NCBI GenBank assembly: GCA_020063565.1
Contig: JAICDB010000006.1
Location: 124,001 to 188,000 of the forward strand
Direction of reading: 5' to 3'
DNA from: Clostridiales bacterium
GTDB lineage: Bacteria; Bacillota; DSM-16504; Desulfitibacterales; JAICDB01
DNA: 64,000 nucleotides
Positions 1-64,000 of this stretch are shown piece by piece (position 1 is the first letter of the stretch; each line of letters opens with the position of its first letter). A program made the translations under genes and the position numbers. Below the pieces are notes generated by a model. That model was not told the origin of the DNA. It ran no database searches and saw only the letters and a list, made by a program, of their open reading frames with translations.

Positions 1-1308
1 ATTAAAATACTGTGCCCTTCTTACCTGGTCGGAGGCATCGGTTAAATCCCGGATGTCAAAAACCGTAAATTCACCGGCCGGCGGTATTGTTGTCTGCCCG
101 TTCCAGAGCGCACAGTCCGCACCTTCAACCGCTTCCTTGAGCAATACAGCCAGCTTTTCTTCTACCCTATCCCTGACTAATTCGTAAACCCTTCCCACAG
201 TTGGCCATTTGTCTACATTTTCGAGTTTTGTACTCCAGTCAATTCCGTTTTCCCTGTATGCTTCAAGTACTGCATCATTCAAAACTGCCCTCTCAACATC
301 TGTAAGGGAGGGAAGATAGAGTTGGAAGAATGTCTTCACCTTTTGAAAGTGAACAGCCAGAGGACCGCGGACAGCCATCTCATCATCCGTTTCTTCTTCC
401 GGTTCCGTATCAGGTACCGGCCTGACCTCCAGCGGATTGATTTTACCGCTGCCGCCCGCAGCATTTATCCAGCTTCCTCCCAGCATCTTACACAAACCCA
501 TATATTCTCTCTCGGGGTCAATTATCAGTACCCTTGCACCCAGGGCAAACTCTCTAAGAAGCAGAGTTTTTACCGCAAATGACTTACCTGCACCTGAAGT
601 AGCCAGAATATTCATGTTGGGATTTGTTATCCCGGCTCCTTCCGGCGGATTCCACCTGTCCACGAGGATCAGCCCGCCCTCGGTATCCCGGCCTATAACG
701 GTACCCTTTCCGTGGTTGAGGCCCGAGGACACCCAGGGATACGCAGCTGCAACTGTTTCTGCAGGTACCTCCTTTCCCCCTGCTTCAACTATTCTCTTAT
801 CAACTAATCCGAAAGGACCTGCACTTTTCAATCCCTGCTCTTGAAGATATACAGAAGTCCGTGCCCTGATACCGCTTCCCGCACAGGCTGTCTCTACCTG
901 TCTAGTCTTTTTGTTAAGTTCATCTTCCGTATGTGCCGTAATCATCACCGTAACTGTCATTGTGTAGACGTTCTGCGATTCCTGGTCAATCTTTCTCATC
1001 AGTTCCCTGGCATCTTCTATTGACTGCTTCCACCTGCTTTCTGATAATGCCTGCCCTCCGGCAGCTAAACGTGAAGAAAACTCCTGTATGCTTTTGTTCA
1101 GTGCCTGAAGCATGTCGCCCGGGTCTGCAGGGGTCAAGTGCATGGATACAATTACCCCGGGCATATTGGCTATTTTAGAAAGCCAGGCGTCCTTCACTTT
1201 CGGCGGGTAGTTAACGAATACAAGCACCCTCGCCAGCATATCTCCGAATACAATATACCGAGGTTTAAAACCGAGAGCAGGCGGAGATATCAGGTCTATA
1301 ACTGCCAT
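1..1308 (-). CDS. VirB4/TraC-family conjugation ATPase, ATPase-domain part (runs off left edge)
   Basis: Read from the minus strand: starts MAVIDLISPPALGFKPRYIVFGDMLARV..., Walker A NILATSGAGKSFAVKTLLL, then VLIIDPEREYMGL; truncated by the window edge and not in the ORF track. Confidence 0.85.
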   Translation of the reverse strand, partial: MAVIDLISPPALGFKPRYIVFGDMLARVLVFVNYPPKVKDAWLSKIANMPGVIVSMHLTPADPGDMLQALNKSIQEFSSRLAAGGQALSESRWKQSIEDARELMRKIDQESQNVYTMTVTVMITAHTEDELNKKTRQVETACAGSGIRARTSVYLQEQGLKSAGPFGLVDKRIVEAGGKEVPAETVAAAYPWVSSGLNHGKGTVIGRDTEGGLILVDRWNPPEGAGITNPNMNILATSGAGKSFAVKTLLLREFALGARVLIIDPEREYMGLCKMLGGSWINAAGGSGKINPLEVRPVPDTEPEEETDDEMAVRGPLAVHFQKVKTFFQLYLPSLTDVERAVLNDAVLEAYRENGIDWSTKLENVDKWPTVGRVYELVRDRVEEKLAVLLKEAVEGADCALWNGQTTIPPAGEFTVFDIRDLTDASDQVRRAQYFN

Positions 1309-1944
1309 TTATATCTCCTCCCTTGTAACAGATATTGTCTCTGTATCCTGCACTCTTTCAAAAGCAGCCTGAGCAGAATGAAAGAATGAAAAGAGCATGT
1401 CAAGTGTCTCCCGGTAATTGCAGATATGCGCCTGCAATTCTGCCCTCCCAAGTTCTCCAACAAATTCGGAAGCTTTCTTTAAGAGTTCATCTTCCCTCTT
1501 TTTCTCTCCCACAACAAGAATAAAAAACCTTTTTTCCATGGCCTCTGCCCCGGCAGCTATCCTTTTCACATAGCCGGTATATCCTCTTAAAACACGCTTT
1601 CTCATTTTGTCAGCCTCTTTTTGCTTTTCTTCAAGCTCTTTTATATACTGATCCAGGTCTATCGGCCTTGGGACTGCAATTATCTGCACCTGCCCGGGAA
1701 GGGCCTGAATGGCTTCAAACAACGAAGCTATTCTTCTCTGCTTTTCTCTATCAGAAAGAAGCCTGAATGCCGCAGGCTCCACTTTTACTACAGCTGCGGG
1801 TCTGCCGTCTTTTTGGTATATCACACCCTCAGCAATATCCTGTACCGGCAGCCAGTCCTGAACGGATTCGTTTTTTTGACTCTCCTTTAACTGTTTTTCC
1901 TTTTTCCTTCTCGGTTTAGGAAGTTCTAGTTTAGGAAGCTTCAT
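1309..1944 (-). CDS. VirB4 N-terminal/TraC-like domain protein
   Basis: 211 aa, directly upstream of the ATPase ORF with overlapping TAAATG stop/start; QDIAEGVIYQKDGRPAAVVKVEP... resembles the N-terminal domain of VirB4-like proteins. Confidence 0.65.
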   Translation of the reverse strand: MKLPKLELPKPRRKKEKQLKESQKNESVQDWLPVQDIAEGVIYQKDGRPAAVVKVEPAAFRLLSDREKQRRIASLFEAIQALPGQVQIIAVPRPIDLDQYIKELEEKQKEADKMRKRVLRGYTGYVKRIAAGAEAMEKRFFILVVGEKKREDELLKKASEFVGELGRAELQAHICNYRETLDMLFSFFHSAQAAFERVQDTETISVTREEI

Positions 1945-2261
1945 TACACCAGCCCCTTTCTTTTGTAGTAATATATCTTTCTGCTTTTCTCAAATTTTCT
2001 CCAATCCCTGAGCTGCTGCCAGGCTGAAGTACCTGATACGGTTTTTTTGGTAAGCATGAATGCTATCCCCGGCGGCAGCGCAAAAAAGAAAAACCTTAAG
2101 AATAGCTGCAGCTTAACGGAAAGCGGCAGTATCGACATAATCAGCTGCAGCAGATAACCCAGCACAGCTCCTGCAGCTAAGGCTCCGAGTTCTGGCAGCC
2201 CCATTCCTGGAAAAAACTCCATTCTTGACTTTACTGAACGAGGAACCAGATATTCTTTCAA
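1944..2261 (-). CDS. PrgI/VirB3-like conjugation membrane protein
   Basis: 105 aa, two hydrophobic helices, position directly upstream of VirB4 as in Gram-positive T4SS. Confidence 0.65.
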   Translation of the reverse strand: MKEYLVPRSVKSRMEFFPGMGLPELGALAAGAVLGYLLQLIMSILPLSVKLQLFLRFFFFALPPGIAFMLTKKTVSGTSAWQQLRDWRKFEKSRKIYYYKRKGLV

Positions 2262-2279
2262 TCCTATCAGCCTCCTTGA

Positions 2280-3179
2280 TTATTTTATAAACCTGGATGC
2301 AGCTCTCCACATTGCAACATTACCTGCCTGTCCTGCTGCTCCTCTTATGCCCGAAGAGTAAGCGTAATTCTTAAGAATTCGCGGCGTTTTAAATGCAACC
2401 CATAGTGCACCCAGGCAAAAAAATGGGCGCATAACCATCTGTGATAAAAAACCGGTGGGAAGCGCACCTACAAGGAAAGCAATGCTCATATAAAGAAGCA
2501 GCATCTGTATGGCGTGGGATACGGTAATTACTCCTACTTCCCGCATCCACGTTATGGCCGTTCCTCCTCCGGACATCCAGCCTACTGCCATAAAAGGAGC
2601 CAGTATGGCCGAAAGCGTTATCTCTATGGTACGTATCACCGCCTGCATGAACACCAAAAATATTATTATCGCTATTACAAGAAAGACTACCGGCCAAAAA
2701 ATAACACCAGTAACAAAGCCGGTAGTACCGTACAGCGAACCCGAGGCAACGGAAGAAGCAAGCTCACTCATATTTAGCTGCTCTATATTTACCCCGACTC
2801 CTGTATTTGCAACCCAACCTGCCAGAAGGTTGCTTAAAATAATGCACTGCTTAACAACAAATGGTCCTCCGGCAATAGCTATTACACTTGCCACGGTCCT
2901 TTTTAAAAGCCCTCCCGGATCCGTTACTGCCCCTTCGCTTCTGAGGCTGGCCATCTGCAGTGCTTCCCAGGCCAGCCGGCAGGCCAGTACGGCTCCTGCA
3001 ATCGCCTGAGCACCGGTTATAAAATATTCCACAAACGGAACGGAAAGCATATCATGAAGACGTCCCGTCTCGTAAAAAACTCTTAGAAAATAGTCGCATA
3101 CTGCATAAATAGGTTCGATGAACCCTATCAGAATATCAATTAAAGACTGAACAATTATTTCTTTGATTGTTTCCAGCAA
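2280..3179 (-). CDS. TrbL/VirB6-like polytopic conjugation membrane protein
   Basis: 299 aa, multiple TM segments, position between PrgI-like and VirD4-like genes. Confidence 0.65.
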   Translation of the reverse strand: MLETIKEIIVQSLIDILIGFIEPIYAVCDYFLRVFYETGRLHDMLSVPFVEYFITGAQAIAGAVLACRLAWEALQMASLRSEGAVTDPGGLLKRTVASVIAIAGGPFVVKQCIILSNLLAGWVANTGVGVNIEQLNMSELASSVASGSLYGTTGFVTGVIFWPVVFLVIAIIIFLVFMQAVIRTIEITLSAILAPFMAVGWMSGGGTAITWMREVGVITVSHAIQMLLLYMSIAFLVGALPTGFLSQMVMRPFFCLGALWVAFKTPRILKNYAYSSGIRGAAGQAGNVAMWRAASRFIK

Positions 3180-3193
3180 AAAAATACCCCCTT

Positions 3194-5191
3194 CTAAAAA
3201 AAGCTTTTGGCAGGTTCTTCACTGTCGCCGCTGCCTCCGGAAGTTTCTGACACTTCATTTTGAACGTACACCATCGGTACCCACGTCTTTACCTGCATTT
3301 CTTCCTGCGGTATTTCCCTTTCTTCCACAGGTCCGGGTAGAAACGCCTCTTTTATCCCGGGGAGTTCGGACATGTCCCGTATCGGCAGCTTCGCCGGAAA
3401 CTGTCCCGCCTGCAAAAGAAGCGTATATCCTGTCTTCCAGCGCAGCACCTCATCGGGGGTTAATAGTTCCCTGCTCGTCTCCCCGACCGTCTCGCTCGCA
3501 TATTTTTTCTTCTGTACAGACTTCGTGTGCACGGTGTACCGCCCGGTCTTCTGTGATATTTCTCTTGCAGTATCAACATCTGCCGTTCTCAGGTAAAGCC
3601 ATGTATCACAGTTACCCATAATTATTTCAGCAGTTTTCCTGTCATAGACATGCTCAAGCTGCGCTTTAGCCTGCACAGCAAGTACAAAACGTATATTCCT
3701 GCTCCTGGCTACTGTAAACTTTTCCGCTATATTTGGTATTTTTCCTATGTTTCCAAACTCATCAAGTAAAAACCAAACCGGTACCGGTAGCTTTCCGCCA
3801 TTTTTTCTAGCTGTATTTGAAAGCGCAGCATAGACTTGATTTACAAAAAGTGAAGCTATATGCCTCCTGGCACCTGCTTCGTCCGGCATGAGCAGGAATA
3901 TTGCCGTCTTTTTTCTGCCTGCTTCTGTCGGGTCAAAATCACTCTTTGAAGTTAGCCAGGCAATTGAAGGGTCTGCAAACAACCGCAGGTGTGCTGCAGT
4001 TCCCGTGTAAATACTTGACCTCGTCCTGCTCTCGCTCAAAGCGGCGGTTCCGTATGCCATTCGTGCCGGATGGCTGTGAGGCATGTTTTCCAGCCACCCG
4101 TCCAGGCTTTCACCTCCGCGCATACCCATCTGCGTAAGCATGCGGTACGCCGACGTCATATTTTTTGCACCTTCCGGAGCCTCTATAACAGTCGCAAGAC
4201 ACAGGGCAGCTATCAAGCTTTCTTCCGCCTGGGGCCAGATGGGATCCTGCCCTGCTCCGTATGCCCAGGCAAGGATATTTCCTATTTCCCAGGCTTCTCT
4301 TGAAGCTTCTTCTATGTTTTCTGCCATATAATTACTTGCTATCCGGCTCAGCGGATTCCATCTGCTGCCCCGGGTCGGCTCCAGAAGGTCAAGCAGTACA
4401 ACGTTATATCCTTTTTCTTTCAGCCAGCCGGAAGTATGCTCATATATCTCGCCTTTCGGGTCGGAAATAATCATACTTTCTCCGACATTTCCTATGGTCC
4501 AGACAGAAGGCATGATAACCCGGCGGCTTTTCCCGCTTCCGGTGGCACCGATTATCAGTGTGTGCGGATTAAGCTTACCGGGATCCGTAAGCCATGCAGT
4601 ATTACCCTGTGAGCCAACAACAATTCCTGCTTTTTGAGGTTTTCTGAAGCTCGTTTTGTATAATGTGTTTTTTAGTTCTCCCGTTTTTCTCCACCTGCTT
4701 GAGCCGTAGGTATTTCTTTTTGATGCGTAAACATCCCTTTTATTTGGCCAGCCCGTTCTCCAAAACAGCACTAAAAGCACCGCACACAAAAGCGCAAACG
4801 GCAGCTGTGCCAGCCAGAACCCCGGCGGCCTCTCTGTGAAAAGCTCAATCGTCTTATGCCACCAGATTACCTTCCCGTCCGGTGTAGGAGTATTGAGGTA
4901 TTTAAATAACTCACTCCATGTCATCTCCGGCGTAAGCGGAGGCCAGATTGTCTTTGGAAGCATATATACCGGTACAATTCCCAGGAAATCAAGAAATGCC
5001 AGTACCGGCATAAATAGCAGTATAATTATCCTCGGTATCGTGAGTATTTTTCTTTCCATACACCACCGGATTATTTTCCCGGCAAAAATAAAAGGAAAAA
5101 AGTTTAGTTTTATCATATACTTAAGCACGCAATCACCATCCTTAATGGATATTTGCACTCGACAACCGGGTTTCAAATATAATCGCAGCAT
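3194..5191 (-). CDS. VirD4/TraG-family type IV coupling protein
   Basis: GATGSGKSRRVIMPSVWTIGNVGESMIISDPKGEIYEHT and WFLLDEFGNIGKIPN motifs; the true start may be internal (MIKLNFFPF, ~5116). Confidence 0.9.
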   Translation of the reverse strand: MLRLYLKPGCRVQISIKDGDCVLKYMIKLNFFPFIFAGKIIRWCMERKILTIPRIIILLFMPVLAFLDFLGIVPVYMLPKTIWPPLTPEMTWSELFKYLNTPTPDGKVIWWHKTIELFTERPPGFWLAQLPFALLCAVLLVLFWRTGWPNKRDVYASKRNTYGSSRWRKTGELKNTLYKTSFRKPQKAGIVVGSQGNTAWLTDPGKLNPHTLIIGATGSGKSRRVIMPSVWTIGNVGESMIISDPKGEIYEHTSGWLKEKGYNVVLLDLLEPTRGSRWNPLSRIASNYMAENIEEASREAWEIGNILAWAYGAGQDPIWPQAEESLIAALCLATVIEAPEGAKNMTSAYRMLTQMGMRGGESLDGWLENMPHSHPARMAYGTAALSESRTRSSIYTGTAAHLRLFADPSIAWLTSKSDFDPTEAGRKKTAIFLLMPDEAGARRHIASLFVNQVYAALSNTARKNGGKLPVPVWFLLDEFGNIGKIPNIAEKFTVARSRNIRFVLAVQAKAQLEHVYDRKTAEIIMGNCDTWLYLRTADVDTAREISQKTGRYTVHTKSVQKKKYASETVGETSRELLTPDEVLRWKTGYTLLLQAGQFPAKLPIRDMSELPGIKEAFLPGPVEEREIPQEEMQVKTWVPMVYVQNEVSETSGGSGDSEEPAKSFF

Positions 5192-5217
5192 TCAATTCGC
5201 ATCATACTCATAACCTT

Positions 5218-5676
5218 TTAAAAAGAATTGAAAAGACTCTCCTGTTCGTAGATTTCACGTTTTATCGGTTCATGCGTAGCCATGCGAACCTCCTCAAGGA
5301 TAATGTCCCGGCCGCCACCTAACGGACCTCTGACCAACCATAATGTTCTTACTTTATGAGGCGGATTGTCTTCTTGATTAGGTGTCAGGTGGTAAAACAC
5401 ATAGTAAATACCATATTTTTTGAATTGAGGTTGCTCCGGAACAGTGAATAATAATGCTTTGCAGGCACTTTCTGTAAGTACATAACCGCAATATTGAAGG
5501 CTATAACCTTCGTCCATTTCAAATGAACGATGCTTTCGACCATCACCCATGTACGTTATGCGGTCACCCGGTTTAAGGATAACTGGACCAAACTGTAATG
5601 GAGTTTTAATTACCATTTCTCCTTGAAGCTGGCAATACTCAGCATCATGTTGCCAAAAACGTCTCATGCGTTTCAA
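5218..5676 (-). CDS. hypothetical protein
   Basis: 152-aa ORF in the conjugation operon; no family recognised. Confidence 0.5.
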   Translation of the reverse strand: MKRMRRFWQHDAEYCQLQGEMVIKTPLQFGPVILKPGDRITYMGDGRKHRSFEMDEGYSLQYCGYVLTESACKALLFTVPEQPQFKKYGIYYVFYHLTPNQEDNPPHKVRTLWLVRGPLGGGRDIILEEVRMATHEPIKREIYEQESLFNSF

Positions 5677-5944
5677 ACCTCCTCACATCTCCTGCGGGTC
5701 TGCTCCCTTCTTCCGGTCTGATAATCATGTTTGCCGGCCTGATCTGTTCATGCAATGACATATCTTCTGATGTTGAAATAAAACAAACTAATTGTGAAAG
5801 TTTATAAAACTTAATATCAATACCATCAAAAGCCAAACTGTCAGGTTTAACCCGCATCATAAAACCTAAAGTCTGCACCAATATATTAGGCATTCCGATT
5901 TCATCAATCTCGGCCAAAAGCTTATCAATCCTGGCAGTTTTCAT
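5645..5944 (-). CDS. hypothetical protein
   Basis: ORF from MKTARIDKLLAEID..., preceded by AAAGGATG RBS; the longer track ORF (to 6052) runs antisense-frame into the zinc-ribbon microprotein. Confidence 0.5.
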   Translation of the reverse strand: MKTARIDKLLAEIDEIGMPNILVQTLGFMMRVKPDSLAFDGIDIKFYKLSQLVCFISTSEDMSLHEQIRPANMIIRPEEGSRPAGDVRRFETHETFLAT

Positions 5945-6014
5945 TGAATGCCACATCCTTTCAAAAAAATATTGAACTCCACATAAAACAAATTTAAAAT
6001 CATACCCCTGTGAA

Positions 6015-6107
6015 CTAATTATCATTTTTGTGTCCGCACACCGGGCAGACATCCTCAGGCCAGCTGCAATCCTTAAATCCGCAGTTACTACAGTAAAAGC
6101 AGCTCAC
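6015..6107 (-). CDS. 30-aa zinc-ribbon microprotein VSCFYCSNCGFKDCSWPEDVCPVCGHKNDN
   Basis: GTG start with GGAGGGTGG RBS; six Cys in CxxC pairs; near-identical paralogue of the same length at 23207-23299. Confidence 0.7.
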   Translation of the reverse strand: MSCFYCSNCGFKDCSWPEDVCPVCGHKNDN

Positions 6108-6152
6108 TTTCTACCACCCTCCTTCGTTTAAATCAGGCAAATTTTAAAAAAA

Positions 6153-6415
6153 TTTTTGTTTTCGGCCCACCCACGAATTTTGGTTGGAGGCGGAGAAAAT
6201 CAAGGGATGGCGGGAAGGATACCGGACCGGAGCTCAGCGGAGGGAGGATATGTTCACGCCAGCGCAAGCCTTTAGCCCCTTGATTTTCGGAGCCGGAAGC
6301 CTATACTTTTGATCGCCGAAAATTGTTTTTTATGGCCTGGGAATGGCGTTGGAACTGCAGGGAACCGGAAGCTCCTGACCGATTGGAGGGAGGTAGCCAT
6401 GAGCAGGGCTTCCTT
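6153..6415 (+). ncRNA. candidate structured RNA, copy A
   Basis: Strongly similar to 23352-23619; shared stem AAAATCAAGGG...CCCTTGATTTT, hairpin TTTCGG-AG-CCGGAA and GGAGGGAGGTAGCC...GGCTTCC 3' hairpin; no ORF. Confidence 0.7.
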
Positions 6416-6442
6416 AACCAAAACTTTTGACTCCAAAGAAAT

Positions 6443-6502
6443 ACCAGGCACTATACCTGCTTACCCAAAAGAAGTACATTCATAAGCAGGTATTGTGCGG
6501 CA
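6443..6502. repeat. long imperfect hairpin GCACTATACCTGCTTA...TAAGCAGGTATTGTGC
   Basis: 16-bp arms with one mismatch; loop resembles the loop of the dispersed GAAGTAT hairpin family. Confidence 0.6.
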
Positions 6503-6535
6503 AAGAATAAAGACCACAAAAGAACACAAAAAAAG

Positions 6536-6594
6536 AAGAAGTATGATGCCTGACTCCTAAAAAGGAATACATACCAGGCATGATACTTCTTTCT
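6536..6594. terminator. bidirectional hairpin, dispersed family copy A
   Basis: GAAGTATGATGCCTG...CAGGCATGATACTTC just beyond the relaxase stop; same arms at 23683-23741 and 24956-25008. Confidence 0.65.
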
Positions 6595-6616
6595 TTGTGG
6601 TATGTCTATGCAGCAA

Positions 6617-7807
6617 TTAGAGTCGTTCTTCCTCTATGCCCATATCCCGCTTTCTGCGGATTTCTTCCTGACGTCTTGCCTTTTCTTCCGCTCTCATGCT
6701 TGCAAGCTCTGCCTGCGCTTCGGCTCGCAGACGTTCTTTTTCAATTACTCGAAAGGCGGCCCTGTACGTACTGCGCGGTATTTTTTCCTTATCTGCACCG
6801 GCTATGAATTTTGTGTTTTGTTGTTGTATCCCTGCAGCTTCACGTAAAAGGATGTTTGCAACTCTATCCCTCACGTCATCGTATGCCTTCTGCCATGCTT
6901 CGTCGCCTCTCTCTTTTGAATACGTATATATCCTGGCCATCTTTCTGACATTGTCCTCCATCTCTTTTAAAGGCTTTTCCATCTGCTTTTTCTGAAGCAC
7001 AAAATCCGCAATCCTTCTTACTTCTTCTTTCACTTCCTGCGGCATATATTTTAATGCAACCCTGCCCCTGCCCGGCATTTTCTCTGCCAGATAAGTCAGC
7101 TTTTTATGGAGCTCATCCAGGTCATCTTTATAAAACCTGGGCGGAAAACTTTCACCTATTGGATCTTCTGCCTGCATCTCAAGCTCCATCCTTTTCTCCA
7201 GTTTACCTATATCTTGTACCGCTTCTTTTACAGTGTCCAGCATTGCGTTTCTTGCAGCCGTTTTCTGTATCGCCAGTTCCCTCCTGTATTCCCCGAGAAC
7301 CTCCTGCGCAATTCCCCTGCGGAATTCCTTCATCTCCTTTGCACTGAGATTTCCCCTGCGTCTTACTCCTTCGGGCCACACAAGGACGTGCGCATGCGGG
7401 TGGCCGGGTTCCCTGTGAAAGGCCGCCAGCCACTTCAGTTTATCTTCTTCAATACCAACGGCGCGGGAAAATCGGGACATACACCTGCGCGTAAGGTCCT
7501 CCCAATCCTTTCTTTCCGTATATCCCATCAGTTTTGCGTCATCTTCCCTCAGGCTAATTATCAGCCGCCAGGAAACTCTGTTATCTTTTTCCCTGGCAAG
7601 TTTTATTCCTTCCTTTAAAGAAGGCAACCTGTCCGGTTCAGGACCGAACAGGCCGGTAGAACGCGGGCGGTCGCCCATGTAACCAATATGCTGAATATCC
7701 TTTTCTGCACGTGAAGCAATATATCTCACATGACCTCCGTCTTTTGCGTTGTAATTTATATTAAATTTGACTTTTGTAAAGATAGTTGATTTATGGTTTA
7801 GCTTCAT
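6617..7807 (-). CDS. MobP-like conjugative relaxase
   Basis: 396 aa; GGHVRYIASR N-terminal region and HREPGHPHAHVLVW three-histidine motif. Confidence 0.85.
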   Translation of the reverse strand: MKLNHKSTIFTKVKFNINYNAKDGGHVRYIASRAEKDIQHIGYMGDRPRSTGLFGPEPDRLPSLKEGIKLAREKDNRVSWRLIISLREDDAKLMGYTERKDWEDLTRRCMSRFSRAVGIEEDKLKWLAAFHREPGHPHAHVLVWPEGVRRRGNLSAKEMKEFRRGIAQEVLGEYRRELAIQKTAARNAMLDTVKEAVQDIGKLEKRMELEMQAEDPIGESFPPRFYKDDLDELHKKLTYLAEKMPGRGRVALKYMPQEVKEEVRRIADFVLQKKQMEKPLKEMEDNVRKMARIYTYSKERGDEAWQKAYDDVRDRVANILLREAAGIQQQNTKFIAGADKEKIPRSTYRAAFRVIEKERLRAEAQAELASMRAEEKARRQEEIRRKRDMGIEEERL

Positions 7808-7864
7808 CCTTTACCCTCTCTCCTTACAAATGTAAAACTGATATCTACAAGCAGAACAAACCAC

Positions 7865-8257
7865 TTATTCCTCCTTCCTTTCTTCCATTGTCCCGCGCTT
7901 CAGGTTTTCTTTTGCCCGGGTAACAGCCTGCGCCCATATTTCGGGGGTAGTATCTGCACCATACTCTTTTTTCAAAATGCTTCTTACAAGCCAGGCACTA
8001 GTTCCTGCTGCTATTCCTGCGTGCACGCATAGACCTGCCAAACGTTCTACGTGTCTGTCTACGATTTTTCGCAGTGCGTTTTCTAGCGCGGGGAGGCTTT
8101 CGCGCGTACATTCCCGCTGGTAGTGTTTCTCAACAATTTCTCTCACCTTTTCTGATACCGATATCCCTTCTGCCTCCGCCTCAGCTTTTAGCCTGGACGA
8201 TATTTTTTTTCCAAATCTCACTCCAATCATTTCTCCCAATCTCTTTTCCATTTCCAT
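7865..8257 (-). CDS. ribbon-helix-helix relaxosome accessory protein
   Basis: N-terminal IGVRFGKKISSRLKAEAEAEGISVSEKVREIVEKH RHH-like pattern, upstream of the relaxase. Confidence 0.6.
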   Translation of the reverse strand: MEMEKRLGEMIGVRFGKKISSRLKAEAEAEGISVSEKVREIVEKHYQRECTRESLPALENALRKIVDRHVERLAGLCVHAGIAAGTSAWLVRSILKKEYGADTTPEIWAQAVTRAKENLKRGTMEERKEE

Positions 8258-8275
8258 AAATCACCACCTTTAGAA

Positions 8276-8369
8276 GTTAACGGAACTAGTAGAATGTTTA
8301 CATTTTGTTAACAGAAAAAAGACCGTAGGCGCCGGCTTTGCCGGCGCTCTGTTAACACGGTGTTAACCG
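8276..8369. promoter_or_regulatory. candidate oriT / relaxosome site
   Basis: Nested inverted repeats TGTTAACAGA...GGCGCCGGC-TT-GCCGGCGC...TCTGTTAACA plus flanking GTTAACGG and CGGTGTTAACCG, in the gap between RHH protein and VirB2-like pilin. Confidence 0.5.
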
Positions 8370-8399
8370 TCTTATCCTGCATTAAAGAGTATACATCTC

Positions 8400-8648
8400 C
8401 TACTTGAAGAAGTTCAGGACAGTAGAAACTATGGCTCCTGCAAGTATTGTAGTTACTCCATACACAAGAGTACTTCTAAGTGCCTTCGCGTGCCTGGCTG
8501 CATCATGTTCATCCTGAGCACTGGAACGCATAAGCGCGTGCCATGCTGCTGTAAGAGCAACAGCGGGAACAGCAACAGCCGTAATCCAGGTTAAAGCTGT
8601 CTGGAAAAAAGAAATAATGTCAGATACAAATGCCGGCATATATAACAC
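8400..8648 (-). CDS. VirB2/TrbC-like conjugative pilin
   Basis: 82 aa, two hydrophobic helices, in conjugation cluster. Confidence 0.55.
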   Translation of the reverse strand: MLYMPAFVSDIISFFQTALTWITAVAVPAVALTAAWHALMRSSAQDEHDAARHAKALRSTLVYGVTTILAGAIVSTVLNFFK

Positions 8649-8732
8649 CTCCTTTCAAGGATATTGAAAATAAAAAACAGCAGAACCGTGTCTGCCGTTT
8701 ATAACTAACAATAACTATTTTGTAACCCTCAT

Positions 8733-9287
8733 TTATCTTTCAATTCCGCTTTCTCTGCTGCGTATGTTGATTTTTTCAGCTGATTCTCTTCTTGCAACCC
8801 CTTCTCTGTTCTGACCCTTTTGAGTTTCCAAATCAACAATTCTTACCGTCTCTTTTTGTACAGACTTTTCTGCAACCTGAGCTGTATCAGAACGGCTCTC
8901 TTCTTTTCTCACTACCATTTTGTCAGCTACTTCTCGCTGGTATGAACGTTGAAACCGCAGTATTGCATCATTACCAATCAAACCGCATATTTCAAATATC
9001 CTGTCTTCCACAGCAGATAAAAACCTAACCGCTGCTCTTCCCGCCTGTTTCACAGCTTCCCTTCTGGTAGGTATTTGTTCTGCAGAAAAGCGGCTCACTC
9101 TGTCGGACGTAAATATCATCTTTATCGCTTCTTTAATTTTTTCACTGTTATCTTTCATTCTTTTAACTGCACTAACATACCCATTATAGCCCTGTTTTTG
9201 GTGGCTGTTATCATACGGCATTATTTTCTCTCTCCTTTCAAAGTTTGTTAAAAATAAAAAAACAGCAGAACCTGCTGCATAAAACAT
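8733..9287 (-). CDS. hypothetical protein (start probably internal at MPYDNSHQKQ)
   Basis: ORF with internal RBS AAAGGAGAG before MPYDNS. Confidence 0.45.
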   Translation of the reverse strand: MFYAAGSAVFLFLTNFERREKIMPYDNSHQKQGYNGYVSAVKRMKDNSEKIKEAIKMIFTSDRVSRFSAEQIPTRREAVKQAGRAAVRFLSAVEDRIFEICGLIGNDAILRFQRSYQREVADKMVVRKEESRSDTAQVAEKSVQKETVRIVDLETQKGQNREGVARRESAEKINIRSRESGIER

Positions 9288-9314
9288 GCAAATTATTTTT
9301 TAAAACTCACATCA

Positions 9315-10490
9315 CTAATGCAATAAGTTAAACATTTTATGCACGATACTTTCCGCAAGAGAATCCGGAAAAATCATCCCCATTGCTGAAAATGCTATTA
9401 AAATAAAAAGCACAAATAATACAGTAAAAGCCGCTGCTTTTACCCCGATTTTATTTTTCTTATTTTTTCTCTTTTCTTCAGGAAGCAAATCTGCAAGTAT
9501 TCGTCCACAAGCATTGCTCACTTTTTCTCCCTTTGGCGGCCATGCATCAGTAAAAAACTCTTCCGGAATATCAAAAACCCTTACTCTAAATCCATCCTCC
9601 ATATGCTGCTTTTCCCAGTACCTTCCCGCATCATGTTCCGCCGCCAGAAAAACAAGGTGTTCTTCTCCGCAGCTGTACCAGGATTTGTCCAGGCGAAAAA
9701 ACCTGTGGACCTGGGGTAAAACGGCTAATATGAGGTCATAATCTCCCTTTATTTCTTCTGCTTTTTCAGCTCCGCGGTCAACAACAATGTACTGCCATCT
9801 TCGGGCACGTACAAATTCCTTAAAATTATTACTACGCACTACATCCAATCTCGGCAGCCAGGGTTCGGGAGCTTCTTCAATATCGATGTTGTTCAGTACG
9901 ATGCTTAAACTGGGCTTTCCTGCTTCTACAAGCAGGGTATCGTACCTTTGCCCAGCCAAAAATGCCGCAATTGCGCAGGCAACTTTTGTTGTTCCCACCC
10001 CCGGCGCCGTACCGCAGACCGCTATGCACGCAGGTCTGTGAGATACGGCCACTTTCTTCTCAACGATCTTTTCAACAACTTCTTTCTCCTTCTCGTTTTC
10101 AGGTGCCAGCCGGGGATCCAGCCATTTGGCCGCCGCTTCCAGACCGGCAGGTTCTTTGTTAAGCACTTCTTCCAGCTTTTCCGGCTCCGTAATCACATCG
10201 TAAACTCCCGCCTGCACTACCCTGGCCACTTCCGCATCCCCGGGATTTTTATTGCGGGCAAGCAATATTACCCTGGTATTTGGTCGCGTCAAACGGAATC
10301 TAAGCACGGCAGTACCCAGTCCCGGGCCGGCTTCTGCATCCAGAACAAGAACATCAACCGGAATACGTACAAGCTGATCGAGGATATTTGGTCCCTCACC
10401 CTTTTCGGCAACCCTGAATTCCGCATCTTCCCTTTCCCTCATAGATGAAAAAAGAGACGCATTACAGCGTCCCAGGACGAAATATATCAT
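9315..10490 (-). CDS. CpaE/ParA-like ATPase with N-terminal pseudo-receiver-like region and C-terminal TM
   Basis: VCGTAPGVGTTKVACAIAAFLAGQRYDTLLVEAG deviant Walker A; hydrophobic C-terminus VKAAAFTVLFVLFILIAF. Confidence 0.65.
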   Translation of the reverse strand: MIYFVLGRCNASLFSSMREREDAEFRVAEKGEGPNILDQLVRIPVDVLVLDAEAGPGLGTAVLRFRLTRPNTRVILLARNKNPGDAEVARVVQAGVYDVITEPEKLEEVLNKEPAGLEAAAKWLDPRLAPENEKEKEVVEKIVEKKVAVSHRPACIAVCGTAPGVGTTKVACAIAAFLAGQRYDTLLVEAGKPSLSIVLNNIDIEEAPEPWLPRLDVVRSNNFKEFVRARRWQYIVVDRGAEKAEEIKGDYDLILAVLPQVHRFFRLDKSWYSCGEEHLVFLAAEHDAGRYWEKQHMEDGFRVRVFDIPEEFFTDAWPPKGEKVSNACGRILADLLPEEKRKNKKNKIGVKAAAFTVLFVLFILIAFSAMGMIFPDSLAESIVHKMFNLLH

Positions 10491-10511
10491 GTACTCACCC
10501 TTTCAGGAAAT

Positions 10512-11381
10512 TTAACCTCCCCAGTTCATATACAGCTCCCTGTATTTATCCTTCCTTCCAATTTTCTTACTTGCTGTTTCATTTTCGGGAGAAGGTTTCC
10601 TCCCGTCGGCAACTGCCCTGATAAGGACACCGTACCAGTTCCTCACTTCCTTTCCTTCAGCCCACTGGGCCGCTGCTTTTACAGCCTGCCTGATCCTTTT
10701 TTCATCTCCCCTTCCTACCTTAATCATCTGCCCGGCTATATAATCATCTATGGGAATACCAACCTCTTCTCCATCTTTAATGATTAACTCTTTCAACCTG
10801 ATACTGCTTTCATCAATTTTTCCCATGCAATTTTTCTCCTGCCGGGATTCAACAACATCATTAGATTTTTTATTTTCTATATTATTAGTTACTTTATTAA
10901 TACTAGTATCTTTGTTGTTGTTGTTATTCTCTTTACTGTTAATATTTATATTACTGTTTATATTAGTGTCCCACTTTTTAGGTGTCCCATTTTTTGGGAC
11001 ACGGTTTTTTTGTGACACGGTATCCGTGTCACATTTTTTAGGACACGGTGCTTTTTTATCTGGATTTGGTACTTCAACTACCGTGAAAACATTTTTGCTA
11101 AATTTACCTCCTTCATCAACTTTTTGTTCTACCCTAATGAGATCTTCTTCCTTTAACTCATTAAGATATTTATAGTATGTTGTCTTGCTGTTTATTCCTA
11201 AATCCGCCATGATTAAATCCCGTCCCGGCCATGCTGATTCACCACCTCCGCAGTAACTTCTTATGTATGCATATAGTGCTTTTGCACCCAAAGATATTTC
11301 ACGGCTTTTCATAACTGCTTTAGGAATTGTTCCAAAACCCTGGACGTTTACACCTTCAGCCCTTAAAATATCAGTCACCAA
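10512..11381 (-). CDS. helix-turn-helix replication-initiator-like protein
   Basis: MKSREISLGAKALYAYIRSY...SAWPGRDLIMADLGINSKTTYYKYLNELKEEDLI HTH; Asn-rich linker encoded by iteron-like DNA. Confidence 0.6.
   Translation of the reverse strand: MVTDILRAEGVNVQGFGTIPKAVMKSREISLGAKALYAYIRSYCGGGESAWPGRDLIMADLGINSKTTYYKYLNELKEEDLIRVEQKVDEGGKFSKNVFTVVEVPNPDKKAPCPKKCDTDTVSQKNRVPKNGTPKKWDTNINSNININSKENNNNNKDTSINKVTNNIENKKSNDVVESRQEKNCMGKIDESSIRLKELIIKDGEEVGIPIDDYIAGQMIKVGRGDEKRIRQAVKAAAQWAEGKEVRNWYGVLIRAVADGRKPSPENETASKKIGRKDKYRELYMNWGG
10966..11048. repeat. iteron cluster inside the rep-like gene
   Basis: GTGTCCCA x2, TGGGACAC, perfect palindrome GTGACACGG-TAT-CCGTGTCAC, GGACACGG. Confidence 0.6.
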
Positions 11382-11439
11382 CAGAACCTCCTTACACTAA
11401 AAAATCGCCTTAAAAAAGGCGGTAAAATTCAATAATCTA

Positions 11440-11727
11440 TTATTCCAGATTCTCGATATCACTTAAAAAACCATCAAGTATATAATCTTTTTCTTTTTCG
11501 CTTTCCTCCTTACTACCAAAAATTGTATTTGATTCTACCGGAGGGGAACTGTTACTTTCTAACTTATCAACTAAATTTTTTAACCTTTCAGTTTGTTTTT
11601 CCAAGCTTTTACACTCAGAATAATGTTTAATAGCATTTCTGACATACTCCGCTTTCTTTTTTGAAGGAATCCCGCTCAAAATTTTCATGCATTCTTCGTC
11701 AAGAACCAGAGGAAATCTTTTATTCAA
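11440..11727 (-). CDS. ParR-like partition adaptor
   Basis: TTG start (LNKRFPLVLDEECMKIL...) after GGGAGGGAG RBS; the track ORF to 11979 reads through the centromere; next to ParM-like gene. Confidence 0.55.
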   Translation of the reverse strand: MNKRFPLVLDEECMKILSGIPSKKKAEYVRNAIKHYSECKSLEKQTERLKNLVDKLESNSSPPVESNTIFGSKEESEKEKDYILDGFLSDIENLE

Positions 11728-11742
11728 TATACTCCCTCCCGG

Positions 11743-12017
11743 GCAGTAGTAATAACCTGTAACGCATAACCCTTGTATATCAGGGTATATAAAGGAAATA
11801 ACCTTAAAGCGGTAGTAACATTTAACGGATAATATAATTCTGACTTTGATTATTACTACCCTCAAAGAAAAAATATCTCTTAAAACATTGTTGTACAGGC
11901 ATTTAGGGGCATAAAATGTTACTACCGCATTAATACTAAAGTTACTACCACCGAATAATTTAAAAACGCTGTGAGCCATAGTTAACAGGTACTTTATAAT
12001 TCCTAAATGTTACTACC
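11743..12017. repeat. parC-like centromere with (TG)TTACTACC iterons
   Basis: Copies at about 11743, 11811, 11852, 11917, 11941, 12008 in both orientations between parR-like and parM-like genes. Confidence 0.65.
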
Positions 12018-12018
12018 C

Positions 12019-13059
12019 TTAGGACGTCCTTTTCTCAAGTATTTTTCTTTCCGCAGCTTTAGCGACAGCCATAAATCCGCGGGCATTTGCAAACTGCGCA
12101 TCCGGAGCTACCTGTAGATGGTGATGAAGCTTTTGCAGATGCTTTTTAAGAGCTAATGCTCCTCCACCGGTTATAAACACAACTTCAATAAAATCACTCA
12201 TATCACCCCAAATATGCCTTACGCTGTCCATTATGCTCCTGGCAATAGCTCTGTATGCCATGTCTATTTCAGCAGAAAAATCAATTTCTCTCCCTCCGAA
12301 GGATATTACCTTATTATTTATCAGCTCGTCTACCATCATCGGGTCAATTCTTTTACCGGTCTTTTTCTTGAAAGCATGGGTTATTAGTCTGTGCATTTCA
12401 TTCATACCTACATTTAAAGTGTCGGAGAGGTCCGTCCTTGTCTTGAAACTTTCAGATCCCTGGAAGGTCACAAAATCAGTTGTCTTATATCCTATGTCAA
12501 CAACACTTATCATTTTCCCGGACCTTGCAATAGCTCTTGCCATACTATTGTCCAGTAATGAATAAATAGCCCCTGCCGCCTGTGGAAATTCCGTAACCTT
12601 CTTGAACTGTATTTTTCTGCTTTTATCTTTCAAAGGTCCTCCGAAAAATTTAACTTCTGCTTGAAAAGATTTAATATATTCTTTGAATTCTTTGCGCTGT
12701 AAAGCAAAATCTGCATATGGCAGCCCGGTAATTAAATGTATTCCATCCCGGCATTCGCCACGGAGAAGCAGTGCTGCTGCAGTGGCAAGGAGCACCCTGG
12801 TATTGGGGTGTTTTATTTTATCTGAGTCCAGAGTTCTTGAAGCTCCCAGGGATTCTTCTTCAGCCAGTTCTCCGACATAGTACTCTTCTCCGTTTATTAA
12901 TACATATAAATTGTCCAGCCCTTTTACACTACCTCCGAGTATATCCGCCATCGACCTGTCCCTACCGGGCCCGACAATTGAAGGTATAATAATCTTATCA
13001 CCGTCCTGATTTACCCCTTTAGTAAAACCATATCCAAGATCCACAGCTATCTTATACAA
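12019..13059 (-). CDS. ParM-like actin-family plasmid segregation ATPase
   Basis: MYKIAVDLGYGFTKGV phosphate-1 motif, VVDIGYKTTDFV phosphate-2, VVFITGGGAL adenosine motif. Confidence 0.85.
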   Translation of the reverse strand: MYKIAVDLGYGFTKGVNQDGDKIIIPSIVGPGRDRSMADILGGSVKGLDNLYVLINGEEYYVGELAEEESLGASRTLDSDKIKHPNTRVLLATAAALLLRGECRDGIHLITGLPYADFALQRKEFKEYIKSFQAEVKFFGGPLKDKSRKIQFKKVTEFPQAAGAIYSLLDNSMARAIARSGKMISVVDIGYKTTDFVTFQGSESFKTRTDLSDTLNVGMNEMHRLITHAFKKKTGKRIDPMMVDELINNKVISFGGREIDFSAEIDMAYRAIARSIMDSVRHIWGDMSDFIEVVFITGGGALALKKHLQKLHHHLQVAPDAQFANARGFMAVAKAAERKILEKRTS

Positions 13060-13804
13060 CTTGCAGCACCTCTCTTTCAGTTTTTTTATTTAGTTCTTCT
13101 GCAGGAAAGGGTCTTGAAAAAATAAAACCCTGGCACAATTCAATCCCTATTTGCCGGAGGATATATAGTTCTTCATTTGTCTGTACTCCTTCAGCTATTA
13201 CTTTTGAGTCTATGCTCTGCCCCAGTTGAAAGAGATGGTTGATAATATTACGCCTGTCCTTATCACGGTTGCAGTTTGCTATTAAATCTCTATCCAGTTT
13301 GAAATATTCAGGTTTAATATATAAAACAGTCCTCAGTCTATCATGCCCGCTGGTAATATCATCTACTGCTATAGAAATACCCTGCGACCTATACCAAGCT
13401 GCTGCATCGGTAATTTTCTCCATTTCTTCATTGGAGTGTTCTGTTATTTCAAGCACTACATTAGAATTTTTAAACTGCCTTGAAAAAGATTCCGCTATAC
13501 CATCAAGCCTACTAGTAAAAATTGAGCTCCCTACATTGATAAACAGCTTTTTATCTCCTATGTTTTTTAAAACATTCAAACCGTTTTTTATACACCTGTG
13601 CTCCAGCTGGTGTGTCTTTCTTTTTTCTTTCGCATAAAAAAACAAACGGTTCGGGCTTTCCAGAACCGAACCGCGCGGGCCGCGCGTTAAAGCTTCCCAA
13701 CCCTCAATACAACCCTCTTTAATGTTTACCACCGGCTGTAAATACGTCTGAATTTCTCCTGATAGAGCGCGCTTCAAAGCTTCATTTTTCTTTTTCCGGC
13801 TCAT
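13052..13804 (-). CDS. EAL-domain protein (putative c-di-GMP phosphodiesterase)
   Basis: EALTRG, LFINV, VLEITEH, VDDITSG, FKLDRDLI, VIAEGVQT, CQGFIFSRP; overlaps parM start by 8 nt. Confidence 0.85.
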   Translation of the reverse strand: MSRKKKNEALKRALSGEIQTYLQPVVNIKEGCIEGWEALTRGPRGSVLESPNRLFFYAKEKRKTHQLEHRCIKNGLNVLKNIGDKKLFINVGSSIFTSRLDGIAESFSRQFKNSNVVLEITEHSNEEMEKITDAAAWYRSQGISIAVDDITSGHDRLRTVLYIKPEYFKLDRDLIANCNRDKDRRNIINHLFQLGQSIDSKVIAEGVQTNEELYILRQIGIELCQGFIFSRPFPAEELNKKTEREVLQVV

Positions 13805-13825
13805 AAATCCACCCTTTCATATTTT

Positions 13826-14212
13826 TTAAGGAAAAATATACTTTACAGCTATCCAGAGGACATACCCCAAAAAAATATAAGGCACCAGGGGAACCTCTAT
13901 TCTTAAACTCTTATCTTTAAAAAATATCCTTACGAAACCAACCATCATAACAAATGATATGAAAAAAATCATTTCATAAAATTTACTGCCCATAAAAAAC
14001 GATAATACAGTAATAAGCTTTATATCTCCTCCTCCGATTCCTCCCCGGGTAATAATACTTACAGCAACTAGAACAGCAAAACAGCTTAAAGACATAAAAA
14101 AATGTTCGGAATAATCCCGAACAACAAGAAGAGAAAAAAGAAAAAGGGTAAGTACCGCAGAATTCGGCACTTCCCTTTTTTTAATATCTATATATGAAAG
14201 ATGGAAAAGCAA
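13826..14212 (-). CDS. A24-family prepilin peptidase (TadV/CpaA-like)
   Basis: YIDIKKREVPN and GGIGGGDIKLI catalytic motifs. Confidence 0.85.
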   Translation of the reverse strand: MLFHLSYIDIKKREVPNSAVLTLFLFSLLVVRDYSEHFFMSLSCFAVLVAVSIITRGGIGGGDIKLITVLSFFMGSKFYEMIFFISFVMMVGFVRIFFKDKSLRIEVPLVPYIFLGYVLWIAVKYIFP

Positions 14213-14262
14213 CGCCAGAACAGCTATATCTTCTATATCTCCCCTCCCCTTTCTTGTATCTA

Positions 14263-14364
14263 TGCCTTCTCTCTTAAATCTTCAATATAAGTTTCCTGCT
14301 CAAGCGATCTTGCAGCCAGTTTTTTCAAGAATCCGCTGAAACATCTTTTCGCTCACTTTCACAT
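14263..14364 (-). pseudogene. frameshifted N-terminal remnant of the adjacent coiled-coil gene
   Basis: VKVSEKMFQRILEK... versus MKVSEKILNQILEK... at 14380-14691, then frameshift. Confidence 0.5.
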
Positions 14365-14379
14365 TCCTTCCATTCTACA

Positions 14380-14691
14380 TCAATCACTTATTTTTACACT
14401 CTTTAAATTAACAATATCTCCCCAGTTTTTCGCAGTAACCGTTTCAATTGCAAGTATATCCTTACGAAGATCTTTAATTTCTCCAGATAATTCAATATGC
14501 CTTTCAGCGTTTTTAATTTCTAAGTCATCGAACTTAGATTCCAGTGACTTAAGTTTAGAAACAACTTCATTATGATTCTTGTCAGTTTTAGTTTCTAAGT
14601 TATTAAGACGCTTATTAATATTTTTAATTTCACTATCCATGCTAGTTAATTTTTCTAGGATTTGATTTAAGATTTTTTCGCTCACTTTCAT
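14380..14691 (-). CDS. coiled-coil protein
   Basis: Heptad-rich 103-aa ORF. Confidence 0.6.
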   Translation of the reverse strand: MKVSEKILNQILEKLTSMDSEIKNINKRLNNLETKTDKNHNEVVSKLKSLESKFDDLEIKNAERHIELSGEIKDLRKDILAIETVTAKNWGDIVNLKSVKISD

Positions 14692-14744
14692 TTCCCCCTT
14701 TAATTTTAATTATATCAAAACTATTGAACTGATATAGGATTTTT

Positions 14745-17700
14745 TTAGTAACTTCTCAGCCTCGTCTTAAGTTTATTGAGTTGGCTCCCACTTACCTGAA
14801 CTGTCTTCATGTCAGTTACTATCCTGACAGTCCCGTCATATCTTTCTTTATAAGCCGTAAATTCAATAGTATACGTCCCATCGGACATGTCATAGGGTAT
14901 AATGACCACCCTGTCGTAGTCACCGCCGAGTACATCGTGTCTCGTCTCCCAATGGTTTATGTCAGGAGGAGTTCCGCCGATGGGATATTCAGGCACGAGC
15001 TCTGTCACGTTCGTACTGGCAAAACCGTTTTCACCTGCGTCCCACCACATTTTTGCTTCAACTTTGAAGGCCCTTCCTTCCGTATCAGCCGATAGAATCA
15101 TTGCCTCTCCGGCAGCATAGATGTTTTTATCGCTTTCCCCTTCTACATAAAGTGGATCCTCCACTACAAGTGTCTTCTCACACCAGTCAGACCACAGGGC
15201 CGGCGACAGCCCGTTGGGAGACGCGTCCTTTACTTTCAGGGCTATTATATACGTCCCGGCGCCGTAATCACCCCACCCCGTGGACTCAAATATTGAAGGT
15301 GGTTTTGTGTTGTGATATTCAGCCAGGATATTGTTGTTTTCATCCCTTACCTGCCATACTCTCTCGGTTATCCCGGCCCCATCGGGATCGTAAGAATTGT
15401 CGTTATAAGTCACCGGTTCATCGGCTGCCACCGGGTTGGGCAATATAGAAAACTGTGCAACTGGTTTTTGATTGCCCGGTATGACTGATAACATCCTTAC
15501 AAACCAATCAGACCATTGAGCTGTCATTGATGCTAAAGCTGGCTGATCTTTTACTCTAAGCCTTATATCATACGTTCCTGTACCCAGTGTTTCAAAGTCT
15601 GTAGGTTGTCCATTTGCCCAGCTGCTTCCATTTTTCCTATACTGCCATTCTCTTGCTACAATCGGATCGCCGTCCGGGTCATAAGATGTATCTGTATATT
15701 TTGCTTCTACATCTTGTGGTAACGGATTAGGCGATACAGTAAACTGTGCAACTGGCTTATTATTAGATGGTACGACATTTACTGTCTGATAAAAGGCTTC
15801 AGACCATTCACCGTTTTCATCTTGCACTTTTAGCTCTATTCTATATTCTCCTAACTGATTATATACGCTACTTGGAAAACTGCTGACGGCATTATGCCAC
15901 GAACCACCAGGGTCCTGGTAACGCCACTGATATTGAACTAAATTATCCCCGTTAGGATCATAGGAAAAATCATCATAACTTAATGTTTTTCCTAGTGGAA
16001 GCGGATTAGGACTTACAGTGAATTGAGCAACAGGAGGTATATTGCTTCCCGTGTCTACTACTTTAACATTATAATCGGACCACACTCCTTCAACGTCTTT
16101 TACCCTGTACGAAATGACATAAGTTTTATTTTTTTCTAAAATTGAAGGTTGTCCAATATTCCATGAGGTTGTTGTGGCTTCCTTCCATTTCCACTCTCTT
16201 TCTATTATTCCTTTCCCTGGTTCGGTCTGATGATCCATGTCATAAGCATTATCTGTTATATCTATGCTGTAGTTTGTTGCATTTTCTGTTAATTGAATTG
16301 AATATAAAGCCAGAGGTTTACGGTGAACATATACAGTTAAATGATCTGCAGGAATATCCGACCACTTCCTGTAATTTGTAAACCTTTCATCATCTTTAGG
16401 GTTGTCCTTTGCCTGGAATACTACATCATACTTACCGACTTTATCGAATGAGTATATAGGGCCAGATATAAATTGATCGTGAAAACCGGCTAAACCCAGG
16501 CTGTTATCAAAGTAATATGGGTCATGGACATACTTCCAGCGTCTTTCAATTTCCGGGTCGTTTTCTGTATCACTGTAAAAAGTATTATAAGTTACTTCTT
16601 CATTAAGCAGCACATACACTGTTTTATATCCTTGAGTTGTATTTACTGTATTAACTATATAGTCTGTTACGTTTGATATTGCCTGATCCATATTACTGTT
16701 ATAAGTAAAAAAGCCTTTATTATTATTTTCCTGTATTATATTCTCTGCTTGAATTTTATTATCATTTGTTCCAAGTACACCAAAGTATATGCCATCATTG
16801 ATTAGACGTGAAAGGATTAGATAATGCTGTTCTTGATCTTTTAATTCTGCATATTCTATATTGTTTATGCCTATAATAAACTTTTTTGTACCTTGTCTCC
16901 ACGTAACACGATCTAATACTTCATCTATTGTTTCATAATTTTTCACATAAGCAATAATATCTAAATAGAAATTATCAACACAATAATCGTTACCAGCTCG
17001 AAAATATCTAATGTTATTAATAGGTATATCAGCTTTATAAAATGTTTTACTATATAATTGATAAGCATTTGCTTTAAATTGTCCTACTTTATACCATGTA
17101 TTACCGTCATTGCTTACATAACAATATACATTTATAAGATCATGACTTCCATAGCCCGTGTTAGCTCTAAATGTAATTTCTTGTATTTCTTCTATTCCAA
17201 TAGTTCTACCTATGTCAATATATCTATTATTTGCACCGAAGTAATATTGACCTGTGTCCCAACCACCATCTGCAGTATTCCCTCCACCTTCTCCTCCATA
17301 ATTACCTGCAAAAGTTGACTCTATATTAATTCTATTACTGTAGTTAAAAACCTTTGTTTCTATTGTGCTTTCTATATTAGGAACTTCAATTGAATAGTCT
17401 ATTTGGGAATTTTCTAATTTGGGCTTCATCTGTGAATTAACAACTGCTTCTAGATTATCTAATACTGTATCATTTACTTCTTCTCCAATAGTAAATACTA
17501 TATCTGCTTTTTTCTTGGTTATTGCTTCAAAACTGGTAATTGGAGCTACATTTATTACCTCCACCGTTTTTTCTGCTAATGGTTTTGAATAAGTGTCAGC
17601 TTTTTTAATATCTTCTGGGCCTATAAAATCCGAAATGGTAGACTGTCCAAAACTTTCTTCAATCTCTAATTCAAACTGATATTTACCTATATCTGTTACA

Positions 17701-19868
17701 TATAGCGTAGGAGTAAGTAGGTTGTTATTTTCATCAATTATTTGCCAGGTTTCATCTGTAAAGCTCCCGTCATTATCGCTGTCATAACGATATTTCCATA
17801 CTCTTTTAGATATATCATCACCATCATAACTAACTGATCTGTCAGTTAAATCAATTCGTGCTTTATTGTTATTATCGGGATCTCTTAACACTGTTTTAAT
17901 TACTTTAAAATCTGCTACAGGTGGTTCATCAGGTCTTATTTCAATAGCTTCTTCATACCATTCTGAAGTGTGGCCTGCTGTATTTTTAACTGTAAGTCTA
18001 ACGGTATAAGTCCCCGGCTCTTTAAACAAAACTTCCCGTATGCTTAAATCGCCACTACTGTGTATTTTTACTGCGTCTTGACTTACTCCGTCCGGAGGAA
18101 TAAACTCCCACTGTGTTTCTTCCCAAACAATAGGATAACGGTCGCTAGTATAACTATCAGTTGCATCAAATACTACTTTCCTATTTTGCTTCGAATCTCC
18201 TGTCCAGTAGAAATATGCTTCTGGTATGGCTGGTTTAACTGTTATAGTCTTTTCCGTAGTATCGCTTAGACCCCATTCATCTTCTACAGTAAGGGTTATT
18301 ATATATTCCCCTTCTTGATCGAAATAAACCGTACTGCTTTCGCCACTTAAAGTGCCTATAACTGTATCAGAAGAGGTTACAGTCCACTCATAACTAGCAA
18401 TACTACCGTCAGGATCGTAAGAATCACTTTCTACAGTTATATTTTCCCCTTGCATAACTTCATCAGGCACATCAATTTTTGCCACTGGAGGTTTATTGCT
18501 AATTTCAATAGTTTCTGTATCTGTATCAGAAGCTCCTTGTTCGTCTGTAACTTCCAGGGTAACTGTATAAGTACCCTGTTCCATAAAGGTAATCGTACCA
18601 CCATCAAAACCCAAATTTTCACTTACACCACTCATAGGGGATATATCCCAGGATACATCTACGATTTCTCCATCATCATAGGAATCATTTTCTACAGTTA
18701 CAGTATCACCCTGTTTAGCATTAGAGGGCATATCAATTCTAGCTGTTGGTGGACTATTCGGCGGTGGCGGTGGTGGAGGCGGTGGTCCTGCTTCTTCTAC
18801 AAACACAGTTTTAGTCATGCTATCGAAATTGTCTTTGTTATCCCAAACTGTAAGGGTAACGTCATATGCACCTGAATCATTAAATGTTATGTCCGGCTCC
18901 ATAGCCCAGGAACTGGATATATCTACACCGGAGGAAGGAGAAACATCCCATTCATAAGCAACTAAATAATTATCTCCCCCGGCTGTAGATTGATTATCTG
19001 TAGTTATTGTATCACCAGCAGCCACATTCTGCTGAATAGAAAAATAAGCTGTTGGCCCGGAACTATCGCTTGGCAGTGGTGGCGGAGGAGGTTGTGAGCC
19101 ATCTGCAACAGGAAACGTCAAGTTTGCACTATGTTCTCTACCAACCCCATCTGTCACTTCTAAGTCAAGTTCATAACTCCTGGCTTCCGGAAATGTATAA
19201 TCTATTTCTATCCATGCAGTGTTTTGACTTTCATGCCCGCTGTCTACAAGACTGCCATCAATATAAAATTCCCAGTCTGTACCTGGGTATGTCCAGCTCG
19301 GCACATTAGAAGAAGGATTTATTTTAATTGTTGTTGTTTCTCCAGCTTTTACACTCCAAGAAGTAGGGTATATCCCCCCTCCTGGCCCTTCGGTTCTTAC
19401 AACATAAAATTCATCTTTATCTGCATCAAATTCGGGAATATACCCTCCGCATTTATGCACTACATCTCTAATATAAAATTCTATTCTCGAATTTCCTTCG
19501 CTATCTTCTACCATTCGTTCTGGTACAGCATGATCTGAATACCAATCCCAATTTCCACCTAATTCCTCTACCCAATGCTTAATTGGGCTAACGTGCGTAT
19601 AGTTTCTCCAATTACTAGGTCTACCACTTCGCATTTCTGCAAAAGCTGTTGTAATACCTATAATTTCTCCTGTATCATTATCAACTGCCTGCCAATCACC
19701 GTCTACCTTTAATTCCATTGGGCTACTATAAGTATCCCAACATATTTCTCCTGGTTCAAACACTTCATTACCATCATTAAAAATAATATCTGCAAATACT
19801 GGTGTAGTTAAAGAAAAAAACTGCAATAAAATTAACAATAAAGCTAAATATTTTTTTAAATATTGCAT
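14745..19868 (-). CDS. secreted multi-PKD-domain surface protein, 1707 aa
   Basis: Signal peptide, about nine PKD-like repeats (PPVAQFTVSPNPLPLG...SYDPNGD), polyproline linkers, discoidin-like region near GGWDTGQYYFGANNRYIDIG. Confidence 0.85.
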   Translation of the reverse strand: MQYLKKYLALLLILLQFFSLTTPVFADIIFNDGNEVFEPGEICWDTYSSPMELKVDGDWQAVDNDTGEIIGITTAFAEMRSGRPSNWRNYTHVSPIKHWVEELGGNWDWYSDHAVPERMVEDSEGNSRIEFYIRDVVHKCGGYIPEFDADKDEFYVVRTEGPGGGIYPTSWSVKAGETTTIKINPSSNVPSWTYPGTDWEFYIDGSLVDSGHESQNTAWIEIDYTFPEARSYELDLEVTDGVGREHSANLTFPVADGSQPPPPPLPSDSSGPTAYFSIQQNVAAGDTITTDNQSTAGGDNYLVAYEWDVSPSSGVDISSSWAMEPDITFNDSGAYDVTLTVWDNKDNFDSMTKTVFVEEAGPPPPPPPPPNSPPTARIDMPSNAKQGDTVTVENDSYDDGEIVDVSWDISPMSGVSENLGFDGGTITFMEQGTYTVTLEVTDEQGASDTDTETIEISNKPPVAKIDVPDEVMQGENITVESDSYDPDGSIASYEWTVTSSDTVIGTLSGESSTVYFDQEGEYIITLTVEDEWGLSDTTEKTITVKPAIPEAYFYWTGDSKQNRKVVFDATDSYTSDRYPIVWEETQWEFIPPDGVSQDAVKIHSSGDLSIREVLFKEPGTYTVRLTVKNTAGHTSEWYEEAIEIRPDEPPVADFKVIKTVLRDPDNNNKARIDLTDRSVSYDGDDISKRVWKYRYDSDNDGSFTDETWQIIDENNNLLTPTLYVTDIGKYQFELEIEESFGQSTISDFIGPEDIKKADTYSKPLAEKTVEVINVAPITSFEAITKKKADIVFTIGEEVNDTVLDNLEAVVNSQMKPKLENSQIDYSIEVPNIESTIETKVFNYSNRINIESTFAGNYGGEGGGNTADGGWDTGQYYFGANNRYIDIGRTIGIEEIQEITFRANTGYGSHDLINVYCYVSNDGNTWYKVGQFKANAYQLYSKTFYKADIPINNIRYFRAGNDYCVDNFYLDIIAYVKNYETIDEVLDRVTWRQGTKKFIIGINNIEYAELKDQEQHYLILSRLINDGIYFGVLGTNDNKIQAENIIQENNNKGFFTYNSNMDQAISNVTDYIVNTVNTTQGYKTVYVLLNEEVTYNTFYSDTENDPEIERRWKYVHDPYYFDNSLGLAGFHDQFISGPIYSFDKVGKYDVVFQAKDNPKDDERFTNYRKWSDIPADHLTVYVHRKPLALYSIQLTENATNYSIDITDNAYDMDHQTEPGKGIIEREWKWKEATTTSWNIGQPSILEKNKTYVISYRVKDVEGVWSDYNVKVVDTGSNIPPVAQFTVSPNPLPLGKTLSYDDFSYDPNGDNLVQYQWRYQDPGGSWHNAVSSFPSSVYNQLGEYRIELKVQDENGEWSEAFYQTVNVVPSNNKPVAQFTVSPNPLPQDVEAKYTDTSYDPDGDPIVAREWQYRKNGSSWANGQPTDFETLGTGTYDIRLRVKDQPALASMTAQWSDWFVRMLSVIPGNQKPVAQFSILPNPVAADEPVTYNDNSYDPDGAGITERVWQVRDENNNILAEYHNTKPPSIFESTGWGDYGAGTYIIALKVKDASPNGLSPALWSDWCEKTLVVEDPLYVEGESDKNIYAAGEAMILSADTEGRAFKVEAKMWWDAGENGFASTNVTELVPEYPIGGTPPDINHWETRHDVLGGDYDRVVIIPYDMSDGTYTIEFTAYKERYDGTVRIVTDMKTVQVSGSQLNKLKTRLRSY

Positions 19869-19920
19869 TTAACCCCCTCCATTCAAATAAAAAAAGAAGG
19901 GAGCCTCTACCCTTCTTGAA

Positions 19921-21012
19921 TTACTTATGGATTATTATTTTTTGTTCACTACCTATCCACTCAATTTTATATCCTAACTTTTCACCAACAAATCGCAAAG
20001 GTATTAATGTTCTTCCATTCTCAACAATAGCTTTTGTATCCATCTTTATTTCTTTTCCGTTTACTATAGCTTTATTAGATCCAATTTTTAAAACTATTTC
20101 TTTATTATTAATCTCTATAGTTACTTCTTCGGTTTTACCATTATAAGAAAGTTTGGCTCCGAAATGATCAAAAACACCTCTTAATGGTATAACTGTATGT
20201 CCTTGAACAACTTTAGGACTCACTCTCATAGTTATATTTTCTGTTTTTGTACTATTTTCGTAAAATTGAACAATAGAACTACCTATTTTTAATACTGCCC
20301 CATTTTCAATAATTAAAGGTTTATTTTTTACTTCTGTTTCAGTTACAGCATTTTCCTTTTTTATCTCACTTTTCTTTACTGTTTCATTCCCATATTCCAT
20401 AGCTTTTTTTAAAGCTTCTTCTTTAGTTATTTCTCCAGAAGCTATTTCTGCTGCAAAACCATTATATCTGGGGTCTTTTAACATATCCCATAATTCTTCT
20501 TTATCTTTAAGCCCACCAGGATTAGCATTTTCAGATCCTTTCTTTATACCCTTTAATAAAATATCTTTATATATTGTTTTCTGCCATGGAACACCGTTTA
20601 TACTAACAATTTCATGATAAGGGTAACTTTCTCCAACCCCTTTTCCATAACCATCTTTTAGTCTAAATTCTATATATTCTTCAAAATTAGATGCCCACTT
20701 GCTGTAAAGTTGTCTGCCATATTTTTTATATTCATATGCTAAACTCCAGAGATAATAATCCTTACCACTATAATTAACGCTAATAACATCTTCATATTCT
20801 TTTCCATCAATAACAACTGTTCTAGTGAGTTTTTCTTCATTAAACATTAGTTTAGGATCAATTTCTAAAACTGGCGTGTCGGGGTTATAATCTTTTATAT
20901 TTAAATCATTTGCCAGCTTTTCATCTTCCGGAAGCATGGCAAATACCGAGCCAGAAAACAGCAATATTAGAAACAACGATAACATAACAGGAAAAAGCAA
21001 TTTCTTTATCAC
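19921..21012 (-). CDS. secreted protein with C-terminal copper amine oxidase N-like (stalk) domain
   Basis: Signal peptide; VVQGHTVIPLRGVFDHFGAKLSYNGKTEEVTIEINNKEIVLKIGSNKAIVNGKEIKMDTKAIVENGRTLIPLRFVGEKLG. Confidence 0.8.
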   Translation of the reverse strand: MIKKLLFPVMLSLFLILLFSGSVFAMLPEDEKLANDLNIKDYNPDTPVLEIDPKLMFNEEKLTRTVVIDGKEYEDVISVNYSGKDYYLWSLAYEYKKYGRQLYSKWASNFEEYIEFRLKDGYGKGVGESYPYHEIVSINGVPWQKTIYKDILLKGIKKGSENANPGGLKDKEELWDMLKDPRYNGFAAEIASGEITKEEALKKAMEYGNETVKKSEIKKENAVTETEVKNKPLIIENGAVLKIGSSIVQFYENSTKTENITMRVSPKVVQGHTVIPLRGVFDHFGAKLSYNGKTEEVTIEINNKEIVLKIGSNKAIVNGKEIKMDTKAIVENGRTLIPLRFVGEKLGYKIEWIGSEQKIIIHK

Positions 21013-21075
21013 CTTAAACCCTCCCCATATAAAAAATTATACGCTGATATGTATCAACGCAATTTAGTCGTTTAT

Positions 21076-21402
21076 CTAATGTTCAATAAGAATACCTTTA
21101 TTAATAATTTCTTCAACCAAGAAACTTCCTTTTGAAGCATTTTCAAAATCATTTAATGAATAGGTGTGAGGACATATATCAAGGTCAATATCTTCAGTAA
21201 GTAGTTTTAGCCTTGTCATATCTTCTAGTTTATCTGTGAAGTTTTCCGAAATGATTGCTATGTCAATATCACTATCTTTATGGGCTTTTCCTGAAGAATA
21301 TGAGCCAAACAAATAAGCTTTATTTACATCAATCCCATTTGCTTTTATTAAATCTAGGTACTTTTTAACAACATTAATTACTTCATCTTGGTTTTTAGCC
21401 AT
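21076..21402 (-). CDS. MNT-type minimal nucleotidyltransferase
   Basis: AYLFGSYSSGKAHKDSDIDIAI motif. Confidence 0.8.
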   Translation of the reverse strand: MAKNQDEVINVVKKYLDLIKANGIDVNKAYLFGSYSSGKAHKDSDIDIAIISENFTDKLEDMTRLKLLTEDIDLDICPHTYSLNDFENASKGSFLVEEIINKGILIEH

Positions 21403-21463
21403 GCTATACCTCTTTCGTAGTTGAAAGTAGCCCTAACGTCCGTTATATTCATAAAGTAATTTT

Positions 21464-21931
21464 TTAAGTAAACAGTACCGCCAGGGTAGCAATAATTCCG
21501 CCCGTTCCAACAAGTACGGCAATTACGGTCCCCACTGCCCAAAACTTCAGGCTATCAACTTTATATTCCATATTGTCAAATTTGCTTTCCAAAGAATCTC
21601 TTACATTGTCTATTTTTTCATCTAGTTTATTAGTTCTACTATCAATCTTATTTTCTAAATTATCTATTCTGTCATCCAAATAATTACGTGTACTATCTAT
21701 TTGGCTATCCAAAGAATCTCTTACATTGTCTATTTTTTCATCTAATTTATTTATTCTACTATCCAGATAATTACGTGCGCTGTCAATCTTACCGTCCAGG
21801 TAATTTCTGGTTTCCTGAATCTGCTGTGTCAGGTGCAGGTAAGCATGTTCTGAAATCCCATATTCACTTCCGACAGCCGTCTGTTCCCTAGTTCTTTCAA
21901 TTTCTTGCTTAGCCCTTTCTTCCACCGCCAC
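21464..21931 (-). CDS. coiled-coil protein with C-terminal TM helix
   Basis: Internal repeat RTNKLDEKIDNVRDSLESKFDN / RINKLDEKIDNVRDSLDSQIDS. Confidence 0.65.
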   Translation of the reverse strand: MAVEERAKQEIERTREQTAVGSEYGISEHAYLHLTQQIQETRNYLDGKIDSARNYLDSRINKLDEKIDNVRDSLDSQIDSTRNYLDDRIDNLENKIDSRTNKLDEKIDNVRDSLESKFDNMEYKVDSLKFWAVGTVIAVLVGTGGIIATLAVLFT

Positions 21932-22078
21932 AACACCTCCCCCTTCCCTTTCTTAACTATATTTTACCATCATAACCTGTAAGTGTCCAACCTGACTACC
22001 GGTGTAAATCCAACACAAACCCTCACTTCAACCGGTATAAATCATTCAAATCACAATAAAGACAAACACCAGTCTTCA

Positions 22079-22405
22079 TTAATGTATCAATATTCCTTTA
22101 GTTAATATTTCCTCTTTTAAAAAACTACCTTCTTCCGCTTTTTCCAGTTCCTCCCTTAAATATAAATGTGGCCAAATATCCAGGTCTACTTTTTCAGTCA
22201 AAAGTTTTAACTGCACTGTAATATCAACCATATCACCATCTAAATTTTCAGTAATAATAGCAACATCTATATCACTGTCATTACCAGCATTACCTGCAGC
22301 GTGTGAACCAAAAAGATAAGCACTACTTACATTGATGTCATTTTCCCGCAGAACATCTAAGTATCTTTTTACAGTATCAATTATTTCATTTCTGTTTCTA
22401 GCCAT
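22079..22405 (-). CDS. MNT-type minimal nucleotidyltransferase (paralogue)
   Basis: AYLFGSHAAGNAGNDSDIDVAI; same length as 21076-21402. Confidence 0.8.
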   Translation of the reverse strand: MARNRNEIIDTVKRYLDVLRENDINVSSAYLFGSHAAGNAGNDSDIDVAIITENLDGDMVDITVQLKLLTEKVDLDIWPHLYLREELEKAEEGSFLKEEILTKGILIH

Positions 22406-22839
22406 TCTAACACCTCTTTTGTCGTAATAAGCACTTTCCTTGCTTTTTCCTGTCAGGCTTACTACAGCCCATCCTTGAAGTATCAGGATACCTGGAAAGT
22501 ATATACATGGATGAAATATATGCCAACATTTTTTTATATTGTCTAAATAAATCCATAAATTGTCAACTCATATTTTTTCACTGTTACTTGTGCTCTATTC
22601 CCCCATTAGCCCTCGTCTTTCCATTCGCAAAACTTCAATTTTTCTAAGTATCTCCTTTTTTCTTTCACAATCACGTACCTCCCCAAACTCCCTAGCAAGT
22701 CCCGTATGCTCTTTGGCAATCTCCACAAGCCTTTTCTGAACACTTTCCGGAAGTAGATGAAGTTCTGACATCACTCCAACCCTCCTTATCTTCTGGATAT
22801 TTACAAAAACTCCAGGGGACATTAACCCCCGGAAACCCC

Positions 22840-23183
22840 TTAATAGGAATATTCCAACCTGCAACTACTGTCTGCCAGGCATAGCAAGCAAATACTGCAG
22901 GGTTTGAGTGCTTCACCACATTCAGGACAGTTTTGCGTTTCAAACTTGTTTTCCACTACCACCTTTTTCTGACAGTGAGAACACCATTCATACATTTTTT
23001 TAGAATCAAGAACCTCACCATTCTCTATTGCCTTATCCTCCAACTCTCCCTCAACAACTTTAACGAGACGCTGAATTTCTGTAATTTTATTCATATCCTC
23101 TGCCGTTATGTTCTTGGATTTTCCAAGTTCCTCCAGCATTAACCTCGCTACTCTGATAGTTGTCAAACTCCCTTTTAAACTCA
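22840..23183 (-). CDS. zinc-ribbon protein
   Basis: From MSLKGSLTTIRVARLMLEEL...WCSHCQKKV...CPECGEALKPC; RBS GGGAGG upstream. Confidence 0.5.
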
Positions 23184-23206
23184 TAATACATATCCTCCCT
23201 TGTAAA

Positions 23207-23299
23207 TTAATTATTATTTTCGTGCCCGCACACCGGGCAAACATCCTCCGGCCAGTTGCAATCTTTAAAACCGCAGTTCGTACAGTAAAAGCAACTCAC
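23207..23299 (-). CDS. 30-aa zinc-ribbon microprotein VSCFYCTNCGFKDCNWPEDVCPVCGHENNN
   Basis: Same length and nearly identical to 6015-6107; GGGAGGGGTGG RBS. Confidence 0.7.
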   Translation of the reverse strand: MSCFYCTNCGFKDCNWPEDVCPVCGHENNN

Positions 23300-23351
23300 T
23301 TTCTACCACCCCTCCCTGTTTCAAAAAAGGTATTCATTTTAAAAAAACATT

Positions 23352-23619
23352 TTTTTGTTTTCGGTCCAACCACGACTTTTGGCTGGAGGTGGAGAAAATC
23401 AAGGGGTGGCGGGAAGGATACCGGACCGGAGCGTTAGCGGAGGGAGGATATGTTCACGCCAGGCTTTAGCCCTTGCCCCTTGATTTACGGAGCCGTAAGC
23501 CTATAATATTGACCGCCAAAAACAAGTTTTTTTGCCTTGGTCATGGCGTTGGAGCTGGAGGAAAACGGAAGCTCCTGACCGACCAGAGGGAGGTAGCCAT
23601 GAGCAGGGCTACCTTTTTC
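23352..23619 (+). ncRNA. candidate structured RNA, copy B
   Basis: Homologous to 6153-6415; ends in a strong intrinsic terminator AGGTAGCC-ATGAGCAG-GGCTACCT-TTTTCTT. Confidence 0.75.
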
Positions 23620-23682
23620 TTATAACCCTGAAGGAATACCGCCACAGTGCTATAGATTTTAGAACTCAAAGTAATACAAAAA

Positions 23683-23741
23683 AGAGAAGTATCATGCCTG
23701 ACTACTCAAATGTGAATACAGCGCAGGCATGATACTTCTCT
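23683..23741. terminator. bidirectional hairpin, dispersed family copy B
   Basis: Perfect GAAGTATCATGCCTG...CAGGCATGATACTTC arms with T-rich flank on both strands. Confidence 0.7.
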
Positions 23742-23755
23742 TATCTTTTTTTTAC

Positions 23756-24400
23756 TTATACCTGGCTAAAAAATGCACTTAAAATAAAACTGCCAATAAA
23801 CATAAAAAGCAAAGCAGAAAAGGTTGCAATGCTTAAAAAAATTAAGAAAACCAGTCCTACCCACCATTCATTATTTAAAGAAATGCTAATTGCAGTAATT
23901 ACTGGAGGAATAACTAGCTCAATAATTCCAATTGTAAATAAAAAATAAACCACTTTTCCTCTAATTCCTTCGAAATATAATATTCCAAGTGGATACCATA
24001 TAAGAAAAGCTAACAAAAACCAGTATGGACCGTAGATACTAAACATTTCTACTCCCTCGCCAAATTCCGACAAAAAACTCAAATTTTCTGTAGTACAATT
24101 TATAATAAAGCTATTTCCCACTAATATGTGTTCAATAATCGCAATCAAAAAAAATAGCATCACAAAAGACCATGGATAAAAAAGGAGTGGCCCTAGTTGT
24201 TCTATCCTATCAGAAAAGCTCCATTCACTGTTGTTACACTTGTCCTGTTGATTATATCTTGTTTCATCTTTAAAAGATTCATTGTTTCTAAGTATGCTCT
24301 TTTTATTTATTTTTGGGGATATAAAATTGCTAACTTTATTGTATTTTTTGGAATTACATATATCTTTGCTTTCATTTTTATATTTCCGTTTTTCCACCAT
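23756..24400 (-). CDS. hypothetical multi-TM membrane protein
   Basis: 214 aa; charged/Asn-rich N-terminus then 4-5 TM helices. Confidence 0.5.
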   Translation of the reverse strand: MVEKRKYKNESKDICNSKKYNKVSNFISPKINKKSILRNNESFKDETRYNQQDKCNNSEWSFSDRIEQLGPLLFYPWSFVMLFFLIAIIEHILVGNSFIINCTTENLSFLSEFGEGVEMFSIYGPYWFLLAFLIWYPLGILYFEGIRGKVVYFLFTIGIIELVIPPVITAISISLNNEWWVGLVFLIFLSIATFSALLFMFIGSFILSAFFSQV

Positions 24401-24859
24401 TTATTTTATATCCACCTCACTTCGATTTTTGAAATTTGTAGGACGGGAAGAAAAAAATATAAAATTGGAATTCGTCCTACTGGTTTTATTTTAACTGTTT
24501 GGAAATTAGATCGTTCTAGAAAAAAAATTGCATCAATATTTCACAAGCAATTTCATGAAACAGTTCTTTTTTCATGCCAATATTTCAAAAAACAGGACAT
24601 TGTCTTTAGTGTCGATACCTGGTTATTAAATAATAATAGGATTAAGAGATTGAAAAAACTTGGTTTAAAAGTTGAATTAATAAGCTATTCAAAGATACGA
24701 AGAACAATTCTTGGTTTTATAACTTTTTTTGCCTACAGAAGTTTTAAACTATGGGCAGAAATAGAAGATGCCAGATTCTATAGAATTTCTTGGACATCAA
24801 ATGATGCAGAAAAACTTATAATAGATCTTTACAAACCAGATACTTTGCACAAGAAATGA
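24197..24859 (+). CDS. hypothetical protein (start uncertain; reliable part likely from ~24420)
   Basis: Basic soluble C-terminal part KKQDIVFSVDTWLLNNNRIKRLKKLGLKVELI; 5' portion overlaps the opposite-strand gene. Confidence 0.4.
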   Translation: MFYPIRKAPFTVVTLVLLIISCFIFKRFIVSKYALFIYFWGYKIANFIVFFGITYIFAFIFIFPFFHHLFYIHLTSIFEICRTGRKKYKIGIRPTGFILTVWKLDRSRKKIASIFHKQFHETVLFSCQYFKKQDIVFSVDTWLLNNNRIKRLKKLGLKVELISYSKIRRTILGFITFFAYRSFKLWAEIEDARFYRISWTSNDAEKLIIDLYKPDTLHKK

Positions 24860-25010
24860 TTGACCAACGGGAGGTAACCATTTTCTTATAACCCTGAAGG
24901 AATGCCGCCACTGTGCAATAGATTTTGGACCCCATAGAAGTACAAAAAAAGAAGAAGTATGATGCCTGATTACCCAAACGAGAATACATAACAGGCATGA
25001 TACTCCTCTT
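24859..25010 (+). repeat. 3' fragment of the structured-RNA/hairpin element, copy C
   Basis: TGACCAACGGGAGGTAACC...TTTTCTTATAACCCTGAAGGAATGCCGCCAC...GAAGTATGATGCCTG...CAGGCATGATACT, matches 23576-23745 with terminator hairpin deleted. Confidence 0.7.
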
Positions 25011-25620
25011 ATTTCATTGTTCTGCTTAACATAACAAACCACTGCAGGTAAACAAATGACCATAATACCTTTAAAGATATTTTATACGGCCACATTGCCC
25101 ATGGCAGGATTAACGGAAACAATACTAGCAGAGTAAATAACAGTAAACCCTGTGGGGTATTACTTAATTTATTCGGTAAAAAGGACCATATTTCTGTGAA
25201 AATTAAAGTTATTCCGATCCATACAAAAAGAGGCATCCCGATTATTAAATCCATTTTTTCTGTAAAAAATAGTTCATCCAGACTAATTGGAATGAAAGTA
25301 ATTTGAAGGAAAGTTATTAGTGAAAAAGAATTATTAGATATACCATATACTATATAGATTACACACATGTATATCAAAACACCTAATACTAATTTACCCG
25401 TTTCATAATCAGGAGGTTTTTTTTCATGGTTAAAAATACTGTATTTTTTATTTTCATCGGAATATCGCTTCTTTGGTTTATAATTTATATAATTTTCAAA
25501 TTCTCTTATTTTATCTTTTTGCTCGGATTGATTCTTATTTCCTATATTTCTATCAAACTTATTTCGCCCGGAATTAGCTTTTATTTCACTTTGACCAGAA
25601 AAAAAAGTCAAGAATGGCAC
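25009..25620 (-). CDS. hypothetical multi-TM membrane protein
   Basis: ~203 aa, same architecture as 23756-24400; GTG or TTG start. Confidence 0.5.
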   Translation of the reverse strand: MPFLTFFSGQSEIKANSGRNKFDRNIGNKNQSEQKDKIREFENYINYKPKKRYSDENKKYSIFNHEKKPPDYETGKLVLGVLIYMCVIYIVYGISNNSFSLITFLQITFIPISLDELFFTEKMDLIIGMPLFVWIGITLIFTEIWSFLPNKLSNTPQGLLLFTLLVLFPLILPWAMWPYKISLKVLWSFVYLQWFVMLSRTMK

Positions 25621-25970
25621 CTCCAGAAAAAATTCTATTATCCATAATTCTTTTTTCTTTTAAACAACCTGGCTCAGCCTTATTGAAACTATATCGAGAC
25701 TTGTTAGACAACGCCCTTCCTAAAGCACTGCAAAAAATTCCTGAAGGCCATACAATTGTTGTCACTACCCATCTTTTCAATGAAAAATTAATATCACACA
25801 TACCCTATGACATTAAGTACACAAAAACCATGCCTTCGTTGCTCCAAAAAATCTCAGCCCGTATGGCCCTTTGGATATCAACGATCATAAGATTTATTTC
25901 GGGAAAGGGTTGCAATAAACCTAAAATCAACCCCTGGTACCGCCTTTCTTTAACAAAACTACCGAAATAA
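25614..25970 (+). CDS. hypothetical protein
   Basis: 118-aa ORF divergent to the membrane gene; IPEGHTIVVTTHLFNEKLI resembles QDIVFSVDTWLLNNNRI of 24197-24859. Confidence 0.35.
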   Translation: MAPPEKILLSIILFSFKQPGSALLKLYRDLLDNALPKALQKIPEGHTIVVTTHLFNEKLISHIPYDIKYTKTMPSLLQKISARMALWISTIIRFISGKGCNKPKINPWYRLSLTKLPK

Positions 25971-26084
25971 ATCACTAATTAGTATAAATACAGTACCTAC
26001 AAGTATTATTAAATATGTAATTGTAAATTCATATTTAAAATAAAATTTCTTAAAACTTTTCAAAAAATACTCCTTATTGCTCAT
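25959..26084 (-). CDS. 41-aa single-TM small protein
   Basis: MSNKEYFLKSFKKFYFKYEFTITYLIILVGTVFILISDLFR with GGGGAGGT RBS; not in ORF track. Confidence 0.45.
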   Translation of the reverse strand: MSNKEYFLKSFKKFYFKYEFTITYLIILVGTVFILISDLFR

Positions 26085-26089
26085 TGTAC

Positions 26090-26788
26090 TTACCTCCCCA
26101 TCACAAACAAACTCCCTTTCTGCTCATAGTCCTTGAGCGTTATTGCTTCTTCGGGGATCAACCCCACAGTCACCGCAGCCGGTATCTTATCCTTTGAAGC
26201 AAATTTATTATCGCTGTTTTTCTGTCTATCGTCCCTGCCGAGCTTATTACCTTCCTTATCGGTAATATTAAAAATCTGAACTTTTTCAAATAGAACCTGT
26301 GCTTTATATTTTTCCATTACCGAAGCAGAAGTTTTAGCCGGATCAACCAATCCCGGCTTCGGGACAAAACCAATATCGATATAATCTCCGATATCAATTG
26401 CCCCTGCCAGTGAATTGATCAGGGTAGTGGAAAAAGTCACTTTCCTCATACCTTCTGCAAGGACCGGAATCTTCTTTCGTGCAATGTCACCCGTAAAAAT
26501 AGGCCTCCCGGCTGCTATCTCCCTGGAGGCCACCATCCCTTTCAGTATCGAGGCATCGGTAACCATTGAGTTACTCATCATATTTTTAGGAAAATACCTG
26601 TATTCAACATTATCCTTTGTAAAAGAAGAATTCAATGATATATCTTCCTTAGCATACAAAACGGGAACTTCTTCAACTTCCGCATAGACACTGCGGATAT
26701 AATTCGTCTCCGCATATGCCACAACAATCCCCAGAACAATACAGAGCACTATCAGTACAAGCTTCTTTCTCCTGAAAAGCAAGCGCAA
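26090..26788 (-). CDS. CpaB/SAF-domain Flp pilus assembly protein
   Basis: N-terminal TM, SAF-like VPVLYAKEDISLNSSFTKDNVEYR; adjacent to tad genes. Confidence 0.75.
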   Translation of the reverse strand: MRLLFRRKKLVLIVLCIVLGIVVAYAETNYIRSVYAEVEEVPVLYAKEDISLNSSFTKDNVEYRYFPKNMMSNSMVTDASILKGMVASREIAAGRPIFTGDIARKKIPVLAEGMRKVTFSTTLINSLAGAIDIGDYIDIGFVPKPGLVDPAKTSASVMEKYKAQVLFEKVQIFNITDKEGNKLGRDDRQKNSDNKFASKDKIPAAVTVGLIPEEAITLKDYEQKGSLFVMGR

Positions 26789-26795
26789 TCCTCCT

Positions 26796-27272
26796 TCAAT
26801 CTACAAAAATAGAGTCACTGTCCCTGTGAACGGTAATATCTACCGTCTCTCCCAGCAGCCCTTTAAAGGCCAGCCTCTTTACAGGCACCGTAACTACCGC
26901 ATGAATGGCCGTCTCGGTAATCTCGTCTCCTTTCGGGCAGAGAGCCGGATAATCTCCGGGATTGTAAATAATAAACTCATCAACACTGATAGGACCTGCG
27001 GCAACCCCTTCCAGGTTTGCTGCGAGATAAACGTCAAATACGTTTCTGGCACTTGGTTCAGGCAGGACAACCTCTCCGTAACCCAGTCTTTCTTTATCCG
27101 CCGTCCCCAGGGCAGCCAGTTCGGCCCCGATTACAGCGTCATCTATCTTATCGTACATAATCAACAAAGCCCTGTATTCAAGTATATATAAACCCAATAG
27201 AAAGGTAACAATTCCAAAAAGCAGGCCGGCAAGCATGACTGCCGACCCTTTTCTGTCTGTGATAATTGACAT
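26796..27272 (-). CDS. Tad pilus-associated pseudopilin-like membrane protein
   Basis: N-terminal RKGSAVMLAGLLFGIVTFLLGLYILEYR; in tad operon. Confidence 0.5.
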   Translation of the reverse strand: MSIITDRKGSAVMLAGLLFGIVTFLLGLYILEYRALLIMYDKIDDAVIGAELAALGTADKERLGYGEVVLPEPSARNVFDVYLAANLEGVAAGPISVDEFIIYNPGDYPALCPKGDEITETAIHAVVTVPVKRLAFKGLLGETVDITVHRDSDSIFVD

Positions 27273-27284
27273 ATCACCCCTCCG

Positions 27285-27710
27285 TCAGTTCTCATAATAC
27301 TTGGATGTAGATTTGAGCGGCCCGTAGACCATTGAAGTATCTTCTTCTATCTTCTGTATCCCCCCTATCCCGAAGGTATAACTTATCCGGGTATAGTCAT
27401 ATGTGATCTGTACAGCTACTTCTTCACCGAACCCGACAGGATGGGGAGTATAGTCCAGGTGGATTTTACTTCTTTCAAAATTCTGATCTTCAAGGTAATC
27501 AAGTATCCTGTTCTTATCTTCCGACGTTAACCCTCCGGTAACCTCCATTCTGAGAAGTGCTTCCCTAGCAGTTTGCTTTAAAATGTCGTATTTGTGCATA
27601 TCCATATAATTGTGAAAGGTATTAAACACGGGAAAAAGAATAATGGGAAGCACGAGAATGAAGGCAACTATTTCCGCACTCCCCTTTTTATTAAACATAA
27701 ATTCTATCAC
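27285..27710 (-). CDS. TadE-like pseudopilin
   Basis: NKKGSAEIVAFILVLPIILFPVFNTF class III-like leader. Confidence 0.6.
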   Translation of the reverse strand: MIEFMFNKKGSAEIVAFILVLPIILFPVFNTFHNYMDMHKYDILKQTAREALLRMEVTGGLTSEDKNRILDYLEDQNFERSKIHLDYTPHPVGFGEEVAVQITYDYTRISYTFGIGGIQKIEEDTSMVYGPLKSTSKYYEN

Positions 27711-27910
27711 TTACTTAATTGCTCACCTAATTCCTGATTAAGATTATCGGTACCTTGCTGAATCGTTGATCCAATATCTTTTATTTTAGGTGCCAGTGCA
27801 AGAATTACAAAAATAAGTATTATAGCAAAAGCAATTATCTCAGCACTCCCTCTCTTATCCTTTAAAAACTTCTTAACCCTTTTAATTTGATTATTAATTT
27901 TACAAAGCAT
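27707..27910 (-). CDS. Flp-type major pilin candidate
   Basis: 67 aa, DKRGSAEIIAFAIILIFVILALAPKI. Confidence 0.6.
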   Translation of the reverse strand: MLCKINNQIKRVKKFLKDKRGSAEIIAFAIILIFVILALAPKIKDIGSTIQQGTDNLNQELGEQLSK

Positions 27911-27932
27911 AAAAATACCTCCTTAAATTTTT

Positions 27933-28790
27933 TTAATTAAAAATCCCTTCCAGTCCAGTAGAAACACTGGCAAAGAAGGGATATAAAAACATCGAAGCAA
28001 TACCTACCGCCATCAATGCACAGGCTATCAATACCTTGTAATCCATTAACTTATCTTCCCTGTGAAGTTTGGCTATTACATTGTCATGCTGCGCCGACGC
28101 CAGGGACTCCAGCATTCCCCCGGCCCTGCCTGTAATATCTCCCTGCAACAGGGCAAGGGACAGGATGTCCGTATCATATAGTCCGATATTTTCCCGGAAC
28201 CGAGTCAGCGCCTTCACCCTGTCCTTTGTAATGGCATATTCGGCAGCAAGAAGCGTCAGTTCTTTTTTCAGTTCCTTTCCTTTCGTAAATTCTGCCGCCA
28301 GCCTGAATACTTCTCCAATATCTATTCCCGCGGCAGCCGCTGCCTCGAAAATATCCGTCACTTCGGGGATCTCGGATTCAATTTCTTTCTTCCTGTCTTT
28401 TATCGCCATATTTAGAAATAGATCCGGAAGTATGAAAGAAAAAAGAGCTACCCCGATCTTCCAGTACAAAGGGGTATCCCACGTAGCCTGAACCGCAAAG
28501 CTCAGAAAAGGAACAATAATTTTTAAAGCTATAAATACTTCCGGCGTCATTTTAAATGGTCTTCCGGCCATTCGTATCTTTTTCTCTATTTCCTCCCTGT
28601 CAAAATACCTGGAAAATTTTCTGCCCAGACTTTCAACTGCCTTTTTATGCCTGTTCCTCCCTCCCTTTACTTCAATCAACCTTAAAAACCTGCTGCTTCT
28701 CAAGCGAAAATCCAGCAGCAAGTAGGCCAGCAGGCAAAAAAAAATGCTTTTTATAAAAAACAATATTTCACCCCCTGTTGAGTGATGCAA
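27933..28790 (-). CDS. tadC: TadC-like type II secretion F-domain protein
   Basis: Polytopic protein with T2SSF-like region; operon position after tadB. Confidence 0.75.
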   Translation of the reverse strand: MHHSTGGEILFFIKSIFFCLLAYLLLDFRLRSSRFLRLIEVKGGRNRHKKAVESLGRKFSRYFDREEIEKKIRMAGRPFKMTPEVFIALKIIVPFLSFAVQATWDTPLYWKIGVALFSFILPDLFLNMAIKDRKKEIESEIPEVTDIFEAAAAAGIDIGEVFRLAAEFTKGKELKKELTLLAAEYAITKDRVKALTRFRENIGLYDTDILSLALLQGDITGRAGGMLESLASAQHDNVIAKLHREDKLMDYKVLIACALMAVGIASMFLYPFFASVSTGLEGIFN

Positions 28791-29691
28791 TCATATAAAC
28801 CCCTGCCCCCACTGCCAGCAGGTTACCCACGGCTATCAACTGCCCTGTCAAAGTAGAACGCAGAACAATTGCCGTCTCGGGGTTCATAGTATATGCCGAA
28901 ATAAAAGACACCAGGTCAAGAATAATCACCCCGGATATGACAATCGTCCCCGTCAGGGCTGACGCCGCCATAATGGAGCGGGAACTTTCCAACCTCCTCG
29001 CCTGCTCTATAAGCTTTCTGATTGCCATTCTGTAATCACCCCCGTATACAAGATGGAGTTTTGTAAACTTGATGAATTTACCGAACTCCCTGTCCCGGAT
29101 TTGTTTTTCAAGGTCATCCAGGCAGTCAATAAATTCAAGGTTTGACCGTCTGTATTTCATGACGGTACTTTTAATGAATGACTTCAGAGGTTCGGTCGTA
29201 TAGTCAGCCGACCTTTCAAAAGCATAGATAATATCACCCGATATATTGAAAAAACCTTCAAAAGTATTGAGAAATCCCAGGTAGAGCCTCCTTATTTTCT
29301 TTGTATTTGCAGCAGCCAGAATATCAAGGGCAACTCCAGGCAAAAAACCGGTCATAATACCTATAAAAAGTGATGTTATCAGGCTGCCGGTGATCCTGTA
29401 ACCCAGGAATAATATTAAAAGCGAAATAACCATTACTGTAATTATGAACATAGAAATGTCCATAAAGGGCAAATATTTCTGTATATTCGATGCCTGAATG
29501 GAAATATCGATTTTATCTATAATTTTACCTGTATATCCCTTTCTTTTCCCGTTCCAGAGCAACCTGTCTGCAGTCAGCTTTAACTGCTTCATTCTAAATC
29601 TTTCAAGCCCGGTTTTTTTTATGCTGACGATTACAAGATACATAAAAAGGGCAATAAATACTGCTTTCAAAACGAGTAAGTAATTCATCAA
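28768..29691 (-). CDS. tadB: TadB-like type II secretion F-domain protein
   Basis: GDYRMAIRKLIEQARRLESSRSIMAASALTGTIVISGVII; operon position. Confidence 0.75.
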   Translation of the reverse strand: MMNYLLVLKAVFIALFMYLVIVSIKKTGLERFRMKQLKLTADRLLWNGKRKGYTGKIIDKIDISIQASNIQKYLPFMDISMFIITVMVISLLILFLGYRITGSLITSLFIGIMTGFLPGVALDILAAANTKKIRRLYLGFLNTFEGFFNISGDIIYAFERSADYTTEPLKSFIKSTVMKYRRSNLEFIDCLDDLEKQIRDREFGKFIKFTKLHLVYGGDYRMAIRKLIEQARRLESSRSIMAASALTGTIVISGVIILDLVSFISAYTMNPETAIVLRSTLTGQLIAVGNLLAVGAGVYMIASLNRG

Positions 29692-30920
29692 ATACCGCTC
29701 ACCTTCTTTCCGGTCTCTATCATTCCGTTATCACTGTCAAAGACAGTTCTATATTCAATCTCTTTTCTGTTGTTGTTGTATCCGCAGACCTCCTTGATTT
29801 CGTGAATTTTATAATCCTTCATATAAATAACTATATCAAGAGAACCGGCAAGGAGCTGCTTCAGATATTCTCCCGAAAGGTCCGTATCAGCCCTTTTCAT
29901 TAAAAGCACTAAGCGATCTATTGTTTCACCAGCGGAATTTGAATGGACTGTAGCCATGGAACCCGTATGTCCCGTAAACACCGCGTTGAAAAAGTCAAAT
30001 GCCTCCCGGTCCTTCATCTCTCCGATAAAAAAACGGTCTAGGCTCATCAGAAGCCCGAACCGCGTCAGATCAAATAATGTATACTCTTTCCCTCCGAACC
30101 CGTCTGTTATCTTTACCAGCTGCGATACTATATCTGGATGTTTAACATTAATTTCATTTGTCTCCTGTATCAAAAGCCCCCTTTCCTCATACGGAACTTT
30201 GTGAATTAGCGCACCCAGAAGCGTTGTCTTCCCGGAACCTCCTTTTCCTGCTATGACTATGGTTTTCCTTTCTTTAACCCGCTCAACAAGATACGCTTCA
30301 GTATTCTCGTCAAGCATCTTCTGTCCGACCAGTTCTTCCAGGGAATACCCGGTACCCTGGTTTCTGATAGTAATCGAAGGGCTGCCCACGGTGACCGGCG
30401 GTATGGATACCACTATCCTTAAATTTCTTTCCCTGTCGGTTACAACGGTCTGGGCCTCATCTTCATTGATCCTTCCTCCACAGATTGCCACGATCTTCTT
30501 GCAAAAGTTTAAAAGCCTTTCGTTATCACCAAAAGAAACTGGTATCTTAAATTTTTTACCCTTCTTCTTGATGAATACCGTATCAGGAGCATTTATGATC
30601 ACATCAGACACCATTTTATCCTGGATATAGGGTTCAATGGGACCGTAACCAAAAATGCTGTTCATAGCCTCCTTTATGACATCTTCTCTTTTATATTTCT
30701 TGGCCTCTTCTATATCATCAAGTACGGATACTATTTCTGCCTCAAGAAGTTCTTTCGGTTTCTTCCCCGCTTCGACTTCGGCAATGAGATTCGACTGCTC
30801 GCTCACAAGCCTGGCGGTTAGTTCGTCTATAATACACCGGATACCATCACCGGCTTTACAGAAATGTCCCCGGGTATCATACCCGGCTTCAAAAGGGTTA
30901 ATCAGCGCCAACAGGTTCAC
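29688..30920 (-). CDS. tadA: TadA/CpaF pilus assembly ATPase
   Basis: VIAGKGGSGKTTLLGALIHKVPYEERGLLIQETNEI, FIGEMKDREAFDFFNAVFTGHTGSMATVHSNSA. Confidence 0.92.
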   Translation of the reverse strand: MNLLALINPFEAGYDTRGHFCKAGDGIRCIIDELTARLVSEQSNLIAEVEAGKKPKELLEAEIVSVLDDIEEAKKYKREDVIKEAMNSIFGYGPIEPYIQDKMVSDVIINAPDTVFIKKKGKKFKIPVSFGDNERLLNFCKKIVAICGGRINEDEAQTVVTDRERNLRIVVSIPPVTVGSPSITIRNQGTGYSLEELVGQKMLDENTEAYLVERVKERKTIVIAGKGGSGKTTLLGALIHKVPYEERGLLIQETNEINVKHPDIVSQLVKITDGFGGKEYTLFDLTRFGLLMSLDRFFIGEMKDREAFDFFNAVFTGHTGSMATVHSNSAGETIDRLVLLMKRADTDLSGEYLKQLLAGSLDIVIYMKDYKIHEIKEVCGYNNNRKEIEYRTVFDSDNGMIETGKKVSGI

Positions 30921-31722
30921 CCCGTTTCCGTCTAAAAAAGCTAAATATATCTTTTTTTCTTTCTATCTGCACCCCCAGCTCTTCAACCAGCGATTCAAAA
31001 CCTTTTGTAAATGGCTTTCCTGAATTGAAAGCTTCGACTATTTCCGGGTTATATTTAAATACACCCGCTACCTCCGTATCCTTAAAAGATTTTTTTACCG
31101 TCCCCGGGTCCACCCCGCCCGGACACATCTTGTTAAGGTTTAATTTGAAGTTATTCCGAGGGATTTCCCATTTGCTAACAACAAAGTCTATCATTTTTTT
31201 TGTATAGTATACTGACTTGCAGGCGGGTCCGATAACAACATTCACAGCGGTTGCCTTCTTCAATGCTGCAAAACAAGAGGCGAAAAATACTCCCGGGTTG
31301 GTGTCGATGATGATATACGGATAAGACAAAAGCGAGTCAATTATGGCAGTATAATGCTTTACCTTAAAACTTTCGCTTCTTTCCAGCGGTACCCCGGTAA
31401 ACACCTTTAAATTTGAGAGTTCAGGATGTCCCACCATATTGGATTCAATAAAACTCGAGCTCAGCTCATTCTTTTCAACAGCACCGAATACAGGAGCCGG
31501 ATCACGTTGCTCTATACCAAGGTACCAGCTGCAGCAGGGTGTTACCTCATTAAAGTCCAACAGAGCTACCTTTTCTTTCGTCTCTTTAGCAAGAAGATAT
31601 GCCTGGATAACAGCCAGTGTCGTTTTGCCTACGCCCCCGGAAGCCGACCACCAGGTTATGATCTGTTGTTCAGTTGTTTTTTTATTTTCCAAGTCTTCAC
31701 CCCTCTTTCGCATCATATACAT
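30898..31722 (-). CDS. TadZ/CpaE-like MinD/ParA-family ATPase
   Basis: WWSASGGVGKTTLAVIQAYLLAKETKEKVALLDFNEVTPCCSWYLGI; first gene of tad operon. Confidence 0.75.
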   Translation of the reverse strand: MYMMRKRGEDLENKKTTEQQIITWWSASGGVGKTTLAVIQAYLLAKETKEKVALLDFNEVTPCCSWYLGIEQRDPAPVFGAVEKNELSSSFIESNMVGHPELSNLKVFTGVPLERSESFKVKHYTAIIDSLLSYPYIIIDTNPGVFFASCFAALKKATAVNVVIGPACKSVYYTKKMIDFVVSKWEIPRNNFKLNLNKMCPGGVDPGTVKKSFKDTEVAGVFKYNPEIVEAFNSGKPFTKGFESLVEELGVQIERKKDIFSFFRRKRGEPVGAD

Positions 31723-31781
31723 ACCTACTCCTCTTCATGAAAAATACAAAAAAATTATATATTCTCTACACTACTCACTCT

Positions 31782-32183
31782 TCAGAAAGGCACATCATCA
31801 TCCGGCAGGTCTATCCCATTCGGTTCAAATACGTTATTTTCATCGCTTTTTCCACGTCCATTTTTTGGCTTATCAAGAAATACCACTTTATCAGCAACAA
31901 CTTCTGCTGCCTGACGCCTGACGGCCTCATTATCTTCAAAATATTTAATCTGCAACCTTCCTTCAATTGATACTAATCTTCCCTTGCTCAAATTTTTAGC
32001 TACAATTTCAGCAAGCTTTCTCCAGATTACAATTTTAATAAAATCTGCTTCCTTCTCCCCCTGCTGATTTTTAAAAGGTCTGTCTACCGCAAGATTGAAA
32101 CCTGCAACGGCATTACCGTTTGTCGTATACCTCAGTTCCGGGTCTCTCGTCAACCTCCCAATCAGGATAACTTTGTTCAGCAT
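31782..32183 (-). CDS. ssb: single-stranded DNA-binding protein
   Basis: MLNKVILIGRLTRDPELRYTTNGNAVAGFNLAVDRPF...DLPDDDVPF C-terminal tip. Confidence 0.92.
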   Translation of the reverse strand: MLNKVILIGRLTRDPELRYTTNGNAVAGFNLAVDRPFKNQQGEKEADFIKIVIWRKLAEIVAKNLSKGRLVSIEGRLQIKYFEDNEAVRRQAAEVVADKVVFLDKPKNGRGKSDENNVFEPNGIDLPDDDVPF

Positions 32184-32217
32184 AGTTTCTCTCCTTTCAA
32201 AGATTTTTTAAATTAAA

Positions 32218-32268
32218 AAAAGCCGGTTATTGGAGAAATAGCGCAGTCTTTTCCCAATAAACGGCTTT
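32218..32268. repeat. hairpin near element right end
   Basis: AAAGCCGGTTATTGG...CCCAATAAACGGCTTT. Confidence 0.55.
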
Positions 32269-32540
32269 AATAAAACTGTTATTTTAATAGACATCCAGAG
32301 TGTATTATATTTAATGGTTACATGTATTACCCCGGCCAGAAAAGATAGCACAGCAATTTGTTTGTTTCTTCCTGATAAACGCCAAAGCATTTTTTGCATT
32401 TTACTAATAAATTATCTGATCTCATCTTTTCCTTCAGGAACACATCTTCCAAAACAGAAATACGCGAAACATTCCGGCCGTCCAGAGTAAAAAGTGAAAC
32501 GCTCCATATAAAATAAATATTTTTTCGGGCATAAAAAATA

Positions 32541-32582
32541 CCGGTTACCAGGAAATTATTTCGGCTTTTCCTGATAACCGGA
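32541..32582. repeat. hairpin near element right end
   Basis: CCGGTTACCAGGAAA...TTTCCTGATAACCGG, 15-bp arms with one mismatch. Confidence 0.55.
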
Positions 32583-32641
32583 TAAAAACTAAATGAAAAA
32601 ACGTATATGATGTATTTTTATACACCTATTCTTTATGTTAC

Positions 32642-32833
32642 TTACGTAAACTTTGCCTTGCCAAAGGACCAGTGCGAAAATCTTACCGGCATACCGTAAG
32701 CTCCAAAGGTATATATGATATCTGCAGGACAAATTTCAAATCGCATAGGAAAAAAATCTAAACCGAACTCACGTGCTTTCCTCTCAATAATTTCTATCTC
32801 CTTTTTCAATCTAGCAAGTTCTCCTCCCGCCAT
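32642..32833 (-). pseudogene. spoVR: spoVR N-terminal fragment, truncated at the mobile element junction
   Basis: [41 protein letters not shown] is the conserved SpoVR N-terminus, then KFT-stop; next to yhbH and prkA. Confidence 0.85.
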
Positions 32834-32983
32834 CTAAAATCACCCTTTTATTTTTTATTTTCCCCTCATATCTAACAATTCTTCCTTTTATAGGAATATA
32901 TGCACGTGAGCTTGTCAATTTTTATGGAATTATTTGCATAAAAAAAGACCACCTACCCTTTACAAGGCTAGGCAGTCCATTAC

Positions 32984-34138
32984 TTATGCTCTAGCTTCTT
33001 TTTGCTTTGAAAAAAACATTTTAAGTGCGGCATAAATTTCACTTTTATCCTTTATGGTAACCGGTACAAAACGTGGGTGATCCTTTATTTTTTGATACAC
33101 TTCCATCAAAGTTGTACTGCGATAATATGGATTGATAATTTCTCCGTACCCAACCATATTGCAAAGATCTACCAGCTTTCTAACAAGGTCTAAACATTTT
33201 TCATTGTCGGATGGCAGGTTATCACCGTCTGTGAAATGAAAAGCATAAATATTATAATCTTCAGGATTATATTTTGTATTGATTGTCTCCAAAGCAAGAT
33301 CATATACTGAAGAGCACCGTGTTCCTCCACTTTCACCTTTTGTAAAAAATTGTTTTTCAGTTACAATTTTAGCCTTCGTGTGATGTGCAAAATATACTAT
33401 TTCAACTTTCTGGTACTTAGTTCTTAAAAATCTAACCATCCAGAAAAAGAAGGTACGTGCGATATATTTTTCAAAAACACCCATGGAACCTGAAGTGTCC
33501 ATCATGGCAAAGACTACTGCTGCAGAGTGGCGACGGACTTTTTCTTCCCAGGTTTTGTATCTTAAATCCTCCGGCGTAAAGTTCCCAATATGGGGGTCGC
33601 CATTCATTGTATTTCTCTTCAAATTTTCCAGTATTGTTCTTTTTTTGTCAATATTGCCCTGAAGACCTTTTTTCCTGATATCATTAAAGTGTATACTTTC
33701 CGAAACGGTTTTCTTTTTCCTTTTTTCTTTAAGGTCAGGTAATTCAAAGTCCTCAAAAAGCATTTGTTCCAGTTCTTCAATATCCACTTCAGCTTCATAA
33801 TAATCTACGCCAGGTTCTTCACCGGCACCTTTTCCTTGCCCGGAACCCTGTGATCCCGCAGAATCAGTTCCTATAACATCCCCCTTATTGGTTCCTCCTG
33901 TTCCCTGCCCCCCATGCTTCCCCTTATTTTGATTAAACTTAAAGCGATATTCCTGCAGGGAACGAATTGGAATCTTGATATATTTTTTACCATCAGACAT
34001 TATAATGCTTTCTTCACTTACCAAATCAGCAAGATTTTTTTTAATTGCCTCTTTAACCTTTTCTTGATGTCTTTTTTGATCCATATGCCCTTTACGGTGC
34101 AAGGACCAATCTTCACGAGATATTATAAAATTTACCAT
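32984..34138 (-). CDS. yhbH: YhbH-family (DUF444, VWA-like) sporulation-associated protein
   Basis: FAMMDTSGSMGVFEKYIARTFFFWMVRFLRTKY...SGGTRCSSVYDLALE; between spoVR fragment and prkA. Confidence 0.9.
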   Translation of the reverse strand: MVNFIISREDWSLHRKGHMDQKRHQEKVKEAIKKNLADLVSEESIIMSDGKKYIKIPIRSLQEYRFKFNQNKGKHGGQGTGGTNKGDVIGTDSAGSQGSGQGKGAGEEPGVDYYEAEVDIEELEQMLFEDFELPDLKEKRKKKTVSESIHFNDIRKKGLQGNIDKKRTILENLKRNTMNGDPHIGNFTPEDLRYKTWEEKVRRHSAAVVFAMMDTSGSMGVFEKYIARTFFFWMVRFLRTKYQKVEIVYFAHHTKAKIVTEKQFFTKGESGGTRCSSVYDLALETINTKYNPEDYNIYAFHFTDGDNLPSDNEKCLDLVRKLVDLCNMVGYGEIINPYYRSTTLMEVYQKIKDHPRFVPVTIKDKSEIYAALKMFFSKQKEARA

Positions 34139-34147
34139 TTACACCAC

Positions 34148-36040
34148 CTACCGGTTCAAAAGGCTTCCGGTATATCGTAACAATTCATTGGCACAGATAT
34201 GACAGTAACCGTGTTCATTAACAAGCCTGTCAATTACAGCATTTATTCTCTTAAGCTGTTCGGGATCTGGATTTTTAGTGGAGGTGGTTATTTTAACTAT
34301 ATCCCTAAGGTCTGCAAAGAGTTTCTTTTCAATTGCTTCTCTTAAACGTTCATGAGCCGTATAGTCAAACTTTTTACCTTGCCTTGCATAAGTTGATATT
34401 CTAATGAGGATTTCTTCCCTAAAACTCTTTTTAGCATTTTCAGTAATCCCAATCTGTTCTTCAATGGAACGCATCAGTTTTTCGTCCGGATCTATTTCTT
34501 CATCCGTGATGGGATCTCTCATTTTGACTCCGTTACAGTAAGCTTCTACATTATCAAGGTAATTTTCAAAAAGTGTTTTTGCAGACTCTTCATATGAATA
34601 GACAAAAGCTCTTTGAACTTCATTTTTAGCAATTTCATCATATTCTTGTCTGGCAATGGCTACAAAATTCAACAGCCTTTCTCTTTCTTCCTTAGACATG
34701 GTAGGATGCTGATAAAGTCCATCCTTTAATGCTCTTAGAACATCAAGAGCATTTATACATTGGGTATCGTGGGAAATCAAAGCACTGGATATTCTATTAA
34801 TTACATAACGAGGGTCAATACCGCTCATTCCTTCCCCTGGAGCTTCTTCTTTTAATTCTTTGGTGTCCTTTGCTTTATACCCCTCCACTTCTTGACCGTC
34901 ATACAGCTTCATTTTTTTAAGAAGATCCATCCCTTCTTTTTTAGATTCCTGCAAACGAGAAAGAATTGAAAAAACGGCAGCTGCCCAAAGTGAATAAGGG
35001 GCAATATGAACATTTATATCACTTTGTTCAATTAATTTTTTATAGATCTTAACCTCCTCACTTATTTTTAAGTTATAGGGGATAGGCATAACCATTATTC
35101 GTGATCGAAGTGCTTCATTTTTTTCTTCCGCAATAAATGACCTGTATTCAGCTTCATTTGTGTGGGCAATAATCATCTCGTCTGCATAAATTAACGCAAA
35201 ACGACCTGCTTTAAAGTTTCCTTCCTGGGACAAACTGAGTAAATTGTAAAGAAATTTTTCATCTACCTTCAACATTTCCTGAAATTCCATTAAACCCCTA
35301 TTGGCTTTGTTTAATTCTCCATCAAAGCGGTACGCCCTTGGATCAGATTCCGATCCGTATTCTGAAATAGTAGAAAAGTCTATACTTCCGGTAAGTTCGG
35401 ATATATCCTGTGACTTAGGATCCGACGGGCTAAAAGTACCTATGCCAACCCTATCTTCTTCACTGAAAACTATTCTTTGGACTATTACATCTTCAATTTT
35501 TCCATTGTATTTCTCCTTTATCATCATCTTACACGATGGACAGAGGTTACCCTCAATATATACACCATATTCGTCATAAAAATCCTTTCGAAGTTCTCGA
35601 GGAATCAAGTGCAGCGGTTCTTCATGCATTGGACACCCCTTAATTGCATATACTGCCCCTTCATCAGTACGACTATATTTTTCCAGCCCCCTTTTAAGCA
35701 TACTCACTATGGTAGATTTTCCACCGCTAACCGGTCCCATAAGAAGCAAAATTCTCTTTCTTACATCCAGCCTCTTGGCTGCAGAATGAAAATAATCTTC
35801 CACCAGGCGTTCAAGAGTTTCATCCAATCCAAATAATTCTTTTGTAAAAAAACTGTACTGATTAACACCGTTTTTTTCGGTGACACCTTCAGAAATTATC
35901 ATGTCATAAATTCTAGAATGTGCCAGGCGGGCGACCTTAGGATTCTTTTTAACTATTCCCAAATATTCTAGAAAAGTTCCTTCCCAGGACAATTTTTCAT
36001 CCTCTAGCCGTTTCTGTCTTAGCTTTTCAATAAACCCCAT
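34148..36040 (-). CDS. prkA: PrkA serine protein kinase
   Basis: LLMGPVSGGKSTIVSMLKRGLEKYSRTDEGAVYAIKGCPMHEEPLHLIP. Confidence 0.95.
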   Translation of the reverse strand: MGFIEKLRQKRLEDEKLSWEGTFLEYLGIVKKNPKVARLAHSRIYDMIISEGVTEKNGVNQYSFFTKELFGLDETLERLVEDYFHSAAKRLDVRKRILLLMGPVSGGKSTIVSMLKRGLEKYSRTDEGAVYAIKGCPMHEEPLHLIPRELRKDFYDEYGVYIEGNLCPSCKMMIKEKYNGKIEDVIVQRIVFSEEDRVGIGTFSPSDPKSQDISELTGSIDFSTISEYGSESDPRAYRFDGELNKANRGLMEFQEMLKVDEKFLYNLLSLSQEGNFKAGRFALIYADEMIIAHTNEAEYRSFIAEEKNEALRSRIMVMPIPYNLKISEEVKIYKKLIEQSDINVHIAPYSLWAAAVFSILSRLQESKKEGMDLLKKMKLYDGQEVEGYKAKDTKELKEEAPGEGMSGIDPRYVINRISSALISHDTQCINALDVLRALKDGLYQHPTMSKEERERLLNFVAIARQEYDEIAKNEVQRAFVYSYEESAKTLFENYLDNVEAYCNGVKMRDPITDEEIDPDEKLMRSIEEQIGITENAKKSFREEILIRISTYARQGKKFDYTAHERLREAIEKKLFADLRDIVKITTSTKNPDPEQLKRINAVIDRLVNEHGYCHICANELLRYTGSLLNR

Positions 36041-36229
36041 TAATCTCCCCCCGATTACAGATTTTGTAAGCTAACTCTCATCTTTATATTTTATATATAT
36101 GTATATGCACCAATTTAAATAAAAGACAGTTTTGTTCGGAATCTTCTAAAATATATTTTAATAGGAATAAAAATCCAAAATTGGGAGATCTTATAACCAA
36201 GCTACAAATTTCTATTAGGAGGTGAAATT

Positions 36230-36388
36230 GTGGCTTACAAATGTCCCCAATGCGGTAAAGTATCAAAAATTCCTGACTTTTGTTGTGGTAAAATGATGGT
36301 TTCGGAAGGTAATTATGCTTGTAAATCATGCGGAAATTCTTCTAGTGAACCAAGTGAATGCTGTGGCGAGCCTATGGTTATAATGTAA
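36230..36388 (+). CDS. 52-aa Cys-rich small protein
   Basis: GTG start after AGGAGGTG RBS: VAYKCPQCGKVSKIPDFCCGKMMVSEGNYACKSCGNSSSEPSECCGEPMVIM; absent from ORF track. Confidence 0.7.
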   Translation: MAYKCPQCGKVSKIPDFCCGKMMVSEGNYACKSCGNSSSEPSECCGEPMVIM

Positions 36389-36512
36389 CTAGCCCCAATT
36401 ACCAGCTTCCATTGAAGCTGGTAATTTTATTACTAAAATAAAAAGTTTTTTGTATTTTAAGTAAAACTAAGTTATAATAGACCAAGAATTATTTTCCAAG
36501 GGGGTTTTAAAC

Positions 36513-37247
36513 ATGCTTCCAGGAAAAGAATATTGTGTTTCTGAAAAAGGGTCTCTCAAATTTAGTGAAGGAATTATAGCTCCCGAGCCTGATATATGTA
36601 GAATAAAAGATGCCCTGGGAGTACTGTACGAAAAAGTAGAACCCAGTGATGAACCCCTTTATTACACTTATAAAGGAGTATATAAAAAAGAAGACATTTT
36701 TATTTTTGCTGAAAATAATTTACGATATGATATAACAGTTTTACCTCCAGGAAAAATTGGCCGTGAATACATTAAAACTTTAGGTCATTTTCACCCTAAG
36801 AAAAATAACGGTACAGACACTTACTCGGAATATTATCAGGTATTATTGGGAGAAGCGCTATTTTTATTACAAAAAAATAATCTCAGTGGTGAAGTGGAAG
36901 AAATTACTGTAGTGGAAGCAAAAAAAGGTGACAAGGTATTTATCCCGCCTGATTACGGGCATCTTGCCATTAATCCCAGTGAAGATTTTCTAGTACTGGC
37001 AAATCTTGCGTCAACAGAATCGGAAGAAATTTTTGAGCCTTTCCAGCTTAAACACGGTGCTGCATTTTATTATATTGAGGGCGAAAATGGCAAAGGTGAT
37101 TGGGTAAAAAACCCTAACTATAAAACCTCCGTCGGTCTTAAAATGAAGGGGGCACCAAACCTTGAACAACCGGTCCAAATGGTAAGGGAAAAGGGATTAT
37201 ATGAATCCTTTCTGGAAAAACCTCAAGAATTTAATATGTTGAAATAA
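36513..37247 (+). CDS. cupin-type glucose-6-phosphate isomerase
   Basis: TLGHFHPKKNNGTDTYSEYYQVLLGEALFLLQ and IPPDYGHLAINPSEDFLVLANL. Confidence 0.85.
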   Translation: MLPGKEYCVSEKGSLKFSEGIIAPEPDICRIKDALGVLYEKVEPSDEPLYYTYKGVYKKEDIFIFAENNLRYDITVLPPGKIGREYIKTLGHFHPKKNNGTDTYSEYYQVLLGEALFLLQKNNLSGEVEEITVVEAKKGDKVFIPPDYGHLAINPSEDFLVLANLASTESEEIFEPFQLKHGAAFYYIEGENGKGDWVKNPNYKTSVGLKMKGAPNLEQPVQMVREKGLYESFLEKPQEFNMLK

Positions 37248-37325
37248 AAGTTTAAATGAAACGGTAGCACTTTAAGTGAAATATAAAACACAAAAATTGC
37301 TACCGCTTTATTTTAACTATCTCTG

Positions 37326-38584
37326 TTACTGCCCTTCCCCGCCTTTTTGTTCTCCACCTCCCTGCTTCTCTTTTTCCTCTGCCTTTTTAACTTCCATTTG
37401 TTCAATTTCTCCGGGAAGATCGATTTCTAAGGTTTGCCCGTTTTTAGTCTTTATTTTTAACTTCATCTTTCCCTTTGAACCGCTCTCGCCCTCAGACTTT
37501 TTCTGTTGGTCTTGAGATTTCTTTTCCTCCCCACCTTGAGAGCCCTGCTTTTTAGAGGTCCCGGTTTCCTTTTGCTTTGGAGTCAATTTTCCCCAGCGAT
37601 CTTTTAATAAAAAGAGATTATCTTGTTTTATAAGTCTTACCGGTAAAATTTTAGCAGGTATGTCGTAGCTTCCACTGGCAATTTGCGTGTCATATTGCCA
37701 GCTTTCATTTTTAGCTGCTTGGGCTGCTGCCTGGATAGAAACACGTGCTACCATCTCCGGCATTGGGTCCGCTTCTGCATCATGGATTCCACCGGCTATT
37801 AATGTAGAGGCTTCTTTTCCTGCTCCAAGACCGACAGTTATTATGTCAGTATTGACAATGCTCTTAAGAGTTTGGCTTATTTCAGCTGCTAGAGAAGATG
37901 ATTGTAAAATTACGGCTTGATAATTTTTTTCTGCCAGTAACTCACTTTCAATTTTAGAGGAAGCCGTTGAAAGTTCATTTATTTTTATCTCCCTTCTGTC
38001 TAACGTTATTCCCTGAGCTGGTTGCAATATACTTAAAACTCCTGCAGTCATTTGTGAAAAAGCGTAATCCCTTTGATCCAATTCATACAAAATAACCTTT
38101 GCTTTATCTAATCCCTGTTTCCTTAATTCATTTACCACATATTGACTCTGGAGCTGTCCTAGTCTAAAGCTATCCGGTGCAATAAAACCATCAAGTGGAA
38201 CGTCAAAGGGAAGTGTACCTATTGCAAATAGTTTAATATCCTTTTCTAATACTTGCCTTGCAAGATCAAGACTCAATTCCCCGGGCATAAATTGAATTAT
38301 AACTACCTTAACCTTTTGTTTAATAAGATCCCGAATATTCTTCTCTAATGTTAAATAATCTTGAGCCGGTTCTTTCCAGATAAGTTGTAGCTTTTTCTCC
38401 TTAGCTGCATTTTGCATGTTTTTTTTATAATTTCAGCTATATCCTTTTCCACCAAGGACAACTGTACACCTATTTTAGGACCCGGTGGTTCCGGTTTTTT
38501 CTCGGGCGACTTACTGCAGGCAGTGCCTATCAATATACAACTTAGTAAAATAATAACGGTTATATAATTTTTCAAATTTACCAC
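37326..38584 (-). pseudogene. periplasmic sugar-binding-like lipoprotein, frameshifted in a poly-A run
   Basis: Lipoprotein N-terminus (38351-38584) and body (37326-38417) lie in different frames; adding one A to the run near 38410 gives ...AEIIKKNMQNAAKEKKLQ. Confidence 0.65.
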
Positions 38585-38614
38585 TCCCAGTATGATATCT
38601 AATCCTACTTAATT

Positions 38615-39772
38615 TTAGTTTTGCTTTCCGGGAAGGTTTTTATGATAGGCAGGATAATTTTTTAAAGAATCCTCGATTTCCTTTCTTACTTTATAATCAG
38701 CTTCTTTTTGCAACGAATTCTTAAGTGCCTCAAAAGCCTTTTCACCACCTAATTGACCTAAGGCCCAGGCTGCATGAAGTCTGATCTGCGGCCTTTCATC
38801 TGAAAGATAAGGAATTATTTCATCAACCATTTCCCTGTTCCCACTGTTTCCCAGTGCCACCAGGGCATTCCGTTGTAAAACCCTTTTACCACACCACGAA
38901 GCGGCAGTTTGTCCAAACAATTCTTTAAATTTTTTATTTGACATTTTTAGTATCCCTAATAAATCAGGAGTTCTCAGGTCTTCAAATTTTGTAAAGTTTG
39001 TTTCTTTAGCCTTTTCAATGTCCTTATTATGGGGGCATATTTCCTGACACGTATCACAACCGACGATCCTGTTTGCTAGAAGAGGCCTGATTTCTCTAGG
39101 AATATCATCCTTGGCTTGAGTCCAATATGAAAGGCAACGCTTAGGGTTTACAGTATATGGTGCACTGAGGGCCCCTGCAGGACATACTTCAAGACATTTC
39201 TTACATTTATAACATTCATTCATGTCAGGGGGATCAGGTTGGAGTTCCAGGTCAGTAATGATTTCACCCAAAACAATATAGGTACCATATACTTTATTTA
39301 TAATAGCTGCGTTTTGCCCCAGCCACCCTATTCCCGCCCTCCTGGCTATTGCCCTTTCAACAAGGGGGGATGTATCAACTAAAAACCGGTGTTGTGGCAT
39401 ATAAGATAGTTTATTTTTGATAAATTCCATAATTTTACTCATTTTTTCCTTTAAAACCTTATGATAATCTTTTACCCTGGCATATCTTGCAATTTTTCCT
39501 GCCAACATACCATTTTCATTTTTAGGAATTTCGTCGAAGTAGTAAGAAACGCCGATTACAATTATACTTTTAGCTTGTGGAAAAAGTTTGAGGGGATTAG
39601 TTCTCATTTCCAGATCATCGCTTTCAAATGCGCTGACTAATCCCTTTTTTTGACGTTCAAAAAGTATTTCTTGTACTTCTAAAAGGGGTGCTGCATTTGT
39701 AAAGCCAATTATATCTATTCCTATTGCATAAGCATAATCTTTAATTTCCTTTTTTAAACTCAAAATCAACAC
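38615..39772 (-). CDS. queG: epoxyqueuosine reductase
   Basis: Two 4Fe-4S motifs CYKCKKCLEVCPAGAL and CDTCQEICPHNK plus C-terminal HEAT-like repeats. Confidence 0.9.
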   Translation of the reverse strand: MLILSLKKEIKDYAYAIGIDIIGFTNAAPLLEVQEILFERQKKGLVSAFESDDLEMRTNPLKLFPQAKSIIVIGVSYYFDEIPKNENGMLAGKIARYARVKDYHKVLKEKMSKIMEFIKNKLSYMPQHRFLVDTSPLVERAIARRAGIGWLGQNAAIINKVYGTYIVLGEIITDLELQPDPPDMNECYKCKKCLEVCPAGALSAPYTVNPKRCLSYWTQAKDDIPREIRPLLANRIVGCDTCQEICPHNKDIEKAKETNFTKFEDLRTPDLLGILKMSNKKFKELFGQTAASWCGKRVLQRNALVALGNSGNREMVDEIIPYLSDERPQIRLHAAWALGQLGGEKAFEALKNSLQKEADYKVRKEIEDSLKNYPAYHKNLPGKQN

Positions 39773-39867
39773 CTCTAGAAGAAAGCTATATTTGTAATCC
39801 TTTATATGATATCATCTTAATGAAGAAAGTTGTACAACAGTAGTTATAGAGATGATAGCTAAAGAAG

Positions 39868-40419
39868 GTGAAAATTGTGGATGTCATATCAAAGGAAAAG
39901 TATTTAAAATTGTATAAAATGTTAGATGTTAGTCCCATAGAAGGAGATTGCGGAAAATTATGTAATGAAGTCTGTTGTAAAGTCAAAAATTCTGATTTTG
40001 GAATCTATCTTTTACCTAACGAGGACAGTATTTTTACCGGAAAAGAAGAATGGCTGATCTGGGAAAAGCATAGCACTGAGGATTATGACTTTCCCCCCAG
40101 TTGGCAAGGGGAAGTATTCTTTATTCGCTGCCAAGGCTTTTGTCCCAGGGATAAAAGACCGCTGCAATGTCGCACATTTCCTTTAGCGCCTCATATTGAT
40201 GAAATGGGAAAATTGCATGTTATCTGGGAAACCTTAGAATTACCTTATAAGTGTCCATTAATTGAGAATAATATCGAGTTAAATCCTCTCTTTATAGAAA
40301 GGGTTTTTTCAGTTTGGAAAGAACTTATAAAAAATTCTCTGATAAAAGACCTGGTAATTTGGGACTCTAAACAGAGAACTATAGATGGAACAAATATTGT
40401 TAGTTTAAAGAGTGATTAA
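39868..40419 (+). CDS. YkgJ-like cysteine-cluster protein
   Basis: GDCGKLCNEVCC...CQGFCPRDKRPLQCRTFPLAPH. Confidence 0.6.
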   Translation: MKIVDVISKEKYLKLYKMLDVSPIEGDCGKLCNEVCCKVKNSDFGIYLLPNEDSIFTGKEEWLIWEKHSTEDYDFPPSWQGEVFFIRCQGFCPRDKRPLQCRTFPLAPHIDEMGKLHVIWETLELPYKCPLIENNIELNPLFIERVFSVWKELIKNSLIKDLVIWDSKQRTIDGTNIVSLKSD

Positions 40420-40659
40420 CTCAACATTTATCCTCTTATCTTTACCACACTGTGGACAAGAAAGAAGATGAACACACGCTTTTCCCAGGTTATTTTTGGA
40501 TCCCCATCCCTCATCCAGTAAACTTGAGTCCTGATATGGGCTGTAATCACCTAAAAAACTATTTACAGGACCATTATCCTGCAGTAATGCGCCACAATTA
40601 GGGCAGTTATAATGATTTATATAGGTAAGACCATTACAAATAGGGCATAGTAAATCCAT
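40405..40659 (-). CDS. double zinc-ribbon protein
   Basis: CPICNGL...CPNCGALL...CPQCGKD. Confidence 0.55.
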   Translation of the reverse strand: MDLLCPICNGLTYINHYNCPNCGALLQDNGPVNSFLGDYSPYQDSSLLDEGWGSKNNLGKACVHLLSCPQCGKDKRINVELITL

Positions 40660-40825
40660 TTTTTGAACCTCTTTTCATGGCAATTTTTTCAAATATATTA
40701 TAGACTGGGGATAAAACAATTATTCAACAAGCACAAAAACTCTTAACTCTGATTGAATAGCTTAACATAAATAATTATCTAAGCTAAGTAACAGAAAAAG
40801 CACTTAAAAAAGTGCTTTTTCTAAT

Positions 40826-40990
40826 TTAATACCCCTCATCAGATGATTCCATTAAATTGCAATTATCCACTGAGCAAATGTTTCCGCATATAGGGCATTT
40901 TTCTGAACTACTGCCGGAAATTTCAAACATGTTTCCACAGCGACTGCATTTAAAACTTCTTGAAGCATTCTCAGGTTGATAAGTTGTCAT
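40826..40990 (-). CDS. 54-aa rubredoxin-like zinc-ribbon protein
   Basis: MTTYQPENASRSFKCSRCGNMFEISGSSSEKCPICGNICSVDNCNLMESSDEGY; not in ORF track. Confidence 0.55.
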   Translation of the reverse strand: MTTYQPENASRSFKCSRCGNMFEISGSSSEKCPICGNICSVDNCNLMESSDEGY

Positions 40991-41259
40991 TATTCGCCCT
41001 GGTTACTAAAATCTGTACAATTCGTTACTAAAAATCTTTCAGATTTGTATAGATTATCCTTAATTTAACTTTAGTCTTGTACAGATTGCTAGTAATCAGG
41101 TAATTTCACTCCCTCCTAATAAGTATTAGTAGCTTAGTAAGATTGTTCTTTTTTTGTATAGGTTTATATAGATTATAAAAAGCTGCTTCAACCTCCCTTT
41201 TTAGGTCTGGTACTTTATTTAGTATTCACCACAGGAAGGCATTTATACCTAACATATTT

Positions 41260-41370
41260 CTTCGACAATCTAAGCTTCAAAAAACAATTATTTTTATTAC
41301 CCATGATCTTAACGAAACATTTAAAATAGGTGACCGGGTAGCAGTAATGAAAGATGGAAAAATATATTGA
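41260..41370 (+). pseudogene. remnant of an ABC transporter ATPase (ProV/OpuAA-like)
   Basis: [36 protein letters not shown]-stop. Confidence 0.7.
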
Positions 41371-41471
41371 AAAGTTTGTTCAAGACATTGATAGATCTAG
41401 AATCTTGCAGCCAAACATATAATATCAAGCCTACAGCAATTACAAACAGGCCAAAGGTTTGACCTTTGGCC

Positions 41472-42593
41472 TTAGTCAATATATACCCTCGGCAGTCTTT
41501 TCCCCATCCGAGAAACTACCTCATAAGAGATAGTACCTACTTTCCCGGCAACCTCATCAACACCTATCCTCTCTTTTCCCTGTGCACCAATTATAACAAC
41601 TTCATCTCCAACTTGAACACGTGCTAGAGAGGTTAAGTCCACCATAAATTGGTCCATACATACTCTGCCCGCTATAGGACACCTTTCACCTCTTATCAAA
41701 ACCTCTCCTTGATTTGATAGTAGCCTGAAAACACCGTCAGCATAACCCATGGGTACTGTGCCTATTATAGACCCCCTAGTAGTTTTAAAGGTACAGCCGT
41801 AACTAATAGGAGTATCAGGTGGAACTGCTTTGACATGCGATAACTTGGCCTTAACTTTCATGACAGGATAAAGGTCAACCTTTGGATTTACTGCCATTAA
41901 GGGGTCAGGATATATACCATATAAAGATATTCCTGCACGAACCATGTTAAAATGCATCTCTGGAAAATTGATAATTCCTGCACTATTTGCAAGGTGCTTT
42001 ATGGGGATATTTATTCCTTTTTGTGTCAGTTCATCTGTAAATTTTTTAAATCTCGTTAGCTGTTTTCTGGAAAAATTATTATCCGCTTGATCTGCGACTG
42101 CTAAATGACTGTATATACCCTCTATAAAGATATTAGGTAATTTAGATATTCTTATAATTTCATTAAATGCATCTTCTCCCGGCAAAAAGCCAATTCGCCC
42201 CATACCAGTGTCAACTTTAACATGAATTGCTGCTATAGCTCCCATTTCCCGTGCAATTTTGTTCAACTCAGCAGCCTGTCCATAATTATAAATTGTAGGA
42301 GTTAACTGGTATCTTATTAACTTTGGATAATCCTCCTCCGGGGTATATCCTAAGATTAAAATACGTTCCGTAAAACCATTTTCTCTTAATTCTACTCCTT
42401 CTTCTAAAATGGCAACTGCAAAAAACTTGACATCCTCCTGCCTTAATATTTCAGCTATTTTTACAGCTCCATGACCATAACCGTCAGCTTTGATAACTCC
42501 TATTAATTCAGTTTCTGCTGAAAGTAATTTTTTTAAATTTCTAATATTTTTTCTTAAAGAATTTAAATCGACTTCAATCCATGCAGGTCGCAA
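41472..42593 (-). CDS. alr: alanine racemase
   Basis: GVIKADGYGHGAVKIAEIL PLP lysine motif; MVRAGISLYGIYP. Confidence 0.95.
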   Translation of the reverse strand: MRPAWIEVDLNSLRKNIRNLKKLLSAETELIGVIKADGYGHGAVKIAEILRQEDVKFFAVAILEEGVELRENGFTERILILGYTPEEDYPKLIRYQLTPTIYNYGQAAELNKIAREMGAIAAIHVKVDTGMGRIGFLPGEDAFNEIIRISKLPNIFIEGIYSHLAVADQADNNFSRKQLTRFKKFTDELTQKGINIPIKHLANSAGIINFPEMHFNMVRAGISLYGIYPDPLMAVNPKVDLYPVMKVKAKLSHVKAVPPDTPISYGCTFKTTRGSIIGTVPMGYADGVFRLLSNQGEVLIRGERCPIAGRVCMDQFMVDLTSLARVQVGDEVVIIGAQGKERIGVDEVAGKVGTISYEVVSRMGKRLPRVYID

Positions 42594-42683
42594 AGCAAAA
42601 TCCCCCTAATATTTAACTAAAACTTTAATTAAAATTATATCATAAAAACACCCCTTTCTTGAAAGAAAGGGGTGTTCATTAGA

Positions 42684-43103
42684 CTATGAAAAATACCTAT
42701 CTAAAAGACCTTGCAGCGCCCTTGCATGGCGTGCTTCATCTTTAGAAGATTCATCAAAGAAGTCATGAGCCGGGTCAATTCCTTCTTCCTTAGCTTTTGT
42801 TGCAGCTTCTTTTTTCTTTTTATTTGCCATCTGCTCCCCTTTAAGCATTTTTTCAATATTTTCCTTGGTGCTCTGTGAGATTACCCCATTTAACTCTGCA
42901 AAATGGGCAGCATGTATTGCTTCTTCCCACGCTATACATTTAAGCACTCCAGCAACCTCAGGGTAGCCTTCCCTTTCAGCCTGACGTGCCATTGCCAGGT
43001 ATATACCTACTTCACTATTTTCACCGCTAAAATTTTGTTGTACAGCCTCTTCAACTCCGGTTCCTTTAGTAACACCTAGTTGAACTTCATTAACTAAATC
43101 CAT
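42684..43103 (-). CDS. rubrerythrin-like diiron protein
   Basis: [57 protein letters not shown]. Confidence 0.85.
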
Positions 43104-43197
43104 TTTTTCACCCCTTGAAACATTTGTTATTATTGTATACCTTGGAATATATTTTTATTCAAGAGATAAATTTTTCAAAAAAATAACAAAAACACCG

Positions 43198-43989
43198 TTA
43201 TACTGTTGTAATTATTGAATAAAGACCGACCATAATTAGCAAGAAGAGAACTACATTTTTAAATTTTTCTGCCGGCACGGTTTTAAAAATTTTGCTACCT
43301 ATTTTAAGTCCTATAAATATAAATGGTAAAAGAGTCAGAGCTGTCGTAAAGGTGTTTAAAGGTATACTGCCGGTTGTGGCTAGGGTGATAAAACTGGATG
43401 GATAAATTAACACAAAATAGGCAACTGTTGTTGCTCGAAATTTTTCCTTTGTTAGCTCTAAATTGCTTAATAAAAGTACAATGGGAGGTCCCGGCATTCC
43501 TATGCTACTTGTCAAAATACCTGAAATAGTTCCCGTAATAAATTGAATTTTTTTGTTATTACTATTGATTCTAAAGCGAATTTTTAACGTCATTAATAAA
43601 CTTAAAATTATAATAGTAAAACTAATTATTATTTTAAGTATGCCTACATTAACAGTCTTAAAAATAAAAACACCCACAGGTAATCCGAAAATAGCTCCCA
43701 GAAAAAGCTTTTTTACCATATCCCACTGTGTTTCTTTTTTAATCTTAAAAAGGAGCGTTAAAAGCCCACAAAATGACAATATTATGCTTAATCCCACTGC
43801 CATTTTAGGATTATAAATCATAATTAAAAAAGGAATAGCCGCAAGTCCAAACCCAAATCCTGTAATTGATTGTATAGTGGCTGCAGAAGTAATAACAATT
43901 GCTCCCTGTATCCAAGTGGTAGTTTCAGGCATAGTATCCACCTCAAAATTTATATTGATATCATAAAAAGTATATTCATCAAAATTCAT
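43198..43989 (-). CDS. TSUP/TauE-SafE family permease
   Basis: QSITGFGFGLAAIPFLIMIY...GIPGPPIVLLLSN-type repeats. Confidence 0.85.
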   Translation of the reverse strand: MNFDEYTFYDININFEVDTMPETTTWIQGAIVITSAATIQSITGFGFGLAAIPFLIMIYNPKMAVGLSIILSFCGLLTLLFKIKKETQWDMVKKLFLGAIFGLPVGVFIFKTVNVGILKIIISFTIIILSLLMTLKIRFRINSNNKKIQFITGTISGILTSSIGMPGPPIVLLLSNLELTKEKFRATTVAYFVLIYPSSFITLATTGSIPLNTFTTALTLLPFIFIGLKIGSKIFKTVPAEKFKNVVLFLLIMVGLYSIITTV

Positions 43990-44036
43990 AAAGCTCCCAT
44001 TAGGGAGCTTTATATATATTCCATATTTTCACTATT

Positions 44037-44726
44037 TTATCCTTCATTAATTTTAAATATTAAATATGAATATATAGTGGATATAATTATAACTGCTATT
44101 ACTGAACCAATTGTAATAACAAACCCTACTTTATCACTTGTTAAAATACTACTTAGAATTAAAATACCGGCGCCAACATATAAAATACCACCTAATCTGT
44201 GGGTCTTCCTCCAAACAGTTTCACTAGCTAACGTCCAGGGAGTTTTAATTCCAAAAAAATAATTATGTCTTATTTGTGTCATATAGTTACCCATGGCTAC
44301 AAACAAAATTCCTATAGCTATCCTTACAAATCTTCCTACATCAATAGGGTAATTAAAAGCAGCAAGTAAAGTTATGGTATAGAGCGAAAGAAAAAATAAC
44401 ACTAATCCAACCATTACAACATTATAAGCCCTTGGAAATTTGGAATAATTGGTTCTTTGAGGATCAATTCTCGGGAGAAAAACCATTAAGATATACACCC
44501 CTAAAGTAATTAAGGGAAGTCCAAATGCACCAAAAAATCTTCCCGAGTAACCATCTACTTCACCGCGAATATTCCAATGGGTTGGAACTCTATCCGGCAA
44601 ATGACTGTAAACAAGCATACCCACAACTAAGGAAAATATAATTATTCCAAGCAAAAAGGGATTTATTTTAGGTAGTTTATCATTGACCTTCATTTTTAGT
44701 ATCCTCCTTACCAGAATGAAATTCAA
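44037..44726 (-). CDS. SdpI/DUF1648-family membrane protein
   Basis: HLPDRVPTHWNIRGEVDGYSGRFFGAF and RHNYFFGIKTPWTLASETVWRKTHRLGG. Confidence 0.85.
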   Translation of the reverse strand: MNFILVRRILKMKVNDKLPKINPFLLGIIIFSLVVGMLVYSHLPDRVPTHWNIRGEVDGYSGRFFGAFGLPLITLGVYILMVFLPRIDPQRTNYSKFPRAYNVVMVGLVLFFLSLYTITLLAAFNYPIDVGRFVRIAIGILFVAMGNYMTQIRHNYFFGIKTPWTLASETVWRKTHRLGGILYVGAGILILSSILTSDKVGFVITIGSVIAVIIISTIYSYLIFKINEG

Positions 44727-44964
44727 TTACCCACTGTAATAATTCCTGAAATACAGTGGTATTTAAAGAGTAATAAATATTTTGTCCTCTCCTCTCATCC
44801 AAGACAAGATTAGCGTGCTTCAATACATTAAGATGATGAGAAATACTGGGCTTACTGATATTAAAATGCTCCGCAATTTCCCCTGCAGTCATATCATTTC
44901 TTTTTAAAAGATTTAAAATCTCTCGTCTGGTCTTATCCGACAAAGCTTTAAAGATGTTATTCAT
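44680..44964 (-). CDS. ArsR-family repressor (SdpR-like)
   Basis: IFKALSDKTRREILNLLKRNDMTAGEIAEHFNISKPSISHHLNVLKHANLV. Confidence 0.9.
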   Translation of the reverse strand: MNNIFKALSDKTRREILNLLKRNDMTAGEIAEHFNISKPSISHHLNVLKHANLVLDERRGQNIYYSLNTTVFQELLQWVIEFHSGKEDTKNEGQ

Positions 44965-45122
44965 TAATTATAGATTACACCACCTTTAGATATTTAGAAA
45001 ATTATCTAAATATATAATAAAAAAACCTCACTCTATTGTCAATGTATCTATTTAGCGATAAAAAAAGCTGTAAGTGTGATGGTAGTCCACTTACAGTCTA
45101 GATATGCAATGTTCAAGTATAC

Positions 45123-47231
45123 TTATTGTAATCGTTTTAAAGATATACGATTTCTTGTGGTATCTACATTTAATACTTCCACCTGCAATATATCTCCTAC
45201 GGCAACCACTTCATGGGGGTCCCTTATGAACCTATCACTCAACTGAGAAATATGGATAAGGCCATCCTGGTGAACTCCTATATCTACAAAGGCTCCAAAG
45301 TCACAGACATTCCTTACAACACCCTGCAGGGTCATGCCTTCTTTTAAGTCTTCTATTTCCAGAACATCTTCCCTCAATAAGGGCTTCTGGAGTTCCTCCC
45401 TGGGATCCCTACCGGGTTTTCTAAGTTCCTTTACTATATCATTTAAGGTAGGAACTCCCACGTCATATTCTTGTGCCAATTTTACTATATTAAGTGGTTT
45501 AAAGATACCCTTCCAACCTACCTCATTTAAAAGTCTTTCCGCAATATGATAGCTTTCCGGGTGAACCCCAGTATTATCAAGAATTTGCTCACTTTCAGGA
45601 ATCCGTAAAAAACCTGCACACTGCTCAAATGCCTTTGGGCCAAGGCCCTTAACTTTCTTTAGTTCTTCGCGGGATTTAATTCCCTTGTTTTCCTCACGGT
45701 ACTTTACAATATTTTCTGCAACCTTTTTTGTGATCCCGGATATATACCCCAAAAGTGCTCTTGACGCAACATTCAAATCTACCCCCACGGAATTAACAAC
45801 GTCTTCTATAACCTTCTCCAGCTTTTCCTTTAAAAGCTTTTGATCCACATCATGCTGATACTGGCCCACGCCGATAGATTTAGGATCAATTTTCACTAAT
45901 TCTGCCATTTGATCCTGGGCCCGGCGCGCAATGGATACAGCACCTCGCAATGAAACATCTAAATCGGGGAACTCAGCTTGTGCAATTTCACTAGCTGAAT
46001 AAACACTGGCACCTGCTTCATTCACTATTATGTATTCTACCTTAAACGCTATTTCCTTAATGGTGTCTGCTATGAATTTCTCCGCTTCACGACTGGCAGT
46101 ACCGTTTCCTAACGATATTAAAGTAATACCATGCTTTTCTATCAGCCGTATAAGCTCTTTACGAGAATTTTCCATTTGATTTTGAGGAGGTGTGGGGTAT
46201 ATTACACCTGTATCAAGTAGAGTTCCGTGCTCATCTACCACAGCCAATTTGCAGCCGGTTCGGTATGCCGGGTCAAATCCAAGCACTACCTTCTCTTTAA
46301 TTGGAGGCTGAAGCATCAAGTTTTTAAGATTTGTACCAAACACCTCTATAGCCTTTCTTTCAGCTTCCTCAGTTAAGCTGTTTCGAATTTCCCTTTCTAC
46401 TGCCGGTGCAATTAGCCTCTTATAACTATCTTCTATTGTACTTTGGAGAAAATTTTGGTGAAGTCCATCCTTAAAAAGCTTTTTATATATCTTTCTTAAT
46501 ATTTCTTCCTCATCTGTCTGGAGTTTTACAGAGAGATAACCTTCATTTTCTCCACGGTTAATTGCAAGTATTCTATGGGAAGGGAGATTTTTTATTTCTT
46601 GACTGAATTCGTAATACATTTCAAATGGGGATATTTCATCCCTGGTTTTTTTAGTCATAATTTTCCCTTCAGAAGTTATAGAACGTACCATTTTTCTTAT
46701 TTCCGGGTTATCAGAAATCCATTCAGCTATTATATCTGATGCTCCGCTCAGGGCTTCTTCAGGAGTTTCCACCCCTTTTTCGGGATTTATGTATTTTGAT
46801 ATTTCCTCTTCCATATTAAAATCTTCTTGTTTATATATCTTAAGAGCCAAAGGTTCAAGTCCTTTTTCCTTGGCCTTGGTAGCCCTGGTTTTCCTTTTTG
46901 GTCGAAAAGGTCTATAAATATCTTCTACTTCTTGTAAAGTAGCAGCCTTTTCTATTTTTTCCTGGAGTTCCTTTGTCAGTTTGCCCTGCTCATGAATTAA
47001 TCTCGTAACTTCTTCCTGGCGAGCTTTTAAATTACGAAGGTATTTTAATCTCTCTTCTAAATGACGCAAAGTAGCATCATCAAGACCTCCCGTTACCTCT
47101 TTGCGGTAGCGAGCTATAAAAGGCACAGTATTATCCTTATCTAGCAAATCAACAGTATTTTCAACTTGAGAATAAGAAATTTTTAGTTCCTCAGACAGTT
47201 TCTTTATAACGTCCATTTTCTCACCTTCCAT
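45123..47231 (-). CDS. tex: Tex-family transcription accessory / RNA-binding protein
   Basis: FIARYRKEVTGGLDD N-terminus, C-terminal S1 domain LQGVVRNVCDFGAFVDIGVHQDGLIHISQLSD. Confidence 0.95.
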   Translation of the reverse strand: MEGEKMDVIKKLSEELKISYSQVENTVDLLDKDNTVPFIARYRKEVTGGLDDATLRHLEERLKYLRNLKARQEEVTRLIHEQGKLTKELQEKIEKAATLQEVEDIYRPFRPKRKTRATKAKEKGLEPLALKIYKQEDFNMEEEISKYINPEKGVETPEEALSGASDIIAEWISDNPEIRKMVRSITSEGKIMTKKTRDEISPFEMYYEFSQEIKNLPSHRILAINRGENEGYLSVKLQTDEEEILRKIYKKLFKDGLHQNFLQSTIEDSYKRLIAPAVEREIRNSLTEEAERKAIEVFGTNLKNLMLQPPIKEKVVLGFDPAYRTGCKLAVVDEHGTLLDTGVIYPTPPQNQMENSRKELIRLIEKHGITLISLGNGTASREAEKFIADTIKEIAFKVEYIIVNEAGASVYSASEIAQAEFPDLDVSLRGAVSIARRAQDQMAELVKIDPKSIGVGQYQHDVDQKLLKEKLEKVIEDVVNSVGVDLNVASRALLGYISGITKKVAENIVKYREENKGIKSREELKKVKGLGPKAFEQCAGFLRIPESEQILDNTGVHPESYHIAERLLNEVGWKGIFKPLNIVKLAQEYDVGVPTLNDIVKELRKPGRDPREELQKPLLREDVLEIEDLKEGMTLQGVVRNVCDFGAFVDIGVHQDGLIHISQLSDRFIRDPHEVVAVGDILQVEVLNVDTTRNRISLKRLQ

Positions 47232-47283
47232 TTATTGCTACAAATTATTATACCATTATCCTATTATAATAGAAAAACCGGCT

Positions 47284-48279
47284 CTATGAGCCGGAAAAAT
47301 CTACAACTTTAATATTTTTTTGCTGGCTATAAGGATGAAACAAACCCTTAATCAACTGCTGTTGTTTATTAAAAAAGCCTGTTGCGCTATGTATAAACTC
47401 ATCCTTGAACAGATAGCGCAAATCTACAAATTTTACTTCATGTCCATATTTTTTGCGTTTACAAAAAACGTGAAAAATAGGAGTAAATTCTTTAAACATT
47501 TTTCCCAGACGGCTATCAAGGGCTGCCTTGACAACAGGATGGTTTCGTTGTTTTCTAAAAATCTTTTTAACCTTTAGCTTCCATGAAAAGAATTTCATTT
47601 CTCCAACTATCAATTTGTTGTTACACTCAACCAAAAAATGCCAATTCCAAATACTAACCATTGAGGGTAAAACATTAACCTTTATAATTTTATCACCATA
47701 TCTATTTATTAAAATTTTGCGGATCTTAATAGCTATCAAATAGCGAAAAACAAGATACATTATAAGAGCACTTGTTCCAAACCAAGTTGATAAGTGGGAA
47801 TAGAAACGTCCCACAATTGTTGACAGCATTATTAATACCAGTACGGGATCAAAAATTGTTAAAATACCTATATTTAATTTTTTGTTATTAAAAGGCCACA
47901 AGGCTTTAGCCCCATAGGAATTAAGAACATCAAGAACTGTATGCGAAAGCCCCCCTACAAAAGTCCATAAAAAGAGCGTACTAAATTCTGCCTGAGGATA
48001 AAATAATAACAAAAGACCTGTAATTAGAAAAGCAAAAATACCCAATCCAAAAATAGAATGAGAAAATCCACGGTGATACTTGAGGTAACACATATCGCCC
48101 TTTAGTTGAAAAACTATATCTAAATCCGGTGCGACAGAACCAAGCATTGCACCAAGATATATTGGCTCTGATATGGAAAGTTCACGGCCGGAAAATGAAG
48201 CAACTACAGCTCCGGCAAGTGTATGTGTAATGGGATCCATTCCTCTCCCCTCCTTTTGGACAAACTTTGCTGTATACAA
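47284..48279 (-). CDS. YdjM-like metal-dependent membrane hydrolase
   Basis: MDPITHTLAGAVVAS...GSVAPDLDIVFQL...YHRGFSHSIFG. Confidence 0.85.
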   Translation of the reverse strand: MYTAKFVQKEGRGMDPITHTLAGAVVASFSGRELSISEPIYLGAMLGSVAPDLDIVFQLKGDMCYLKYHRGFSHSIFGLGIFAFLITGLLLLFYPQAEFSTLFLWTFVGGLSHTVLDVLNSYGAKALWPFNNKKLNIGILTIFDPVLVLIMLSTIVGRFYSHLSTWFGTSALIMYLVFRYLIAIKIRKILINRYGDKIIKVNVLPSMVSIWNWHFLVECNNKLIVGEMKFFSWKLKVKKIFRKQRNHPVVKAALDSRLGKMFKEFTPIFHVFCKRKKYGHEVKFVDLRYLFKDEFIHSATGFFNKQQQLIKGLFHPYSQQKNIKVVDFSGS

Positions 48280-48382
48280 TTATATCATGGATTGATAGTA
48301 ATTTTCACTGGACGTTGTTGTAAAAAATGCTTAATGTTGCTAGTTAAGTAGGTAGTTGCATCCAATTCCTATATAAGTTAAA

Positions 48383-48622
48383 ATGGTGGAACAAGGAGGG
48401 AAGGGCATGATTACTAAGGAAACTATTGCAAGAATTAATTATTTGGCAAGAAAGAAAAAATCTATAGGACTTACCCCGCAAGAAAAAAAAGAGCAACAAC
48501 AATTAAGACGCCAGTATATAGATTCTATAAAAAAGCAGATTGTCACTAATCTTGATGCAAGCGGTATTCCCAAAAAGAAGCATGATGCAAACTGTTCTTG
48601 CGGTCGCAAAAATAAACATTAA
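48383..48622 (+). CDS. DUF896 (YnzC-like) protein
   Basis: ARINYLARKKKSIGLTPQEKKEQQQLRRQYIDSIK. Confidence 0.9.
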   Translation: MVEQGGKGMITKETIARINYLARKKKSIGLTPQEKKEQQQLRRQYIDSIKKQIVTNLDASGIPKKKHDANCSCGRKNKH

Positions 48623-48683
48623 GAAGATAATACCGGGTTTTCAGCAAATAGTAATTGGTGAAACCCGGTATAATTAGTTTAAT

Positions 48684-49457
48684 TCATTGATTTAGCTTAA
48701 AATCTATTTGGACATCTGCAAGTATCTTGATCTCGCCCGGACTAATGGATGTCTCTACAAGAGGCCCACCAGCGACTTCAGCCTTAGCTTCATAATCATA
48801 ATACCTGCGTACAGGGCCTGGATAGCTTACTCCACCTTCTCTGACAGAAACTATTCCTGCTATGGTTTTATCAAGTGCTTCCGCCATTACCTGTGCCTTT
48901 TCTCTAGCCTCAGTAACCGCTTTCCTCAAAGCCTCTTGTCGTAAATTTTTATCATTTTCCAAATAAAAATCTACATAATTTACCCTGTTAACCCCAGCAG
49001 CTATACAGATATCTATTATAGAGCCAACCTTACTAATCTCATTCATTTCGACCAGGAGTTCATGGGAAACCTGATAGCCTTTTAACTTTCGCTCTTTTTG
49101 TCTTTCTTTCTCATCATAAAAATAATCATACTCAGGATATAGCTTAAAATTTTTTGTACTAATATTTTCTTCAGAAATTCCATTTTCTTTTAAACTATCC
49201 ATTACCATTGTCATTATTTTTGAGTTTTCTTGCTGTGCTTCTTTAGCTGTTTTTGCCTGCGTTACTACAGAGAAAACCACTCTGGCACTATCAGGTTCAG
49301 CAGAAACAACCCCCGTTCCCTTAACACTTAAAATTGGAAATTCCTCACCTTCTGCTACTTGCGCTTCAACCGGTTGAACTGCTTTTCCAGGTACTAAACC
49401 CCAAATAATGAAAGTTAAAGCAATTGCAATTAAAATATACTGGCCAATCTTTTTCAT
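48684..49457 (-). CDS. SIMPL-domain (DUF541) secreted protein
   Basis: ILSVKGTGVVSAEPDSARVVFSVVTQAKTAKEAQQENSKIM. Confidence 0.85.
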   Translation of the reverse strand: MKKIGQYILIAIALTFIIWGLVPGKAVQPVEAQVAEGEEFPILSVKGTGVVSAEPDSARVVFSVVTQAKTAKEAQQENSKIMTMVMDSLKENGISEENISTKNFKLYPEYDYFYDEKERQKERKLKGYQVSHELLVEMNEISKVGSIIDICIAAGVNRVNYVDFYLENDKNLRQEALRKAVTEAREKAQVMAEALDKTIAGIVSVREGGVSYPGPVRRYYDYEAKAEVAGGPLVETSISPGEIKILADVQIDFKLNQ

Positions 49458-49807
49458 TAAAAAACACTACCTCCCAAGTTTTTTATACTTTTAGACGTTA
49501 AAGCCTTATGAGATGTTCCCTTTTTTATAAAAAATCTCAAATTAGTTAAATCAGCGATTGTGAAAATTATCACTAGCACCATCATGTGTGTAACTCAAAG
49601 AGTAATTTAGGGTATATTAATTTTTTAAAAATAAACGAGAACTCAGTTGAAGAAAGTGAGGGCGGGCCACTAAAACTAGAAGAAAACAAATGTAGGAAAA
49701 CGAAGAGCTTGTTAACAAATGGATACCGAAAAAAATAATTAAAAATTAATCCAGAATAAAAGCCCTGGTTTTTACTTTTAGACCAAGGCTTTTTAAAGCA
49801 AATTATG

Positions 49808-49948
49808 TTAGTTTTGATCTACCCGTATATCAATTAAATGACTCGAATCAAGTTCTAATTTTTCAGTCTTTTCAAACCAATCCCAATTGGAAACTAGAGA
49901 ATTTAATTCCCTTTCCAGTTTTTCATATTCTCTGTTGAGAACTTCCAT
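49808..49948 (-). CDS. 46-aa small ORF
   Basis: MEVLNREYEKLERELNSLVSNWDWFEKTEKLELDSSHLIDIRVDQN with GGGGTGG RBS. Confidence 0.35.
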   Translation of the reverse strand: MEVLNREYEKLERELNSLVSNWDWFEKTEKLELDSSHLIDIRVDQN

Positions 49949-50107
49949 TTTTCACCACCCCTCTGTTCTTCCTGCTTTTCTTACTTATATAATATTAAAA
50001 TGTTAAAAAAAAGTCAACAGAATTTTTGTATTTTTCTAAATTTTCTATATAATAGTAATTACTTTCACATACTTGTAAACAAACCAGGAGTTGAATCCTG
50101 GTTTGCC

Positions 50108-50641
50108 TTAAACACTCATTCCCAATTCAATTGCCCTTTTATTTATTTCCACCATTTCCGGTCGCTTCTCGCCTACCATTTCATCTATTGCCTTAAAAAT
50201 GATCTCTTTGTTGAGGATATTTTTCTTGGCCAGCAAATGTCCCAAAACTATAACATTTGCCAGTTTAGATGTTTGGAAATTGTCATATGCCAGGTCATTG
50301 GCATTAATCTTTATTATATTAATATCATTCCGGTCCGTAGTCCTGTCAACAATGGAACTGTTAACAAACAGATCGCCGTCAGGTTTTACCTTGTCAACAA
50401 ATTTATCGAATGATGCCCCATTCATTACCACTGCTATAGTAGGTTCATCTACTGTTGGAGAACCAATCCGATTATCTGAAATTATTACGGAACAATTTGC
50501 GGTTCCTCCCCGCATTTCCGGGCCATAAGACGGAATCCAGGTCACGTTTTTACCTGCAAGCATACCTGCATGGGCAAGCAGTTTCCCCATAAATAACACA
50601 CCTTGACCTCCAAACCCGGCAAAAACCATTTTTTCTTCCAT
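50108..50641 (-). CDS. 2-oxoacid:ferredoxin oxidoreductase gamma subunit
   Basis: MVFAGFGGQGVLFMGKLLAHAGMLAGKNVTWIPSYGPEMRGGTANCSVI. Confidence 0.92.
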   Translation of the reverse strand: MEEKMVFAGFGGQGVLFMGKLLAHAGMLAGKNVTWIPSYGPEMRGGTANCSVIISDNRIGSPTVDEPTIAVVMNGASFDKFVDKVKPDGDLFVNSSIVDRTTDRNDINIIKINANDLAYDNFQTSKLANVIVLGHLLAKKNILNKEIIFKAIDEMVGEKRPEMVEINKRAIELGMSV

Positions 50642-50653
50642 CTGGTCTCCCCC

Positions 50654-51391
50654 CTATTCTTTAACCTTAAGTTCACCCATTGTAAAATGTGTTTGCATGT
50701 TATCCTGTAACCATTTAATAGCCTTTGCTGGACTCATTCCCCAGTTTGTTGGGCATGTTGAAAGAATACTTATAAAGGAAAATCCTTTACCTTCCATTTG
50801 GGTTTGAAAACCTTTCTTTAATGCTTTTTTGGCAGCAAGTACATTTTTTGGTGTATCTACAGATACGGAAGCAATATAAGCAGAACCCTCAACATGTGAT
50901 AATAAGAGAGGTAAATCAATGGGATGGCCTGCTACTTCCGGATCTCTACCAAAAGGCGAAGTAGATGTTTTCTGCCCCGGCAAGGTAGTGGGAGCCATCT
51001 GCCCTCCTGTCATACCATAAATTGAGTTATTCACAAAAATGGAAGTAATGTTTTCCCCTCTGGCCGCAGCGCTAATAGTTTCTGCAAGGCCTATAGCGCC
51101 AGCGTCTCCATCACCTTGATATGTAAACACTGTATTTTCGGGACGGGCCCTTTTTGCTCCGGTGCCTACCGCAATAGCTCGACCGTGAGCTGCACCAATC
51201 ATGTCGCAGCTAAAATATACTTCACAGAAACCTGCACAACCAACAGGTGCAACACCAATGGCATTTTCTATTAAATCCAATTCTTCCAATGCTTCCGCTA
51301 ATATCCTATGAATAATTCCATGAGTACAGCCGGGGCAATAATGAAAAGCCCTCTCTGTTAATCCCTTCGTACGACCAAATACCTTTTTCAT
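50654..51391 (-). CDS. 2-oxoacid:ferredoxin oxidoreductase beta subunit
   Basis: YCPGCTHGIIHRILAEAL, VFTYQGDGDAGAIGLAETISAAARGENITSIFVNNSIYGMTGGQMAPTT. Confidence 0.92.
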   Translation of the reverse strand: MKKVFGRTKGLTERAFHYCPGCTHGIIHRILAEALEELDLIENAIGVAPVGCAGFCEVYFSCDMIGAAHGRAIAVGTGAKRARPENTVFTYQGDGDAGAIGLAETISAAARGENITSIFVNNSIYGMTGGQMAPTTLPGQKTSTSPFGRDPEVAGHPIDLPLLLSHVEGSAYIASVSVDTPKNVLAAKKALKKGFQTQMEGKGFSFISILSTCPTNWGMSPAKAIKWLQDNMQTHFTMGELKVKE

Positions 51392-51401
51392 GTCAACCCT
51401 C

Positions 51402-52457
51402 CTATTCTAAGCCAAATTGCGCCTTAAACGATGTTACTATCTCCTCCGGAGCAGGTGTCATTCCTCCCTGTTTACCGAAAAATTTAACAGGAACTTTTCC
51501 ATTTACAACTAAACGAACATCTTCTATCATTTGTCCTGTACTTAGTTCGACAGACATAAATCCTTTTACTTGATCTAAGATACCTTCAAAGGCTTTTTCC
51601 GGGAATGGCCATAAAGTTATTGGACGAATTAGACCTAATTTAATACCTTCTTTTCTCGCCAAGTCCACAGCAGTTTCGGAAATTCTGCCACTTGTTCCAA
51701 ATGCCACAATAATAAATTCAGCGTCTTCTGTTTTATATGACTTCCACCTTTGTACGCGGGGCTTAATATATTCATGTTTCTTTTGTAAGTGCAAGCAATT
51801 CCTCTCACCTATTTCATTAGTTAAACAATAATTAGAAACGTTGACTTTTTCTCTTCCTTTGGCTCCAGTTGCCGCCCAGTCTTTATGAGGTAAATCTTTG
51901 GAACTTCCTTTCGGAAATTCTACAGGTTCCATCATCTGTCCTAAAATTCCATCTGCAGCAATAACCACAGGAGTACGGTATTCATCAGCCAGGTCAAAGG
52001 CCTCCATAGTTAGATCTACCATTTCCTGTACAGTAGCAGGTGCTAGCACTATAGGGTGATAATCTCCATGGCCACCGCCTTTAGTAATTTGGAAATAATC
52101 GGCCTGTGTAGGCCCTAAACCACCTAAACCTGGTCCGGCCCTCATAATATCTACTATTACAGCCGGTAACTCCACGGCTGCCAGATAAGATAACCCTTCC
52201 TGTTTTAAGCTGTAACCCGGGCTGGATGAAGCAGTCATGACCCTTACCCCTGTTGCAGATGCACCGTAAACCATATTTATTGCCGCCACTTCACTTTCTG
52301 CCTGCAGGAAGGTTCCACCAACCTCCTTCAGCTTTTTAGACATATATTCAGGTATTTCAGTTGAAGGAGTAATTGGATATCCAAAAAACAACTTGCAACC
52401 TGACCTGATAGCAGCTTCAGCTATTGCTTCGTTGCCTTTCATCAACATTTTTGTCAT
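51402..52457 (-). CDS. 2-oxoacid:ferredoxin oxidoreductase alpha subunit
   Basis: GNEAIAEAAIRSGCKLFFGYPITPSTEIPEYMS, ADYFQITKGGGHGDYHPIVLAP. Confidence 0.92.
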   Translation of the reverse strand: MTKMLMKGNEAIAEAAIRSGCKLFFGYPITPSTEIPEYMSKKLKEVGGTFLQAESEVAAINMVYGASATGVRVMTASSSPGYSLKQEGLSYLAAVELPAVIVDIMRAGPGLGGLGPTQADYFQITKGGGHGDYHPIVLAPATVQEMVDLTMEAFDLADEYRTPVVIAADGILGQMMEPVEFPKGSSKDLPHKDWAATGAKGREKVNVSNYCLTNEIGERNCLHLQKKHEYIKPRVQRWKSYKTEDAEFIIVAFGTSGRISETAVDLARKEGIKLGLIRPITLWPFPEKAFEGILDQVKGFMSVELSTGQMIEDVRLVVNGKVPVKFFGKQGGMTPAPEEIVTSFKAQFGLE

Positions 52458-52475
52458 CTTAAACTCTCCCTTCTT

Positions 52476-52682
52476 TTACCGATATACTTCAAGCGCTACA
52501 TCCGGGCACATAATTGCACAAAGACTACAACCGTTACATTTTTCTTCTTCGTCTTTTTGTACTACAGCATAATAACCCTTGCTGTTAGCATCTTTGCCAA
52601 TAACCAGCAAATTCTTGGGACATGCTTCCACACATAGTCCGCAGCCTTTACAAAGTTCTTGCTGTACCACCACTTTTCCCAT
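52476..52682 (-). CDS. 4Fe-4S ferredoxin-type delta subunit
   Basis: CKGCGLCVEACP and CNGCSLCAIMCP. Confidence 0.9.
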   Translation of the reverse strand: MGKVVVQQELCKGCGLCVEACPKNLLVIGKDANSKGYYAVVQKDEEEKCNGCSLCAIMCPDVALEVYR

Positions 52683-52683
52683 A

Positions 52684-53370
52684 TTAATACCTCCTTTGCA
52701 ACCAACTAGGTCTAAGATGAATTTTTAAAGGTAATATTTCATACCCCGTTATTTTTTTCTTAGCTTCTTGGAGGTGAATTTCCTCCATTGTAATGAATTT
52801 TACAGGAACTTCGAGTTTTTTTGAAGCCTTTTCAATGATTTTTTGTCCATCTACAATATTTTCAATATCTGTTTCCAACTGCAAATTTGTATTATTTATA
52901 ATTCCAGTTATTTTTAATCCCGATTTTTCTTCAACAAATTGTGCTGTTTGAACTATTGACTCTACATTTGAGGTAAAAGGCCTGTTAACATTTACTACCA
53001 GAAGCATATCATAGCCAGCTTTATCAATACTTTCAGCAAATCGACCCAATACGGTAGCCCCTACATCTCCACCGACATCTATTATAACTTGACAGTCCCC
53101 GTATTTTATTACACCTTCTATCTGGGGAGAAAGGGCAGGCGCCTCAGACATGGTAAAACCATCATGAGAAACTACCAGATCTATTCCTTTTGACTTAAGA
53201 TACTCTTCCATTTCACGCGATCTAAAATATGGGTTGATAATATCTAAATCAATAAGACTAACAGCTTTACCCTCATTTTTCATTTTTTCTGCTAGATTTA
53301 TTGTTACCTGGGTTTTACCGCTCCCATAGCCACCAACTAAAATTATTACTTTTTCATCCAAAGATATCAC
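52684..53370 (-). CDS. P-loop NTPase (MinD/CobQ-like) in the oxidoreductase operon
   Basis: IILVGGYGSGKTQVTINLAEKMKNEGKAVSLIDLDIINPYFRSREM. Confidence 0.75.
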   Translation of the reverse strand: MISLDEKVIILVGGYGSGKTQVTINLAEKMKNEGKAVSLIDLDIINPYFRSREMEEYLKSKGIDLVVSHDGFTMSEAPALSPQIEGVIKYGDCQVIIDVGGDVGATVLGRFAESIDKAGYDMLLVVNVNRPFTSNVESIVQTAQFVEEKSGLKITGIINNTNLQLETDIENIVDGQKIIEKASKKLEVPVKFITMEEIHLQEAKKKITGYEILPLKIHLRPSWLQRRY

Positions 53371-53639
53371 CCTTTTTAGGTTTTTTGAATTTTAACAAAC
53401 TAGCCAGTGCAAGAGAAACAATTTACATATTCATGGTAGCCGCCCTGGAAGTAAGAATAACAGACAAACAGTGGGTATGGTTCCAGTAACCTACATTGGG
53501 GACTAATGTTAAACGTTAACTTCATTCAATATATTATAATATCACACTTAATTTTTAGCATGGAGGAAAAAAATCAAAATCCCTGTAATTTCTGAAGCAA
53601 AAATAACTACCCAGAATAATAAATTAAAGCGGATATAGG

Positions 53640-53812
53640 CTGGTCTGAGCACCTATTTAAAAGCATATCCGGTATCGGGTATTACTACCGCCGGCTTTCT
53701 AGCAGATGTTGGTGATTTAAGCCAATATAAGTATTGGCTGCAACTACAAAAACTGGCACTCCATATTTGGGTTTTAAATAAAGCTATTTACAAAAATAAT
53801 ATAAATCCCTGA
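53640..53812 (+). mobile_element. IS110-family transposase C-terminal remnant
   Basis: LKAYPVSGITTAGFLADVGDLSQYKYWLQLQKLALHIWVLNKAIYKNNINP-stop, degenerate copy of the IPGIGxxTAxxxLAEVGD region. Confidence 0.65.
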
Positions 53813-55135
53813 AAAAATAACTACAAGAATTCCAAAAAGTCTATTCCATTTAAACCCAATATGAAATGGACTTTCCTTTAATAATCCTCCTGCAATGATA
53901 TTAAAGGGTGCAAAAGGAGATACAATCATCGCCACAATCCAAGAAGCTAGCAATGTTAAAGCAAAAGATAAATCAGAAAGCCCTAATACGCCAGGCTGTA
54001 AAGACAATCCTAAGGCAGTTATCGTAATAACTTGATGAATGCCGATGCTTGAAAGTAATGCAGTAATGATAATAATGATTTCCACAAGAAAAAAGGTTGA
54101 AAAACCGGATATGCTTTGAAAGAACTTTTCTATAAAATTTTGTAACGGTGTATTGGCAAGTACTACACCAAAAAAGCCTACACTTATAAAAAATACTATT
54201 TCATTTTTAACTTGTAGGATCTTTTTATCATAACCTTTAAGTTCTTGCAGAAAAAATGTAAATTTTTTAATTAAGATTGCCCATAAAGCTGCATAAAATA
54301 CAGCTATAACCCCCACTAAAAGCATCATATTACTGAAATCAAAGATTTTTTCACCTATAATAACTGTAGCTAATAATCCTACTAGATTTAAAACCAATTG
54401 CTTAATTTTTTTATTATCATCTCTCACTTTCTGATTTAGTTTCGATCTCATTCTCACTTCATTTTTGCTAGTTAAATCCGTATAAAAAAGCAAATTCCCT
54501 GCAAGTAATATACAAAAGCTATAAATAAGCCCAAAAATAACATATCTGCTAAAAGATACTCCTGTGTAATGAAGTATAAGGTTTACAGATCCAAAGTAAG
54601 GTGACCAAGCAATACTAGCAGCAAATCCGACGGCATATACTTTCGCCAAAAATTTTGTTGGAAATTTTGCTTCTTTTACTAAGTCATGGGTTATTCTAAT
54701 GGAACCTAAATTTGTCAGTGAACCTAAGGAAAAAACCAAACCGGTTAAAACTAAAAATAATCCAGAACTCCTGTTACGATATTTGCTTATATAATAATTA
54801 AATACTTTTAAATATCCACCTTGTTTTAAAGGAATTGATAGAACAGGGACCATTACAAAAAGAATTGCTAGCGGTATATTTTTTGTCATACCATCCAGCC
54901 AGATATCAAATCCCATGTCATACTTGTATAAAAGAAGATGTCCTGTTAGCAAACCCAATAAACTCAGATAAAAAGCCGGGCCTTTAGCCAAGATAATACA
55001 AGTAACAATCACAAAGATAAGAAAAATTGTTTCGATAATGTTGAGGAAATTTAAATCAAAAAATTCTCGCATAAAAACAACCGCTATGAGACCTAAAATA
55101 CTAACTACACATAGTTTTTCCAGATACCTTAGCAA
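53774..55135 (-). CDS. DUF401-like integral membrane permease
   Basis: Polytopic ORF with ISxxSxxxxHQVITITALGLSLQPGVLGLSDLSFALTLLASW-type region. Confidence 0.6.
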   Translation of the reverse strand: MLRYLEKLCVVSILGLIAVVFMREFFDLNFLNIIETIFLIFVIVTCIILAKGPAFYLSLLGLLTGHLLLYKYDMGFDIWLDGMTKNIPLAILFVMVPVLSIPLKQGGYLKVFNYYISKYRNRSSGLFLVLTGLVFSLGSLTNLGSIRITHDLVKEAKFPTKFLAKVYAVGFAASIAWSPYFGSVNLILHYTGVSFSRYVIFGLIYSFCILLAGNLLFYTDLTSKNEVRMRSKLNQKVRDDNKKIKQLVLNLVGLLATVIIGEKIFDFSNMMLLVGVIAVFYAALWAILIKKFTFFLQELKGYDKKILQVKNEIVFFISVGFFGVVLANTPLQNFIEKFFQSISGFSTFFLVEIIIIITALLSSIGIHQVITITALGLSLQPGVLGLSDLSFALTLLASWIVAMIVSPFAPFNIIAGGLLKESPFHIGFKWNRLFGILVVIFSGIYIIFVNSFI

Positions 55136-55445
55136 TTTTCTTACTCCCCCTAATTAGTGCTGGTTATCATGCTAATTCAAATTGTTGTTCCATTATAATA
55201 TAATCATAACCAAATTAGTCCTTTGGTTACAACAATATCACATTAATACTTTCGAAAATAGTTCAATTCTGTATAGATAATCTCGTTAAAACCTTCTTCC
55301 TCTGACACATCTTCATAAATCTCTGTCATTTTTTCTATAACCGGTATTAAACTTTCCCCAAAACTTTGGTTACTTGAATTACTCACAGCTTCAATATTGT
55401 TAACGTTTTCTGCCGCTTCAGCGGTTTCAAATGGTAATAACAGCA

Positions 55446-55473
55446 TCAAAAAAAGGCCTTGATTGAGGCCTTT
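55446..55473 (-). terminator. intrinsic terminator AAAGGCCTCAATCAAGGCCTTTTTT
   Basis: Hairpin plus T-tract on minus strand. Confidence 0.75.
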
Positions 55474-55483
55474 AAATCTCTGT

Positions 55484-55573
55484 TATGTACCTGGAGCGGA
55501 ACTTTGAAAGTCGCACCTGAACCAAGGCCTGGGTCGGCCCTGGTCCATCTACGGATACGCAACGGGACTCGAG
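55484..55573 (-). repeat. repeat/ncRNA-like element, copy 1
   Basis: TATGTACCTGGAGCGGAACT...CGCACCTGAACCAAGGCCTGG...CCATCTACGGAT, matches 61161-61235; tRNA-3'-like GGGACTCGAG at outer edge. Confidence 0.65.
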
Positions 55574-55593
55574 ATTAGTGAAATTCAGTAAAA

Positions 55594-56583
55594 TCATTCC
55601 TCCTGGGGATATGCCAGAAAACCCAGGTGTTTCAGGAGATCTACGAACTTTGCTATTGTTTCCCGCCGGTAGGCGGAAACATCGCGGTCGGTGAAATCGT
55701 AGAATCCCTGACCGGCCTTGAGGCCGGTTTTCCCTTTTTCCATATTCTCAGAGATGATTGAAGGCGGCGCAAATTTATTGTCCCGTAAGGAATCCTTCAA
55801 GTAATTGCTGGCATAATAAAGTATATCTCCACCACCCCAGTCAATAAATTCAATCAGACCCAGAATAGCAAATCTGAGACCGAACCCCACCCGGGTAGCC
55901 CTGTCAATTTCCTCAGGAGAAGCTACACCCTCCTCCACTAGGCGGGCGGCCTCATTCATGGCCAGGGCCTGGATACGGGGAACAATAAAGCCCGGAGTAG
56001 GCGCGCACCTTACAGGTACTTTTCCTGCCGACTCCAGTAAAGTAAACATGTCCTGTATGGCAACCGGAGAGGTATTCTCGCCGGGACTTACTTCGACCAG
56101 AGGGATAAGGTAGGCGGGATTGAGCCAGTGGGTGTTCATGAACCTCTCCGGCCCTTTTACATAAGAGGACAGCGTTTCCACCAGGAAGGTGGAGGTAGTG
56201 GAAGCAATAAGGGTCTCGCTCCCTACCAATGAGCTTATGAACGTCAAGGCTGTTTTCTTGATTTCCATGACCTCCGGCACTGCTTCAAATACAATACCAG
56301 CTTCAGGCAAGGCTTCTGCAGCACTTGTGATATCATGGCAGCTAATCCTGTTTAAAATTTGCTCAACTAATTTTTCTTCAAAAACATGCAGCGAAGACAA
56401 AAATTTTAGGTTCTCCTTGATTTGTTCCAGAGCATTATGAAGCACAAACTGTTCCTCATCGCCGCTACGTTTTTTAAGATCAATTAATTTTACCCGGTGA
56501 CCGGCACAGGCGAACACCTGGGCGATGCCTGTTCCCATCCGTCCAGCACCGGCAACGGCTATTACAGGCTTACACCCACTCAT
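55594..56583 (-). CDS. 3-hydroxyacyl-CoA dehydrogenase family protein
   Basis: VAVAGAGRMGTGIAQVFACAGHRVKLIDL; MNTHWLNPAYLIPLVEV. Confidence 0.88.
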   Translation of the reverse strand: MSGCKPVIAVAGAGRMGTGIAQVFACAGHRVKLIDLKKRSGDEEQFVLHNALEQIKENLKFLSSLHVFEEKLVEQILNRISCHDITSAAEALPEAGIVFEAVPEVMEIKKTALTFISSLVGSETLIASTTSTFLVETLSSYVKGPERFMNTHWLNPAYLIPLVEVSPGENTSPVAIQDMFTLLESAGKVPVRCAPTPGFIVPRIQALAMNEAARLVEEGVASPEEIDRATRVGFGLRFAILGLIEFIDWGGGDILYYASNYLKDSLRDNKFAPPSIISENMEKGKTGLKAGQGFYDFTDRDVSAYRRETIAKFVDLLKHLGFLAYPQEE

Positions 56584-57668
56584 GGCAAAACTCCTTTTCT
56601 GAGCATAGAATTCATTTCTCCTGGCGTCATATTCGCTAGTTTCAGGTTTTCCAGAGTTCGACCGGTAGCCCGTAGGTCCTCACCGACTATTGCCGACGCA
56701 ACTGACAGCAGGCCACGGGCCACTGGTGTCCGGACACCAACCCAGTCGGCAACGGATACAAGAAAGGCCAGGCCGCAGGCTATATCTTCTCGTATATAGC
56801 GGTGGTTTACAAGGTCCAGTTTTTCGCGCCAGTCCGTACTGTCCACCAGCTTTTCGTGGGCAGCGTTACCGTACATCCATTCTTCGCCTTCAGGGTTGTA
56901 ATGATCGGCAAGGGGAAAGTGTGGCGCCCCGTAACCCAGGGCCTCACGGACCGAAATGCGTTCGGCATCCAAAGCGTCATGGACACGGCGGACAGCAGGC
57001 TGAGTCCCCTCGTTATGGATATCCCAGTAGTCAAAGTGTTCGATGGGGCCCGCATTTAAAATCATTAGGGGCGGGTGAATAATAGGCCCCGCATTCATCA
57101 GCGCTCCGTCCAGAACATCCTTCAAGGGTTCGACGACAGGAAAAGCCCGCTTAAGAATACCGAAGGCATACTCAGACTTTTCAGCCGGGAAGACCCCTAC
57201 CGGGAGCTGCGTTGCCCGGGTAGTAATGGCTATGGTATCGGGGCCATGCTTACGGCAGAGATACGGAAGGGTTCCAGTTTCCGCAAATACAACGTCAGCT
57301 CGAGAACCCCTGTCACGAAGACCCCTGGCTATCACGTAGCTGCCAAAGGTGCCCGGAGGAAGAAATACGATCTGACCGTCCTTCAAGTGAGGCGCCAGAT
57401 CGGATACCAGTGATTCCTGGGCAGTTGCAGGTAAGGGAATAACAACCATTTCCGCACCATCAATCACAGCAGCCATATCCATACTTGCAAGTGTCAACCG
57501 TACCCTGCGCCCCCCCTGAGAATCCTTGAGAACCAAAGACTGGTTCTCAAGGACCGGTTGAAAAGCCTCTTTATTTCGCCGCCACAAGCGGACGGAATGC
57601 CCTTTTTCCGCCAGATCGGCAGCGGTCGCATAGGCCCCGTTACCGCCCCCTATAACTGCAATTTCCAT
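56580..57668 (-). CDS. NAD/NADP octopine/nopaline dehydrogenase family protein
   Basis: MEIAVIGGGNGAYATAADLAEKGHSVRLWRR; NAGPIIHPPLMILNAGPIEHF. Confidence 0.85.
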   Translation of the reverse strand: MEIAVIGGGNGAYATAADLAEKGHSVRLWRRNKEAFQPVLENQSLVLKDSQGGRRVRLTLASMDMAAVIDGAEMVVIPLPATAQESLVSDLAPHLKDGQIVFLPPGTFGSYVIARGLRDRGSRADVVFAETGTLPYLCRKHGPDTIAITTRATQLPVGVFPAEKSEYAFGILKRAFPVVEPLKDVLDGALMNAGPIIHPPLMILNAGPIEHFDYWDIHNEGTQPAVRRVHDALDAERISVREALGYGAPHFPLADHYNPEGEEWMYGNAAHEKLVDSTDWREKLDLVNHRYIREDIACGLAFLVSVADWVGVRTPVARGLLSVASAIVGEDLRATGRTLENLKLANMTPGEMNSMLRKGVLP

Positions 57669-57718
57669 TATGGAAAACTCCCTTCTTAATAATTAAATAG
57701 CAAGCAATGATAATATAA

Positions 57719-59059
57719 TCACAGAGCAAATGTAACAATCTGCGGAAAAGCAGTTAAAAGAACAATAATAACAGCATAAGCAACAAGATAATACAATGCA
57801 CCTTTGAAAATCGACATCACAGGAATGTCCGGCGCCAGTCCTTTAGCCACAAACACGGTTACTCCCACGGGTGGTGTTATCGCCCCGGCACTGGTAACAA
57901 TGCACAAAACCACACCCAACCAGATAGGGTCATAACCCAAGGATATAATTGTAGGATAAAAGATCGGTATCGAAAGTATCAGAAACCCCAGTGCGTCCAT
58001 GACAGCGCCGCCGATAACAAATATTACCAGTATGGCAGCTACAATCAAAACCGGAGCTATCTGAAGGGAGTTGGTCCATTCCGCTATATCGTACGGCACC
58101 CTTGTTATTGTCAGAAAACGACCGAAAATCATGGCGCCGACGATCAAAGTAATGACCATTGTGGCCGACTTCAAAGTACTGGATATGGCTATTGTAAATT
58201 TATCCCAGGTAAGCCTGCGCATGGCAAGTGTTATTATCAGGGCTCCAAAAGCTCCGAAAGCAGCAGATTCCGTCGGGGTGAACCAGCCCAGGAAGAGACC
58301 TCCTATGACAAAGGAAAAGAGTAACAGGATAGGAATGACTCCATACAGTGAAGCCACTTTCTCCTTAAGATTTGTCCTTGGTCCGGCTGGCCCCAGTTCG
58401 GGATTTCTCGTACAGATAAATAATACCGTCAAAAGGAATAGAAGTGTTAGCATCACTCCCGGTATAATGCTGGCCATAAACAACTGCCTCACGGACTGCT
58501 CGGTTTGCAAGGCAATGACCAAAAGGACTGTGCTCGGAGGAATAATAACTCCCAGGGTTCCACCGGCAGCAACAGTTCCCAGGCTCAATGTCCTGTCATA
58601 ACGATATTTTTTCAGTTCCGGCAAGGCCATGGTTCCCATAGTGGCAGTTGTAGCGGAATTTGAGCCGCAGATTGCTGCAAAACCTGCGCTCGCCAAGATA
58701 ACCGTTCCGGCCATACCCCCCTTTAACTGGCCAACCCATTTGTAGGCGGCTCTAAAAAGCTTCTCAGTTATACCAGCCCGAAATATTATTTCACCCATAA
58801 AGATGTATAAAGGAATGACGCTTACGGGGTAACTTGAAAATTCATTCCAGAGATCTGCCGTCAGCACCGTAAAGGCCGCTTTAGGAGACACAGCCACAAG
58901 CAGCCCCAGAAACCCCACTATGAACATGGCAAAACTGATGGGCATCCTCAATAGCATCAGCAGAAAAAGTAAGCCTAAACCGGCAAGAGCCAGGGTAAAA
59001 AGATCCATTCTAAGACGCACCCCCAGAAAGCTGTTTAAGAAAATCCACAAGAAGAGCAA
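57719..59059 (-). CDS. TRAP transporter large permease (DctM-like)
   Basis: PLYIFMGEIIFRAGITEKLFRAAYKWVGQLKGGMAGTVILASAGFAAICGSNSAT. Confidence 0.92.
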   Translation of the reverse strand: MLFLWIFLNSFLGVRLRMDLFTLALAGLGLLFLLMLLRMPISFAMFIVGFLGLLVAVSPKAAFTVLTADLWNEFSSYPVSVIPLYIFMGEIIFRAGITEKLFRAAYKWVGQLKGGMAGTVILASAGFAAICGSNSATTATMGTMALPELKKYRYDRTLSLGTVAAGGTLGVIIPPSTVLLVIALQTEQSVRQLFMASIIPGVMLTLLFLLTVLFICTRNPELGPAGPRTNLKEKVASLYGVIPILLLFSFVIGGLFLGWFTPTESAAFGAFGALIITLAMRRLTWDKFTIAISSTLKSATMVITLIVGAMIFGRFLTITRVPYDIAEWTNSLQIAPVLIVAAILVIFVIGGAVMDALGFLILSIPIFYPTIISLGYDPIWLGVVLCIVTSAGAITPPVGVTVFVAKGLAPDIPVMSIFKGALYYLVAYAVIIVLLTAFPQIVTFAL

Positions 59060-59588
59060 GGGTCAAACCTGCAAAACCCAGGGCAACCACAAATATCAGA
59101 GGGTAAAAAGTCAGCCTCATAGTTTCGGAAACATTACCGTTTCCGGCAATAGTCAGTGCGTATAAACAGAGCTGCCAGGAAACAAGAGCAAAGAAAATGG
59201 TGCTTATAAAGAGCGTAATGGACCTGATGCAGTTTTGCAAGGGGAGCGGAAGTTTCTCCATCAGAAAATCTATATCAACGTATCCCTTGTGAAGCTGGGT
59301 GTAGCCTAGACTGAAAGCAATGGTGACGGCACACATCCACCCGACAATTTCAGTAGTCCCGTAAAAGGGAACACCAAAAAACCGGATAACACCGTTTAGA
59401 ACAACCGTCATCATCATTAATACCAGGCTAAAGCCAGCTATGATCGCCAGTCCCCGGTTCAGGTAAACGTTCACTTTCTCCAGGCGGGAGATAACTCCCG
59501 CCTGGCATTCTATTTTTGCTTCTGCAGTTTCTTTAACGTAATCTTTTCCAGTTTTCTTTTCGATAACCAGGTCCTGTGAAATACCCAA
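59010..59588 (-). CDS. TRAP transporter small permease (DctQ-like)
   Basis: Four-TM protein upstream of DctM. Confidence 0.85.
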   Translation of the reverse strand: MGISQDLVIEKKTGKDYVKETAEAKIECQAGVISRLEKVNVYLNRGLAIIAGFSLVLMMMTVVLNGVIRFFGVPFYGTTEIVGWMCAVTIAFSLGYTQLHKGYVDIDFLMEKLPLPLQNCIRSITLFISTIFFALVSWQLCLYALTIAGNGNVSETMRLTFYPLIFVVALGFAGLTLALLVDFLKQLSGGAS

Positions 59589-59651
59589 CCGTAATCCCCC
59601 CTCAAATATTGACTCAAACCGAAATTAACAGAGCAACCTGTATTAACCGGT

Positions 59652-60686
59652 TTATTTGCTGTATTTTTCCTTCAGTTCATACAGTCTATCCAAGTATTCC
59701 TCGGCGGGCATACCCTTGGCCTTCAATTCTTCAACATAATTTTCCTGCAAAGGTTTTATGATTTGATCCCAGCGGGCTTTTTCCGCCGGATCAAGGGTTA
59801 TAATTTCCAGGCCCTGTTCCTTTTTGCTCCATTCCAGGGCTTCCTTGACATGGTTATCCATATATTCACCCGTCCAGACAGCCATCTCCGGCCCCAGTTC
59901 ATCTATTACCTCCTGTACGTCTCGGGGCAAGGAATCCCAAACGTCCTTGTTCATTACCGCTACGAAAGTGTTGATAGTCATCGGGTACTCCGTTACATAT
60001 TTTATTTTTTCGGCCAGTTTAAAATCCATCAGGACTTCACGGGAGCTGACGTTACCTTCTATAATCCCCGTCTGCAGAGCTTCAGGCGTTTCGGCCATGG
60101 ACATGCCGACGGGAGAAGCACCCAGGGACTGAAGTACCGGTATAATTGCACCTGAGATGCGAAGCTGCATTCCCTTTAAATCCTCCAGCTTCCTCACCGG
60201 TTTTACGGTCTGCAGATGGGCAGGCTCCGTGGTAAAAGCAGTGAGAATTTTATAATCCTTAAAGGCTACAGGCGGAAACTCTTGAATCAGGTCGTAAATC
60301 ACCTGGCTGGCCACCCTGGCATTGGGAAATTTGGAAGGCATATCGGAAATTGCCAGAAGGGGAAAACGGCCTGGTTCATAAGTTGTAACCGATAAACCGA
60401 CTTCCGCAACCCCATTCTTGACCCCGTCATACATATTCTTGGCGGTAAGCAGGGTACCCCCGGGAAAAAGTTCAACTTTGACCTTGCCGTTCGTGCGCTT
60501 TTCCACCTCTTCCTTCCATTTTTCCATCTGCTTGGCGGGAAATGTATTGGCAGGAGCAAAGAATGCATATTTAAGGGTAATGGTATTTTCTTTCGACTCT
60601 TCCTGTTTAGCACTACCGCAACCTGATAATAAGAAGCTAACCAGCAGCACTATTATTACACCGGATAATAAAAGTTTTCTTTTCAT
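59652..60686 (-). CDS. TRAP transporter substrate-binding protein (DctP-like)
   Basis: Lipoprotein signal LLSGCGS; LKYAFFAPANTFPAKQMEKWKEEVEKRTNGKVKVELFPGGTL. Confidence 0.92.
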   Translation of the reverse strand: MKRKLLLSGVIIVLLVSFLLSGCGSAKQEESKENTITLKYAFFAPANTFPAKQMEKWKEEVEKRTNGKVKVELFPGGTLLTAKNMYDGVKNGVAEVGLSVTTYEPGRFPLLAISDMPSKFPNARVASQVIYDLIQEFPPVAFKDYKILTAFTTEPAHLQTVKPVRKLEDLKGMQLRISGAIIPVLQSLGASPVGMSMAETPEALQTGIIEGNVSSREVLMDFKLAEKIKYVTEYPMTINTFVAVMNKDVWDSLPRDVQEVIDELGPEMAVWTGEYMDNHVKEALEWSKKEQGLEIITLDPAEKARWDQIIKPLQENYVEELKAKGMPAEEYLDRLYELKEKYSK

Positions 60687-60798
60687 TTAATAAACCTCCC
60701 CATAATCAAAACTACTTTTTTGTTTCAAATTTCTTTCAAATAAAATCAGCATCATTTTCCTTTAAACTAGTGATAATAATTAATTTGGCCCGTTAAGA

Positions 60799-60835
60799 GC
60801 ACAAAAAGCCAACACTCAAAATGAGCGCTGGCTAT
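60799..60835 (-). terminator. intrinsic terminator
   Basis: AGCCAGCGCTCATTTTGAGTGTTGGCTTTTTGTG on minus strand. Confidence 0.65.
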
Positions 60836-61071
60836 ACATACAAGTCCACACTCATCTAAGCTCATCTCATCTTAACTCATCTCAACTCTTTCTAAATATT
60901 CAGTTTTGATGGACCACAAACTAAGCTCAAACTCTTTATAAGAATTATCCACTAAACCAAAGATAATGTCAAGAAATATTTTATGTTTCTCGGTTATATA
61001 CCCTATTTAGAAACACAGCGGACGGTATCTGGAACAAATATTAAGACGGATTTAATGTATGCGAAAATAAA

Positions 61072-61103
61072 AAAAACTGGTCATCTTTTTACCAGTCTTT
61101 AAT
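61072..61103 (-). terminator. intrinsic terminator
   Basis: ACTGGTAAAAAGATGACCAGTTTTTTTT on minus strand, after repeat copy 2. Confidence 0.7.
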
Positions 61104-61160
61104 ATTATTATGTGAAGTAAATGTAAAATCTCTCTTTTCCATACACTTTTATGTGGACTC

Positions 61161-61240
61161 TATGCACCTGAAGCGGAACTCAGGAAACCGCATCTGAACC
61201 AAGGCCTGGTCAACTTTAGGCCCATCTATGGATCCTTCAT
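61161..61240 (-). repeat. repeat/ncRNA-like element, copy 2
   Basis: TATGCACCTGAAGCGGAACT...CGCATCTGAACCAAGGCCTGG...CCATCTATGGAT, just downstream of tRNA-Ala. Confidence 0.65.
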
Positions 61241-61244
61241 AATA

Positions 61245-61320
61245 TGGTGGACGAGATGGGACTCGAACCCACGACCCCCTGAATGCCATTCAGGTACTCT
61301 CCCAGCTGAGCTACTCGCCC
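61245..61320 (-). tRNA. tRNA-Ala(GGC)
   Basis: GGGCGAGTAGCTCAGCTGGGAGAGTACCTGAATGGCATTCAGGGGGTCGTGGGTTCGAGTCCCATCTCGTCCACCA; cloverleaf arms pair, encoded CCA, anticodon loop ATGGCAT. Confidence 0.95.
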
Positions 61321-61486
61321 ACATTCTATAAATTAATTCTTTCTTGCTGCGAAAAATATTATAACACCTGTTCCGTTACATGTCAATTTAAAATTATTCC
61401 AATTTCTTTTAAAAAAACTTTGTTTAATAGAAGATATTTTTCACATACTAATTTTATAGGAAAAAATACAGTAGCTTAATTAAAGG

Positions 61487-62893
61487 GTGAGCCTTTTGAA
61501 AAGAACGAATACCAACAAACATTTATCTCTGGCAGAGGCTCTAGGCATTGGCGCAGCAGCAACCCTACTGGGAGGAGCGGGAGCGGTATGGCTAGGTAGG
61601 TATACTATCAAAAAAACGGTAAATGATATCTTAAAAATATTTATGACTGATAAGTATGATGAAAATCTCTGGGAGTTTGTCTCAGCCGCTACCAGGGCAG
61701 GGTTACAAAATATTATAGAGAATAATTTAAGATCTGAAAGGGGAAAGATTATATTCCGCCCCTTAGGTACTCCAAAGAAATTTCTTCATTTTGATGATTT
61801 AATGTTCGACATAGCTCAATTGAATACAATGCCTACTGAAGCTAATGTAAAAATTGAAACTAAAACAGTGATCGGCCCAATGGCAAAAAAACCCCTTGTC
61901 TTAGATATTCCCATAATGGTTTCCGGTATGGCTCACGGAACAGCCTTATCTGAAAAAGTAAAAATAGCTATTGCAAAGGGTACTGCAATGATTGGCACCG
62001 CAACTAATACCGGTGAAGGCGGCATGTTACCTTCAGAAAGAAAAGTTGCCAGATATCTGGTGTTGCAGTTTCCCCGGGCCAAATGGGTACGGGATGAAAA
62101 AACACTTAAACAAGCAGATATGATAGAAATTCAGTTTGGCCAAGGGGCACAAGCCGGCACTTCTCATAGTAAGACTAAACTTGGTAAAAAAGCACGACAA
62201 ATAAGGGGGTTAAAGAAGGGAGAAACTGCAGTTATTGAAGCCAGGCTTCCCGAAATGAAACAAGGCTATTCTCTTAAACAGATAGTGAACCGTCTCAGGG
62301 AAATTACAGGAGGTGTTCCTATTGGAGTTAAGTTTGGATGCGGAAAGTATCTAGAAAAAGACATGGAAATCGCCTTAAAAGCAGAGGTTGACGTAATAGC
62401 TCTAGACGGAGCACAGGCTGCTACTAAGGGAGCGCCCCCAATTATAGAAGACGATTTTGGTTTACCAACTCTCCATGCTTTGTGCAGGGCTGTTCGTTTT
62501 TTAGAGAAGGAAGGTGTTAGAGATAAAGTCAGTTTAATTATTAGTGGGGGACTGCTTAATCCCGGTCATTTTTTAAAGGCAATTGCACTTGGGGCAAATG
62601 CAATATCCATCGGAACGACTATTTTATTTGCCGTAGCACATAAACAGGTATTGCAGGCTATGCCATTTGAAACTCCTACACAAATCACCTGGGATGACGG
62701 TAAGTTTAGCAAGCAGTTTAACATTAATAAAGGGGCACAAACAGTTTATAATTTTCTCCAATCATCTATTCTTGAAATGGAAGACGGTGTCAGGGCCCTT
62801 GGAAAAACCTCTATTTGGGATGTCACAAAGGATGACCTCATGGCACTTACTCCTGAAGTTGCCCAAATAACCGGAGTTGACTTAGCCTATTAA
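61487..62893 (+). CDS. FMN-binding glutamate synthase-family protein
   Basis: MVSGMAHGTALSEKVKIAIAKGTAMIGTATNTGEGGM, IEIQFGQGAQAGTSHSKTKLGKKARQIRGL. Confidence 0.85.
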   Translation: MSLLKRTNTNKHLSLAEALGIGAAATLLGGAGAVWLGRYTIKKTVNDILKIFMTDKYDENLWEFVSAATRAGLQNIIENNLRSERGKIIFRPLGTPKKFLHFDDLMFDIAQLNTMPTEANVKIETKTVIGPMAKKPLVLDIPIMVSGMAHGTALSEKVKIAIAKGTAMIGTATNTGEGGMLPSERKVARYLVLQFPRAKWVRDEKTLKQADMIEIQFGQGAQAGTSHSKTKLGKKARQIRGLKKGETAVIEARLPEMKQGYSLKQIVNRLREITGGVPIGVKFGCGKYLEKDMEIALKAEVDVIALDGAQAATKGAPPIIEDDFGLPTLHALCRAVRFLEKEGVRDKVSLIISGGLLNPGHFLKAIALGANAISIGTTILFAVAHKQVLQAMPFETPTQITWDDGKFSKQFNINKGAQTVYNFLQSSILEMEDGVRALGKTSIWDVTKDDLMALTPEVAQITGVDLAY

Positions 62894-63035
62894 TAAAGAA
62901 AACTTGGCTGGCGCCGGCTAAAAGCTTAGCTGCACTTATGCTATCAGGAAGTAAAAGTTATACTAATAGTATAAAGTATAAAAAAGAGGGCGTCTACACG
63001 TGTAGTGTATCGCCCCGAAGAAAGGAGATTTGTGA

Positions 63036-63062
63036 GAAGGTTACTATTACACAGTAACCTTA
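63036..63062. terminator. hairpin terminator
   Basis: AAGGTTACTATTACACAGTAACCTTATTTT. Confidence 0.65.
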
Positions 63063-63104
63063 TTTTAGATTAACATATCCAGGAAGTTATTTCAAGAACT
63101 CTCA

Positions 63105-64000
63105 CTAAACATTAAAACGAAATTGGATTATATCACCATCTTGAACAATGTAATCTTTGCCTTCTAATCTTACAAGCCCCATTTCTTTTGCTTTGCTCAT
63201 AGAACCACATTCTTTTAAATCATTAAAACTTACCACTTCAGCCCTGATAAAACCTCTTTCAATATCTGAATGTATCTTTCCTCCGGCTTCCTTCGCAGTA
63301 GATCCCTTTCTTATAGTCCAGGCCCTGACTTCATCAGGTCCTGCAGTTAAAAAGGAAATAAGGCCTAAATAGTCGTAAATCACTTTGGCAAGCCTGTCAA
63401 TTCCAGGCTCGTCTATTCCCAGTTCTTCCATAAACATTGCCCTGTCTTCTTCATCTAGCTCACCAATTTCAACCTCTGCCCGGGCACATATTTCCAGTAG
63501 AGGAATCCCGTTTTCTTTAGCGTAATTTTTCAGCTCATCCTTCCCCGGATAATTACCGCCTTCCAACTGAACCTCATCCACATTTACAACTAAAATCATA
63601 GGTTTTAATGTTAGAAATTCCAAATGCTTCAGTTGCTGCCATTCTTCATCATCCAGTTCAAGTTGATTAAGCATTTTTTCTTCCTCAAGTACGCTACGGC
63701 ATTTTTCGAGTAGCCGCAGTTCTTCAGCAGATTCTTTTTTCTTTTTCTTATTATTTAAAATTCTATCAATCCTTGTTTCCACCATAGCCAAATCAGCAAA
63801 TAACAGTTCCATATTAATAGTTTCAACATCCCTCATTACATCTATGGAACCGTCCACATGGAGAACTTCAGGATTTTCAAAGGCACGCACTACGTGCACA
63901 AGTGCGCTCACTTTACGCACAGAATTAAGAAATTCATTTCCGATACCCTCACCCTGGCTAGCTCCTTTTACAAGACCTGGAACATCAGTTACTTCAATTT
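63105..64000 (-). CDS. ychF: YchF/Obg-family ATPase (5' end beyond window)
   Basis: Reads through 63920 as VKGASQGEGIGNEFLNSVRKVSALVHVVRAFENPEVLHVDGSIDVMRDVETINMELLFADLAMVE; C-terminal TGS-like KEMGLVRLEGKDYIVQDGDIIQFRFNV. Confidence 0.92.
   Translation of the reverse strand, partial: IEVTDVPGLVKGASQGEGIGNEFLNSVRKVSALVHVVRAFENPEVLHVDGSIDVMRDVETINMELLFADLAMVETRIDRILNNKKKKKESAEELRLLEKCRSVLEEEKMLNQLELDDEEWQQLKHLEFLTLKPMILVVNVDEVQLEGGNYPGKDELKNYAKENGIPLLEICARAEVEIGELDEEDRAMFMEELGIDEPGIDRLAKVIYDYLGLISFLTAGPDEVRAWTIRKGSTAKEAGGKIHSDIERGFIRAEVVSFNDLKECGSMSKAKEMGLVRLEGKDYIVQDGDIIQFRFNV

Follow-up and report, generated by a model that had tools for sequence, protein, structure and literature searches.

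What is the long non-coding repeat that occurs at 6153-6415 and again at 23352-23619 of the window, i.e. of the whole 64,000-nt stretch of Clostridiales DNA analysed here, and does it act as RNA or as DNA? The first-pass annotation, in which these two nearly identical blocks had been noticed, took them for copies of one undescribed structured RNA of about 265 nt, located on a mobile element and fixed on the plus strand by a terminator. Both blocks (copies A and B, Table 1) are present, and a search of the same genome revealed a third one (copy C, G000:C27:121060-121294) on the same contig, 2.9 kb to the left of the window. The repeats are indeed located on a mobile element, a conjugative one that encodes a MobP3 relaxase and a VirD4 protein.

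Table 1. Repeat copies, neighbouring terminators and selected genes, with positions in the window
Feature	Position	Strand	Basis
Copy A domain I, complete single-strand-DNA hairpin	6159..6322	+	fold with DNA parameters
Copy A outer clamp TTTTCGGC / GCCGAAAA	6159-6166 / 6315-6322	+	fold with DNA parameters
Copy A model match	6179-6309	+	cmsearch, 86 bits
Copy A -35 stem, 5' strand (GAAAATCAAGGG)	6195..6206	+	stem covaries in homologues
Copy A conserved apical domain GGATACCGGAC...GGAGGATATG	6217..6252	+	invariant among pattern matches
Copy A -35-like hexamer TTGATT, paired	6280..6285	+	
Copy A -10-like hexamer TATACT, unpaired	6302..6307	+	pairing probability to 5' arm 0.02
Copy A domain II, second hairpin domain	6332..6409	+	found in copies A–C only
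Copy B domain I, complete single-strand-DNA hairpin with outer clamp	23357..23523	+	cmsearch 23378-23509, 94 bits
Copy B conserved apical domain	23416..23452	+	
Copy B -35-like hexamer TTGATT, paired	23480..23485	+	
Copy B -10 hexamer TATAAT, 16 nt past the -35, unpaired (0.07)	23502..23507	+	
Copy B domain II, second hairpin domain	23534..23609	+	
Terminator-like hairpin with T-run, copy B only	23592..23619	+	absent in copies A and C
Long hairpin, nearly perfect and followed by a T-run, that likely terminates the gene run to the right of copy A	6530..6600	-	sequence, repeat families D3/D10
Terminator hairpin of like kind right of copy B	23678..23745	-	sequence, repeats D3/D8
30-aa zinc-ribbon micro-ORF, first gene leftward of copy A	6015..6107	-	GTG start after GGAGGG; conserved in copy B
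30-aa zinc-ribbon micro-ORF, first gene downstream of copy B	23207..23299	-	translation
VirD4-like coupling protein (CD1115 family), gene run left of copy A	3194..5191	-	NF045973, 370 bits (cut-off 250)
MobP3-family relaxase	6617..7807	- (opposite to hairpins)	NF041499, 205.5 bits (cut-off 150)

The presumed single unit of about 265 nt is structured, but it consists of two adjacent hairpin domains, of which only domain I is widespread. Domain I, the conserved core, is an imperfect hairpin of about 165 nt. Domain II follows domain I on its right side in all three copies and was found in this element only; it contains the conserved GGCGTTG...CTGACCGA...GGTAGCCATGAGC (6332-6409 and 23534-23609), and its stem differs between copies, being TGGCC/GGCCA in copy C and GGAGCT/AGCTCC in copy B. 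The terminator of the first-pass annotation represents the 3' part of domain II in copy B. A terminator-like hairpin exists there, but copies A and C contain GGTAGCC...GGGCTTCC/AAGCCTTCC with neither a clean stem nor a T-run and, because a clean terminator is restricted to copy B, it does not fix the strand. The long stem AAAATCAAGGG/CCCTTGATTTT exists and covaries across many genomes. The short hairpin TTACGG-AG-CCGTAA, which had been put forward as well, is confined to copies A and B and is missing from copy C; in the hairpin family this stretch is the spacer that separates a -35 from a -10 motif.

Each copy in the window is set off from the preceding genes by a minus-strand terminator-like hairpin. 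Near-identical long hairpins of the type AGAAGTATCATGCCTG...CAGGCATGATACTTCT with T-runs are found at 6530-6600, 23678-23745 and 24946-25021 as well as to the right of copy C, and they likely terminate minus-strand gene runs. The stretch 24877-25021, which is 84–86% identical to the one following copy B and is devoid of any family hairpin, is an orphan that is possibly the remnant of a further copy.

Comparison with Rfam yielded no match at the gathering threshold and no credible one at E<=10 over the repeats; the matches at E<=10 obtained with copies A and B were placed nearly all on terminator hairpins and were regarded as chance. No Rfam match to ROOL, GOLLD, OLE, raiA, HEARO or other large bacterial RNAs was found in or near the repeat, which resembles these RNAs in being a conserved structured non-coding element; some of them are likewise found on mobile DNA. 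A structure set by hand for ten model sequences showed changes on both sides of the pair at 16 of 35 pairs, compared to 5.7 in shuffles (none of 500 was as high) and at most 5 in slid controls. The notion of an undescribed structured family was thus supported.

For the identification of homologues, two short conserved apical blocks were used, which had been revealed by L004, a relative from another family. The resulting pattern GGATACCGGACN{4,34}GGAGGATATG, which includes no promoter sequence, was run over 84,980 genomes and recovered 17 true homologues, among others from Thermoanaerobacter, Caldanaerobacter, Thermoanaerobacterium, Pelotomaculum and Desulfovirgula, while five matches (L017, L020, L021, L022 and L025) were dismissed as chance. 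As MAFFT misaligned the arms when applied to all homologues, a covariance model (R1) was built from ten short ones. This model matched 30 of 399 genomes of the phylum, often with 2–4 and maximally four copies per genome, successive copies being kilobases apart on one contig. The weakest matches (L060, L062, L068, L074 and L075) contain no good -10 and may be false or degenerate, and weak matches on the reverse strand represent the palindrome viewed from behind. No homologue was obtained from phage and plasmid records by blastn or from viral contigs by a strict pattern. The apical domain differs between subfamilies (GGATACCGGAC..GGAGGATATG; GGATAAATGGAGGGGACC..GGAGGCCGTTTATG; GGAATAGCGGAC..GGAGCATATG; GGATACCGCAG..CGAGGATATG), a block of ATA/TAT pairs being invariant across them.

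All members have a common layout, in which an outer clamp is followed by an internal loop, the -35 stem, variable linkers and the apical domain. Their 3' arm comprises the -35 as a paired TTG, the -10 as an unpaired TATAAT in the internal loop, and the closing clamp. A hexamer agreeing with TATAAT in five or six positions is present on the hairpin strand in 42 of 47 copies (perfect in 27), whereas the mirrored strand has one in 1 of 47 copies and shuffling of the arms produces one in 6.6% of cases. R1 itself includes the TATAAT columns, which enriches its matches for this hexamer; the 17 loci of the apical pattern are free of such enrichment, and 16 of them match TATAAT in at least five of six positions. 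Folding of 42 copies with DNA parameters gave predicted pairing probabilities of 0.90 for the -35, 0.24 for the -10 and 0.84 for the clamp beyond the -10. The conserved part of the -35 stem is CAAG/CTTG, i.e. the TTG, and its outer pairs covary (AAT/ATT, GGT/ACC, ACG/CGT, GCA/TGC, CGG/CCG). In the predicted fold, the hairpin restores both a -35 and a -10 by pairing within one strand. In the duplex, the leftward strand retains TTGACC and has no -10 at the respective position.

The spacer between -35 and -10 measures 16 nt in the three copies described above as well as in the Thermoanaerobacter-like group, 18–20 nt in many others and 12 nt in one small group, so that it is canonical in the subfamilies with 16–18 nt only. 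In L013, a member of the 20-nt group, part of the excess is an unpaired bulge of the 3' arm according to the folds inspected; this is not the case in L009. The apical domain hardly varies over wide distances, although a simple promoter does not need it upstream of the -35. It may bind RNA polymerase, SSB or a protein of the element. GGAGGATATG and GGAGGTAGCCATG resemble a Shine-Dalgarno sequence followed by a start codon; short leader peptides were nevertheless rejected, because GGAGGATATG is invariant within the apical fold and the linker lengths following it vary freely between homologues.

For the analysis of the gene context all loci were oriented so that the hairpin is a plus-strand feature. 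Of 37 loci with a gene at most 300 nt to the left, 29 have the closest such gene on the minus strand (binomial p 0.0008), its start codon being typically 26–207 nt away from the hairpin; the eight loci in which a plus-strand ORF is nearest on the left include several that are probably spurious calls. To the right, 37 of 49 loci likewise have a minus-strand gene as their closest neighbour. As the genes on both sides are mostly minus-strand genes, the hairpin heads a gene run that is read off the hairpin strand. The left genes include those for ArdC, SSB, HEPN/nucleotidyltransferase, the toxin-antitoxin components MazF, HicB and MqsA, RadC-JAB, VirD4/TraG and TraC; ArdC, SSB, HEPN/nucleotidyltransferase, MazF, HicB and VirD4 are of kinds that have been reported for the leading regions of plasmids (PMC11541004). 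Some toxin-antitoxin loci contain an ordinary leftward promoter between hairpin and gene (TTGATA-17-TAAAAT in L065/L069, TAGAAA-16-TATAAT in L093/L097), suggesting that these genes are not silent as duplex and that the hairpin would add early expression there. The micro-protein next to copies A and B has the sequence VSCFYCxNCGFKDCxWPEDVCPVCGHxNxN, and its coding region overlaps larger ORFs called there.

In addition to the MobP3 relaxase and the CD1115-type coupling protein, the element in the window encodes a ParM-like protein and a VirB11/TadA-like ATPase (29688-30920). Further minus-strand genes of the element are an SSB-like protein (31782-32183, by sequence) and, at 14745-19868 and 26090-30920, a 1707-aa protein with repeated PKD-like domains (recognised by eye) alongside Tad-like pilus genes. 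The MobP3 relaxase gene and the hairpins are on opposite strands on all 11 contigs that contain both (from G000, G229, G384, G250, G371, G040, G390, G099, G114, G113 and G036; two-sided binomial p 0.001). The relaxase was found in 17 of 30 genomes with hairpins and in 2 of 22 without a hairpin match (Fisher p 0.0005). The hairpins are about 0.6–28 kb away from its gene and occur on both sides of it, not in one region only. At G150:C5:30717-32175 and G226:C11:229735-239490 they are about 1 kb and 9 kb away from a tmRNA gene; as this gene is a common integration site, such a proximity is consistent with integrated elements.

A functional RNA, whichever strand it is made from, should show an excess of G-U pairs on that strand. 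Covariation in the stems of the family consists almost wholly of Watson-Crick exchanges. In the fixed structure of the R1 alignment (56 distinct rows, 1565 cells) 43 G.T and 45 A.C combinations were counted, and 21 and 24, respectively, in the -35 and apical helices alone. As a yardstick, SRP RNA from the same genomes, counted on its Rfam structure, gave 118 G.T and 28 A.C out of 792. Since G.T and A.C are about equally rare, unlike in SRP RNA, neither strand looks like RNA. Pairs chosen by RNAalifold for the ten model sequences do show an excess of G.T over A.C (22 versus 4 with RNA parameters, 10 versus 3 with DNA parameters), which is a caveat, but the fixed-structure counts were preferred because the energy model itself selects G.T pairs. 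The structured plus-strand RNA of the first-pass annotation could account for the strong conserved fold, the terminator-like end of copy B and the RNA folding of this copy (z -2.9 against shuffles). However, the minus strand of copy B folds just as well (z -3.2) and copy A does not exceed shuffles (z 0.17), so that folding energy alone is uninformative with regard to the strand. Given also the lack of a G-U excess, a terminator that is not conserved, a conserved TATAAT within the supposed RNA and the position of most copies upstream of genes on the other strand, we regard this reading as very unlikely. A 5' leader of the leftward operons made from the minus strand, such as a riboswitch or an antitermination element, would fit the position directly upstream of minus-strand genes in most loci, and Gram-positive conjugative elements with an antitermination system are known from work cited in PMC8708921. 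Such a leader should have raised the A.C count of the hairpin strand, which is 45 versus 43, and it leaves the TATAAT of the other strand, an unpaired ATTATA in the leader, unexplained; it appears less likely still. The repeat is, then, probably not an RNA gene.

We consider it likely instead that the repeat is a single-strand-DNA promoter, belonging to a new Gram-positive family which works like the Frpo of plasmid F and is unrelated to it in sequence. The observed anatomy, strand asymmetry, covariation, orientation and kinds of genes lead us to propose the following model. The conjugative element would enter the recipient as one strand, presumably the plus strand of the window, and the repeat would fold into the hairpin in vivo. 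The 3' arm would serve as non-template, with the TTG of the -35 paired, the TATAAT held open in the internal loop as if pre-melted, and the clamp beyond the start site double-stranded. Since the promoter motifs are on the 3' arm, the 5' arm would be the template, and host RNA polymerase starting at the hairpin would leave it leftward along the same transferred strand. Minus-strand genes for ArdC, SSB, toxin-antitoxin pairs, the coupling protein and the zinc-ribbon micro-protein might thereby be expressed before the second strand is made, and the RNA from the hairpin may also prime its synthesis. Once the DNA is double-stranded the leftward promoter would be lost, because the minus strand has no -10 there. 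Several observations weigh against the model: the varying distance from -35 to -10, hairpins on either side of the relaxase gene, the ordinary leftward promoters at some loci, the eight loci with a plus-strand ORF as nearest left neighbour, the almost invariant apical loop and the G.T excess among the RNAalifold pairs. A more specific version adds that the apical domain is a dedicated receptor for RNA polymerase, SSB or an element-encoded protein, in a separate and widespread Clostridia-type class unrelated to Frpo, and that the early programme (anti-restriction, SSB, toxin-antitoxin and transfer genes) is on only during the single-stranded state; for this version we see the chances as evenly balanced.

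The same physical design, a folded strand with promoter motifs, is expected of a single-strand origin (sso), in which RNA polymerase would be recruited by the hairpin of the transferred or rolling-circle strand chiefly for synthesis of the second-strand primer, the nearby genes being incidental. An orientation-specific sso with several hairpins exists in the Gram-positive ICEBs1 (PMC4595007), and 2–4 copies across one element would suit repeated priming. Against this reading speak the position of the hairpin a short way in front of genes coded on the opposite strand, the terminators that end the run of genes before it, and gene kinds typical of early expression. An sso as the main role is therefore unlikely, although it deserves some weight, and priming and promoter roles are compatible with each other. 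Finally, TTGACC-16-TATAAT of the subfamily with 16-nt spacers would be a good sigma-A promoter in the duplex too, and the repeat could be an ordinary rightward double-strand promoter with a palindrome upstream of it that yields a small or antisense RNA. The spacers of 18–22 nt seen in roughly half of the family are poor in duplex, the nearest right gene is usually on the opposite strand, and a covarying partner strand would not be needed, making this the least probable of the readings considered.

The single-strand-DNA promoter proposed here can be compared with several known systems. In plasmid F, Frpo is a transferred-strand stem-loop whose folding recreates -35 and -10 in front of leading genes (PMC9849209), and Frpo has been found by homology in 6,006 conjugative elements (PMC11541004). 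An anti-CRISPR gene placed under Frpo in the leading region increased transfer into a Cas9 recipient about 225-fold (PMC11541004). The Clostridia hairpins resemble the Frpo/ssi of plasmids F and ColIb-P9, which are on the transferred strand, in being long and imperfect and in occurring in at least two copies kilobases apart (PMC9849209, PMC11541004), as well as in the restoration of -35 and -10 by intrastrand pairing and the position upstream of genes templated by the folding strand, including ssb and anti-restriction genes. Both Frpo regions of F, when inspected, were located between genes templated by the T-strand, which corresponds to the position of the Clostridia hairpins. In contrast, the Clostridia hairpin has about half the length of the F fold, a near-consensus TATAAT and a conserved apical domain of its own, and it occurs in Clostridia-type hosts together with a MobP3 relaxase instead of in Enterobacteria with MOBF. 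The F leading region showed no similarity to R1 (best match 12.5 bits, E 0.18), and Frpo1 and Frpo2 of F gave no blastn match longer than 15 nt to the Clostridia hairpins. Judged by sequence, these hairpins are not members of the Frpo family.

Among Gram-positive systems, sso1 of the conjugative element ICEBs1 and the sso of rolling-circle plasmids are also orientation-specific hairpins of single-stranded DNA (PMC4595007). In layout, sso1 consists of three stem-loops adjoining the relaxase gene nicK whereas here several copies precede genes and the -10 is in a loop. EGeRS1 of the pLS20 family, conjugative plasmids of Gram-positive bacteria, is likewise a structured region that recurs in front of establishment genes (PMC8708921). 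However, it is far longer (conserved part about 325 nt, up to 751 bp), contains no recognisable promoter in the fold and is located where the transferred strand is not the template, and its authors judged a reading as single-strand-DNA promoter to be highly unlikely (PMC8708921).

Detailed descriptions of such promoters exist for a few enterobacterial plasmids only. A survey that started from five known sequences detected no significant similarity to Frpo on the Gram-positive island it used as an example (PMC11541004), and in the literature searched we found no family of single-strand-DNA promoters for Gram-positive elements. The locus also provides a warning that comparative RNA searches can return single-stranded-DNA elements; checking whether G.T and A.C are equally rare is a simple way to recognise them. 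Most likely, Clostridia and their relatives possess a separate and widespread family of single-strand-DNA promoters. Being recognisable by sequence and present in many copies, it would serve as a marker for early-expressed anti-defence genes in Clostridia and as a handle on the transferred strand, and it would offer a compact tool in the form of a promoter expected to fire leftward only when single-stranded.
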